A DNA stretch of 64,000 nucleotides, taken from positions 39,183,811-39,247,810 of the forward strand of contig CM031610.1 of NCBI GenBank assembly GCA_018398815.1. The letters are read 5' to 3'. Below, piece after piece: positions 1 through 64,000 of the stretch. The DNA comes from Conus ventricosus (Eukaryota; Mollusca; Gastropoda; Neogastropoda; Conidae). A program made the translations under genes and the position numbers. The notes under the pieces were generated by a model, which was not told the DNA's origin, searched no databases, and saw only the letters and a list, made by a program, of their open reading frames with translations. Numbering within the stretch: the stretch's first letter is position 1; every line of letters begins with the position of its first letter.

Positions 1-785
1 TGGTAAATAACCTGCAGAAAAATATCAACAAGCTAATTACATGGACAGAAATGAATCATATGTCCCTCAATGCTAGTAAAACCAAATGCATGTATGTCAC
101 TACACGCCAGAAACGACAGAAATGACATCCTCATTTGCGCCATTACATGCCCAAGGACAAAAGATTGAAGAGGTTACATCGCATAAAGTTTTAGGTGTTA
201 TCATTGACAACGATATATCTTGGTCTTGCCACATTGCGGATCTTGGAAAACGTATTTCTAAGAGAATATATCAACTTTCAAAGATAAAATGTTTTCTAAA
301 TCTTCACTCCAGAAAGATATTCTTTCATGCGCACATTCTTTCTCTTATCAATTATGCATCCACGTTATGGGATAATGCCAGTGAAACTAATCTGAAACTA
401 GTAAGTCGTCTGCATAAAAGGGCCATTAAATTAATTCAGTTGAAATCCAATACCTTGACAAAGAGTGATTACAAAACTTTAAATATTCTTCCATTTAAAG
501 ACAGACTCTACTTCAACAAATGCTTGAGCATGTACAATGTAGTGAATGGATCAGCCCCGAAGATAATCTTTGAGAGCTTTGTCTTCAATAGTTACAGACA
601 TACACATAAACTGTCTCTTCCCAGACTCGATGTAATCTTTATAAATCAAGTTTTCTGTACTCTGGGGGGACCGCATGGAATAATTTGCCTTCCTCCATAA
701 AATCATGTCACTCAAAAATACATTTAAAAAGCACTAAAAATGCATTTGATAGAAACTCTGCGCTTCAATTGAAGTCATTTCCATT
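1..785 (+). pseudogene. LINE reverse transcriptase, C-terminal fragment
   Basis: This is the end of a non-LTR retrotransposon ORF2. The frame starting at base 3 reads through LNASKTKCMYV and then shifts near 115-125. The next frame carries VLGVIIDND, RISKRIYQLSKIK and LHKRAIKLI, the run that follows the catalytic part of RT in Jockey/CR1-like LINEs. Another shift near 650-685 moves to a frame with LPSSIKS, the usual 'LWNxLPxxIKS' ending. The catalytic FADD box lies upstream of the window, so the left side is cut by the window edge and not necessarily by the element. With two frameshifts it is probably dead. The exact LINE clade cannot be set from this end. Confidence 0.8.
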
Positions 786-805
786 AATACAATCCCTTAT
801 CCCCA

Positions 806-808
<3 letters not shown>

Positions 809-869
<61 letters not shown>
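809..869. repeat. (CT)n microsatellite, left flank of LTR element A
   Basis: About 60 bp of pure CT dinucleotide. A CT-rich tract also lies just beyond the right end of the LTR-like element at 6938-6990, which fits insertion into one CT tract. Confidence 0.9.
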
Positions 870-873
<4 letters not shown>

Positions 874-1114
874 AACCTCGGGGTATGTCAGTGGAGGAAG
901 GACTAGCGCACAGCCCAAACACACTCACAGCTTGCTTACAATCTCATTCATATATCATGCATTCGTCACATCAAACCACTTGTAAAGTCTATAACTTTAC
1001 TACACATAATCATAGAAACAAACATCAATGCGCATGGAGTCAAACAAAATAAAACATTCTCTCTTTCCTTGAACTTCACAAAACATTCATCTAAATCATC
1101 ATAACTAACCCGGG

Positions 1115-1123
1115 TATAAATAG
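1115..1123 (+). promoter_or_regulatory. TATA box in putative LTR
   Basis: TATAAATAG lies about 245 bp into the left repeat. The matching site in the right copy (near 5756-5765) reads TTTTAAATAG. It would be the promoter if the repeat is an LTR read on the plus strand. This rests on the motif alone. Confidence 0.35.
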
Positions 1124-1239
1124 ATTTTTCACTTTACCTGGCCAGGTGATCTTAAACTATTTGCGAATCAGTCTTTCCTTTTCTTCTTTTTTTTCTTTTC
1201 TTTTCACTGTCACTTTCACAAACACCAGTCACGACACAA

Positions 1240-1335
1240 CTGCTGGCACTGGTCAGGTTGGACCGCCGGCACTGGTCAGGTCGGACTGCTGGCACTGGTC
1301 AGGTTAGACCGCTGGCATTGGTCAGGTTGGACTGC
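1240..1335. repeat. 24-bp tandem repeat, 4 copies
   Basis: The unit is close to CTGCTGGCACTGGTCAGGTT plus GGAC, repeated four times with small changes. A noisier version is at about 5895-5995 in the right repeat, so it is part of the repeated unit. Confidence 0.85.
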
Positions 1336-1442
1336 TGATGAAAGTGGCGCTGCCAGGTATGAGGTCGAACCCGGTTCGGATTGAACAGTGACTACCAGAC
1401 ATCGATCTGTTCTCCCTTCTTTCTTCCTGCATTAACGCATTG

Positions 1443-1497
<55 letters not shown>

Positions 1498-2301
1498 TCT
1501 TCTAGTTGCTCTATCAAATGGACATGGTTGCTTTTCTTTTCTTTTCCTTTTCTTTCTTTTTCTCTTCATCAGTTAGCAACTCTCTCTCTCTTTCAACATT
1601 TCTCCTTAGTTTTTTCCCGGCAAAACTTATCTAGGCTAAGCTTCAACCGGGGTTTCTCTTCATCCTTTCATCTCTCGGTTTCCCCGTCAAAACCCTCCCT
1701 CCCCAGAACCTCTCTCTCTCTCTCTCTCTTCTCTTTCTTTCTCCTCTCCGGGTTTCTACCTTTTTTTTCCCCCTCTCCTCACTTCTTTTTCTCATCCTAT
1801 GTGTCAAAGGGTGGGAACTTTGGTCGGTTTTTTTCCCCATTTGTCCCCGAAGTTCCCTTTCCCCTGTAATTCCATTGGACTTCAAATCGTAAAGGGTCAA
1901 TCTACCAGCCTTGCTCTCTGTGGGGGTTTCTTTGGGTCTTTTAAATTAAAATTTAGCTTGTTTTAAACCTCCACCAAACCAATACCCCCCCCCTTCCTAC
2001 TTTAGCCAGCGACGTCGGCTTAACTATGGGCCCCTGGTCGCAAATTGGTTTAAAATCAGTCTGACCCAGGGGCCGGACCCTTTCGGGCCCCGACCATCGG
2101 AGTGGGCCCCAAGTTACTCAGCCCGTCTCCCGGACAGTGCTGTTCCGTGGAGCCTCTCCCCCTTGCCAAATTTGGGTTTGACCCCGCCCCCTTATGTCTC
2201 TGTTTGGGAAACCCAAAAATTTTTTTTGGTTTGGATTTATGTCGTTTAAAATGGTGGGGGGACTGCCCAAAATTTCGGTTTTTTTTTTTTTGTTCGTGAC
2301 T

Positions 2302-5300
2302 TTTTCCCCCTTGAAAAAAGATTTGCTCACCCTTTGGTCTCAAAAAAAACGGTACAAAAAAAAAACAAAAAAAACCCGGAATTTGCTGGCCCAAAACAGC
2401 TCCCACGTGCAAGGTTTTCCCAAAAAAAATTTTCCAACAAAGGGTTTTTAAAATTATCAGCTTTGTATGGGGGTTTGTAAATATACCCCAAGGGGTTTTC
2501 ATTGCGTGTGCTTTTTTTTTTCGCCCTCATTTTTGAAAAACCTCTTTTGGCACCTTTGCAATCCCCTCCTGCGGATTTCCCACATCTTTTCTTCAAAAAT
2601 TTTATAAAAAAAAGCACAATCTAATTGATAAAGATCCATGACCCCTCACTGAGGAATCTCCATCCTCGCTTATCGCAACAGTGCATTATACAGAAGCAAA
2701 CTGTATGCTCCAAAAAAAATTACTTTTAAAACAAAAAAGTTCACAAAAAAAATTATGAACCATACCCAAAGGGGAATGAACCCCACACCCCCAATTTAAT
2801 TTAACTGTAGCCCAACATTTAATTATAAAAACATTTGCTATGACCCCGGATATGACTGACTTCCCCTGAGTTGCAGCTTGTGGGTTTTCCGGGCCCTTAA
2901 AAAAATTTTTCAGCTCCAAACATTCTGCCCGACCTGGAATGTACTAAAACCGACCCCCTTTGTCCCCACCTTTGGAACGGGAAAGAGATTGGGCCAACCC
3001 CGATAACAGCCACTTCCTGTTTGGTTTTTGTAAATTTAAAAGGGGGGGATTTTTTAAGGGCCCCTTCCTCTTCCCCCCCTCTTGGGGTGCCTTTGACAAA
3101 AACATCAAATGACATGCAGAAACGTTTTTATGTCTGCCATTGCCCGGGCCCAAATAAAAATCTCAAAGTTTCGGTCAGCTTTTTTTGCGGGGTGCCGAGA
3201 TGCCCCCGCAGAGGGGATCTTTGACCACTGACATGACGTGTCACGTAAAATGCTGGTACCTTTTTGGGGGTTGTCCCCTTTAAACCTGTCTTCCCCTTGG
3301 TGAAACTCGGTAAAAAAAACCCCCCCCTTTTTCCCCAGAAATTCTGTCTCACCCCCCCTCTAAACCCACTGTTTTCAAAAACCTCTTTTTAAAAAAAAAG
3401 ACTTCACGAGTGAAGGGTCTTGTTCCTGCGTCCCCTAAACTCATCGGCGCACATCTATGCCGGGATTTTCCTTGGGGAAACGACTAAGGGGTTTATCACC
3501 CTTTTTCCCTCCTTCTTGCTCCGGGGTTTAAAATGCTCCCCCGTAGCAGTCAACAACTGGATCCCCTGGACCCCTTGCACCGGGGAATTTTTTTCCCTTT
3601 GTTCAAATCTTGGGGGGGTTTCTCCATCACCAGCGCAGAAAAATGGGCCCTGAGAAGTAAGGGGGACGTATTTTTTTCTTAGCAAATGGGAACTCCTCAC
3701 AGTTCCATCCCATTAGAGTACAGGTCTGGATTTGCCGGGCAAATCCCCTTTTCGACCAGCGTTGTCCTTACTACACCCCATGAACAACCGTGTCCCCTAA
3801 CACTTTACCCTTGTGGCCCAAACCCCCTTTTCCCCTGGTAACGAACCAATCAGCCCAGTGGCCCCCCATCCCTGACCTGATGCGGGCCAGTACTAGCCTT
3901 TGGCCGCACTCCCCCTCTTGATGGTTCCCTTTTTGGGTTTAAATGCGGTCGTTTCCCCCAGACGACCTTATCAACCCCCTTGCAAGGCGCTGCCTTTGGA
4001 AAAATCATGGGGGCAATCCTCGCCCATGTCCCCTTCTTGTGACAAAAAAGGGAAACCCCCTATCGTCCCCCTTTTTCCTCCTTTTGCCCCACCCTGGGTT
4101 TTCGACTTTGCAGAAAAATTCCCCTTTTCTCCTTTTCCCCTTTTCCTCACCCGTGGGCCGGGGCCCCGGTTTTTTCCCGCCCCTTTGTGCCCAAAGGGGC
4201 CTCTCTATTTAAACCTTGCTAACTTTGCAATTCCCTGCTTTTCTCTGGGTGTTTTTCTTTCAAAAATATAGTTAAAAAACCGGGCCGGGAAAAAAAAAAA
4301 TCTGTTCCCTTTTTAACCAGCTCTTTTAATTTAGCGAACTTTCCTTTTTCGTACACTCAACTCTAAAACCCCTTCTCAAAATAGGATCTAAACGTGCACC
4401 AAAAATGGGGGTTCGTTTCCCTGTAGTAAACTAGCTGAGCGAAATTTCTTTTTGAAACCCCTCCTTGGAGGTCAAAAACCCTTCATCAATGCCCCCTTTT
4501 TCCCGCACCAAAAACAAAAATTTTTGGTCTGCTTGGGGAACGCAGTGAAAATCTGTAATTTCCTTACCGTCAATAGCGCTGACAAAATGAATGCCCACTT
4601 TTGAAGGCCAACCCTGACTAGTGCAAACGTTTCCCAAAAAGAATGATGTACGCTTCAAGGGGAAAAATTGATCCTTAGAGGGAAATTTTTGGGAACCCTT
4701 TTGGTTTGGGGGGGGGGATAAGCGCACAGGGTCACTGGAAAATGGGGAAATACAAAACATCGGTGGTCCCCCCTTTTTGTTCGGGTTTTTTTATTTTTCT
4801 TGTTGAAACCCTTTTTTTTTCTGTTTCCTCCCATTCTTTTTTGTTTCCTGCGTTTTCCCCAGCCTTTATTTCAAGCTGAATCCCTTTAAACTTTCTGTTT
4901 CCTGCCTTTTAAATTTTTTCTGTCTCCTGCGGGTTCTCGCGACCGGGTCTTTCCGCCCCGGCCCCATTCTTTCCATCTTTTGTTGGGGGCTTTAAACGAA
5001 TGCTCGCAAAAACCCCCTCCCGGGTTGCCTAAATCAAAGAGCGGAAAGCTCAAAGTTGTTTAAAAAGGGGTGTTTTTTCATCCGCCTTTATCTTTTTTTT
5101 TTTTTAACCCAAAATTTTTTCTAATACGACAGCCAAATGGGGGGTTTTCCCCCACGATTGGGCGTAATTGCACAATCCCATGATGATGATATTTTGCTTT
5201 GGGACCCAATGTAATTAAATTTTTTAGGGCGCCCCTTGCGCCCCGACCCCAATATGAGAGCGGTTTTTTGGCAATTGTGCGGGAAAAAGGTAATCTGGGG

Positions 5301-5502
5301 CTGAAATGCCCGCCCAGTGTTAACTATCTTTGGGAAACAATTTCCAAGCCCAGTATTTTTAAATATCTTGGGGAAAATTTCAGTAAGACACTTACCTTGT
5401 TTAGGTTTTTCAATACTTGAATCCCACCCAAACTTCCTCTTGAGAAGTTTAACAATTATAATAAATGGACCCGGGAAAAAAAATCCCGGGGTCGCCAATA
5501 AA
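2302..5502. other. Internal region of element A, low-quality sequence
   Basis: I see no recognisable gene. Open frames here are short, overlap on both strands and are full of runs of one residue. The sequence is packed with A, C, G and T runs, so real frames may be hidden by errors. The gag and pol genes expected of an autonomous LTR element cannot be shown. Confidence 0.4.
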
Positions 5503-6930
5503 TTTTCAACCGGGGGATGTAGTGGAGGAAGGACAGCGCACAGCCCCAACACACTCCAGCTTGCTTACTTTTTTAAATTTTTATTTCATGCATTGTTTAC
5601 TTCAAACCACTTGTTTAAAATCTATAACCCTTTTTACCAAAAATCTTTGAAACAAACATCAATGGCAGGGTAAACAAAATTTAAAACATTTTTCTCTTTC
5701 CTTGAAATTCACAAAACCCTTCATCTAGATCATTTTAAAAAACTAAAACCCCGGGTTTTAAATAGGGTTTTTTCCCTTTTCCCGGCCAGGTGATCTTAAA
5801 CTATTTGGGGAATCACTGGGCTTTTTCCCTTTTTTCTTTTTTTTTTTTTTCTTTTCACTGCAAATTTTTACAAACACCAGGGCACGACCCCAACGCTGGC
5901 CAAATGGTCAGGTTGGACCCCGGCAAATGGGCAGGTCGGGACTGCTGGGGACTGGTTTAGGTTAGCCGCTGGCGTTTGGGCAGGTTGGGGTGTGATGAAA
6001 GTGGGGTGCCCGGTATGAGGTTCGAACCCCCCGGGTTTGGATTGAACAGGACTACCGACATCGAATTTTTTCTCCCTTCTTTCTTCCTGCTTTTAAAGCT
6101 TGCACCTTTCCCCCTTTCCTTTTTTTGCTCTTCAAAAAGGGGAAAGGTTGCTTTTCTTTTCTTTTCCTTTTTTTCTTTTTTCTTATCAGTTTTGCAAAAT
6201 CTTCTCTCTTTTCCCAAAAACTCTCCTTAAATTTCCTTTCCCCGCAGATCTATCTAGTGCTAATGCTTTCCAAAAATCGGTTCTCTTCACCCCTTTTTTA
6301 ATCCCTCTTTCCCCTCGGGCAGAAACCTACTCCCAGGAAAAATCTCTCTCTCTCTCCTCTCCCCTCTCTCTCTCCCCTCTCTCCCCTTCCTCCCCTTTTT
6401 TCCCCCCTTTTTTTCACCTTTTTTCCCCCCCCCCCTTTTTTTTTTCCATCTTTGTCAAAGGGGAGTCCAGGGGTCAGAAATTTTCCCCCCCTTGTCCCCG
6501 AATTTACTCCCCGTAATTTCCCTTTGGGACGTTCAAATCGTCAAGCCCCAATCCCCAGCCTTGCTCTCTGTGGTGGTCAATGGGTCTTTAAATTTTTTTA
6601 GCTTGTTTTAAACCCTCCCCCACACAATCCCCCCCCCTTCCTCTTTACCCGGGACGTCTCTTAATATGGGCCTGGCAAAAATTGACTAGATCAGTCTGCC
6701 CCCGGGGGCCGAGCCCCGGGCCAGACCTATCGGAGTCCCCAAAGTACTCAGTCCGTCCCCGGGCAGTGCTTCTCGTGGAGCCTCTCCGCTGTGCCTAATT
6801 GGTGACGCAACCCCTTAAAGTCGTCGTTTGGGAAAAAAAAAACCAGAAAAATTTTTTTTTGCGTTTGGACTTATGCCGATTGAACGGCTGGCGACTGACC
6901 ACGAACGGTTTTTTTTTTTTGTCCGTGACA
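5503..6930. repeat. Direct repeat / putative LTR A, right copy
   Basis: About 1.43 kb matching 870-2301. It contains GGTTCGAACCCC at about 6019-6030 where the left copy reads GGTCGAACCCGG. That resembles a Pol III B box, but no A box is visible. It ends GTCCGTGACA before a CA and CT-rich flank. Confidence 0.65.
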
Positions 6931-7000
6931 CACACTTTTCTCTCTCTCCTCCTCTCTCCCTCTCTCCCCTTCTCTCTTCTCTCTCTCTCTTTTGTGCTTG

Positions 7001-7250
7001 AATTTTGAATTCCCCAAAAATGTTTCAGATTGTTTCAGTTTCTATGAAGTTATGTTTTTGCAAAAAAAATTTGTGTGTTTTAAAAATGTTTTTTGAGTTG
7101 GGGTTATATTTCAAATTTTTTTTCTTGTTATGAGGGGAGGATGTAAAAAAAAACTGGAGAGCTTATTTTTTAACCCTCAATTAAAGATAATTTTGACTTT
7201 ACTTGACACACCGCACGACACCACACACACCAAACCCCACACCACACAAA

Positions 7251-7281
<31 letters not shown>

Positions 7282-7309
7282 ATATATATATATATATTTT
7301 TAAATATAA
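7001..7309. other. AT-rich spacer with CA and TA microsatellite
   Basis: No gene is visible. CA runs at about 7220-7262 pass into (TA)n at 7263-7297, next to the end of a Tc1-like element. The same TA flank is at 49423-49460 in the mirrored contig. Confidence 0.6.
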
Positions 7310-8851
7310 AAGAAAAAAGTTAAGCACCCCCCCAAGGTTTTTAGTTTGGAGAAAATGAAAATTTTTTTTGTCTAAATGTTTAATGGGGAAAATTTTTTTT
7401 TTCTTTTTTTATTAAAAAGATATTGACCATGAAAACACCAAAAATTTTACAAAAAACATAAAAAGAATGTGGTATTTCAAAAAAAGTCATGACATTTTTT
7501 GTGAAAAAAAACCCCTGAAAAGATGGCATTACAAATCAAGTGTTAAGAAAGGCAAAATTTTTTTGAAAACATTGCCAGAATCCCAAACCAAAGAAAAAAA
7601 GAAAAAGTTCAGTACCCGTGAATCCCCCTGACCTGGTGACCGCCCAACCGCGTCGCATCCCCCAGTCAGTCCCCCGGGATCTTTGCTCGCAGTTGCTGCC
7701 ACTCCTAGCAGTGCGCTTCCAGTTGATGCAGATCTTGTGGAGGGGGGCCCAAAGGGTCTGAAAACGACGGCCATCAGTCCCAGATGTCCCCGTGGATTGA
7801 GGTCTGGGCTCATGGCGGGCCCTGGCAGGGTCTGAATGCTTCTTGCTGGAGAAAGCGTTACGCGGCAGATGAGGCCGGCGTTGTCACCCATGTACATGGT
7901 CTGGTGAAAGTGGGGGTTGTCAAAGGGGGCCAACGCCCCGGTAAAGGACATCTGGGATAAAGACTGTACGCACTCCCTAGGGCGAACTATCTTTGCTCGG
8001 ATTACCGTGTTGAGGGCCCCGAATGGTAATCAAAAACCCCTTTCAGTCGTGGGAGGCACACCCAACCCTTATGGAACGCCACCGGAGGAAAATTTTCCCG
8101 TATGTTCCTGGGGAAGGCTGATTAAGGGGCTCCAAACCTTGATCTTCTCAGTGAGTGCAGAGGAATGGGTTTTTGTCGACCGTGTATCTTTCCCCGTTCC
8201 TCAGGTTCCCCCCGCCAACGGAAAAAAGTCAAAACCCGCGTGGTGGTCATCAAAAAAAGGGGGGCTTGATAAACCCCCCTGCCTTAATCCCCAGGCTTTT
8301 AAAAAAGGTTCTGCACTGTTCTTGTGGAAAAATTTTTTCTGTTAGGCATCCACTGTCTTTCAAACTGGTGCTTTTGGCGAATGGCCATGGCGTATATGCG
8401 AAATAGAGCCCCCGTCTTCGCCTGTGGTTGCATGTGGTGGCCAATCGGGGCGGTCCTGCACAGGTTGGTTTTTCTGGTGTTTCCCACCGCCGGGTGACAG
8501 TGTAGTGGAAGCCCCAAATTGAAGCCCCATTGCTTTTTAAGGCATTCCCTGGAATGCATGCCAAAAATTTTTCCACGTTTGGCCTCTGTATCTCCCTTTG
8601 CACCATATTTCTTTGAAAGAAATTTTTCTTTAAAACCAACTGTGTTGCTAAATGGATGACTCACCAAACCTCAATTTTAAAAATTTAAAAACCGTAATGC
8701 ACGTGCTTCCCCACCATGCAAAGCTTAATACAGCCTGACTGGTTTTACCTTTCAATGACACACCATTCTGACAAAAAATTAAATTTTTGGGGGATAATTG
8801 TTGTCAATTTTGCAGTTGAAATTAAGGGGTTTTAAAATTTTTTTTTTGGTT
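7310..8851 (-). mobile_element. Tc1-like element B, left copy, badly degraded sequence
   Basis: The left end reads AGAAAAAAGTTAAGCACCCCC. The right end near 8825-8851 is garbled but matches the expected inverted copy. The minus-strand interior matches the transposase of 47769-49427, for instance AMSPDLNP near 7820 and MYMGDNAGL near 7880-7900 where the cleaner copy has MDDNARPH. Frames break every 100-200 bp, and many breaks sit at homopolymers. It is best read from the cleaner mirrored copy. Confidence 0.75.
7640..8610 (-). pseudogene. Tc1-like transposase B, left copy (broken)
   Basis: This is a DD34E-type transposase in several frames. The C-terminal third (PDLNP followed by a damaged E region) lies at about 7640-7900. 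The N-terminal HTH part lies at about 8250-8610, with readable pieces such as VQREIQRPNVEKF where the other copy has VRRRIAEAKRW. It is not functional as written. Noise, decay, or both are possible. Confidence 0.65.
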
Positions 8852-8872
8852 GGGGGTATATTAATATATATA

Positions 8873-8912
<40 letters not shown>

Positions 8913-8924
8913 TTATATTGGCAG

Positions 8925-11150
8925 TCACTTTTGAGAGACACACGCAAGGGTTTGATTGACCGCCAAATTTTAGAGACAGACGCAGAGGTTTTGACTGGCT
9001 GTCAATTGTCAGAGCCAAACGCACTGGTTTTGACAGAAAGACAGCCACTTTTCAGAGACTCGCGCACTGTTTTGGTTGACTGTCTTTTAGAGTCAAATGC
9101 ACGAGCTTTGGTTGATTGTCGCCATTTTTTTTTTTTTTTTTTAGCTGTGGAGAAAACGCTCTGGTTTTGATTGACTAACGTTATAGAACCAAAGGAACTG
9201 GCTATGATTGATGGCCAATGATTAAAGCCAAGGGCACTGGCTTTGATTACATTTTTTTTTAGGGCCAAAGGGTTGGTTGACAATCGCTTATTAGAGCCAG
9301 ACGGGTTGATATTAAGTGACAGCCGCCTATGAAAGCTGACAGTGTTTGGTTTTGATTTACATCCACTTTCAGATCCAAATACAAACATACTTTGGGGTGT
9401 TAATGGACAGCTAGCGACGTGCTGCACCCAGAGGGATTTGTTCAGACTGACAACCGCTTTTGAGAGTCAAACGCGCTGACGTTATTTGATATCATTCCCC
9501 CCCCCCCCCCCAAGAACCAAAACAGTTTGTTTTAAACTTACAGCTATTGAATAGAACCTGACGCATTTGTTCTAAACGACAGCCATAGATTAGTGCGAAG
9601 CGCACTTGTTTGATTGACAGACTCTGATTAGAGCGAAACGCACTTCCTTTGATTGACAGACTCTGATTAGAGCGAAACGCACTTGTTTGATTGACAGACT
9701 CTGATTAGAACGAAACGCACTTCCTTTGATTGACAGAGTCTGATTAGAGCGAAACACACCTTGTGATGGACAGCCTCTGATTAGAGCGACACGCTCTTGT
9801 TTTGATTGACAGACTCTCATTAAAGGGAAACGCACTTGTTTTGATTGACAGACTGTCATTCGAGGGAAACGCACTTTTTTGATTGACAGACTGTCATTAG
9901 AGGGAAACGCACTTGTTTTGATTGACAGACTGTCATTAGAGGGAAACGCACTTGTTTTGATTGACAGACTGTCATTAAAGGGAAACGCACTTGTTTTGAT
10001 TGACAGACTCTCATTAGAGCCACACGCACTTGTTTTGATTGACAGCCTTGATTTGAGTGAAACATACTTGGTTTGATTCTGAACAATTAAAGTAGTGGGG
10101 GAAAACAAGCGCAGGCTAACAATTCTTCAGTCATTACAGTAATACAAGTAATACTTGGTTTGATTGAGAGCCTCTGATTTAGAGCCAAATGTATTAGTTT
10201 TGATCAACTGTCACTGATTAGAGTCAAACTCATTGGTTTTGAGTTTTAGTCACTGATTAGATCCAGATTTACTTCTTTGGATGGAAAATACCGGTATTTT
10301 GATTTAAAGCTCTTAATTAAAGACAAACATCATTGTTTGATTTACTGCAAACATCGATTTGAGCGCGAATCACTGGTTTTCATTGAAGACACTAATTAGA
10401 TCTTCTTCTTCTGCGTACGCAAGCTGATACTCCTGCGGACACTCCCTATATGGACAGACAAGTATTAATCCCATCTACCCAACAAGGCAGTGGAGTTTTG
10501 TGTGTATGACCGTTTTTGTTATCCCGTCATTAAGGCAGCCATACTCCATCTTCGGCGAAACTAATTAGATCACATGCACCATTTGTAGTAGAAACCACCA
10601 GTTGGTGACCCAGGTTCTGAATCTAGGTAAAACACTGATTAGAAACAAACCCATGGCTTTGATTGTAAATCCTAATTAGAGTCAAGCAACTTTTAAATTG
10701 AAGACAGTAATTTGAGCCAAACGTTCTGATTTGGCCTGAAAACGCTAATTAGAGCCAAATGCACTAGCGTTAATTGTAAACACCTGTGTAAAACGAGAGA
10801 GCGAGGTGTTGGCTTTGATTAGAAACACTGATAAAAGACGGACGTGTCGGCTTTGCTTACAACAACAGTTAGAGACAAACGCTGCGCCAGCTTTCTTTAA
10901 AACACCAATTAGAGACAAACGCACAGGCTTTGATTGTGGGCACAGATGAGAGACATCACACTGGCAGTGATTAAAGACGTTGAATTAATAGAATACAGAA
11001 AGCACTGGCTTTGATTTTAAACACTAATTAGAGATGATCTCACCAGCTTTGCTTCAAGAGGCGGAATAGAGACAAGTACAGTGGCTTTTGGCTCCAAAAA
11101 AGCACTGGCTATGATTGTAAATATTGATCAGAGATGAACGCTTGAATGCG
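8925..11150. repeat. 39-bp minisatellite, left copy (homogeneous core, diverged edges)
   Basis: The unit is 39 bp, built on TTGATTGACAGACTGTCATT followed by AGAGGGAAACGCACTTG. The core, about 12 units, runs from 9600 to 10070. The edges to 8925 and 11150 carry older versions such as AATTAGAGACAAACGCACTGG. Because 39 is a multiple of 3, it stays open in several frames with a 13-residue repeat (for example SLSIKTSAFPSND). I take those frames to be a by-product. A 157-bp SINE interrupts it. Confidence 0.9.
10403..10559 (-). mobile_element. Short SINE-like retroposon with (GAA)n tail, left copy
   Basis: A 157-bp insert is flanked by a perfect 12-bp direct repeat, ACTAATTAGATC, at 10391-10402 and 10560-10571. 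Read on the minus strand it starts TTCGCCGAAGATGGAGTATG and ends GCAGAAGAAGAA. A GAAGAAGAA tail with ACGGTCATACAC upstream matches, from memory, a SINE common in snail genomes. It inserted into the 39-bp array after the array formed. Confidence 0.8.
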
Positions 11151-11646
11151 CTACTGAGGGGCAAACGAATTATGTGCTTGTCCGTGCGACGATCCCGCTC
11201 GAATTTCGCACCCGGACTGGACTATAGTATGTTAAACTGAAATCGAAAGGGAAGGTTTTCAAGGCAGACATGGCCAGAACGAGCCTCGTTTTACCATCTC
11301 TGTTGAGCGACCGCCTTTGCTTAGAAAGTACCGACATTTTTGAGGTGGTTCACTTCTTCCAGTGTTCACTTGTTCAGTGTAGACACAGATTGATGTAGAG
11401 TTGAATTCTGCTTATAGTATGAATGTTCAACAGAATTTGCTTTTTTTTTCTTTCTTGGAGCCGACTTCCATCTTGCGCATGCTCGCGTTTTCTTTCGATG
11501 TACAGCAAGTTTCAGCTCTGCTTTGCTACCCAGCAGTGTGTTCATGTCGTCAGCGAAACGTAAGATTTGCAAAGAAGCCTAACTCTCCAATGACAATGTC
11601 GCTAGTTAAGGTCATTTTGAATGAGCCGAACATTGGTTCGTGAATC
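11151..11646. other. Spacer between minisatellite and Tc1-A
   Basis: About 500 bp with no recognisable gene. It is nearly the same as 44967-45478 on the other strand. The longest open frames (60-80 codons on each strand) have no known motif. Confidence 0.5.
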
Positions 11647-11648
11647 TA

Positions 11649-13270
11649 TACACATGGAAAAAGTTAAGCAACCCTAAATGAAACATACCGTCCCAGGTAA
11701 CTGTGAGTATTAACATGGCACAAAATAGTAATTCTGACAAGACGGGTATTCCATAGAGATGATAAAACCAGCCAAGTGTGACAGTGAGTCTCTGGCTGCA
11801 TGTGGCGTGCACGAGCATCACACATCCGTGCACTCGCAAAAATGAAGTTTGGTCACTCCACAGAAACGTGCGTTTTTGAGTAAGTTTCTCACTGCACAGT
11901 TCACTTTTCCAACAAGATGGAACAAAGAAAAATTTTCAGAAGGAAAAACTTTGGCAAATTATTGGCTGCATTCTACTGGTATGAACCAGCAAAGCTATTG
12001 GACGTCAACTGGGATCCCAAACGTCAGTAATCAGCCGTTTGATAAGAAAACATGCTGAAACGAACACAGTGAATGCCCGGGCCACGATCAGGCAGACCAC
12101 GTGTCCACTACCCAGCGTGAAGACAGGGCGCTCCACCGACTGTACGGCAACAGCGATTCGCAACTTCAACCACACTGAAACGGCAGTGGCTGCCAATCGA
12201 CCTCTGTCCAAAAAAACCCGTTAGAAATCGCTTGCAAGCTATGGGAAATGAGGGCAAGAAGAGTCATCAAGCGTCCACACCTTACAGACAATCATAAGAG
12301 ATTACGTTTGACCTGGTGTCTTCCCCGACAGCACTGGAACCTAAGGAACTGGAGGAAGATCCACTGGTCTGATGAAAGCCGCTTTTACTGCATGTTACGA
12401 TGGCAGAGCGAGAGTATGGAGGCATCCCCAAACAGCCTTTTGCTGAAAGGGAAACATCAAACAAACTGTACCTTTCGGCGGAGGCTCCGTCATGGTGTGG
12501 GGGGTGCATTTTCACACGACTGCAAGATGGACCTGGTGACCATTTGTGGCAACTTGACAGGAGATCGCTACTCCGGGGGGTACTGCAGCCAGCTGTGTGC
12601 CTCATTTTGACGGGCCACCCACTAGCCACAAGACCTGTGTTCAAAGGGTGACAATGCCCGGGCCCCATCGTTCAAGAGCAGTCACAGCATACCTCCAGCA
12701 AGAGGCGGGTGACAACATTACCATGGCCTGCCATGAGTCCGGACCGCAATCCCCTGAGCATCTATGGGACTTGCTTGGCCGTCGAATACAGAAATGGACC
12801 CTCCTCTGCAAAATCTCCAGGAACTGGAAGCAGCATTGCATCGGGGGTGGCAGCAGATCACCTTTCAGCAGATCAGGGCGACCATGGGGATAGACGAAGG
12901 ATTCAGGGAGTCATCAATGTACAGGGGGGATACACCCCGGGATTTATTTTTGTTTGCTGTTATGCTAATTGGACACTTTCATTGTGTTTCCAACCAAAAT
13001 TAATTTTTGGCATCAACTGGATGAAATTGTTATTTTCAAACTTAACCATGCCATGTTTTTGTTCAAAAATGCGCACATCTTTGTTCCCATTTTTCAGTTG
13101 AATTTCAAAAACTGAACCATATTTCTATTGTTTTTGGTAATGGGACAGTGTCATACTTTCATGGAATAAAGACCATTTTGATTTACTTGAGTGGTTGCTT
13201 TCATTTAAATAGTATTATATCTTGTCCTTAGCGATAAATGTGAGGGTTGCTTAACTTTTTTCCATGTGTA
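11649..13270 (+). mobile_element. Tc1-like element A, left copy
   Basis: The ends are TACACATGGAAAAA... and ...CCATGTGTA, flanked by a TA duplication at 11647-11648 and 13271-13272. It is about 1.62 kb. The mirrored copy at 43344-44963 has a perfect 28-bp inverted repeat. The flanking sequence mirrors too, so this is the same insertion seen twice and not two jumps. Confidence 0.92.
11917..12945 (+). pseudogene. Tc1-like transposase A, left copy (frameshifted)
   Basis: This is the same transposase as 43670-44695 but split over all three plus frames. The start (ATG at 11917), the IHWSDESRF block (near 12355-12385, first catalytic D), the GDNARPH-like segment (near 12640-12665, altered) and AMSPDRNP (near 12730-12755) can all be found. 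Small insertions and deletions separate them. The mirrored copy is open from end to end, so these lesions are either allelic or sequencing errors. Confidence 0.9.
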
Positions 13271-13273
13271 TAG

Positions 13274-13610
13274 TGGCGAAGTAATGGGGACTTGATTTCT
13301 GACTTAATTGAAGCCCGCGAAAAACGATCCAGCTGGCAGAGTTACAACGAACTGAAACCCGAACTTAAAAATATTTGCTGATACTTGACTGACATATATT
13401 GCAAGTTTACTAAACTTAAAGCTTATTATCCTCGAATATTTCAGCCGCACCGAATGAAGATGTTTGATTATTGGAAAACGAAAAATAAACCAATCCCAAA
13501 GCTGATTTCCGTTGCAGGAAAATAGTCTCAAATTAATTTCTATGATAAGAGCGCTTTCATTTAGTTACTTCTCTTTACACTTACTCCAGCAATTCTCAAA
13601 TATATTGAGC
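13274..13610. other. Spacer right of Tc1-A
   Basis: No gene or motif is seen. It mirrors 43006-43340. Confidence 0.5.
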
Positions 13611-13775
13611 GATCTACCTACCTACCTACCTACCTACCTACCTACCTACTACCTACCTACCTACCTTCCTACCTACCTACCTACCTACCTACCTACCTAC
13701 CTACCTACCTACCTACCTACCTACCTACCTACCTACCTCCCCCTACCTCCCTACCTCCCTATCTATCTATCTATC

Positions 13776-13841
<66 letters not shown>
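13611..13841. repeat. Compound tetranucleotide array (CCTA)n-(CTAT)n-(CTGT)n, left copy
   Basis: A run of CCTA units passes through CCTC variants into CTAT and then CTGT units. Each step is one base change. The mirrored copy at 42772-42996 has the same order. Confidence 0.95.
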
Positions 13842-14900
13842 TCTTTTTAAATTCTTCCGAAGTTAGGATTGTCTAGATTCGGGAACCTCTCCGTCTTGGA
13901 TCGCGAATCAGAAGATCGAGCAGTCGGTAACAAAGGAGAACATCGCCGAGACTGCTAATTTGACAAACCAGGCCGACGATCTTAAAGTTCGTTTAATAAA
14001 GAACGACCTGTACTGGTCCTCCCACCCATCAGGGTCGTTTGGTAAGTGTTGTACAATGAACGCTGCACCAGTTGTGTCCATGTGCCTGGGCAGTGGCAGA
14101 GCTTTTTATTAATTTTGTGTGTCACATTCTTCACAGTGAACATGGTGACGTCCCAGAAACGTTCCCGGCGAAATGAATTATCCTACTGTAGATGTGCAGA
14201 AGGGGAGGGAGAAAAGACAACCTTGGCGCTTTCCAAGGGGTTGATCCAAGCGAAGCGTCATTGTTTACCCGCAGTCGGAAGCTTCACGCTAATAGCAAAA
14301 GGTGTTTACAGGGACAAGTGAATTGCAAGACAAAACCGAATAGACTCGTTTGATCTCTTGCTTTCCTCAGGCCAGATAAAAACATGTAAAACAATGAAAA
14401 CGAAGAACGAGCAGTCACTTTATCTTCTCTCGCTGTTCGTTTTTCAGTTGTCCTGAATGCTGTTTATCTTGTCAAAAGAAGACCTAAGAGGTGGAAACGC
14501 GTCGTGCTTTGTCTTGTCCTGTTTTTTGTCCCTGTTGTGTGGCGGACTCACCAACAATTCTTTTCAAAATGTGTTTCGTTTGCGTCTGCATTTCACTTCA
14601 CTTTGAAACTAGCAAAATGAGAACTGGCGTAGATTATATCGCTTATCTTTTTTTTTTTTTTTTCGTTTTTCCACACGCGAGTTACGCTTTGTGCATTAGT
14701 TGGAGGTCTTTCTCTGAGAGATGGCCACGTCACGTCCTTCCTCCCCGCCCACCTCCCCTCCCTCCTTACCCTTTCCCCAAATGGCAGATTACATTTGGAA
14801 ACGGGGGAGCATTTTGTAATGGCTTTCACTCCGGGAGGTGCTGACGCTAAATTCCACTGTGATTTCTTCGGTTCCAGAGTAATGCAGTTTCACTTTCTCT
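13842..14900. other. Unique DNA, possible donor-like signal, no gene assigned
   Basis: About 1 kb of apparently single-copy DNA, mirrored at 41700-42770. A GGTAAGTG donor-like sequence lies at about 14041-14048, but the frame before it is closed. No protein family is recognised on either strand. Confidence 0.4.
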
Positions 14901-14909
14901 CTCTCCAGA

Positions 14910-14949
14910 AGTGTGTGTGTGTGTGGTGTGTGTGTGTGTGTGTGAGGGG

Positions 14950-14985
<36 letters not shown>

Positions 14986-15048
14986 GAGGGGGAGAGAAAG
15001 AGAGAGGGAGAAAGGAGAGAGAGAGAGAGGAGAAGAGAAGAAGAAGAA
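14910..15048. repeat. (GT)n followed by (GA)n microsatellite, left copy
   Basis: GTGTGT from 14910 to 14943, then GAGA-rich purine sequence to about 15048. It mirrors 41553-41690. Confidence 0.95.
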
Positions 15049-15319
15049 GAAAAGGGAGCAGGACACACTCAGACACTCGCTGTTTTCTCGATCAATCCAT
15101 TACGGGTCGGGAGAGCTCTCTGCCCCCAACAAACGAATGCCGGAGTCTGTCCAGGGGGGAATAAAAGAAACGCAAAACATTACTTTGTTCGGCCATGAAC
15201 CCGGTCTCCGGGGTCCCGCGACGGTCTGAAAATAGCTTCCACTCCGGCCCTCCGTCCAAATCATGTTCTAAAATGTCATCTGCCAGGGGAGACGCGCGAG
15301 CTGAATGAATATGGTGGTG

Positions 15320-15420
15320 GTGAGGGGGGGGGGGGGGGGAGGGTTGTAGCCCGTCGCTAAGAGTTGTCTCCCTTGGAACGGGGAGCTGAAGGCTGATTGG
15401 TTCGCGTTGGTGCGCGTGGG
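15320..15420 (-). promoter_or_regulatory. CCAAT-box-like GC-rich segment, left copy
   Basis: On the minus strand CCAATCAG lies at 15393-15400, in GC-rich sequence with several CpG and next to a long G run (15327-15341). CCAATCAG is the classical NF-Y site. No transcript can be tied to it, so the promoter role is only a guess. Confidence 0.25.
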
Positions 15421-15489
15421 GAAACTGTACGTCCCCGTTTGCTTAGGATTTGGGAAGTAGCGTTAGTGCTGATTTTTTGTTTTATTTGT

Positions 15490-15660
15490 TTTTTGTTTGA
15501 AAAACAAACAAAAAAAAAAAAAAAAAAAAAAAAACGAAATTCTCAACCTGTTTAAAAGAATTTGCGACAAAATGGGTCATTTTCAAATCTGATAAAGGTC
15601 TTGCACAATCCGTTCTTTTTCTGCGTATGGCTGCATTTTTGCTGTTTTTGGGTGCTGTTT
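15490..15660. repeat. A-rich tract and unique DNA
   Basis: An A run at 15511-15534 is followed by about 120 bp of single-copy DNA before the trinucleotide array. There is no gene. It mirrors 40960-41100. Confidence 0.6.
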
Positions 15661-15669
15661 CCTACTATC

Positions 15670-16285
15670 ACTGCTGCTGCTGCTATTGTTGCAGCTAAAC
15701 TACCGCTGCTGGTCCTTGCTGCTGCTGCAGCTACTGCTACTGCTACTACCGTTGTTGCTGCTACTTCTGCTACTGCTGCCACATATTGCTGCTGCTGGTG
15801 CCCAACTACTACTGCTACTGCTGTTTTTGCTCAATTGCTGCTGTGCTTTTCCCGTTACTGCTGCTGTTACCACCACGGCTTGTACCATTGCTGCCACTAT
15901 TACTGCTGCAACTGCTGCTACAACTACTACAGCTGCTGCCATTACTACAGCTTCTGCAACTGTTTATTGCTCCTGCTGTTGCTGCTTACCACTTGTGACT
16001 GCTGCTGTAAAATACTGTTACTAAAACCATTTTTACGTGTACTACTACCGCTGCTGCTGCTTTTGCAGCAGCTACTGCAGCTGTCGTTTGTTACAACTAC
16101 ACTTTGTTTTCTGCTGTACTACTGTGGCTGGTGTTTATTAGCGCTATTGTCACTCCCCGGGTTTTTCTGCTGGTACCCATACAATTACTACTACTATTAC
16201 TGCCGCTTCTTCTTCTTTTGTGCTGCTACTACTTTTGGTATGTCTACTATGCTACTGCTGCTGCTGTTGCTACTGCTACTGTAAT
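15670..16285. repeat. Imperfect (CTG/CTA)n trinucleotide array, left copy
   Basis: About 600 bp in which nearly every triplet is CTG, CTA or a one-base variant. It translates as long Ala, Leu or Cys runs in three plus frames and Ser, Ala or Val runs on the minus strand, so the open frames come from composition. It mirrors 40320-40950. Confidence 0.9.
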
Positions 16286-16639
16286 GTTGTCTGTCATGGT
16301 AACCAAAAGAAGCACTTGGGTCCGGGGGTAAAGCAAGAAAAATAACTCCCAACAGATTTTGTACACAGTCGAACAAAAGTTATGTCCCTTTTCTTAGTCT
16401 TCCCCCGGATATGTATGTCCCTTTTCTTAGTCTTGCCCTGGATATGTAACCAACATTACATACATCCCTTCCTTCACTTAAAAAAAAGCAAAAAAAAAAA
16501 AAAAAAAGAAAAGAAAACAAAACCCCCAAAAACAAAGAAAAGAACCTGAAAAGATGGGTTAACACATTCTTAAATCCCGAACAAACATCGTTGTTTTGCT
16601 GTCTCAGTATAGTAAGTTCATGATGAAATCATCAAATCC

Positions 16640-16890
16640 TTTGGGAATGGTTGTGGTTCTGGCAAATCCTCTTTTGACCATTGTTGGTGACAGGGGTCTG
16701 TGTGTTGTGTGGTGCCTGTTCAGGGGTTTTTGAGGGCGAGTGACCCCTGCCTGTGGGAAGACTTCTTCTGAAGAGATTTGGGGGGGGGGGGGGGAGGTTC
16801 ACATTCAAACCGAAAAAGATACTCTTCCTTGTTTTTGCTGTTGCCCTTGTTGTGTGATGTGTTTTGTGTGTGTGTGTGTGTGTGTGTGTG

Positions 16891-16926
<36 letters not shown>

Positions 16927-17950
16927 ATGAAGTTGTGTGCATAAGGAGCAACAACAACGACCCTTTTTTGGGCAACGTAGTTGAAATTCCCAGTGGGCTT
17001 CTCAGTGTAGGTCTCAGTCTTTTTTCTTGGGATCAACTTAGCAGGCGTTCTCTTCCACAGCGCTTTCTTCTTCAGGTTTGCAAGGGAAGTGTCATGTCTT
17101 GACGTCCATGAGAACGAAATTGGATTTCTCTCGGTTCGTTCGCATTGAGTCGTTTTTGGGCATCATTCGCTAAGTGAGGCCCTCAGAGGGAATCAACTAG
17201 AAAACTACGAACTTTGATGCGCTTTTAAGTGTGTTGGAAGATCAAATAGTTTTAATTATTTTCTTCTTCGTGGGTGTATGCCATCTGAGTGAAAACATGC
17301 CACAGAATTCAAGTGATTGTTGCTGGTGGACACCTTTTCCTGCAATGGAGGACGCCTTTTGTGTTATGAGCGGTTTTTGAAAGTGCCGTAGTTTGGGGTC
17401 ATGATCTGTTTTGATGAACCAAAGCATAAGAAAGTCATGACCTATGTTTACAAACACGTTTAGAGTATTCAGTGCTCGCCACTCTTGTACCACGAAAAAA
17501 ATATCTGCGAAGCGACAGGAGCAGGTGTGTGACAGTGTTGTGAAGGGATATTGAATTCCTGGTCCAGCTCAAGGTGGTTATAACCTGGATTCGGGTTCAG
17601 CTTAGAAAATTCTTTTGGCCTAAGAGTAACGTTTCATCAAGGAGTGAGGCGCTAGGTCTTTCCCGTCTCATTGCTTGGTTTGCAGCTCGCTTGTCCACAC
17701 ACACACGGTTTCCCAGGCTGCTTTGTTTGGGGACAGCTACACCCCAAGTGTAGGACTTGTAGCCTTCTCCTTCACGCCTTGCTCAAAGTGTTTCGCAGTT
17801 TCTTCTTTTTGCATGTTCCCTGGCGTGAAATGGTGTGCTTCGATATGTTGTGCAACTGGCTGGACCTTTCCATCAGAGTGGGGTTTGGTTTTGGGTGTGT
17901 TTGAGGCATCCTAAACCTATAAATAACTCTGAAACTCATTTAACGATGAA
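16640..17950 (-). pseudogene. Ty3/Gypsy pol remnant, left copy
   Basis: The minus strand mirrors 38640-40000. Visible pieces include NIGHDFL (near 17420-17450, where active Gypsy RTs have a DD pair), LEF plus a damaged GHVF block (near 17280-17310), and the DPKKKTETYTE-like RNase H start (near 17000-17035). A GT/CA microsatellite at 16866-16924 sits between the RNase H-like part and a terminal ARTTTIPKGFDDF-like segment, so most of RNase H and integrase is missing. Confidence 0.75.
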
Positions 17951-19040
17951 GACTGCAGAGTTTTATTACTTTGGTAATGAGTTGTAGCTCCTGTGATTTG
18001 TTCCAGCTCAAAACGGTCGTTCTTTACCTGGAACAACACCGATGGTGGCTGTTCTTTCAAATGTGTCTGATTTCAGGTTCTTTTAAACATCCTATTACAG
18101 TAATGGAATGGTCCCTGTTCATATGATAAAATTCTAGTCCATGATGATTTCAGAAGAGGAAGCGGAAGAAGGTTTTCAAAATTTCTTTTTGTGACGGCCC
18201 TGATATGGCCCTGTACGGTCGGCTGGGCGTAAGCAACATTACCTTACCTTACCTTGAAGACGGTGAACTGATTCCTGTGATCGCATGGCTTTGGATTGTT
18301 CTGCCGTGAACTGAACGATAACGAGTGTATTCAAGAGATTTGAACAATATTTGGGCTGCCAGGTCCTTTTGCTCTTGTCTTTTGGTGATGGGCAATCTGC
18401 CGTAAGTTGACATGTAATCAAAACATCAGGATCAGGATAGTGGCATGTTTCTGCATAGTGCCCACATCAGTATGTTGCCTGTAGAACCGTCTCTGTATCT
18501 TTATTCTTTGCAAGTTTCTTGAAATGAGAATATCTGGAACTCTACATTTGCTTTAGACAGAGATGATTTGTTAAGGCTTCACATGTGTTCCTTCATCTCC
18601 ACGTGTGATCCGTGAAGAGATTCTGCACTAGCTACTGCTAGAACTGCTGCTACTGCTGGTGGTGGTTTTTTATTTTTATATATGTATTTTTTTAATTATT
18701 GTACATTGATGAAGACAAACTTTTTTGTTTAAACTAATCGAGTCAAATGTGTCATATTTGATTTATCTCCAAACACCTAAACCTGTCAAATAAAAACATC
18801 GGCCTGCTGAGATGGAGGATAAGGCGTCATTATTTGGATCATAAACGACCATTTGAACGTGCAACCGATGCTCCTGTGACATACCCACAATCCTGAAAAA
18901 GAAAATGGTTTTCATGTTTTTGTTAACAGGAAGAACATGTGTTGTCATTTTCAACACTTATTTTATCCAGTATATTTCATGGGCCTTTTTGGGGAGGTTA
19001 TATTTTTCTGTGTCAGTCTGACTTGCTATGATTTTTTATT
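17951..19040. other. Unique or old repeat DNA, left copy
   Basis: No gene is recognised. It holds three ACCTT units near 18239-18255 and mirrors 37530-38640. The part nearest the pol remnant may be its decayed upstream region, but I see no protease motif. Confidence 0.4.
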
Positions 19041-19044
19041 TATA

Positions 19045-19055
19045 GAGAGAGAGAG

Positions 19056-19097
<42 letters not shown>

Positions 19098-19107
19098 AAA
19101 AAAATAA

Positions 19108-19166
<59 letters not shown>

Positions 19167-19205
19167 GTGTGTGCGTGCGTGCGTGCGTGCGTGCGTGCGT
19201 GATAG
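19045..19205. repeat. (GA)n-(TA)n-(TG)n-(CGTG)n compound microsatellite, left copy
   Basis: GAGA from 19045 to 19094, a short TA run, TG repeats to about 19170, then GTGC repeats to 19200. It mirrors 37370-37520. Confidence 0.95.
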
Positions 19206-19459
19206 TCTATATCCGCTTTTGTTTGAGCCTTTCTACTTATCGGAGTTTTTTGTTTACTTTTTTTTTTTGTTGGTTTTGGTGATGTTACCATCTACTGTTA
19301 AAAGATTGTAATAAAATGTTATTCCATCTTTAAGTATGTTAATGACTGTTGATGTATAAAAAAATTTTAAGTCGAGTTTCACGAGATTAACTTTGCAAAG
19401 TATTTCCTCATTTTGAAAAATGCTTTCCACGCGCCGCGCACGCACCCCGCAGCCGCACG

Positions 19460-19495
<36 letters not shown>

Positions 19496-21120
19496 ACACA
19501 CACACACACACAACACACACACACACCGCATTTTTATTTAAAGTCAGAATAAAACCCGTAATATCAGTGGTTATCTAGTGATATTTCGTTTGTTTGTTTT
19601 GCTTTTGCACGAATAAAGTGATGCTTGTTAGCACTTACACAAATCTCTTTCTTGCTGGGCCTTAAAAGGAGCTTTTGGTTCCCCAGGTGTTCTTATTTTC
19701 AGTGTTACGTTTATTTATGTTTATTGTTGAGTTTATATCTTCCTGCTTGCCGTACTTCAAATATTCCTTGTGAATATTATTTGTTTTGTTTGTTTGTTTG
19801 TTGTTTTGCTTTATTTTTGTCAATAATTTTTTTTGCTGTAAAGTATTCAAAAATAGTTGTGTGCTCTAGTTTTTTCAAAAGTGGCTTGTTACGCTCACAA
19901 TCGTTTCTTCGCTGTTTTTGTACATGAATACAAGTTTTTTTAAAGCCGTTTTTTTTCTGATGTTTTAAATTTTTCACCGTTAGGTTAAAACTTGATTGCA
20001 AGGCGTTTGTGGAAGGGTTTCTTCATGCTTTTGTATATTTTGTGGGAACAAGCAGTGTAGAGCCCTTTAACAAATAGCTGAGGGCCATTTGACATTTTAA
20101 ATTTTTGTCAGTTGATGTCTTCACATTCGATGCGCCCTTTTTCGGTTCCAGACTTTCCGTCTAAAAGTGTTCTTCTGCCAGTCGTTAAATGATGCGGAAA
20201 AGGGTAAACGCATCGTCAAAAGACTTTCCCATTGCTGTTCCTTTTAGAAATTGTTTACCTGGCGGTGTATGTGTGTGTTGTTTTTTTTAAAAATTTTATT
20301 ATTGTAATTTTTTGAACCATTATCCACATTATTTTATCTGATTGCTTGTGTTTGGCCTCATTCTTCTTTTGGGCGACTTTGTCTGTCTGTCTGTCTTTTC
20401 TGTCTGTTGTCTGTCTGTTTTTATTTTTCCGCCTCATCACACGGGAAAGCCTGCACCTTTTTTTGCCCAATTTGCTATTTTTGCCCAAGAAAAGTGTTGT
20501 TTCCTGAAACCCGTGCCCTTTTTTTTGGCCCAAAATACTATTTTGCCCGGAAAATAGTTTGTTTTTTAAGTAATTATCTGATCACACCCGGCGCCTATTT
20601 TTGAGCGCGGTGTAAATAAGGTTTCAGAAAAGGGTTATTTCTTAAGTCTTTCTTCCCCAAAGAAGTCCCCCCTTTTTTGCCCACGAAGGCCGAAATAAGA
20701 AAATGTGGTTTTTTCTCTGAGAAAAAGACAATTTGGCTAACTGGTCCCCTCGGTAAGCAGAGACTAGGGGCACGTTGTAGGTTTTCGTAAATAAACCCGT
20801 GGATTGTTTCCGTTGTGCGGTGAAATTCGTCCTGCGTGTCGATAACGAGATTTTGGAAGGAAACAGTTTTAGAAAGACTAGAAGGGGCTGGCAAGGTAGT
20901 GAGAGGTCGGTTACTTTGTGTGTGTGTGTGTGTGGTGTGTGTGATTCACTTGTATTCACTATTTCCACGCGCGCGCACAGCCATATGTTAATGGATATTT
21001 TGTGTGTGATTTTTAAATAGCGGACGAAAGGCCCAAGAGCAGGCGATACATATAGATCTGCCTTCAAGAGGGATTGCGATGGTTCCCCATGCAGCATGAA
21101 AGGGTTTTTTTTTTAAAATA
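19206..21120. other. AT-rich DNA with CA and GT runs, left copy
   Basis: No gene is recognised. It contains a CA run at 19463-19526, a TCTG run near 20382-20418 and a GT run near 20918-20942. It mirrors 35360-37290. From about 20450 it becomes noisy. Confidence 0.5.
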
Positions 21121-21345
21121 TATAATAAAAATTTTTTTATATTTTTATTATATAAAAAATTTTTTATATATTATATATATATAATATGTATAGTATACCC
21201 CGTTTTGTGGGAAATAGTGAAATTTGGGGTGGTGAAACAACATTTGTAGATCCCCATAAAAAAAAAGGCTGCCCGTGCGCGATTGTGGTGTGTTGTTGTG
21301 TGTGTGTGTGGTGTGTGGGGGTTGTGTGTTGGGGCCGCGCGCGCG

Positions 21346-21376
<31 letters not shown>

Positions 21377-21420
21377 GTGAGGTGTGTGTGTGTGTGTGGT
21401 TTGCGTGCTTGCGTGCGCGC
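21121..21420. repeat. TA-rich and GT/GC microsatellites, left copy
   Basis: TA-rich sequence at about 21115-21190 and interrupted GT/GC runs at 21290-21420. They mirror 35040-35350 but are much shorter and more broken than the right copy. Confidence 0.85.
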
Positions 21421-21599
21421 CCCCGGCGGTGTTCCCCAATTTGCTTTATCTTTTTTTGTGCCCCGAGCCCGACTGGTATGAAATCAAGATTAAATGAGTA
21501 GTGAAGGATGGTGGGCCGTGCCCTTCTTGGGGGGCTTTGGGGCAGAAGGGGGAGTGGGGGATAAAAAGTGTGTTTGACAGCTGGGCGAAAATTTTTTTG

Positions 21600-24500
21600 T
21601 CAAAACACAACACCAAAGGTTCGTCACAATGAATCATTAATAATGAAATCCTCATCATATTCTTCTTTTTTCCTCCCTAGGGGAGGGGGGGGGGGCATTT
21701 TCTGCAAATCCACCCAAAAGGTTAGTAGCAATGAATCTTAAAACATAAATCACATTCATATTCTTCTTTTCCCCCCTCCTAGGGAGGGGGGTGGGGCTAT
21801 TTCTGCAAATCACAACACCCAGGTTAGTGCAATGAATCATTAATAATGAAATATCATATCACATTTTTCTTCTTCTCCTCCTCCTAGGGAGGGGGGGGGT
21901 GGGGGAATTTTCTGTCAAAAACACAAAACCCAAAAGGGTTTTAGCAATGAATCTAATAATGAAATCATCTCATCATATTCTTCTTCTTCCCTCCCCCTAG
22001 GGGAGGGGGGGGGGGGTATTTCTGTCAAACACAACACCAAAAGGGTTTCGTACAATGAATCATTAAACATGAAATCACAAATCAAATTCTTTTTCTCCTC
22101 CTCCTAGGGGGGGGGGGTGGGGCTATTTCGTCAAATCACAAACCCAAAAGGGTTTGTAGCAATAATCATTAATACATGAAAACATCATCATCAATTCTTT
22201 TCTTCTCCTCCTCCCCGGGGAGGGGGGGGGGGGCATTTTTTGTCAAATCACAACACCAACAGTTTCGTGCAATGAATCATTTTAAACATGAAATAAACAT
22301 CATCATTTCTTCTTCTTCTCCCCCTTAGGGGAGGGGGGTGGGGATATTTTGTCAAACACAAAACCAAAAGGTTAGTACAATGAATCTTAATACTGAAATA
22401 TCATCATCACATTCTCTTCTTTCCCTCCTCTAGGGGGGGGGGTGGGGCTTTTCTGTCAAACACACACCAACAGGTTACGTGCAAGAAATCATTAAAACAT
22501 AAATAACATCATATTCTTCTTCTTTCCTCCCCCTTGGGGGGGGGGGGGCCCTTTTTTGTAAAAACCCAAAACCAAAAAGGTTATAGCAATGAAACATTAA
22601 TACATGAAAACATCTCATCATCTTTTTTTCCCCCTCCCAGGGGAGGGGGTTTGGGGGATATTCTGTAAATCCAAAAAACCAACGGTTTTTCGTGCAATAA
22701 TCTTAATACATGAATCTCTCATCATATTTTCTTTTTCTCCTCCTCCCAGGGGAGGGGGGTGGGGCATATTTCTGTCAAAACACAACACCAACAGGTTTTT
22801 TACAAAGAATATTAAAAAATGAAAATCATTTTAACATATTTTCTTCTTCCTCCTCCTTTGGGGGGGGGGGGGGGGCATATTTCGTCAATTTCCCAACACC
22901 AAAAAGGTTAGTACAAGAATCTTAAAATTAAAAAAATCATCAATTTTTCTTTCCTCCCCTGGGGAGGGGGGGGGCATATTTCTTTTTAAAAAACACACCA
23001 ATTACGTAGCAAGAACATTAAAACATGAAATCACATCATCATATTTTTTCTTCTCCTCCCCTAGGGGAGGGGGGGGGCTATTTTTGTCAAACCCCAAAAC
23101 CAACGGTTACGTAGCAAAGAATCATTAATACAGAAAACATATCATCATATTTTTTTCTTTCTCCTATGGGGGGGGGGGTGGGGCAATTTCTGTCAAATCA
23201 CAACCCAACGGTTACTAGCAATAATATTTTAAAACATGAAAACATCATCATCAATTTTCTTTTTCCCTCCTCCTAGGGGAGGGGGGTGGGGCTATTTTTT
23301 GTCAAAAACAACACCAACGGGTTTCGTAGCAAGTTTATTAATACATGAAAACATCATCTCAATTCTTCTTTTTTCCTCCCCAGGGGGGGGGGTGGGGGAT
23401 ATTTTGAAAACACAACACCAAAGGTTTTCGTGCAATGATTTAATAGAAATCATCATATCATATTCTTTTTCTTCTCTCCCCCTGGGGAGGGGGGGGGGCA
23501 TATTCTGTCAACCCCAACACCCAAAAGGTTACGAGAATTAACATTAAAACTGAAATACTCATCATATTCTTCTTCTTCCCCCCCTAGGGGGGGGGGTGGG
23601 GCATATTCGTAAAACCCCAAACACCCCCAGGTTACGTAGCAAGAATCATTAAAGAAAACCCTCCACAAAACTTTTCTTCTCCCCCTCCAGGGGAGGGGGG
23701 TGGGGCTTTTTGTCAAACCACAACACCAACAGGTTTTCGTACAATGAATCTTAATACATGAAATCATCATCACATATTCTTCTTCTTTCCCCCTCCAGGG
23801 GGGGGGTGGGGGATTTTTCGTCAAATCCCAAAAACCAACAGGTTCGTAGCAAGAATCATTAATCATGAAAAACTCATACAAACTTCTTTTCTCCCTCCCT
23901 AGGGGGGGGGGGTGGGGCATTTTCTGCAAATCCAACAAAACGGGTTACGTGCATTTAATCATTTAAAACATGAAATCTCATCATCAATTTTTTTTCTCCT
24001 CCTCCTAGGGGGGGGGGGGTGGGGCATTTTCTGTCAAAACACAAAACCCCAAAAGGTTCGTAGCAATGAATCATTAATACATGAAATCCATCATCTTCAC
24101 ATTCTTCTTCTTCCCCTCCTCCTCCTGGGGAGGGGGGTGGGCATATTCTGTCAATCCAACAAAACGGTTACGTAGCAATGAATCTTATACAAAAAAATCA
24201 TCATCCATTTCTCTTCTTCTTCCTCCCCTTTGGGAGGGGGGTGGGGCATATTTCTGTCAATCACAACACAACGGTTACGTAGCAATGAATCTTAATATTT
24301 GAAATCATCATCATCAATTCTTCTTTTTTCCCCTTCCTCTAGGGGAGGGGGGGGGGGGGATATTTCGTCAAACCCAACACAAACGGTTACGTAGCAATGA
24401 ATCATTAATACATGAAATCATCATCATCATTTCTTCTTCTTATCCTCTCCTAGGGGAGGGGGTGTGGGCATATTTCTGTCAAATCACAACACCAACAGGT

Positions 24501-24745
24501 TACGTAGCAATGAATCATTAATACATGAAATTCATCATCATCATATTCTTCTTCTTCTCCTCCTCCTAGGGGAGGGGGGGGGGCATATTTCTGTCAAATC
24601 ACAACACAACAGGTTACGTAGCAATGATATCATTAATACATGAAATCATCATCATCATATTCTTCTTCTTCTCTCCTCTAGGGGAGGGGGGTGGGGCATA
24701 TTTCTGTCAAATCACAACACAAACGGGTTACGTAGCAATGGGTGT
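21600..24745 (+). repeat. 110-115-bp satellite array, about 29 units
   Basis: Each unit carries, in order, CATTAATACATGAAATCATC, a TTC/TCC run, CCTAGGGGAGGGGGGTGGGG, CATATTTCTGTCAAATCACA, and ACACCAACAGGTTACGTAGC followed by AATGAAT. The clean units at 24440-24720 are spaced about 115 bp apart. Units further left look shorter because bases are missing. CTCC...TAGG...GGAG can pair into a hairpin next to a run of Gs. Two units in the opposite orientation sit at 34673-34862. Confidence 0.95.
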
Positions 24746-24775
24746 TATTATATGAAATCAACATCACATTTTCTT

Positions 24776-24914
24776 CTTCTTTTCCTGGTTTTCCGCCTCC
24801 TCCCCCCTCCTCTCCTCCTCTCCTCCTCCTCCCTCCTCCTCCTCCTCCTCCTCCTCCTCTTCTCTTCTTCTTCTCCGCTCCCCCTCCTTCTTCTTCGTCT
24901 CCTTCTTCTTTTTC

Positions 24915-24953
<39 letters not shown>

Positions 24954-24995
24954 GTCGTCGTCGTCGTCGTCGTCCTCATCCTCCTCATCATCCTC
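24776..24995. repeat. (TCC/TTC)n-(ATC)n-(GTC)n microsatellite
   Basis: Pure trinucleotide runs, left-flanking the direct repeat that starts at 24998. ATC/TTC repeats also lie just beyond the far end of the second direct repeat at 32026. Confidence 0.95.
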
Positions 24996-24997
24996 AT

Positions 24998-26661
24998 TGT
25001 AATGAGTCGGCCGAATTTTCCCGAACATTTAGGCAAATTAAGGGTAGTTTTGCTGTTGTGGAGGCACGTTCCTTGGGTCTTCAAGTGTGCGAATTCAGGC
25101 ATCACCAGGGGGGGAACCCGAGTCGTATATGAAGGAGGGAGAGTACTGGGAAGTGTTTCGCATGTCCGAGGGTTTAGTGACAAGGAGTTGGCGACCTGCC
25201 AGTCCGGGGTTTAGAAAAGAGTGTCCACTTTGAACACTGGCTATTCACTGGGCTCTCCCGTGGGCCTGAAAGGAAGGCGATCGTGTCAGGTGACCGTCAG
25301 GGGTAGGTGACCGTCAGCCTGCAGGCAGAGTACAGCGACCATTCAGCGTCCTTGTTCTGAGGAATGAAGGGAAAGGCTGCGGCTATTGAGGGGTTTGCCC
25401 CTTGTTGTCTAAAAGGGGTAGTAAATACTTGAAGTATAGCCCATGGCTGGTAGGAGGCCCAGGTGTTAGTTAAATTTGGGAAAATTTGGGGGGAATCGAA
25501 CATGATTTTTGAATGGATTTTTGGCTTTAAACCCCAGGGGGGCCCAAGGTTTTTTGTTGGCGCTAGAAACCCGTGGTTTGTGTGAAGGGTGTAGGGACTA
25601 GTGTTTCCAAATTGGGGGAAATAAAAAAAATTTGGGGGATTTATTGGTTTAAAAAACCCGTTTTATGTGGGGTGTGCCAGTGATTCCATTGGTTGACCCT
25701 TTTTAAAAAGGGGTTTTTCTTTTTTTTTTTTGAGAACAAATTTTAAAAGGTGCTTGGAAAAACCCGGGAAGGGGTTGCTCACTTGGGGGAAAAAGTGAAC
25801 TGCCCGTCTTGTGGGGGCTCAAGAAAATAAAGCTTTGAAGCAGAGGTTACTGTCCCTTTTTTGTCCCCGGGGTGGGGACGTAAGACAGGGGGGGGTTGCT
25901 GTAGCCTCGGGCCGACAAAGGGAGAAAATTGTCTCCCGTGTGGGGACGGTCGACGCAAGGTGTCAACCTTTTGGGGCCTGGGACGGGGGCGCCAGACAAC
26001 GGTGGGGGTTTGCAGCAGGAAGACCTGTGGGAGTCCCCCAAAAGGGACCCCTTTGTGGGGGAGGGGCAAAAGTGTGGTGGAGTCCGGGGACTCAGTGCAG
26101 GGTCCCGCTCAAGTACGTTGCCATTTTCCCCCAACTGGGTTTTTTGGCCAATAGGGAGGCCCACAACGGGGTGGAAACCCTTAAAAGTGTATTTCCCCAA
26201 AGGGGGAAAGAAAAAAAACTGACGGCAACCAAAGGGAAAATGCTGGCAATTTAGGACTTTTTAATTAGCTCTTAAGGTTAAAAGTGTGAAAAACAGAATG
26301 GGGAAATTCTTGTCTTTCCGGGGGCTATTAAAAATAATTAAAAACAGGGGTGCGTTTTAAAAAAATTTTGGTCTGTACGTTACTTTTGTTTTGATTTCAG
26401 ATAGTTGTGTTGTGAAGGGGACGGGGGGGGGGCTGGGATTTAAAAGGTGAAAAAAAGTGATTTTTTTTTCTATGAAAGGGGTTAAATTGGTTTCCGGGTT
26501 CCCCTTTGGGGGGGCCCGATGTGAAGGCAGAGGCGGTGCCTTTCCCGAGGGCCCCATTTTGGTTGTGAAAGGAAATACTTCTGTTTTTAAAAACCCCCTG
26601 CATCCCTGAATATGAAAATCTTTTTTTTTAATAACGAGGGGGAGCGTGGGAAGACCCCCCA
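24998..26661 (+). repeat. Direct repeat / putative LTR B, left copy
   Basis: It matches 30364-32025 in the same orientation. Shared blocks include TTCAAGTGTGCGAATTCA, GGGGACGGTCGA and AACCCCTGCATCCC-like sequence. The first 450 bp are clean, and the rest has many homopolymer runs. Confidence 0.75.
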
Positions 26662-29600
26662 AAAATTTGGGGACTGTCGTCCGGGTAAAACAAAAATGAC
26701 CCAAAAGTAATTTTTTTTGGGTTTTTTTTAAATTGAGAGGTTTTTGAAATCTTTTCAAAAATTGTAAAACCTAGATTGTTGTTCTTTTTGGGGAAAAAGG
26801 GGTTAGTCTGTTTGATTGTTTTTAATTTTTTTTAAATTGACGGGGCCCTTTGTATTTAAACTTGCTGTTTTTGGTTCTTTTGGGGTTTGATTTTTGGAAA
26901 GCACAATTTTTTTTTCGCTTTTTTAAAAGTGATCTTTTGGGAATCTCGCTTGTTACTTTTGGTTGTTTTAAACAAGCTGCGGGGGTTAGATACCTTCAAA
27001 ATGTCCTCTGAAGGGGGTCTGAGACAAGGGTCCGCTGAAAAAAGGGGACCTATAGAAAAGAAAAAAGCTTTGGGACAAAAGGGGCCGGAACGAAGGCATT
27101 GTAGATGAAACGGGCCCCCTGTAATCGAGGCCCAAAAATACAAAGGGAAAAATGGGGAGAGAAAAGAAGGGAAAAAAAGAGGAGAGAAAAAGGGAACGGG
27201 AAAAAAAGGGAGGGAAAAAGGGAGAAGGGGAAAAAGGGGAGAGAGAAAGAGAAGGGGAAAAGGAGGAAAAGAGAAGGGGAAAAAAAGGGGAGAAGAAAGG
27301 GAACGGGAAAAAGAGGAAAAAAAGGGGGAACGGGAAAAGGGGGAGAGAAAAAGGGGAACGGGGGAAAAGGGGGAAGAGAAAGGGGAAAAAAAGGAGAGAA
27401 AAAGGGGAAAAAGGAGGAGGAGAACGGGAAAAAGAGAGGAGAGGAGAAAGAGAAGGGGAAGGGAGAGGAGAGAAAAAGGAGAAGGGGAAAGGGAGGGGGA
27501 AAGAAAGAGAACGGGAAAGAGGGGAGGGAGGAAAGAGAGAAGAAAAGGGCTTTTTTGATTAGAAAAATTTAAAAAATTGGGGAAAGAACGGGGGGGGGAC
27601 GCAAAACCTCAAGTAAAATTTGCACCACTTGTCAGTCCCTTGTAAAAAATGCCAAAGTTTGATGAAAAAACCACCATCAGAGGTTTTTAAATTTCCAATT
27701 TAAAAGGAAATTGCCAAAGATCGGGGTTTTACCCCAAGAACGGGGGGCCCACAAATTTTGCGCGCTGCTGACCCCCAAATTGGGATGCTTTTTTCTGTTA
27801 CCCCCGGAAAAAAACAGCAGTTTTAATTAGTCGGTGCCGATGCTTTTTTTTCAGAGGTATCAAAAACCCGCCGTTTGATAAAAGGAAATTTTTCAGAAAA
27901 AAACCGTTCGAAAATCAGGTGAGACGCACAAAAACAGTTCCTTTTAAATGGGCTTGGGGCCTCTTTTTGAAAAAAGGAAAGGGGTTTAGGGAACTTCGAA
28001 AAAACTTTTGAATCTTGGGGGAGGAGATCTTTGGAGCAAATTCTCTCCACTTGTGGGAAGGATTCCACAGTTTTCTTGGCGGAAAAGAGAATTAGAAGTT
28101 TAGGGGTTTATAAAATTTTGCGGGACAGGTATGAATCTGCCCAGATCAGCGTTTTTGGAAAAGGGGGGGAAACGAACCGTCCCCCCTGTAATGCCCAGAC
28201 CACAATCGGGAGGGGATTCGCCGACCCCCCTAAAAAAACAGGAGGCGAGCCCCGCAGTTAGAAACTAATCTAAGCCCCAAGGGAAAACCCAGTGGGATTC
28301 AAGAAGTTAGGGTAAAAACGCACTTTTTAAATTTGGGCGAGAGGGCAAACCCCAAAGGGAAAGTGGGGGGGAGTGCGAATACTTTCCGTTGTTGCTGTTG
28401 ATACAATTCAAACGGGAAGGCGGGGGTGCCACCCCCAATTTATTTGGGCAGTAGTAAACGGGGGAAACCCGGGTTTGGACCTGCAAAAGAAAGGACTGAT
28501 CAAGGGGCAAGGGAAACCCCGGTTTTGTCAGAGAGACAGACAATCCCGGGGGAAACCACCTGCGTGCAATCGAGGGAAAGAAAAAAGGGCAATTTTTGGC
28601 CCATTTCAAAGAAAGAGTCAGAGTTTGTCAGGAGTACTCTCACTGCAGCAGTGCAAAACAAACTTCCCTATCCGCTTTTTTAGGGGGGAAGGGGATAACC
28701 TCCCGAAGCCTAACCAGGCTGCCCCCAAATTTGGGGGGGCAAAGGGAAATGCAGGGGAGGAAAGTAAAAAAGAAAAGCAGTTGGAAAAGGGAAGGCGCCG
28801 CTAAACAGTAGAGAAATGTTGGCCATGAAGGGGGGCCTTAAAAAAAAAGGCGGGGCCCTGGGCCATGGTGGACGTAGTGGGGTTTAAAAAGTTTTTTGGC
28901 GTTGCCGTTTAGTAGAAAAGGGAGGGCCCGGTGAAAGGACCCAGGGTGGGGCCAACATGGCCACAGAGTAAAAGGGAAACCCCCCCGCTGGTTGGGACCA
29001 GGGGGGCAGTAAAAACGCAAGGGAAAAAAAAGGCGGGTGACCAGCTAACGTTAGGAAAGCCCCAAAGGGCGTCCCCGTCACAGGAGCAGACAATCCCGGG
29101 CAGGGAAAAGGGTAAAGTAAAATAAGGGTCATCAAATAATGGGCATTGGCCCTGAGCGGGATACGAACCAAGGAATTTTCCTCGGGGAAGGGAAAAACGG
29201 TTCGGATAGGATGAATGAGGGATCCCCATTTAAAATTTTGAAAAAGGGGGGAAAGATTTGTCGTCGCAGTGAAAGGGGGGCGACAGGGTAGAAGAGGGGT
29301 CGCGGCAATTTCACGCGCTCCTTTAAGGACTTAAAAAAGTGTGAATGGGCGCTGACTCTCCCTTGGAAAAACCCGGGAAAAGCCAAACTATCTGCTCCGG
29401 TACAAATTTGGGAGCCCCAAAAAGGCGGGGCAAGATTGGAGGGGGGAGGGGGAAAAAAAAGGGGTTTTGGGGTAATGGGTTCCCGGGGGGTTTTTCTGTT
29501 TTAGTGGGAAAAAAACAGAAGTAGGAAAAATTTGGAAAGGGCAATGCCTACGGGGCGGGGTGGGATTTTGGTGGGGGTGTGAGCAATCTGTTTACGGACA

Positions 29601-30363
29601 GCTACGGAAAAAAATGTAGCGGCCCCCTTGGGTTTTTGATTTTGATTGCCCGTATAGGGCGGGTTGGCCCTTTTTTCATGAATATCTAAATTTTTTTATT
29701 TATGGGTTTCATTGATGTTGTTTTTTAATTGCCCTTAGATTGAGTGCTGCTTCCCCGTGTTGTGAAATTTTTGAATTTTTGGTTGAAAATTTTGTTTGTC
29801 ATTTGGGGTTTTTTTCAAAGCTCGGTGAAAATGTTGGAAAAAGGGCCTTATTTTGTGAAATAGGGGTAAATGCTTTTTTTGCTTTTTGGTTTGAGAACCT
29901 TTTGAGCATTTGTGGCCCCCACGGGCCCGAATTTTATTTTGTTTTTATTTTTCTGGGCCCACACCTGAATTTTTGAATCGTGATTAGCAGAATAGGCATA
30001 CCCTGGATTTGGATCTTGGGGCCAAAAAAAGGTTGTTTTCAAAATTTTGAAATGAAAGGGAAAGAATTTAAATTAAAAATTAAAGGACTTTCTTATAGCT
30101 AACGTTTTTTAAGAGAGTTCTTTTTTATAGTGAGCCCGTTTATGACTGGTGATTCAAAAAGGCTATCTGACTGATTTAAATTTTTTTTAATTGGGGACCC
30201 TTTTCCCTTTTTGAAAGTTTATGGAAGTGATTTTCTTGAAGCATAGGGGTAGTACTGTTATTTCGACCCCCTGCAACTTATTTGTTTTATCCCAAAAATT
30301 TTTTTGAACATTCCCTTTCCCGGGGGAAAAGTTGATTGGAAAAAACATTCTTAGGTACCGGGG
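26662..30363 (+). other. Internal region of element B, no readable gene
   Basis: I see no convincing reading frame on either strand. The sequence is dominated by A, G and T runs, much like 2302-5502. It includes the purine tract at 27150-27548. GACAATCCCGGG occurs at 28538 and again at 29087, a possible small internal repeat. Confidence 0.4.
27150..27548 (+). repeat. About 400-bp purine-only tract
   Basis: Almost pure A and G, broken only by single C or T bases, often as AACGGG. Long purine tracts can form triplex DNA. The translated Lys/Arg/Gly/Glu frames are composition artefacts. Confidence 0.85.
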
Positions 30364-32025
30364 GGAAAAAAAATCGGGGGGAATTTCCCGAAAATTTAGG
30401 CAAATTAAGGGAAATTTTTGGCGGTTTTTGAAGCCGTTCCCTTGGGGCTTCAAGTGTGCGAATTCAACAAACACCAGGGGGGGGTACCCCCCAGTCGTTA
30501 AAGAAAGGGGGGAGAGTACTGGAAGTGTTTCGCATTTTCCAGGGTTAAATTTACAAGGATTTGGCGACCTGCCAAAACCCGGGGAAGAAGAGTTTTCCCC
30601 TTTGAACACTTTGGGTTTTTCACTGGGGTCTCCCGTGGGGCCTAAAGAAGGGGATCGTTTTCAGGTGCCGTCACGGGAAGGGGGGAAACCCCCCACCTGC
30701 CCGGGAAAAGTACACGACCCTTCGTCGTCCTTTTTCCTTTAGGAATGAATGGAAGGCTGGGCCTTTTTTGGGTTTGAGCCTTTTTGTCTTTTAAGGAGGA
30801 AGTAAATACTTGATTTCAGTCTGGTGGGAGAGAGGGGGCCAGGCTGTTTGTTCAAGGGTTTGCTTGGGGGAAAACGAACAAGAGTTTGAAAAGGGGGTTA
30901 TGCATTAACCACGGGGGCCCCGTTCCCTTTTTTGGCGCTAGCAGCTTTTGGGGTTTGTGGGTGTTGTGTTTGGTGACTAGTTATTCCATTGGTGGAATAA
31001 AAAAAACTTGGGGGTTTTTTTGGGAAAATCGTGTGTGTGGTTGCCAGTGATTCCTTTTGGGTTAGCCGTTAAAAACGGGGGCCCCTTTTTCTTTGGAAAG
31101 AATATAAGGGCTTGAAAAACCCGGAAGTTGTTTACTCACTTAAGGGGAAAAAAAAATCGCCCCTTTTTGCTGGGGTCAAGAAAATAAAACGTGAAACAGA
31201 GGTTGCTGTCGGGCCCTTTTTGGGCTCCTGGGGGGGGAAAGTTTAAAACAGTGGAGGTTGCGTAGCCCCGGAGACCCCACGAGAAGAAATTTTTCCCGTT
31301 GGGGACGGTCGAAAACAAGGGTGTCAACCCGTGGAGCCAAAACAGGGGCTTTCCGACAACGGTTTTGGGTGTTTTGCAGCCGAGAAGACCTTTGGGGGAG
31401 GCCCACAGGAGCCCCTTTTGTGGAGAGGGGGGAAAGGTTTGGGGGAGTCCGGGAGACTCCCTTTCGGGGGGTGCGACTAAAACTACTTTCCGTGTCCCCC
31501 AAATGGGATTTGGCCAATTTGGGAGGGGGACAACGGTTTTGGCAGGTTCAGCTCGTAGGGCGCACAGTGGGATGAAAGAAAAATGACGGGATCCAAGGAA
31601 TGCTGGGGAATTATTTGGCGTTTTTTTGCTTTTTAAGGTTTTTAAGTGTGCAAAAAGAATAGTGGAAAACTTGTCTTTCCTGGCTAAGTAAGAATAACCC
31701 GAAGAACATGGGGGGGCGATTTAAAGAAATTTTTCTGTATGGCCCGTTTTCATTGTTGTATGATACAGATAGTTGGTTTGTGAGTGCGGGTTGGGGGGCT
31801 CGGAGTCAAAAGTTGAATAAAAAATGATTATTTTTTTATGAAATTTTTATTGGGTTTTCCCCACCTTTGGGGCGGGCCCGATGTGAGGGGACGATGCGTG
31901 GCCTAAGGAGAGCGCATTTTGGTTGTGAAAGGTAAATATTCTGTCTATAAACCCCTGCATCCCGAAAATGAAAAACATATTTTAAAAACGAGGGGGGCGT
32001 CGGAACCCGTCACACTTCAACCCCA
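30364..32025 (+). repeat. Direct repeat / putative LTR B, right copy
   Basis: It matches the left copy across its length, with many small indels. The first bases (TGTAATGAG in the left copy) are not readable here. Confidence 0.7.
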
Positions 32026-32140
32026 TCATCATCCTTCATCTTCATCTTCATCTTCTTCTTCTTTTTCTTCTCCTCCCCCTCCTCCTCCTTTTTTTCGCCC
32101 TCCCCCCCCTTTCCCCCTTCTCCTCCTCCTTGTCCTTTTC
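32026..32140. repeat. (ATC/TTC/TCC)n microsatellite, right flank of element B
   Basis: CATCATCATCC, then TTCATC and TTC units, then C/T-rich sequence to about 32140. Confidence 0.9.
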
Positions 32141-32552
32141 CCAAACCTTTCCCCACAATTTTTTTTCATTTCCTGAAAATTTTTTTAACGTACGTTTGGA
32201 AAGACTGAATAAGAAAAGATATTTTCTTAAAAAAACGCTTTTTTTTTCATTTGGAAAAGTGATTTCATAAGTTGACTGAAAATGCTGAATTTTTTTTTTT
32301 TTCCCCTTGATTTTTTCAGGGGTTTTTAGTTTGTTTCTTTGAACCAAAAACGTTTTTTTTGACAGAATGATCGGGGAAAAGAGAGAGAGAGAGAGAGAGA
32401 GAAGAAAAGGGGAGAGGAGAAGAGAAATAGAGAGAGAGAGAGAGCGCAATTTCAGCATTTTTCGGGGATTGTTACCCTTAAATTTTTTTTTTCCCCCTTT
32501 CTTCTTCTTTTTTCTTCTTCTTCTTCTTCTGGGGGAGAGAGAAAAAGAGGGG

Positions 32553-32590
<38 letters not shown>

Positions 32591-32990
32591 AGAGAGAGAG
32601 AACAATGGTGAATAAAGGGAAAATGAAAAAAAGGGTCGGGTCAGGGTTTTAAATCACCGGGGATTCTGTCATTTTAGGGGGATGTTTTAAAAAAAAAAAA
32701 AAAAAAAAAAAGTAAAAACAAAATTAACCTTGGTGTTGCTGACAGCTTCTCCTTTTCCTCTCTCCTCTCTCTCTCGCCCCCCCCCCCCCCCTTCCTTTTC
32801 TGTTTTTTTTTTAAACGGCGTTAGACAGACCCACAGCGTTGGCTGGAGTGACGTAAGGGAATGAGGGGGGGGTTTGAAGGGGGAAAGGGAGGGGTTTGAG
32901 GGGGGGGGAAAGGGAAGGGGAAGGGCGTGGAGGCGGCGAGTGATGATTGCGTTCCTGCTCCAGGTGCTGCGGCAGTCGATGTTCCGTGGT
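32141..32990. other. AT-rich and GA-rich DNA, no gene
   Basis: GA runs are at 32379-32445 and 32533-32603, an A run at 32689-32711 and a C run at 32777-32791. There is nothing coding that I can support. Confidence 0.6.
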
Positions 32991-33220
32991 GGTGGTGGAG
33001 GAGGAGATGGTGGTGGTGGTGAAGGTGGTGGTGGTGGAGGACGTGGTGGTGGAGGTGGTGGTGGTGGAGATGGTGGAGGTGATGGTGGTAGTGGTGGTGG
33101 TGGTGTCATGGTGGTGGAGGTGGAGGTGGTGGTGGTGGAGGAGGAGGTGATGGTGAATGGTGGTGGTGGTGGTGGTGGTGGAGGACGTGGTGGTGGCGGC
33201 GGTGGCGGCGGCGGTAGCTG
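32985..33220. repeat. (GGT/GGA)n trinucleotide array
   Basis: GGT units with GGA variants. They give Gly-rich or Val-rich frames on plus and Pro-rich frames on minus, which I treat as artefacts. Confidence 0.9.
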
Positions 33221-33229
33221 TTCAGAGAG

Positions 33230-33304
33230 CTATTCACCGCTTGTCCTGTTCTTCCTGATGGCAGTCACGATCGCAAGCTGATACTTATCGTTGCAGTCGG
33301 GTAG
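33230..33304 (-). CDS. Possible terminal coding exon of an unknown gene
   Basis: On the minus strand an acceptor-like CTGCTTTCAG is followed by 24 codons ([17 protein letters not shown] within them) and a TAG stop at 33230. It reads like protein and is not low-complexity, unlike its neighbours. No upstream exon with a matching donor could be fixed, and the protein is not recognised. It may be chance. Confidence 0.25.
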
Positions 33305-33464
33305 CTGAAAGCAGGTCAGATAGATTAGCCGGCGGGAAACCTGGTGAGAACGGAAAAGGGGTGAGGCGGGGTGGGGGTTGGGTTGCGGTCGGAGGTAGAA
33401 AAGACAGCCTGCAGTAAGTTATTGCAGTGACGACCCACCCCTTTCTCTCCGTTTCCCCTTCACG

Positions 33465-33566
33465 TACACGCGCGCGCGCACGCAAGCACACGCATACATA
33501 CATACATACATACACACTCACACACACGCACGCACGCACGCGCGCGCGCGCGCGCGCGCGCGCGCG

Positions 33567-33620
<54 letters not shown>
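33465..33620. repeat. CG/CA alternating microsatellite
   Basis: CATA units, then CGCGCG (33539-33567), then CACACA to 33619. Alternating purine-pyrimidine sequence of this length can adopt Z-DNA. Confidence 0.95.
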
Positions 33621-33621
<1 letters not shown>

Positions 33622-33639
33622 ACCTCCCCACCCCACCAC

Positions 33640-34195
33640 CACCCCCACCCCAACCACCAGGGATTCGTTCCTGACCTCCTCCTTCCTTCCTCCTCCTCCG
33701 CCTCCGCCCACCCTCCACCCGCCTCCTGTCGCTTCCTGATCCACGGTACCCGGCAGGTAATCTCATACACACGATCTGTGGCGTGGGTGGAGAAGACGGT
33801 GTTTCGGGCGGGCTCGGGGAGATTATGGGAGAAGGCTGTTTGGTAGGTGGGGGTGCTTGGACGGTTTGTCTGCTGTGGCGGTGGGTAGAGGGGTGGATGG
33901 CAGGTGGGTAATTTGGTGGGTGGGGTGGGTGGGGGAAAGGGGGGAGGTGGGGGTGGGATCGGGTGGGGTGGGGTGGGATGGGGTCAGGTTGTGTCGCGGT
34001 CAGTGAACCTACCACAACTGCTGAGACGATGCTGGTTAACGATGCCCCCCCCCCCCCCCCCCCTGCAGACTGGGATAACAAAAACAACACATAGCAGAGG
34101 AACGGACAGGAGGTGGAGGGGTGAGGTAGTGGTGGGGTGGGGTGGGGTGAGGCCCATATAACCGCAAAACGACAAATGTTATGTTGGGCAGCGAA
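33640..34195. other. G-rich DNA, no gene
   Basis: Many GGGTGGGG blocks (33845-33990 and 34125-34150) and a C run at 34046-34063. G-quadruplex formation is plausible. No coding signal is seen. Confidence 0.55.
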
Positions 34196-34204
34196 ATTGG
34201 CAGC

Positions 34205-34343
34205 TCCCCTCCCTCTCTCTCTCTCTCTCTCCCTCTCTCTGTGTCTCTCTATGTGTCTATTTGTCTGTCTGTCTCTATCTCTGTCTCGGACTCTGCTGAC
34301 TCTCTCTCTCTCTCTCTTTGTCTGTCTGTCTGTCTTTTCTTCA

Positions 34344-34417
<74 letters not shown>

Positions 34418-34425
34418 CTCTCTCT
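34205..34425. repeat. (CT)n-(GTCT)n-(CA)n compound microsatellite
   Basis: CT runs, then GTCT units at 34318-34370, then CT, CA and CT runs to about 34425. Confidence 0.95.
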
Positions 34426-34572
34426 CTAGTATGTGTAGTGTGTGTCGAGCGCACTCACGAGAAATGGGATTGAATGCAAGCGTGTAACCAAGATCTCGGT
34501 CACTCGGGCTCTACACCCAAGGTGCTCAGTAATGATGTACAGGGGTCCCCAAAGGCAGCCACCAAACGGAGA

Positions 34573-34672
34573 NNNNNNNNNNNNNNNNNNNNNNNNNNNN
34601 NNNNNNNNNNNNNNNNNNNNNNNNNNNNNNNNNNNNNNNNNNNNNNNNNNNNNNNNNNNNNNNNNNNNNNNN
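34573..34672. other. Assembly gap, 100 N
   Basis: Exactly 100 N, the conventional size for a gap of unknown length. It marks the left edge of the mirrored contig. Confidence 0.99.
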
Positions 34673-34862
34673 ATATGATGATGATGATTTCATGTATTAA
34701 TGATTCATTGCTACGTAACCTGTTGGTGTTGTGATTTGACAGAAATATGCCCCACCCCCCTCCCCTAGGAGGAGGAGAAGAAGAAGAATATGATGATGAT
34801 GATTTCATGTATTAATGATTCATTGTGACGAACCTGTTGGTGTTGTGATTTGACAGAAATAT
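34673..34862 (-). repeat. Satellite units in reverse orientation
   Basis: Nearly two units of the satellite found at 21600-24745, read on the minus strand. They begin at the gap edge, so the array was cut by the assembly. Confidence 0.95.
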
Positions 34863-35029
34863 TCGACCAGTCTGTCAAACACACTGTTAGTACCTCCTAC
34901 ATCCCCACTTCTGACCAAGCACCCACAGAAGGGCACGGGCCCACCAGTCCTTCACTACATCATTCAATCTTGATTTCATACCAGTCGGACTCGGAGCTAC
35001 AAACAAATAAAGCAATTCGTGTGGAACAC

Positions 35030-35195
<166 letters not shown>

Positions 35196-35279
35196 GCGCG
35201 CACGCGCTTTTATTTATGGTATCTACAAATGTTGTTAACACCATCCACAGTTTCACTATTTCCGACAAAACGGGATATA

Positions 35280-35280
35280 C

Positions 35281-35354
<74 letters not shown>

Positions 35355-35355
35355 T
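35280..35355. repeat. (TA)n microsatellite, right copy
   Basis: TA repeats with three small interruptions. Confidence 0.95.
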
Positions 35356-35359
35356 ATAA

Positions 35360-35535
35360 AAATGAAAACCCTTCACTAGCTGCATGAGGGAACCATCGCA
35401 ATCCCTCTTGAAGGCAGATCTATATGTATCGCCTGCTCTTGGGCCTTTCGTCCGCTATATATATACACACACATACATATCCATATGTAACATATGTGCG
35501 TGTGCGCGCGCGTGGAAATAGTGAATACATAGTGA

Positions 35536-35568
<33 letters not shown>

Positions 35569-36092
35569 GTAACCGACTCTCTCACTACCTTGCCATGCCT
35601 CGTCTAGTCTTTACTGAAAAGCTGTTTCCTTCCATTATCTCTGTTATCGACACGCAGGACTAGAATATCACCGCATCAACGGAAACAATCACACGGTTCT
35701 ATTCACAGAAAACCTACAACGTGCCGTAGATCTCTGCTTACCGCAGGTGACCAGTTAGCCAAATTGTCTTTTACTCAGAGAATAACCACATTTACTGTAT
35801 TTCTGGCCATCTCGTGGTCAAAAATAGGTGGACTTCTTTGGGGAAGAAATGACTTAAGAAATAATCCCATTTTCTGAAACCTTATTTACACCGCGCTCAA
35901 AAATAGGCGCACTGCTGTGAGTCAGATAATTACTTAAGAAACAATCATATTTTCCTGGTCAAAAATAGATATCTTGGGTCAAAATACAGGTGCACGGCTT
36001 TCAGGAAACAATCACATTTTCTTGGTCAAAAATAGACAACTTAGGTCAAAAATAGGTGCAAGGCTTCCAGTGTGAGTGAGTGCGGATAATGA

Positions 36093-36137
<45 letters not shown>

Positions 36138-37030
36138 GTCGCCGAATAGAATGAAATGGAGTGCCAAACACAAGCACATACAGATAAACTAATGTGGATA
36201 AGTGAGTTCAAAATAATTACAATAATAATTTTTAAAAAAACACACACACACACATAACACACGCCAGGTAAGCGAATATTCATAAACGGAACAGCAATGG
36301 AACGTCTTCGACGATGCTGTTTACCTGTTCCAGCATCATCTTAACGACTGGCAGAAGAACACTTTCACGACGGAAAGTCTGGAACCGAAGAGGCAGCATC
36401 GAATGTGGAAGACATCAACTGAACAAATGTTTTAAAATGTCAACTGGACCCTCAGCTATTAGTTAAGGACTCTACACTGCTTGTTCTCCACAAGACATAT
36501 ACAAAAGCATGAAGAACCTGTCCACAAACGCCTTGCAATCAAGTTGAACCTGAACAGGTGAAAATGTCAAACATCAGAAAAAGACGGCTTTAAACGAACT
36601 TGTATTCATGTACAAAAACAGCGAAGAAACGATCTGTGAGCGTAACAAGCCAAAGCTTATAGAATATACTAGGAGCACACAACTATTTATGAATACTTGA
36701 CAGCAACAAAAATTGATTGACAATAATAATGCAAAACAAGCAAACAATCAAAACAAAACAAATAATATTCGACAAGGAATGATTTGAAGTACGGCAAGCA
36801 TGGAACGATGATAAACTCTAACAATAAATCAATAAATAAACAGTAACACTGAAAATGAAGAGACACACTGGGCAACTCTATGCATCCTTTAATGGCCAAG
36901 TCAAGAAGAGATTCGTGTAAGTGCTAACAAGCATCACTATTAATCCGTGCAAAAGTCAAGCAAATCATATCGAAATATCACTATGATAACCACTGATATT
37001 ACGGTATGTATTCTGACTTTAATATAAACA
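35360..37030. other. AT-rich DNA with a degenerate TGGTCAAAAATAG repeat, right copy
   Basis: At about 35815-36065 the block (TTTTC)TTGGTCAAAAATAG recurs four to five times with 40-70 bp between copies. A (GACA)n run lies at 36096-36135. No gene is recognised. Confidence 0.6.
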
Positions 37031-37032
37031 TG

Positions 37033-37130
<98 letters not shown>

Positions 37131-37140
37131 GCGCGCGTGA
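37033..37140. repeat. (TG)n-(CGTG)n microsatellite, right copy
   Basis: TG repeats to about 37099, then GTGC and GCGC units. Confidence 0.95.
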
Positions 37141-37369
37141 AAGAGCATTTATCAAAATGAATGAGAACTACGTTGCAAAGTTAATCTCGTGAAACTCGAC
37201 TTGAAATGTGTATATACATCAACAGTCATTAACATACTTAAAGATGGAATAACATTTTATTACAATCTTTTAACAGTAGATGGTAACATCACCAAAACCA
37301 ACAAAAAAAAAAAGTAAACAAAAAACTCCGATAAGTAGAAAGGCTCAAACAAAAGCGGATATAGACTAT

Positions 37370-37379
37370 CACGCACGCA

Positions 37380-37464
<85 letters not shown>

Positions 37465-37473
37465 TTATTTTTT

Positions 37474-37522
<49 letters not shown>
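37370..37522. repeat. (GCAC)n-(AC)n-(TA)n-(TC)n compound microsatellite, right copy
   Basis: Mirror of 19045-19205, a little longer. Confidence 0.95.
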
Positions 37523-37526
<4 letters not shown>

Positions 37527-37529
37527 ATA

Positions 37530-38639
37530 AAATAAAAAATCATAGCAAGTCAGACTGACACAGAAAATATAACCTCCCCAAAAAAGGCCCATGAAATATA
37601 CTGGATAAAATAAGTGTTGAAAATGACAACACATGTTCTTCCTGTTAACAAAAACATGAAACCATTTTCTTTTCAGGATTGTGGGTATGTCACAGGAGCA
37701 TCGGTTGCACGTTCAAATGGTCGTTTATGATCCAAATAATGACGCCTTATCCTCCAATCTCAGCAGGCCGATGTTTTTATTTGACAGGTTTAGGTGTTTG
37801 GAGATAAATCAAATATGACACATTTGACTCGATTATGTTAAACAAAAAAGTTTGTCTTCATCAATGTACAATAATTAAAAAAAATACATATATAAAAATA
37901 AAAAACCACCACCAGCAGTAGCAGCAGTTCTAGCAGTAGCTAGTGCAGAATCTCTTCAACGGATCACACGTGGAGATGAAGGAACACATGTGAAGCCTTA
38001 ACAAATCATCTCTGTCTAAAGCAAATGTAGAGTTCCAGATATTCTCATTTCAAGAAACTTGCAAAGAATAAAGATACAGAGACGGTTTCTACAGGCAACA
38101 TACTGATGTGGGCACTATGCAGAAACATGCCACTATCCTGATCCTGATGTTTTGATTACATGTCAACTTACGGCAGATTGCCCATCACCAAAAGACAAGA
38201 GCAAAAGGACCTGGCAGCCCAAATTTGTTCAATCTCCTTGAATACACTCGTTATCGTTCAGTTCACGGCAGAACAATCCAAAGCCATGCGATCACAGGAA
38301 TCAGTTCACCGTCTTCAAGGTAAGGTAAGGTAATGTTGCTTACAGCCCAGCCGACCGTACAGGGCCATATCAGGGCCGTCACAAAAAAGAATTTTGAAAA
38401 CCTCTTTCCGCTTCCTCTTCTGAAATCATCATGGACTAGAATTTTATCATATGAACAGGGACCATTCCATTACTGTAATAGGAATGTTTAAAAGAACCCT
38501 GAAATCAGACACATTTGAAAGAACAGCCACCATCGGTGTTGTTCCAGGTAAAGAACGACCCGTTTTGAGCTGGAACAAAATCACAGGAGCTACAACTCAT
38601 TACCAACGTAATTAAAACTCTGCAGATCTTCATCGGTTA
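37530..38639. other. Unique or old repeat DNA, right copy
   Basis: Mirror of 17951-19040. No gene is recognised. A GGTAAGGTAAGGTAATG segment near 38319-38335 resembles tandem splice donors, but no exon could be assigned. Confidence 0.4.
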
Positions 38640-39681
38640 AATGAGTTTCCAGAGTTATTTAAAGGTTTAGGATGCCTCAAACACCCCAAAACCAAACCCC
38701 ACTCTGATGGAAAGGTCCAGCCAGTTGCACAAGCATATCGAAGCACACCATTTCACGCCAGGGAACATGCAAAAAGAAGAAACTGCGAAACACTTTGAGC
38801 AAGGCGTGAAGGAGAAGGCTACAAGTCCTACACTTGGGGTGTAGCTGTCCCCAAACAAAGCAGCCTGGGAAACCGTGTGTGTGTGGACAAGCGAGCTGCA
38901 AACCAAGCAATGAGACGGGAAAGACCTAGCGCCTCACTCCTTGATGAAAACGTTACTCTTAGGCGCAAAAGAATTTTCTAAGCTGAACCCGAATCCAGGT
39001 TATAACCACCTTGAGCTGGACCAGGAATCAATATGCTTCACAACACTGTCAGCACACCTTGCTCCCTGTCGCTATCGCAGACTATTCTTTCGTGTACAAG
39101 AGTGGCGAGCACTGAATACTCTAAACGGTGTTGTAAACATAGGTCATGACTTCTTATGCTTTGGTTCATCACAAACAGATCATGACACCAAACTACGGGC
39201 ACTTTTCAAACGCTCATAACACAAAAGGCGTCACTCTCATTGCAGGAAAAGGTGTCCACAGCAACCAATCACTTGAATTCCTTGGGCATGTTTTCACTCA
39301 AGATGGCATTACACCCAGCGAAGAAGAAAATAATTAAAACTATTTTGGGATCTTCCAACACACTTTCAAGCGCATCAGAAGTTCGTAGTCTTCTATGTGT
39401 GATGTACCTCTGAGGGGCTCGTCACTTAGCGAATGATGCCCACACTGACTCATGATGCGAGACGACCGACTGAGAAATCCAATTCGTTCTCATGGACGTC
39501 AAGACATGACACTTCCCTTGCAAACCTGAAGGAAGAAAGCGCTGTGTGAAGAACTGACGCCTGCTAAGTTTGATCCCAAGAAAAAAGACTGAGACCTACA
39601 CTGAGGGAAGCCCACTGGGAATTTCAACTACGTTGACAGAAGAAGGTCGTGTTGTTGCTCCTTATGCACAGCTCACGTCAT

Positions 39682-39749
<68 letters not shown>

Positions 39750-40000
39750 CACACAACAAGGGCAACAGCAAAAACAAGGAAGAGTATCTTTTTCGGTTTG
39801 AATGTGACCTCCCCCCCCCCCCCCCAATCTCTTCAGAAGAAGTCTTCCCACAGGCAGGGGTCACTCGCCCTCACAACACCCTGAACAGGCATCCACACAA
39901 CACACAGACCCCTGTCACCAACAATGGTCAAAAGAGGATTTGCCAGAACCACAACCATTCCCAAAGGATTTGATGATTTCATCATGAACTTACTATTACT
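38640..40000 (+). pseudogene. Ty3/Gypsy pol remnant (RT, partial RNase H, integrase tail), right copy
   Basis: In order: ELFKGLGCLK and VQPVAQAYRSTPFHARE (the pol segment before RT, about 38650-38770), EFSKLNPNPGYNHLELDQ (about 38969-39022) and LSAHLAPCRYRRLFF (RT fingers and palm), NIGHDFLCFG (about 39138-39167), SLEFLGHVFTQDGITPS (about 39270-39320), ASEVRSLL (about 39369-39390), DPKKKTETYTEGSPLGIS (about 39572-39625) and a terminal ARTTTIPKGFDDF (about 39944-39985). In active members the palm motif has two adjacent Asp, but here it reads G-H-D. A CA microsatellite (39680-39748) sits where the rest of RNase H and most of integrase should be. Several stops and shifts are present, so the element is dead. 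Confidence 0.82.
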
Positions 40001-40074
40001 GAGACAGCAAACAACGATGTTTGTTCAGACTTAAGAATGTGTTAACCCATCTTTTCAGGTTCATTTCTTTGTTT

Positions 40075-40320
40075 TGGGGGGTTTTGTTTTCTTTCTTTTT
40101 TTTTTTTTTTTTTTGCTTTTTTTTAAGTGAAGGAAGGGATGTATGTAATGTTGGTTACATATCCAGGGCAAGACTAAGAAAAGGGACATTACATATCCAG
40201 GGGAAGACTAAGAAAAGGGACATAACTTTTGTTCGACTGTGTACAAAATCTGTTGGGAGTTATTATTCTTGCTTTACCCGGACCCAAGTGCTTCTTTTGG
40301 TTACCATGACAGACAACATT
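40075..40320. other. T-run and a short duplicated segment
   Basis: A T run lies at 40097-40114. CATATCCAGGG(C/G)AAGACTAAGAAAAGGGACAT-type sequence occurs twice, near 40158-40190 and 40193-40223. There is no gene. Confidence 0.6.
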
Positions 40321-40950
40321 ACAGTAGCAGTAGCAACAGCAGCAGCAGTAGCAGTAGTAGACATACCAAAGTAGTAGCAGCAGCAAAAGAAGAAGAAGCG
40401 GCAGTAATAGTAGTAGTAATTGTAGTGGTACCAGCAGCAAAACCGGAAGTGACAATAGCGCTAATAAACACCAGCCACAGTAGTAGCAGCAGTAACAAAG
40501 TGTAGTTGTAACAATAACGACAGCTGCAGTAGCTGCTGCAAAAGCAGCAGCAGCGGTAGTAGTACACGTAAAAATGGTTTTAGTAACAGTAGTTACAGCA
40601 GCAGTCACAAGTGGTAGCAGCAACAGCAGGAGCAATAACAGTTGCAGAAGCTGTAGTAATGGCAGCAGCTGTAGTAGATTGTAGCAGCAGTAGCAGCAGT
40701 AATAGTGGCAGCAATGGTACAAGCCGTGGTGGTAACAGCAGCAGTAACAGGAAGCAACAGCAGCAATTGAGCAAAAACAGCAGTAGCAGTAGTAGTAGCA
40801 CCAGCAGCAGCAATAGTGGCAGCAGTAGCAGAAGTAGCAGCAACAACGGTAGTAGCAGTAGCAGTAGCTGCAGCAGCAGCAAGGACCAGCAGCGGTAGTT
40901 TAGCTGCAACAATAGCAGCAGCAGCAGTGATAGTAGGAACAGCACCAACA
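40320..40950. repeat. Imperfect (CAG/TAG)n trinucleotide array, right copy
   Basis: Mirror of 15670-16285. Interruptions fall mainly at one position of the triplet, so it mixes AGC and AGT units. Confidence 0.9.
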
Positions 40951-41552
40951 ACAGCAAAAATAGCAGCCATACGCAGAATAAGAACGGATTTGTGCAAGAC
41001 CTGATCAGATTTGAAAATGACCCATTTTCGTCGCAAATTCTTTTAAACAGGTTGAGAATTTCGTTTTTTTTTTGTTTTTTTTTTTTTGTTTGTTTTTCAA
41101 AACAAAAAACAAATAAAACAAAAAATCAGCAGCTAACGCTACTTCCCAAATCCTAAGCAAACGGGGACGTACAGTTTCCCCACGCGCACCAACCGCGAAC
41201 CAATCAGCCTTCAGCTCCCCGCTTCCAAGGGAGACAACTCTTAGCGACGGGCTACAACCCTCCCCCCCCCCCCCCTCACCACCACCATATTCATTCAGCT
41301 CGCGCGTCTCCCCTGGCAGATGACATTTTAGAACATGATTTGGACGGAGGCCGGAGTGGAGCTATTTTCAGACCGTCGCGGGCACCCCGGAGACCGGGTT
41401 CATGGCCGAACAAAGTAATGTATGCGTTCTTTTATTCCCCGCTGGACAGACTCCGGCATTCGTTTGTTGGGGGGCAGAGAGCTCTCCCGACCCGTAATGG
41501 ATTGATCGAGAAAACAGCGAGTGTCTGAGTGTGTCTGCTCCCTTTTCTTCTT
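40951..41552. other. Unique GC-rich DNA
   Basis: Mirror of about 15050-15660. It has A/T runs at 41060-41110, a C run near 41261-41274 and the CCAAT-like site. No gene is recognised. Confidence 0.45.
41195..41260 (+). promoter_or_regulatory. CCAAT-box-like GC-rich segment, right copy
   Basis: CCAATCAG at 41200-41207, followed by AAGGGAGACAACTCTTA at about 41227-41243. The site is intact in both copies. No TATA box or start is assigned. Confidence 0.25.
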
Positions 41553-41554
41553 CT

Positions 41555-41591
<37 letters not shown>

Positions 41592-41601
41592 CCTCTCTCT
41601 T

Positions 41602-41690
<89 letters not shown>
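41553..41690. repeat. (TC)n followed by (AC)n microsatellite, right copy
   Basis: Mirror of 14910-15048. Confidence 0.95.
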
Positions 41691-41699
41691 CTGGAGAGA

Positions 41700-42767
41700 G
41701 AGAAAGTGAAACTGCATTACTCTGGAACCGAAGAAATCACAGTGGAATTTAGCGTCAGCACCTCCCGGAGTGAAAGCCATTACAAAATGCTCCACCGTTT
41801 CCAAATGTAATCTGCCATGGGGAAAGGGTAGAGGAGGGGAGGGGAGGTGGGCGGGTAGGAAGGACGTGATCGTGGCCTATCTCTCAGAGAAAGACCTCCA
41901 ACTACTGCACAAAGCGTAACTCGCGTGTGGAAAAACGAAAAAAAAAAAAAAAAAGATAAGCGATATAATCTACGCCAGTTCTCACTTTTGCTAGTTTCAA
42001 AGTGAAGTGACTGCAGACGCAAACTGAAACACATTTTGAAAAGAATTGTTGGTGAGTCCGCCACACAACAGGGACAAACACAGGACAAGACAAAGCACGA
42101 CGCGTTTCCACCTCTTAGGTCTTCTTCTGACAAGATAAACAGCATTCAGGACAACTGAAAACGAACAGCGAGAGAAGATACGTGACTGCTCGTTCTTCGT
42201 TTTCATTGTTCTACATGTTGTTTATCTGGCCTGAGGAAGAGCAAGAGATCAAATCGAGTCTAGTCGTGTTTTGTCTTGCAATTCACTTGTCCCTGTAAAC
42301 TCACTTTTGCTATTAGCGTGAAGCTTCCGACTGCGGGTGAAACAATGACGCTTCGCTTGGATCAACCCCTTGGAAAGCGCCAAGGTTGTCTTTTCTCCCT
42401 CCCCTTCTGCACATCTACAGTAGGATAATTCATTACGCCGGGAACGTTTCTGGGACGTCACCATGTTCACTGGTGAAGAATGTGACACACAAAAATTAAT
42501 AAAAAGCTCTGCCACTGCCCAGGCACATGGACACAACTGGTGCAGCGTTCATTGTACAACACTTACCAAACGACCCTGATGGGTGGGAGGACCAGTACAG
42601 GTCGTTCTTTATTAAACGAACTTTAAGATCGTCGGCCTGGTTTGTCAAATTAGCAGTCTCGGCGATGTTCTCCTTTGTTCCCGACTGCTCGATCTTCTGA
42701 TTCGCGATCCAAGATCGGAGAGGTTCCCGAATCTAGACAATCCTAACTTCGGGAAGAATTTAAAAGA

Positions 42768-42770
<3 letters not shown>
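41700..42770. other. Unique DNA, no gene assigned, right copy
   Basis: Mirror of 13842-14900. It is single-copy in appearance and no protein motif is seen. Confidence 0.4.
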
Positions 42771-42771
<1 letters not shown>

Positions 42772-42851
<80 letters not shown>

Positions 42852-42996
42852 GGAGGTAGGGAGGTAGGGGGAGGTAGGTAGGTAGGTAGGTAGGTAGGTA
42901 GGTAGGTAGGTAGGTAGGTAGGTAGGTAGGTAGGTAGGTAGGAAGGTAGGTAGGTAGGTAGGTAGGTAGGTAGGTAGGTAGGTAGGTAGGTAGGTA
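42772..42996. repeat. Compound tetranucleotide array, right copy
   Basis: GACA, GATA and GGTA units in order, the mirror of 13611-13841. Confidence 0.95.
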
Positions 42997-43343
42997 GATC
43001 GCTCAATATATTTTGAGAATTGCTGGAGTAAGTGTAAAGAGAAGTAACTAAATGAAAGCGCTCTTATCATAGAAATTAATTTGAGACTATTTTCCTGCAA
43101 CGGAAATCAGCTTTGGATTGGTTTATCTACGTTTCCAATAATCAAACATCTTCATTCGGTGCGGCTGAAATATTCGAGGATAATAAAGCTTTAAGTTTAG
43201 TAAACTTGACAATATATGTCAGTCAAGTATCAGCAAATATTCTTAAGTATCAGGTTTCAGTTCGTTGTAACTCTGCCAGCTGGATCGTGTTCGCGGGCTT
43301 CAATTAAGTCAGAAAATCAAGTCCGCCATTACTTCGCCATCTA
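42997..43343. other. Spacer right of the tetranucleotide array
   Basis: Mirror of 13274-13610. No gene is seen. Confidence 0.5.
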
Positions 43344-44963
43344 TACACATGGAAAAAAGTTAAGCAACCCTCACATTTATCGCTAAGGACAAGATATAAT
43401 ACTATTTAAATGAAAGCAACACTCAAGTAAATCAAAATGGTCTTTATTCCATGAAAGTATGACACTGTCCCATTACCGAAACAATAGAAATATGGTTCAG
43501 TGTTTGAAAATTCAACTGCAAAATGGTGAACAAAGATGTGCGCCATTTTTGAACAAAAACATGGCATGGTTAAGTTTGAAAATAACAATTTCATCCAGTT
43601 GATGCCGAAATTAATTTTGGTTGGAAAACAACAATGAAAGTGTCCAGATAGCATAACAGCAAACAAAAATCAATACCGGGTGTATCCTCCCTGTACATTG
43701 ATGACTGCCTGAATCCTTCGTCTCATCCCTCCAGTGAGTCGTCTGATCTGCTGAAAGGTGATCTGCTGCCACTCCCGATGCAATGCTGCTTCCAGTTCCT
43801 GGAGATTTTGCAGAGGAGGGTCCAGTTTCTGTATTCGACGGCCAAGCAAGTCCCATAGATGCTCCAGCGGATTGCGGTCCGGACTCATGGCAGGCCATGG
43901 TAATGTTGTCACCGCCTCTTGCTGGAGGTATGCTGTGACTGCTCTTGAACGATGAGGCCGGGCATTGTCATCCATGAACACAGGTCTTGTGGCTAGTGGG
44001 TGGTCGTCAAAATGAGGCACAACAGCTGGCTGCAGTACCTCCCGGATGTAGCGATCTCCTGTCAAGTTGCCACGAATGGTCACCAGGTCCATCTTGCAGT
44101 CGTGTGAGATGCATCCCCACACCATGACGGAGCCTCCGCCGAAAGGTACAGTTTGTTTGATGTTCCTTGCAGCATAGGCTGTTTGGGGATGCCTCCATAC
44201 TCTCGCTCTGCCATCTGTAACATGCAGTAAGAAGCGGCTTTCATCAGACCAGTGGATCTTCCTCCAGTTCCTTAGGTTCCAGTGCTGTCGGGCAAGACAC
44301 CAGGTCAAACGTAATCTCTTATGATTGTCTGTAAGGTGTGGACGCTTGATGACTCTTCTTGCCCTCAGTCCTATAGCTTGCAAGCGATTTCTAACGGTTT
44401 TTGTGGACAGAGGTCGATTTGGCAGCCACTGCCGTTTCAGTGTGGTTGAAGTTGCGAATCGCTGTTGCCGTACCAGTCGGTGGAGCGCCCTGTCTTCACG
44501 CTGGGTAGTGACACGTGGTCTGCCTGATCGTGGCCGGTCATTCACTGTGTTCGTTTCAGCATGTTTTCTTATCAATCGGCTGATTACTGACGTTTGGTAT
44601 CCCAGTTGACGTCCAATAGCTTTGCTGGTCATACCAGTAGAATGCATGCCAATAATTTGCCAACGTTGTCCTTCTGACATTCTTCTTCGTTCCATCTTGT
44701 TGGACAGTGACTGTGCAGTGAGAAACTTACTCAAAAACGCACGTTTCTGTGGAGTGACCAAACTTCATTTTTGCGAGTGCACGGATGGTGTGATGCTCGT
44801 GCACGCCACATGCAGCCAGAGACTCACTGTCACACTTGGCTGGTTTTATCATCTCTATGGAATACCCGTCTTGTCAGAATTACTATTTTGTGCCATGTTA
44901 ATACTCACAGTTACCTGGGACGGTATGTTTCATTTAGGGTTGCTTAACTTTTTTCCATGTGTA
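43344..44963 (-). mobile_element. Tc1-like element A, right copy, looks complete
   Basis: It is 1620 bp with perfect 28-bp terminal inverted repeats (TACACATGGAAAAAAGTTAA then GCAACCCT). The TA target duplication is at 43342-43343 and 44964-44965. One long transposase frame fills most of the interior. Ends and coding frame look undamaged, so it could be a recent or still competent copy. Confidence 0.95.
43670..44695 (-). CDS. Tc1-like DD34E transposase
   Basis: This is a cut-and-paste transposase of the Tc1/mariner superfamily, acting in the nucleus on the flanking inverted repeats and inserting at TA. I chose the ATG at 44695 (MERRRMSEGQRW), giving 341 residues, the usual Tc1 length. An upstream in-frame ATG at 44761 would add 22 residues not found in the related element B. 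In order: N-terminal helix-turn-helix (EGQRWQIIGMHSTGM...), SGRPRVTTQRED (GRPR-like hook), second HTH, then the RNase H-like core with IHWSDESRF (first D), FMDDNARPH (second D) and NPLEHLWD (E). I count 34 residues between the second D and the E, so DD34E. All three catalytic residues are present and the frame has no break. Confidence 0.95.
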   Translation of the reverse strand: MERRRMSEGQRWQIIGMHSTGMTSKAIGRQLGYQTSVISRLIRKHAETNTVNDRPRSGRPRVTTQREDRALHRLVRQQRFATSTTLKRQWLPNRPLSTKTVRNRLQAIGLRARRVIKRPHLTDNHKRLRLTWCLARQHWNLRNWRKIHWSDESRFLLHVTDGRARVWRHPQTAYAARNIKQTVPFGGGSVMVWGCISHDCKMDLVTIRGNLTGDRYIREVLQPAVVPHFDDHPLATRPVFMDDNARPHRSRAVTAYLQQEAVTTLPWPAMSPDRNPLEHLWDLLGRRIQKLDPPLQNLQELEAALHREWQQITFQQIRRLTGGMRRRIQAVINVQGGYTRY

Positions 44964-44965
44964 TA

Positions 44966-45478
44966 GATTCACGAACCAATGGTTCGGCTCATTCAAAATG
45001 ACCTTAACTAGCGACATTGTCATTGGAGAGTTAGGCTTCTTTGCAAATCTTACGTTTCGCTGACGACATGAACACACTGCTGGGTAGCAAAGCAGAGCTG
45101 AAACTTGCTGTACATCGAAAGAAAAACGCGAGCATGCGCAAGATGGAAGTCGGCTCCAAGAAAGAAAAAAAAAAGCAAATTCTTGTTGAACATTTCATAC
45201 TATAAGCAGAATTCAACTCTACATCAATCTGTGTCTACACTGAACAAGTGAACACTGGAAGAAGTGAACCACCTCAAAAATGTCGGTACTTTCTAAGCAA
45301 AGGCGGTCGCTCAACAGAGATGGTAAAACGAGGCTCGTTCTGGCCATGTCTGCCTTGAAAACCTTCCCTTTCGATTTCAGTTTAACATTACTATAGTCCA
45401 GTCCGGGTGCGAAATTCGAGCGGGATCGTCGCACGGACAAGCACATAATTCGTTTGCCCCTCAGTAGCGCATTCAGCG
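44966..45478. other. Spacer between Tc1-A and minisatellite
   Basis: Mirror of 11151-11646. No gene is recognised. Confidence 0.5.
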
Positions 45479-47697
45479 TTCATCTCTGATCAATATTTAC
45501 AATCATAGCCAGTGCATTTTGGAGCCAAAAGCCACTGTACTTGTCTCTATTCCGCCTCTTGAAGCAAAGCTGGTGAGATCATCTCTAATTAGTGTTTAAA
45601 ATCAAAGCCAGTGCTTTCTGTATTCTATTAATTCAACGTCTTTAATCACTGCCAGTGTGATGTCTCTCATCTGTGCCCACAATCAAAGCCTGTGCGTTTG
45701 TCTCTAATTGGTGTTTTAATGAAAGCTGGCGCAGCGTTTGTCTCTAACTGTTGTTGTAAGCAAAGCCGACACGTCCGTCTTTTATCAGTGTTTCTAATCA
45801 AAGCCAACACCTCGCTCTCTCGTTTTACACAGGTGTTTACAATTAACGCTAGTGCATTTGGCTCTAATTAGCGTTTTCAGGCCAAATCAGAACGTTTGGC
45901 TCAAATTACTGTCTTCAATTTAAAAGTTGCTTGACTCTAATTAGGATTTACAATCAAAGCCAGTGGGTTTGTTTCTAATCAGTGTTTTACCTAGATTCAG
46001 AACCTGGGTCACCAACTGGTGGTTTCTACTACAAATGGTGCATGTGATCTAATTAGTTTCGCCGAAGATGGAGTATGGCTGCCTTAATGACGGGATAACA
46101 AAAAACGGTCATACACACAAAACTCCACTGCCTTTGTTGGGTAGATGGGATTAATACTTGTCTGTCCATATAGGGAGTGTCCGCAGGAGTATCAGCTTGC
46201 GTACGCAGAAGAAGAAGATCTAATTAGTGTCTTCAATGAAAACCAGTGATTCGCGCTCAAATCGATGTTTGCAGTAAATCAAACAATGATGTTTGTCTTT
46301 AATATAAGAGCTTTAAATCAAAATACCGGGTATTTTCCATCCAAAGAAGTAAATCTGGATCTAATCAGTGACTAAAACTCAAAACCAATGAGTTTGACTC
46401 TAATCAGTGACAGTTGATCAAAACTAATACATTTGGCTCTAATCAGAGGCTCTCAATCAAACCAAGTATTACTGTATTACTGTAATGACTGAAGAATTGT
46501 TAGCCTGCGCTTGTTTTCCCCCACTACTTTAATTGTTCAGAATCAAACCAAGTATGTTTCACTCAAATCAGAGGCTGTCAATCAAAACAAGTGCGTGTGG
46601 CTCTAATGAGAGTCTGTCAATCAAAACAAGTGCGTTTCCCTTTAATGACAGTCTGTCAATCAAAACAAGTGCGTTTCCCTCTAATGACAGTCTGTCAATC
46701 AAAACAAGTGCGTTTCCCTCTAATGACAGTCTGTCAATCAAAACAAGTGCGTTTCCCTCGAATGACAGTCTGTCAATCAAAACAAGTGCGTTTCCCTTTA
46801 ATGAGAGTCTGTCAATCAAAACAAGAGCGTGTCGCTCTAATCAGAGGCTGTCCATCACAAGGTGTGTTTCGCTCTAATCAGACTCTGTCAATCAAAGGAA
46901 GTGCGTTTCGTTCTAATCAGAGTCTGTCAATCAAAACAAGTGCGTTTCGCTCTAATCAGAGTCTGTCAATCAAAGGAAGTGCGTTTCGCTCTAATCAGAG
47001 TCTGTCAATCAAAACAAGTGCGCTTCGCACTAATCTATGGCTGTCGTTTAGAACAAATGCGTCAGGTTCTATTCAATAGCTGTAAGTTAAAACAAACTGT
47101 TTTGGTTCTTGGGGGGGGGGGGGGGAATGATATCAAATAACGTCAGCGCGTTTGACTCTCAAAAGCGGTTGTCAGTCTGAACAAATCCCTCTGGGTGCAG
47201 CACGTCGCTAGCTGTCCATTAACACCAATGTATGTTTGTATTTGGATCTGAAAGTGGATGTAAATCAAAACCAAACACTGTCAGCTTTCATAGGCGGCTG
47301 TCACTTAATATCAACCCGTCTGGCTCTAATAAGCGATTGTCAACCAACCCTTTGGCCCTAAAAAAAAATGTAATCAAAGCCAGTGCCCTTGGCTTTAATC
47401 ATTGGCCATCAATCATAGCCAGTTCCTTTGGTTCTATAACGTTAGTCAATCAAAACCAGAGCGTTTTCTCCACAGCTAAAAAAAAAAAAAAAAATGGCGA
47501 CAATCAACCAAAGCTCGTGCATTTGACTCTAAAAGACAGTCAACCAAAACAGTGCGCGAGTCTCTGAAAAGTGGCTGTCTTTCTGTCAAAACCAGTGCGT
47601 TTGGCTCTGACAATTGACAGCCAGTCAAAACCTCTGCGTCTGTCTCTAAAATTTGGCGGTCAATCAAACCCTTGCGTGTGTCTCTCAAAAGTGACTG

Positions 47698-47700
<3 letters not shown>
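45479..47700. repeat. 39-bp minisatellite, right copy
   Basis: Mirror of 8925-11150. The core of about 12 regular units is at 46575-47040, with older, looser units on both sides. Unit variants differ at fixed positions (CCCTCTAATGACA versus CGCTCTAATCAGA), giving two blocks, one on each side of 46850. Confidence 0.92.
46058..46216 (+). mobile_element. Short SINE-like retroposon with (GAA)n tail, right copy
   Basis: The 159-bp mirror of 10403-10559, in sense orientation here. The 12-bp target duplication GATCTAATTAGT is at 46046-46057 and 46217-46228. It ends GCAGAAGAAGAA. Confidence 0.8.
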
Positions 47701-47758
<58 letters not shown>

Positions 47759-47768
47759 TACACACACA
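47701..47768. repeat. (TA)n-(CA)n microsatellite, left flank of Tc1-B
   Basis: TA repeats, then CA repeats, touching the element end. TA repeats also lie on the other side (49423-49460). Confidence 0.95.
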
Positions 47769-49427
47769 CAAAGAAAAAAGTTAAGCACCCCCTTATATTT
47801 TCAACTGTCAGAATTGACAACAATGTATGACCCCAAAATTTTCAATTTTGTCAAGAATGGTGTGTCATTGAAAGGATAAAACCAGTCAGGCGTGTATGTG
47901 AAGCATTGTCATGGTGTGGCATGCACGTGCATTACGGTTTTTGAAATTTTTAAAATTGAGGTTTGGTGAGTCATCCAGTTTAGCAATCACAGTTGGTTTT
48001 AAGAAAAGATATTCTTTGCAAAGAAATATGGTGCGAAGGAGGATAGCAGAGGCCAAACGATGGCAAATTATTGGCATGCATTCCACTGGAATGTCCTTCA
48101 AAGCAATCGGGCTTCAATTGGGCTTCCACTACACTGTCATCAGCCGGCTGGTGAGGAAACACCAGCAAACCAACCATGTGCAGGACCGCCCACGATCTGG
48201 CCGACCACATGCAACGTCACAGCGCGAAGACAGGGCTCTACTTCGCATGATACGCCATGAGCCATTCGCCACAAGCACCAGCTTGAAACGACAGTGGATG
48301 CCTAACAGACAACTTTCCACAAGAACAGTGCAGAACCGCTAAAAGCCTGCGGATATAAGGCGAGGAGGGTTATCAAGCGCCCTCTGTTGACTGACCACCA
48401 CAAAAGACGGCGTTTGGACTGGTGTCTCGCTTGGCGGGGTGGAACCTGAGGAACTGGAGAAAGATACACTGGTCGGACGAAAGCCGATTCCTGCTGCACG
48501 TCACTGATGGAAGATCAAGGGTTTGGAGACGCCTAAATACAGCCTATGCGCCCAGGAACATACAGGCAACTGTTCCTCACGGTGGCGGTTCCATAATGGT
48601 CTGGGTGTGCCTCTCACACGACTGCAAGCTGGATTTGATTACCATTCGAGGAACCCTCACAGGCGGACGGTACATCCGAGCAAAGATAGTTCGCCCTACG
48701 GAGTGCGTACAGTCTTTGATCCGAGATGTCCTTGAGCCGGTCGTTGTGCCCCATTTTGACAACCACCCACTTGCCACCAGACCAGTGTACATGGATGACA
48801 ACGCCAGGCCTCATCGTGCTCAAGCAGTAACAGGCTTTCTCCAGCAAGAAGCAGTGCAGACCCTGCCATGGCCTGCCATGAGCCCAGACCTCAATCCACT
48901 GGAGCACATCTGGGACATGATTGGCCGTCGTTTGCAGACCTTGGACCCTCCTCCACAAGATCTGCATCAACTGGAAGCTGCACTGCATCAGGAGTGGCAG
49001 CAACTGACGATGCAATAGATCCGGCGACTGACTGGAGGGATGCGACGCAGGGTTGAGGCGGTCATCCAGGCTCAGGGCGGATTCACGGGCTACTGAACAT
49101 TTTCATTTTTCTTTGGTTTATGGAGATTCATGGCAATGTTTTCAAATGAAATTGCCACTTTCATTAAGCACTATGATTTTGTAATGACCATACTTTTCAT
49201 GGGTATTTTTTCACGGGAAAATGTCATTGATCTTTCTTTAGCAATACCACATTCTGTTTATGATTTTGTATATCATTTGTTGTGTTTTCATGTTGTCAAT
49301 ATCTTTATTTAATAAAAACAGAAGAAAAAAATGTTCCCCATTAAACAGTTTAGTACAAAAAAGAATTTCAGTTTCTCCAAACTAAAAACCATTGGGGGTG
49401 CTTAACTTTTTTCTTTGTATATATTTA
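47769..49427 (+). mobile_element. Tc1-like element B, right copy
   Basis: It is about 1.66 kb with perfect 23-bp inverted ends (AAAGAAAAAAGTTAAGCACC plus CCC). It sits in a TA microsatellite, as expected for a TA-targeting transposon. The inverted repeat shares GAAAAAAGTTAAGCA with element A, so the two families are related. Confidence 0.92.
48028..49096 (+). pseudogene. Tc1-like transposase B (frameshifts and one nonsense codon)
   Basis: A DD34E transposase related to that of element A. It starts MVRRRIAEAKRW and has SGRPHATSQRED, IHWSDESRF (about 48463-48489), MDDNARPH (about 48790-48813) and NPLEHIWD (about 48895-48918). I count 34 residues between the last D and the E. Lesions seen: loss of a base near 48338 (NR then stop, where L-K-A-C-G is expected), a disturbed segment near 48430-48445, and a TAG at 49016-49018 where element A has a Gln codon. 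The catalytic triad is intact but the frame is not. The C-terminus ends GGFTGY. Confidence 0.92.
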
Positions 49428-49476
49428 TATATATATATATATATTATATATATATATATTGTGTGTGTGTGTTGTG

Positions 49477-49576
49477 NNNNNNNNNNNNNNNNNNNNNNNN
49501 NNNNNNNNNNNNNNNNNNNNNNNNNNNNNNNNNNNNNNNNNNNNNNNNNNNNNNNNNNNNNNNNNNNNNNNNNNNN
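49477..49576. other. Assembly gap, 100 N
   Basis: Exactly 100 N. It marks the right edge of the mirrored contig and cuts the LINE that follows. Confidence 0.99.
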
Positions 49577-51478
49577 GAAACCGCTCCTGCTCGTGGACCC
49601 TCAGAGAGAGTGGTGCCAACCCCGGGACCTGAAACTGTCGTTCTGCCAAAAAATTTGTATGAAAAGCGGAAGATGACCTCGAAAACCCAGATCGTGGAGA
49701 TCATGAAGTATCCCCGACTTCCGGGTGGTATCGTAGGCCTTCTCCAAGTCGAAGAAAATTGCCACTGCATGCTGTTTGTTCAGAAAGGCGTTCCGAAGTG
49801 TAATTCCAGACGAATCAAATGGTCAACCGTAGCCCCTATGTTTGCGGAAACCACACTGTTCTTTCGCCAAAAGGCCATCGGTTTCCAGTTTCCCACATGA
49901 GCCTAGCGTTGACCATTTTCTCCATCAATTTACAGACACAGCTGGTCAAAGCTATGGGACGGTAGTTTGATGGATTAGAAAGATCTTTACCAGGTTTGGG
50001 ATGGGAATAATGAGGGCTTTTCGCCAAGAGGGTGGAAAAAAACCTGTAGTCCACACATGGTTGTATACCTGTAGCAGATGTTCAGACCTTCTTGCGGAAG
50101 ATGTTTCAAACAGTTGATAATGGATTTCATCTATACCTGGAGAGGAATCGCTGCAAGAAAGTAAGGCAGATTTCAGCTCGTTTAACGTGAAAGGAAGATT
50201 TAGTCTTCCATGTTGTCTGACGAAAAATTGCAGGTGATTTTTCTTTAAGGGTTTTATTTTTGACAAAAGTGGCTGATTTGTTAGAAGAGGAGGAATTCTT
50301 TTCAATGGTTGAAGCCAGCAGATTAGCAACTGCTTTTTTCTCTGTTATTAAAGAGTCAGCAAACTTGAGATGGTTCACAGTGGGACAGTGTTCTTCCCTT
50401 TGATTTTTTAATGATGTTCCACACTTTTTTCTTAGAAGTTTTCGATGTCAGCCTGGAGCAGAAGCTTCTCCAGGACCGACGTTTACTGATTTTAAAAGTG
50501 TGTCCTCGATTTGGCACGGAGTTTCTGATGGGCTCGAGCGTTGGGACCCGAAGGTCGTTGGTACACCTGACGCTGAGCCCGTTTTCTAACTTTGGAAATT
50601 TTGTTGGCAGTCTGAATCGAACCAGGTGTTTTGGCATTTGAAGTTTATCGGAAGACACTGGAATACAAGTTTTAGCACACTTGATCACAGTGTTAGTCAG
50701 TGATTCAGCTGGGTCTGGACTCTGAAGAAAATCAGTGTCCTGGAATTCTTTTGAAATAAATGGCTGCAAATAGATCCCAGTTTGCTTTCTTATAATTTAG
50801 ATGTTGAGAGACAGAGACGTGTTCAGTTATTACAGGTTGTAGAAGGACAGGGAAATGGTCACTTCCGTGCAGATCGTCATGGACAGACCACTCATAGTCC
50901 AGACCAGCGAGGGGTCACAAACCGACAAATCTAAACACGAAAGTGAACCTGTGGAAGAGTGGAGGTAAGTTGCAGATCCGTCGTTCAGACAACACAAATC
51001 TAAATCCGAAAGGGCATCCTCAATTAGCAGACCTCTGGATGACGTACCGACACTACCCCAAAGAGGATTGTGACCGTTAAAGTCACCCAACAGCAAAAAA
51101 GGTCGAGGAAGTTCTCTTATCAGACTGACAAGGTCCTGACGACAAACCGGGACAGAAGGTGGAAGATAAAGGGAACGATTGTCACAGTCTTGTGGAGAGT
51201 GCCCTCTCGAGCCACCGCAGAAGGGATGTAGACGAGCGACAGGACCTATACAGCAACGTTTTGTGTGGAGAAGGGCAACACCGCCCGACAGTCCCCCCGT
51301 GGACTGGTAGTGAGGTTTTGAGAGATAATAAGCAGCCGCGTAAAGTCTTCTGCTTTGAATTTGAGTTTCCTGAAGCGCCACGACGGAAGGTTTTATAGAA
51401 TGTGACACAGAAGCTGCCGCTCCGCAAAGGTTGGATTTTAGTCCACGGATATTCCAATGGATGGTGCAGAGGGCGCAA
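49577..51478 (-). pseudogene. LINE ORF2: AP-type endonuclease and reverse transcriptase, partial
   Basis: The endonuclease nicks target DNA and the RT copies the RNA at the nick. Seen on the minus strand: VALQETQIQ (catalytic Glu, about 51360-51390), LLLGDFNGHNPLWG (about 51055-51100, Asp and Asn of the active site), SLSCLDLSVCD (about 50915-50950) and SDHFP in another frame (about 50855-50872). RT then shows PPSWRKALIIPI (about 50010-50045), NYRPIALTSC (about 49940-49970) and FFDLEKAYDT (about 49735-49765, RT motif A with its Asp). Frameshifts occur near 50860, 50340-50400, 49990 and 49900. The gap ends it before the second RT Asp pair. Confidence 0.85.
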
Positions 51479-51529
51479 AGGAGAGAGATCAGGTCATTCT
51501 CCTCAACGTCTGTTGCTAAGGTTGGTAAA

Positions 51530-52850
51530 TTTATTTGAGGTTTTGTACTGGGCTGTGTTGGTCTTCAGACCTGCTGGCAGACTTGCCAACAGGTGTAGAA
51601 GTATGGCATTGGGAGCGTGGAGGTTTCTTCCCATCTCCACCATCCTCCACCAGGGTTGCACTCCCTTGCCCGCCCGGCATGGACAGAGGAGGTTGAGGAT
51701 GGGGTGCTGGTTTTTTATCTGCTCCAGCAGCAGATGTTGTAGACGGCTGGGCAGTCTGAGGGGTGGCGGATTTTTTGCCTACCACCAGGGGCAGTCACTT
51801 TGGGTTTGAGAGGTGGTGGACCTGTTCCACCAGAGTGACAGTTTTTCTTGCAATGTCTTCGAAAACGTTTTATTTTACAGTTTATCCGTCTGACAGCCGA
51901 CTGACCGAGTTGGAACAGTAAGGACTTTTTTACGGTCCGAAAGCATACCGAAGAAGCTGTCGCGAATGTCCAAGCCCTGTTTCCGGGCCTTCCAAACAAG
52001 GAGATCTTCTTTTCTGTTTGAACTCTTTGTATTGCAGATTCCTGAATCCAAAAGGGACAGTTTCGAGAAGAAGGAGGATGGTCGCACGCAATTTGCACAA
52101 TTGTGCCGGATCTTTACACGGCCCATCATGGGTTGCTTGCAGCAAATTTACCGCACACTCATGCCCAGAACAACGGTTCTGCCATGGCCACACTTCTGGC
52201 ATCTGAAGGCCCTCAACGGGGAAGGAAAGTTATAACTGAACCCGGACAATCAGGTAGCCAATTTGATGCGCCGGAGGGCGCACAGGGTTGCAGAATGTCA
52301 GAAAGAGGGTGTTTGTGTCCATGTCCCTCTTTCTGCAACCTTCTTTACTGTCACACCTGGGACGCCTAGCTCGTTTTGTCTCTGATCTCTGAAACACTGA
52401 TAAATCCCTGCAGGCGAATCGCTTCTCTTTCGATGAATATAAACTTTTGTGGGGGTAGTCACCATGATCTCCCTGGTCCACAAGCTTTTTTGCCTTCAGC
52501 TGCTGTTCAGATTGTTTCTGTGATTTAATTGAATTAGAAAACGAGCCGTTCCTCAACCTCTTGATGGACAGAGGGTCCACTGCTAAGCCTTGAAGAACGT
52601 TGCCTTGGCATAGCAAAGGGCTCAAAGCTGAAAGGGTCTTTCTTGCTCCGTCCTTACATAAACGATGCCAGGAAGCCCAAAACCTGTCTTCTGTCGTATC
52701 TCCATAACCGAATGCTGTCGAATCTTCGATATCCCTGAAATAGGGGATGCTGCATTTCCTCTTTTTTGGGGGGATTGTGTTTTGAAAAAAGCATGGTATT
52801 TTATTATATTTCATCCTCCCTTACCACCAACTTGGAGATCCAACTAAGGG
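51530..52850 (-). pseudogene. LINE ORF1, gag-like protein with zinc knuckles
   Basis: A nucleic-acid-binding ORF1 protein of a Jockey-type LINE. A segment with ARRPRCDSKEG, TNTLFLTF and PPAHQIGYL (about 52260-52400) matches the conserved block before the knuckles in such proteins. CQKCGH and CSGHEC...HDGPC (about 52095-52195) form CCHC-like knuckles, split by a one-base shift at a GGCC run. The Pro/Thr/Ser-rich tail runs to about 51530. At least three frames are used, so it is broken or mis-sequenced. The start codon is not certain. Confidence 0.75.
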
Positions 52851-53510
52851 GCCAGGCCAAGACAACCTATGTCATGACCCCTTCAGGCTTCGGGAGAGAT
52901 TTACGACAAACAGAAGCCACCAACCCTATCCCCCCTGATCATGCTCAACCTCCCGGGAACAGAGAGCTTGAGCACAGCAGGGGGTTTACTTGGCAGCAGG
53001 GGACCTGACTGTCTGACCAACCCCAAGAAGGGGGAGCCGTGTCGTACACCGGGGCCAACGTGTACTCCCTGTCTCGGTATGTCCCGAGCCAACTGTGATG
53101 GTGTTGAGCGCGCTGGTTGGCCTCTCAATCACCAGGATCTCATTCCCTCCGACACGGTCGACCGCACAGGCAAACCGGGGATCTTTAAGGGACCACAGAG
53201 CGAAAAGGGGAGTGTGGGAAAAGAGACTTGAAGGGGAGACGGTAGATAGAAAGGGCCAAATAAAGGGAGGCAGAAAACCAAGAAAAGGGGAAAGGCGGGT
53301 TTACTCATTAGTCGGACCTCACCCTTAGCCTAATCTGCATGGGAAGAAGCCCTATAGGGGGCATCAACTCCCTTACCACGTTTACGCTTAGGCCATACAG
53401 CATCTTCAACCTCTTCAGGCCTATATGCGTGTGAAAAAAACCAGCCTATCCTCCAAGTATTGATGCCCCTGCAGCTAAGCCTAAGGGTCACTGGACCCGC
53501 GTAGCCTCCG
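52851..53510 (-). other. Probable LINE 5' region
   Basis: GC-richer DNA between ORF1 and the G-rich minisatellite. No protein motif is seen on either strand. It is assigned to the LINE only by position. Confidence 0.35.
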
Positions 53511-53514
53511 ACCA

Positions 53515-54515
53515 CCAGACAAGGTTCGCAACCCCGGAGCGGGGGGGTTGAGGTTACAAGGGTTGGGTCCGGTGTGGGGGTAGACGGAAAGGGGGCACTG
53601 AGGGTTTGCAGTTTACAAGGGTGGAGGTCCGGTGTGGGGGTTGATGAAGGGGGCTGGGGTTGCAGTTACAAGGGTGGAGGTTCCCGGTGTGGGGGTAGAG
53701 GAAGTGGGCGGGGTTGCAGTTACACGGGTGGAGGTCCGGTGTGGGTGTAGAAGGAAAGGGGGCGGGGTTGCAGTTTACAAGGGGTGGGAGGTCCGGTGTG
53801 GGGGTAGAAGGAGGGGGCTGGGGTTGCAGTAAGTGTGGTTGGTCCGGTGTGGGGGTAGGGAGGTAGAAGGAAGGGGGCTGGGGTGCAGTTACAGGGTGGA
53901 GGTCCGGTGTGGGGTTAGAAGGAAGGGGGCTGGGGTTGCAGTTCAAGGGTGGAGGTCCGGTTGTTGTGGGAGGGTGAAGGAAGGGGGCTGGGGTTGCAGT
54001 TACAAGGTTGGAGGGTCCGCGTGTGGGGGTAGGAGAAGGGGGAGGGGTGCAGTTACAAGGGTTGGAAGGTCCGGTGTGGGGGGAGAAGGAAGGGGGCTGG
54101 GGGTTGCAGTTACCGGGGGTGGAGGTCGGTGTGGGGGGTATGAAGGACAGGGGGCTGGGGCTTGCCAGTTACTAGGGGTGGGGTCCGGTATGGGGGGGAG
54201 AAGGAAGGGGGCTGGGGTTGCAGTTACAGGGTGGAGGTTCCGGTGGTGGGGGATCTGAGAAGGAAGGGGGCTGGGGTAGCAGTTACACAGGGTGGAGGGT
54301 CCGGTGATGGGGGTAGAATGAAGGGTGGGCTGGGGTTGCAGTTTGACAAGGGTGGGAGGTCCGGTGTGGGCGGTGAAGAAGGCGGGCTGGGGTTTGCAGT
54401 TACCAGGATGAGGTCCGGTGTGGGGGAGAAGGAAGGGGGCTGGGGTGGCAGTTACCAAGGGTGGAGGTCGGCTGTGGGGGTAGAAGGAAGGGGGCTGGGG
54501 GTTGGGAGTTCCAAC
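53515..54515. repeat. G-rich minisatellite, unit about 55 bp, about 18 units
   Basis: The unit is close to GGGGCTGGGGTTGCAGTTAC plus AAGGGTGGAGGTCCGGTGTG plus GGGGTAGAAGGAAG. Spacing is 52-57 bp, with many one-base indels in G runs. Each unit has at least four runs of three or more G, so G-quadruplexes are plausible. Confidence 0.93.
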
Positions 54516-54554
54516 TGGTGCTCAAGCATGGTGGATTGCATCCCTTTTTTACAC

Positions 54555-54735
54555 TTGCATTCACACACAAACACACACCAACCCAACTCACACACACACA
54601 CACCACACACATGATTGGAAGTCACAACTTCTAAAGAAAGCCCAAGGATGGATTGCAGGCCTTTCACACACTCACACAACACACACACACCACACCACTC
54701 ACACACACACCAAACATACACACACACAAACCATA
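54555..54735. repeat. (CA)n-rich microsatellite with two blocks
   Basis: CA runs at 54567-54610 and 54665-54727. GGATTGCA and nearby A/G-rich sequence precede each block, so this may be a small duplication. Confidence 0.85.
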
Positions 54736-54739
54736 TGTG

Positions 54740-55171
54740 TTCCACTCACAAAGAAGAGTTATGTGAAGCCAATGATCTCTAAGTACCCGTCATACCTAGA
54801 GTGTGGTTCAAAAAGCCAAGAGCATTGTAGGATTCCCCCAAAGAACGTTACACTTGCATATTGTTGATAAACAATATTTTCCTACACTGAAAATAAAATA
54901 AAAAACACCAAAACACTGAAAAACACAAGTCATAACCAAACGACCCCAGCACAAAACTGGGGATGAACATTACCTCAAAACTTGGTAGTTTCCCAAAGTG
55001 TGACAGAACTGAGTGACTAGGACATGTAAACATCTTTTTTCTTTTATACAGACTACAACATACATACACCTCTCTTCATTCTTTGACTAAACTGAAACAT
55101 ACACTTTTCATTTTTTCACTAACACAAAAATGTTGAGCATTTCTCTTTCATTAGGACAAACTCTGGCCTTA
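54740..55171. other. AT-rich DNA, no gene
   Basis: No coding or repeat signal that I can support. Confidence 0.5.
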
Positions 55172-55885
55172 GTTTTTCGCCCGCGACAGCTCTTACCAGA
55201 GCTTAATTTTGCCATGGGCTCTAACTGCGAAAGATTACGATTCGCCACAACGAGTTTCATCCACATAACGGATGTGTCCTGAGAATGTTATGCAAATTTC
55301 CTGACCAACACTGCAGGTTTCTGCATCTCTTGGGCCTGGTTGATGCTGGATATACAGCACTGACCTGTCATACAGTCTCCGACTAGAATGGAAATCTGTA
55401 GCATCATCTTCACCATCCTAATCTCATCGATCAGCATTCAAAGCAAAAATCCCAAATTCTATAGCTCTTCATACCCTACTGTCATGGTGACCTCAGTTTT
55501 GATTGCCTTTGCACGTCTATGGCCATGGTGTGATTCTGTCAGGGTTACCAGCATCAGCACAAATCATGGGGACTGTTGTTGAACAGACATGGTGGCACCA
55601 TCCAGACTGAGAGCTCACTCACGCCAGCTTCATGACTAAGCAATTACTGTTGTCTGTAGGGGGCTATGCGGATCCGAACAGTCACCACTGAACACCACCA
55701 AAGTGAATCAGCAGCAGTGCAGTGTCTCCTCTGGTGTGTTGCCTCATAATGACTTGACATTGCCTGCTCCCTGTGGACTGCCAGTGTCAGGGCTTTGTGC
55801 TGGGCCGGGGGTGTGGCTGTGGACGAGGGCTATGAATGAGCAGTATGGGTGCAATGTCAGCGAGGTTAGCTCAAAAGAAAGATAA
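55172..55885 (+). mobile_element. Long SINE, 5'-truncated older copy
   Basis: It matches the body of the element at 56734-57590 over about 710 bp. Shared blocks are GAGTTTCATCCAC, AATTTCCTGACCAACACTGC, GGGCCTGGTTGA, GTAGCATCATCT, ACTGAACACCACC and GCAGCAGTGCAGTGTCTCCT. It lacks the tRNA-like head. No clear A tail or target duplication is left, and it is more diverged than the other copy. Confidence 0.85.
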
Positions 55886-56717
55886 CAAGCTATGACAGCT
55901 GTACAATCCTATTTCTTTAAAGGGTGTGATCACACCAAATGTACATTTTCTTTCTTTACCGACTGATTTGCCACATACATACACTTCTTTTTCTTTAACT
56001 GACTGACTTCAACATGGGTACATTTCACTTTCATTAGTGGTGAATTAAGACACACATCATGTCATCTTTCTACACTGACTGTTACAACATATGCACAGAC
56101 TTCTGTCTTGACTGAGGAAATGTAGTCAAGCTGCAGAAAGGCTGCCACATAACTATCCTTTTAACTTTCCTTTATTCACTGCCCCTTCACTTCTAATACA
56201 CATACACATGTGTATCCATACACACACACACACAGACATGCCCACATACCACACACACACACACACATGTCCACATACCAAACACACACACATACACACA
56301 CACATGAATAAGTTCATGTCACCAGAACTTTTTCTTTATCTCTGTATTTCCTCTGCATTTTTTCAACCACTATATTTGTACCAGTTCTAGTTACAACGAT
56401 CTAACTTACTGACCACCTAACATAAAAAAGGATATCCCTGTAACAGAAAACACATGCATGCACACCAGAAGAAAATGAAAAGGAACTGTGCACATGCACA
56501 CACACACTTCCTAAGATGTACTAACTGCATTGTATAAGATATGTCCCAGCTGAACACACCCGCCATGTAGAAGCTTTCAATACAAACTACAACCTGAGCA
56601 GCATTAAAACTGAATAATGATGCAAACAAAAAACAAACAAACATACATACATAAGCAAAAAAGAGAAGAAAGATGTGTGCTGTCTCATGTAGAAAACACA
56701 GTTCTAAAAGCACTTTG
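55886..56717. other. AT-rich DNA with CA microsatellite
   Basis: A CA-rich block lies at 56196-56305. The words ACACTT(C/T)T..TTTCTTTA..CTGACT recur near 55950-56080. No gene is recognised. Confidence 0.5.
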
Positions 56718-56733
56718 AGGTGTACCAAAACTT

Positions 56734-57590
56734 TTTTTTTTTTTTTTTTTGCTGTCCCAACCTCTGCGCCACCTCAGAGGCAGTGCACCCACGCCGCTCA
56801 TTCCGACACCCCCGTCCACAGCCACAGCCCGGTCCGGCCCCGCCGCAGCCCCGGCACCGGCAATCCACAGGAAGCAGTCAATGTCAAGTCGTCAAGAGGC
56901 AACTCACCGGAGGAGACACTGCACTGCTGCCGAGTCACTTCGGTGGTGTTCAGTGGCGCCTGTTCTGATCTAACATACGCAGGGACACCACCTTACAAGC
57001 CCCCTACTGACGACAATAATTGCTTAGTCGCGGAGCCAGTGTGAGTGAGCTCTCCCTCCGGAGAGCGCCACCACGTCCGTCCAATGACAGCCCCCATGGA
57101 CTTGCCGATACCGGTGACCCCGACGAACCAAACCAACGCCACAGACATGGAGAGGACATCGAAATTGAGGTCACCATGAGAGCAGGGCATGAAGGGCCAC
57201 AGAATTTGAGACATTCTTTTTTTTATGCTGATCGATGAGAATGAGGATGATTGAGATGATGCTACGGAATTCCATTTCGGTCTGAGACTACATGACAGGG
57301 CTGCACTCTACACTTCCTTTCATAATATATCCTGGCGTCAACCAGGCCCGAGAGATACAGGCACCTGCAGTGTTGGTCAGGAAATTTGAGCAACACTCTC
57401 AGAAACGCATCCATTAAGTGGATGAAACTCGACTGTGTGGTCCCAGTCTTCCCAACTGAGTTCGCAGCAAACTGAACTCTGGGTAGGAGCCGGTCGGGGC
57501 AGAAAAACCCACATGACTCTGATGGGATTCGAAGCCACGACCTTCCAGCCTGGAGTCCACAACGCTAACCACTTCGCCACGGCGGCTGGT
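56734..57590 (-). mobile_element. Long tRNA-headed SINE, full-length, about 855 bp
   Basis: Read on the minus strand it starts with a tRNA-like head (GTGGCGAAGTGGTTAGCG, A box; GGCTTCGAATCCCA, B box) and ends in an A tail (T run at 56732-56750 on plus). A perfect 16-bp target duplication, AGGTGTACCAAAACTT, lies at 56718-56733 and 57591-57606. This shows a retrotransposition event. At about 855 bp it is far longer than most SINEs, and no RT motif is seen, so it must depend on a LINE. Confidence 0.92.
57526..57590 (-). promoter_or_regulatory. Pol III internal promoter (A and B boxes) of the SINE
   Basis: On the minus strand GTGGCGAAGTGG (A box) at about 57570-57581 and GGCTTCGAATCC (B box) at about 57530-57541. 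Spacing and sequence fit a tRNA-derived promoter. Confidence 0.75.
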
Positions 57591-57891
57591 AGGTGTACCA
57601 AAACTTAGTTGATATGTCTGAACAGCGTTACTATTGCTATCATTATGTATGGCTTGGAACTGGGCACCCTGTGTTATTAAAAGGCAACAATTTAAAAAGG
57701 AAAATGCCAAAGAAAAGACAGGAGAAAAAGGAGCTGATTCACAAACCAAAACAAGCCTGCAATGACCAAGAGAAAAGACAGAAAAAAAAGAGAACAGGAA
57801 ACTAATAGAAAATGACACAAATATACCTGTCAAATTACAAAAGAAAAAAAAAGAGAAAAGCATCTTTGACAAAGACTTAATCCAAGCAGAC

Positions 57892-58029
57892 TTCTTGTAA
57901 GCCATTCCATCAGATTCTTGTAAGCCATTCCATCAGATTCTTGTAAGCCATTCCATCAGATTCTTGTAAGCCATTCCATCAGATTCTTGTAAGCCATTCC
58001 ATCAGATTCTTGTAAGCCATTCCATCAGA
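57892..58029. repeat. 23-bp tandem repeat, six perfect copies
   Basis: The unit TTCTTGTAAGCCATTCCATC plus AGA is repeated six times with no change. The lack of change points to very recent expansion. Confidence 0.97.
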
Positions 58030-58441
58030 AATGAAAAATGCATCACACACTGTTTTTATCACTCATTTGCAAAATGTTTTAGGTAACCCAACCCTCATCC
58101 CCCAAACTCTCCCTCATTTTAATTGTCATGATCCTAATTTAAATTTCTTTGTAGATACTGACTTCACAAACAGACCTGCAGAAATTCGAAGAGAAATTTG
58201 AGCTGAGGTATTTTTGGGACACATACACACTCAGAGGTAGGACTAAAAACCAAATCGTAATCCACATTAGCATTCAGGATAATAATGACATGTTAATGAA
58301 CAGCATTTGCACTTGTCAAAGGTCTACAAAGCATCTTCTGTTCCATCCTACTCTTAAGTCCCCTCCCCTCCTCTTCTCTCCCCCAAATCCATTGCGTCTC
58401 CCCACTCCCTCCAGACAACCATACAAAAACCACCAACTGAC
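58030..58441. other. Unique DNA, no gene assigned
   Basis: No motif is seen on either strand. Confidence 0.45.
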
Positions 58442-58515
58442 CTGGGAATGTTGAGAATGACAAGGCAATGGAGCTTGAGGTCCTGAACTTTTTGTGTGAT
58501 GTTCACTCCATCGCA
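58442..58515 (-). CDS. Possible internal exon of an unknown host gene
   Basis: A 74-nt minus-strand segment between TTTTCTGCAG and AG|GTCAGT, open in one frame (CDGVNITQKVQDLKL within it). A second minus-strand candidate ends at 59010 with AGG|GTGAGA and reads EFEVFVEPLRTVPPDKSLR. The two join in phase. The protein is not recognised. The opposite strand also has an open stretch at 58973-59071, so the strand of the host gene is not settled. Confidence 0.35.
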
Positions 58516-58529
58516 CTGCAGAAAAGAAG

Positions 58530-58622
58530 TCCGCACACACACACACACACGCACACGCACACGCACACACACACACACTCAAACACAAACACACACATGC
58601 ACGCGCACACACACACACACAC
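58530..58622. repeat. (CA)n microsatellite
   Basis: CA runs with CGCACA variants. Confidence 0.95.
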
Positions 58623-58639
58623 ATGTGGCCCTGTGTAAT

Positions 58640-58838
58640 GAATTATTGTTGATAAGAAGGAGGAAGATCAGGAGGAATAAGAAATGGAAAAAAAGGAAAA
58701 ACAAAAGGAAAAGGAAAACAATGAGACCAGAGGGAGAATGACAAGGGGATGGAGAGAAGAAAAAGAAGAACAAGAATAAGATGAAGGAGGAGGGCAGATT
58801 TCAGATTTCCAGAAAGAGAGAGAAAAAAAAAATCTAAA
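58640..58838. repeat. Purine-rich tract
   Basis: GGA, GAA and AAA-rich sequence on the plus strand. No gene is seen. Confidence 0.7.

Positions 58839-58901
<63 letters not shown>
58839..58901. repeat. (CA)n microsatellite
   Basis: About 31 CA units. Confidence 0.97.
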
Positions 58902-58904
<3 letters not shown>

Positions 58905-59071
58905 AATATATAAAGACTTAAGAGTTTCAAACAATAACCATGTTTCCAATAAGACTGCATGTTTTGTTTCAGAGCTGGGTCGGTTTGCTTCAGAAGCATT
59001 CATTCTCACCCTGAGACTCTTGTCCGGTGGAACAGTTCTGAGTGGTTCAACAAAAACCTCAAACTCCGCAC

Positions 59072-59119
59072 TAGTCTGGTAATATTTTCGGCTGACCTTG
59101 AACAAAGTCTTTCAAAGCT
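59072..59119 (+). repeat. Left terminal inverted repeat
   Basis: 48 bp. The outer 17 bp and inner 27 bp are identical to the right end in inverse orientation. Confidence 0.8.
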
Positions 59120-59359
59120 GTCCTTTGGAAAATAAGTAGATGATACCAATCAGTAAAAGATTATGAAGAATCGAGGAGAATTGACTGGCGCGTTTAAAAA
59201 AATAATAATAATTTCGAAATTAGTTTTTCACGTTACGAGATTTTTGACAACTTTCGCCGACCATACACTGATCATGCACTTCCCGCTAACTTCCGCATTC
59301 CTGCGCGCGTGTAACAGCGACACTCGCTCTCTTGGCATTCCTGCGCGTGTGTAAAAGCA

Positions 59360-62300
59360 ATGGCAGCCGAGGCGACTGATTCATCACCAGAACAACAATC
59401 ATGTTTGCCACCATCAGAGGTGAGTCTTTTTGCAAAATGTATAGATTTAATCATTTTAAACTGACCCGTTTTGTTTACCGCACCTAACAGCAGCAGTTAT
59501 CACTTGTTCGCTGGCATCTGAGAGTGTTGAAAGAGTGGAATCAGGTCAGTGCAGAGTCAAGCCGGTTTAGTATGGCGGACTGTTTGTGACACAAACGCGC
59601 CTTTCCCGCAAGTGGGCTAGTCTTCACGTCTACAACATTACCTTTTTGCGTTCGCTTGTCTTACTGCTGTAACTGTTTTATAATAGGTTTCTAATTCTGT
59701 GAAAGGAAAAACAATACGAGCTTAGTAAGTCATTTAGTCGGGCTAGTCTTCACGTCTACAACAATTACCTTTTCGCTTGTCTTACTGCTGTAACTGTATT
59801 ATAATAGGTTTCTAATTCTGTAAAAGGGAAAAAACAATACGAGCTTAGTAAGTCATTTAGTCGGGCTATGTTCATTTTCACCCCCTTGAAAGCACCACAG
59901 CAACTCATACACATATAAACTCACCCCCAAAGTTAAGCAACCCAGTGAAAGATTTCAAAACTTATTTTTTAATTAATCACTCGGAGACATTTCGTTGAAG
60001 AACTCAAAACGTGTCGGCCAAAACACAGTCACACATCCACTATTTTTTTCATGGCATGGTCCATTTCGGGTTTAAAATTTTATCACCGTTCAAACGTTTT
60101 TGCAACGTCCAAAATAGTTGCTTAACTTTTTGGCTTGAGTTTAGTGTTAGTGTTTCACTTGACGATTTTAATGCCATCGTATTCTTGTTTTTAGGAACAA
60201 GAAGAAAAACCTGTATCATCTGTGGAGAGGGGTTGATGCCAAGCCAGTTACGCTCACAGAAAAGGGCTGCAAAACCATCAACAGCATCAGTGCAAAATTT
60301 GGAGAAGCTGTGTTTGCTAAGTCAGGTGACAATGTCCATAAGAACTGTAGAGATCGCCACACTAACAAACATTATTTTCCATCAAGGGATCCAAAACTTG
60401 CAAAGTCACCTCGAAAACGTCGTGCACCAGAACAAGTCGTAGAACATGGAAAAACCCCTTTGTGTTTGTTTTGCGGTCAAAAGGCGAAAGAAAGCAAGAA
60501 AGGCGGGCCCAAGGATGGCCATCACATCATCAGACGTACAGACCGTTACTGGGCTGGTCTGTCGTTGGATTTAGTCATAGAGCAAACCCTCATGCGCAGT
60601 CTAAGACCGTTGGCGGATTGTTCAGGGGCTCTGGCATGGGTGAGAGCGAGCGATCGATTTGGTTGTTGAGCATGCCAGCTTGCGCACGTGTCAATGACTC
60701 TATGCAGGAAGTGACAGGAGTGGCCTTTGTGACAAGTGAGCAGCACAAGGAAGCCAGCAAAGCCAGGCAGAAGCAGGACCATCAAGACACCAAAACACTG
60801 GTAACCTTCTTCCAGAGACGAAATCCATTCAACATGTGTGGCAGTCTGAGAAGTCTCTCAAACGATAGAACTGCAGCAGAATCTGTGAATGTAAATACAG
60901 CAAAAGAACTGGGCCAAGTTATTCTTGACAGAATGAATGGATCATCCGTTGCAGACCTGAAGCTGAGGAGAAGTGATCAAGCTGTCACCATTGTCACGCA
61001 GACGAGGGGGCCCAAAATGAATGAGCTGATCACCGTCAATTATGCTCTACTGTTCCAGAGATTGGTCAAGGTTGCACAGACCAGCCCTGAAACACTCCAT
61101 TCAGTCTTCGAATTTGAGCTGACAAACATACCAACATCGCTCTTTGAGACATCTGGACTCCCCCGTCCAGCCAGCAAGCATCTTTGGCTGACTGTCTGTG
61201 GTCACTCTCTGCACAGGAGAATGCCAAGTTGCCAGATGATGTCAAAGTAGTCCTTGACGGTGGTGATCTTCTGCATCGTTTGTCTTGGGCAGAGGAATTC
61301 CCTACAACCAAGTTGTGGAGAGCTACGTTGACTACGTCGTCCGGAACTATGGCACACGAGCAAGTGTGGTGTTTGACGGATATGTCAGCGGCCCATCCAC
61401 CAAGGACGCCACGCACCTTCGGCGACAAAACGGTCGCAAAACATCCTGCGATTGTTCACTTTGATGGTGAAATGCTCATCTGTGACACGAAAGAGAGCTT
61501 TCTCTCTAACCCAGGTAACAAACAACGCTTTATCTACACCCTTGCACAGTCCTTCATGGAAAATGGAATTAAAATATTTCATGCCGATGGTGATGCAGAC
61601 TGCCTGATTGTGCAGAAGCCCTCACAAAAGCCACAGAACATGCAGTTGCTGTTGTTGGGCGAGACACTGACTTGCTTGTGCTGCTGTTGTACCACTTCCA
61701 GCCACAAGGTTGTAACGGGGTTTTTTCGACACAGGAGGGAACATCTGGGACATTGGAGCAGCACGAGAAAGTCTAGGCCCACAGATCTGCAGGAACATTC
61801 TGTTTGCCCATGCACTTGGGGGCTGCGACACCACTAGCAGCCTCTTCAACATGGGCAAAAAGCAACCGGTGATACATCTGAGGGAATCCGCCGTTTTCCG
61901 TCAGATGGCACAAGTCTTTCGCAGCGGCACCAAGCGCACCACACAAGAAGAGATCATCAAAGCGGGAGAGAGGGCTCTGGTGGCTTTGTATGGTGGAGCA
62001 GAAGACGACAGCCTAAACAAGCTGCGCTACATCATATACAACCGCCAGTTAGCCAACCCCAAAGCAGCAGCAGTGGACGCCAGAAGGTTGCCCCCAACAC
62101 ACTCTGCTGCGAAGTTCCACTCCCTTCGAACTTATTTTCAAGTCCAAATATGGAAACGGCTTGAAAGTGAGCAGGCTATGCCGCTGTCTGCAGAAGACTG
62201 GGGTTGGGGCGTGACAGATGGCATGCTCCTGCCTGTTTATACTGACGCTGCTGTTGCCCCTGGGAAGACTTGCTGCACGTTGTCACATGCAGCTGCAAGA

Positions 62301-62434
62301 CAGGCTGTGGAGTAAGTTGTGGGTGTCGACAGCATGGACTGGTCTGTGCAGCAGCTTGTGGTCACTGTCGTGGGGAAAACTGTACTAACAGCATAATCAG
62401 TGACACAGCTGCTGATTCGGATGTCGAAGACTGA
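59360..62434 (+). pseudogene. Zinc-finger / FEN-XPG-like nuclease / CXC protein, two exons, frameshifted
   Basis: Exon 1 is 59360-59419 (ATG, 20 codons, then GTGAGT). The acceptor TTGTTTTTAG ends at 60194. Seen in order: CIICGEG, VHKNC and CLFCG (Cys/His zinc site, about 60210-60480), EQHKEASKARQKQ and RRNPF (about 60738-60830), LFQRLVKV and SLFETSGLPRP (about 61050-61170), VVLDGGDLLHR (about 61247-61280), VVFDGY (about 61368-61385), ADGDADCLI (about 61583-61609), GRDTDLLVLLL (about 61658-61690), AHALGGCDTTSSLF (about 61808-61849) and a terminal CSCKTGCGVSCGC...CGHC...C cluster (about 62286-62380) like a CXC/tesmin domain. The acidic motifs plus GGCDTTS resemble the FEN/XPG nuclease fold. I know the family as unnamed, multi-copy proteins of marine invertebrates. 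Most frameshifts sit at homopolymers, so it may be intact in the animal. Confidence 0.75.
59420..60194 (+). other. Intron of the nuclease gene with a 126-bp tandem duplication
   Basis: Donor GAG|GTGAGT and acceptor TTTTTAG|GAAC. A segment starting GGGCTAGTCTTCACGTCTAC is repeated at 59614 and 59740 (periods 126 and 123), with the start of a third copy at 59863. Confidence 0.65.
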
Positions 62435-63153
62435 GGTCAAAGGGTGAACGGGCTGTTACGGACAACTTGCATCTCAAAGGTTGGTCGAAGTTTCCATGTC
62501 ATTCCCTTAGTGAGAAACATTGCATTCAGTGCTGTAGTTGGAGTTATCAATCTTTCAATTGTATTGTGGAGAGGTACATGCCAATGAATTACTATTTTCA
62601 CTTGTGGTTAACACTGGACAGGTTTTAGGTCATCCTGACATATGCATGTTTAAACTTTTTCTCTTGTGCCGGACCGAGCAAAATTAAGGGGGGTACAATG
62701 AGACGGTGTGTATTTTGATACTTAACTGAGGAATGTCCTCGACTGTGCTGTGTAGTTCAATTCAAAATAGTTCATGTTTAAGTTTGCAAACAATTCCACT
62801 TCCAATCTTGGGCTGCATGTCTTGCTGGTGATGTACAATCCGACATGCATGCCAATTTGTCACGTGGTTTAGGGTCTCGTTTTGATATTATTGAGTATAT
62901 CAACCAAACTGCTGAAGACTGGTACTTAGGATCTTTATATTTGGCTACTTACATCTTTTGAAGCATAAAAGTAACTTGAGTTTGCCAGTTTGTTATAGTG
63001 AATGCTGATTTATGTCACGGAGTGGATTTTTTCCCGTTTTCGCTTATCGTGCAAGCCATTATTCCGCTAAAAAAAAAATTTCCCCCATTACATTTTTCTC
63101 GATTTTGGTTTGTGAGAAGGGTCATGTATTTCGAGTTTAAAAAACATAAAACG
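62435..63153 (+). other. 3' region of the transposon, non-coding
   Basis: No open frame with motifs. It is AT-rich toward the right end. Confidence 0.5.
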
Positions 63154-63211
63154 AGCTTTGAAAGACTTTGTTCAAGGTCAGGGCATATCAGGCCAAAATA
63201 TTACCAGACTA
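63154..63211 (-). repeat. Right terminal inverted repeat
   Basis: 58 bp, the inverse of 59072-59119 with a 10-bp insertion between its two conserved blocks. Confidence 0.8.
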
Positions 63212-63349
63212 CACACTGGCTGCTTCAGTCTGTGCTCATGTGGTCGGCAGCTGCAACGGATCAGAGGTCTTTAAACCTGACGTCTCGTCTCTGCTGAGTG
63301 ACGGATGTTTCCTCATGATTTCAAGGGTAATGTTCATTTGTCCTTGCTG
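63212..63349 (+). CDS. Possible host exon beside the transposon
   Basis: The frame LAASVCAHVVGSCNGSEVF...LMIS is open to a consensus donor TG|GTGAGT at 63350. A weaker donor AGG|GTAATG at 63327 is the alternative. A further open segment, 63367-63530 (acceptor TTTTCACAG, donor CAG|GTACGC), reads EEEEKIHLKVRVGPTEVL, but the 40-nt intron this would imply is very short. The protein is not recognised. It may be the right half of an exon whose left half is at 58973-59071. Confidence 0.25.
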
Positions 63350-63530
63350 GTGAGTAATTTTCACAGGCCAGTGCTTCAAGCTTGCTTTGTGAGATGGAAG
63401 AAGAAGAAAAAATACACCTGAAGGTGCGGGTGGGACCCACAGAAGTACTGTCCTCAACTACAGAACAAACCACTTGGGAGCAATCCTGCACCACCCTTGG
63501 AAACCTGTGCTGTGTTCACAAAGGGTGCAG

Positions 63531-64000
63531 GTACGCACATGTGCAGGGTATTCCATTAACACTATCCCTGCGTATGCCTGCAGCATGAGTTTTCCCCCCT
63601 CCTGCACACAGCCACTCGCACTAAAACCCCAGCCTACATAGCGATTTTGGCATTTTTGGAATTTATTTTACGTGTTATGTTTGGTCCTTGTTAACTTCAT
63701 GTTTGGTATGTCCGAAAAGAAGAAATCAAGGACTTTCAGACAAATGTACTTTCAAAACTCTAGGAGATCCTGCGCTGAGACAACACACGCATAAATGAAG
63801 TAACCAAAACACACAGAAATAAAAACAAGTGCAGAGTTTGACGATCAATGTTTAGTAATGGCATGCAGACAAATTGATACAAAAAAGCACTCACCTAATA
63901 CAGTTATGGTTATGATACTTTTCGCTATCAGTTATTATCCATTTTTAAACAATTTCACAGAATTTGGGCTAGAGAGGTTTTGCGAGTCAAGCGCCTGTGT
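63531..64000. other. AT-rich DNA, no gene
   Basis: Nothing that I can support on either strand. Confidence 0.5.

Follow-up and report, generated by a model that had tools for sequence, protein, structure and literature searches.

The 4,140-bp element at positions 59072-63211 of the Conus ventricosus window (the whole analysed stretch of 64,000 nucleotides) has inverted ends and a gene with a nuclease domain, and no transposase core is visible in this window alone. The locus raises the question of whether the copy is complete and which protein moves it. Our analysis strongly favors the answer that this copy of an approximately 6.9-kb DNA transposon has suffered an internal deletion and likely depends on a helper, the full element encoding a single protein predicted to be a transposase-nuclease fusion.

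Ends, layout, and copies of the element

The left arm (59072-59119, 48 nt) pairs with the right arm (63154-63211, 58 nt) over 17 identical nucleotides at the tip and, after 10 extra nucleotides in the right arm, over another 28 exact nucleotides. At equal base frequencies, an exact inverted match of 28 nt within 5.5 kb has a chance expectation of about 2e-10, and the 10 extra nucleotides are present in seven of eight right ends inspected. The trinucleotide CAC stands on either side. The inverted ends, the possible CAC duplication, and the intron described in an earlier note on this DNA are all borne out, as are the zinc-finger, FEN/XPG nuclease, and CXC stretches, which are all found in the window copy, but frame-shifted, and are conserved in relatives. 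A Pfam scan of eight window frames returned no match. The predicted intron contains a direct duplication of approximately 120 bp (59614-59868) that many other copies have as well. The start of exon 2 was placed by tblastn with residues 19-112 of the relative P0034 and by the conserved C/C/H/C positions. The features are as follows:

59069-59071 (no strand): left target-site duplication CAC, from the sequence flanking the element
59072-59119 (+): terminal inverted repeat at the left end, 48 nt, with the tip TAGTCTGGTA, from the arm pairing and 40 left ends genome-wide
59360-59419 (+): predicted exon 1 (MAAEATDSSPEQQSCLPPSE) with a GT donor at its end, read from the sequence
59420-60194 (+): predicted intron 1 (GTGAGT...TTTAG), from its GT...AG borders
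60195-60507 (+): start of exon 2, with CIICG left of the first CCHC zinc finger and CLFCG as the second CxxC
60507-60508 (+): internal deletion junction, at which pieces b and c of longer copies are missing
60508-61205 (+): end of the transposase part, comprising the helix of the predicted catalytic Glu (DLVIEQ, codon 60580-60582) and then a linker; both Asp absent
61172-62191 (+): FEN1/EXO1/XPG-like nuclease domain with approximate bounds; the window copy is frame-shifted here
62246-62434 (+): CXC cysteine cluster
63154-63211 (-): terminal inverted repeat at the right end, 58 nt, longer than the left arm by 10 extra nt
63212-63214 (no strand): right target-site duplication CAC

As the earlier note had proposed, copies were sought with the element end in the same 3.52-Gb genome (12,740 contigs) and aligned, which defined both the ends and the target duplications. 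The first 65 nt of the element recur at no fewer than 40 left ends (40 of 68 candidates scored), and one further, weaker match (79%) lies on the opposite strand. The 37 loci retrieved account for 39 of the left-end matches, the 40th being the window. Pairing of left and right ends gave 31 raw pairs, 24 of them with equal 3-bp flanks, while the right end was not within the retrieved stretch at ten loci. The seven failing pairs comprise two rows of L009, two of L021, and one of L022, all of which are tandem arrays, and the single copies L010 and L024; the right tip of L024 has one extra T, and its duplication would be GTA if this T is allowed for. After the L009 rows were merged as one dimer and three L021/L022 array rows were dropped, exact 3-bp duplications were found in 25 of 27 units, compared with 14 of 702 mismatched pairings in the control. 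No 4-bp duplication occurred in the 31 end-pair rows, and the target triplets differ between copies.

As to the link between ends and gene, which the earlier note had named as the point where its reading could fail, one or more of six coding markers are present at 38 of the 40 mapped loci (none at L016 and L039). An independent genome search with the nuclease domain yielded 40 places, 27 of them beside a left end; these 40 include L046, whose ends fall in unread bases, and 11 places outside the retrieved set. At L047, a further one of the 40 and retrieved for its gene, both element ends are present.

A protein family with a predicted transposase core

With the 621-aa frame of L046 (3472-5334) as the query, 378 relatives were found (best 120 listed), and a 1,077-aa relative as the query yielded 761 (best 120 listed), many of them approximately 1,480 aa in one frame. 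The family is thus as widespread and mostly unnamed as had been noted before, and its named members are animal: among the matches listed for the 1,077-aa query are names from Porites, Mytilus, Mercenaria, and Littorina, and among those listed for the 621-aa query also Dysidea, Lytechinus, Holothuria, Apostichopus, Nymphon, Nucella, and the fish Coilia. Pattern matches were obtained in GTDB genomes and IMG/VR contigs, none of which was confirmed as a relative, and these scans therefore do not support a viral or bacterial origin.

Conserved residues were read from a full-length alignment of 90 proteins of 1,370-1,620 aa (selected from 238; numbering of the Mercenaria protein P0236). The zinc-finger residues C4, C7, H48, C51 and C89, C92, H152, C155 are invariant or nearly so, and D424, D584, and E865 each occur in 90 of 90 full-length relatives (33/35, 79/80, and 84/84 in a wider set that includes fragments), with a spacing of 160 residues between the first and the second Asp. 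Within the nuclease, D1093, D1132, D1203, D1205, D1227, and D1288 are present in 90/90 and D1229 in 89/90, and nine conserved cysteines lie near the protein end. FEN1 has a set of seven metal-binding carboxylates; with this set as the reference, the family has a predicted FEN fold with all seven. Structure prediction suggests that the D-D-E segment folds like RNase H and has a helical insertion ahead of the helix bearing the Glu, and the model has helices also between beta2 and beta3. The structural neighbors of this predicted core are the P element (best match), Transib, Hermes, and RAG1, which would place the family beside the P element, Transib, hAT, and RAG1.

For the Pfam family DUF6589 (PF20231), the best score was 26.4 bits against a curated cut-off of 27; 15 of 57 members match it at E 0.01, and three listed proteins (P0054, P0074, P0133) bear it as a precomputed label. 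Among the 57 members scanned, neither a helicase family (E 0.01) nor THAP was matched; NCBIfam gave no match for three relatives, and a sequence-profile search against the PDB returned nothing significant. Likewise, neither a DDE-FEN fusion nor a structural link between Academ and P was found in the literature searched, the key Academ paper lying outside it. On the present evidence, many database proteins, mostly unnamed and in a few cases called 'uncharacterized' or 'Tesmin/TSO1-like CXC', would be transposase-nuclease fusions.

With regard to the window gene, which does not represent the normal protein, the earlier interpretation has to be revised: in the normal protein, a predicted DDE core precedes the nuclease in the same chain. 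Of the two possibilities that had been left side by side, a core hidden in the same protein fits the family, and dependence on another copy fits the window copy.

Internal deletions and probable movement in trans

Most other copies have extra coding sequence after element position 1436 (aligned to the window), and L046 continues from this sequence straight into the window's downstream half. Four pieces, a (1,436 nt), b (2,192 nt), c (578 nt), and d (2,704 nt), were mapped separately and sum to approximately 6.9 kb, a full length pieced together from partial copies. In the window, a is joined directly to d, and b and c are missing; judged by this alignment, the window copy is internally deleted, which is not visible from one copy alone. 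Its junction is unique among the 40 mapped loci (L009-L047 and the window), where absences apply within the retrieved stretch and a few copies may be fuller than seen, as some loci hold unread bases and ten are without a right end.

The first Asp, the second Asp, and the Glu occur together at one of the 40 loci, L046. Both Asp without the Glu are found at L015 and L027, the first Asp with the CXC end at seven more loci and without it at two, and the Glu alone at three (the window, L043, and L047). Zinc-finger, nuclease, and CXC markers without D-D-E characterize 12 loci, and the remaining 13 likewise have none of the three residues. The stretch from the second Asp up to the Glu region was detected at five or more near-identical places, with 40 of the 216 candidates scored; a single one of these places is complete. 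In this genome, one copy that retains the whole predicted triad can be set against many deletion copies, a naturally occurring comparison.

Several deletion junctions are shared. Junction b330-d699 is found, for example, in L017, L018, L024, L029, L035, L037, L038, L040, and L041; b~1445-d1624, the left side of which lies within a CT repeat and is uncertain in its exact point, in L019, L023, L025, L028, L032, and L034; b805-d1869 in L011 and L014; a1068-d637 in L010, L020, and L045; and a1079-c1 in L043 and L047. The same junctions occur at loci differing in target triplet, the simplest reading of which is that deletion came first and spread followed, and another copy would then most likely have supplied the protein. 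As the window copy is without both predicted catalytic Asp, it was likely moved in trans by the protein of a longer copy elsewhere in the genome.

Over the nuclease region, 14 copies of the commonest deletion type (approximately 1.22 kb each) diverge from their subtype consensus by approximately 0.24% (41 substitutions), and with such low divergence the movement is likely recent. The same copies have 58 indel bases (27 + 31) relative to L046, and this excess over the substitutions suggests long-read assembly errors in the genome. The claim that the window copy is crippled therefore rests on the deletion and not on frameshifts.

Two other readings concern the protein that the deleted copies still encode. 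It might act as a repressor of the full element, in the way KP acts on the P element, and the DDE-less copies might have been kept for that reason, which we consider quite improbable. The commonest type of deletion can preserve the reading frame (622 aa in L024, including zinc finger, nuclease, and CXC; 569 aa in L041, where the zinc finger is missing; and 533 aa in L036, where the CXC is missing); however, the 26 post-amplification singleton changes in the 14 copies comprise 24 nonsynonymous, 2 synonymous, and 0 stop changes against 18.9, 6.0, and 1.1 expected, and thus show no sign of purifying selection. Even harder to believe is that the nuclease itself moves the element and that the window gene is the complete protein. 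The window by itself, having no visible DDE core, would invite this idea, but the junction of its gene recurs in no other mapped locus, and the full-length relatives of approximately 1,480 aa with their invariant D-D-E largely refute it.

Probable class assignment and proposed mechanism

AcademX elements possess an XPG-type nuclease that is fused to the transposase. According to PMC10045372, AcademX is linked to a nuclease and shows 3- or 4-bp duplications, and AcademH is linked to a helicase and shows 9- or 10-bp duplications; Academ is counted among the DDD/E superfamilies in PMC9587614. The present element combines a 3-bp duplication, within the 3-4 bp of AcademX, with a predicted DDD/E transposase, an encoded nuclease, and no helicase match, and is likely an AcademX element by these described features. 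The Academ lead of the earlier note fits by description, in duplication length and nuclease. If the AcademX reading is right, the superfamily is shared with AcademH, which differs in its helicase (no match here among the 57 members) and its longer duplications. In bivalves, an Academ expansion with a mean curated length of 5,565 bp is reported (PMC10294476), a length similar in magnitude to the ~6.9 kb pieced together here. According to the same paper, Academ in molluscs is almost confined to bivalves, whereas gastropods (Littorina, Nucella) and other animals are among the named relatives of the present family.

The P element and THAP9 provide the best structural match to the predicted core, with a helical insertion before the Glu helix in common. 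Duplications of hAT elements are 8 bp long. In zebrafish, P-like elements also have 8-bp duplications and, as observed here, few full and many internally deleted copies (PMC7776569). The present family differs from P element/THAP9 in its 3-bp duplication, its FEN nuclease and CXC cluster, and the lack of a THAP match. Between the second D and E, PMC9587614 places a C/DxxH motif; instead of this P/hAT motif, the family has G612 and H615 (invariant in 15/15; H615 in 90/90), and neither the 8-bp duplication nor the C/DxxH of hAT is found in the present element. In contrast to FEN1, EXO1, and XPG, the nuclease here is part of a fusion, with a predicted transposase core ahead of it and the CXC cluster after it.

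Alternatively, the family could be a separate, unnamed branch of P/hAT/RAG-like transposases that is not AcademX and gained its FEN nuclease on its own. We regard this as possible but unlikely. The predicted structural neighbors, a Pfam result consisting of a weak DUF6589 match alone, and an AcademX likeness drawn from descriptions would be in line with it; however, the 3-bp duplications and the nuclease agree with AcademX (PMC10045372), and several named homologs among the matches listed are bivalve, a group in which Academ is reported to have expanded (PMC10294476).

For the preferred AcademX-like element, the predicted protein order is two CCHC zinc fingers, a winged helix, the DDE core, the FEN1/EXO1-like nuclease, and the CXC cluster. 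The zinc fingers, winged helix, and CXC would bind the inverted ends, and the DDE core, with its predicted RNase H fold and insertion, would cut the ends and attach them to the target DNA with a stagger of 3 nt, which would result in the 3-bp duplication. The FEN domain may trim 5' flaps that remain at the target joint or on the strand that is not transferred, and DDE-less copies, which keep the ends, would be moved by the protein of a fuller copy. Given the differing duplication lengths of Academ lineages (PMC10045372), it becomes testable whether the fused FEN domain sets the 3-bp stagger.

Tandem copies add a further aspect. L009 is a head-to-tail dimer with one TA common to both copies at the joint (CCAGAC-TA-GTCTGG), and TTC flanks the whole dimer as a unit; L021/L022 form a head-to-tail tandem array, with the same TA joint inside L022. 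The L009 and L022 joints could be explained by unequal repair after end cuts or by a joined-end intermediate. The L009 dimer, with its single TA joint and the TTC around it, suggests a copy-out/paste-in route, which we consider doubtful: the DDE core would use the shared TA to link the ends, giving a circle or head-to-tail dimer, the FEN domain would resolve flaps, and the joined form would insert as a unit.

A second family shares approximately 70% nucleotide identity with the start of piece d. Its L049 element (4,579 bp, tip TAGTCTGATC, imperfect right tip, duplication GAA) is also without a stretch of the transposase part, and L048 has its right end in common with L049.

At the insertion site, removal of the element and one CAC joins the flanks 58961-59071 and 63215-63340 into one 78-codon open frame bounded by acceptor-like and donor-like sites. 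This frame has no Pfam match and no convincing PDB match; it may belong to a host exon into which the element inserted. Elsewhere in the window, a Tc1/mariner-like transposase (43670-44764, minus strand, 363-aa frame) matches HTH_Tnp_Tc3_2 and DDE_3, both above cut-off, a second, shorter copy at 48395-49018 (plus strand) has DDE_3, and a LINE-type endonuclease fragment at 50830-51564 (minus strand) has PF14529 and PF03372 above cut-off. A 39-bp repeat occurs in approximately 12.7 copies each at 9588-10078 and 46541-47035, in opposite orientation and 37 kb apart. Further tandem repeats comprise approximately 30 copies of a 104-bp unit (21594-24780) and 6.2 copies of a 23-bp unit with 99% matches (57887-58029).
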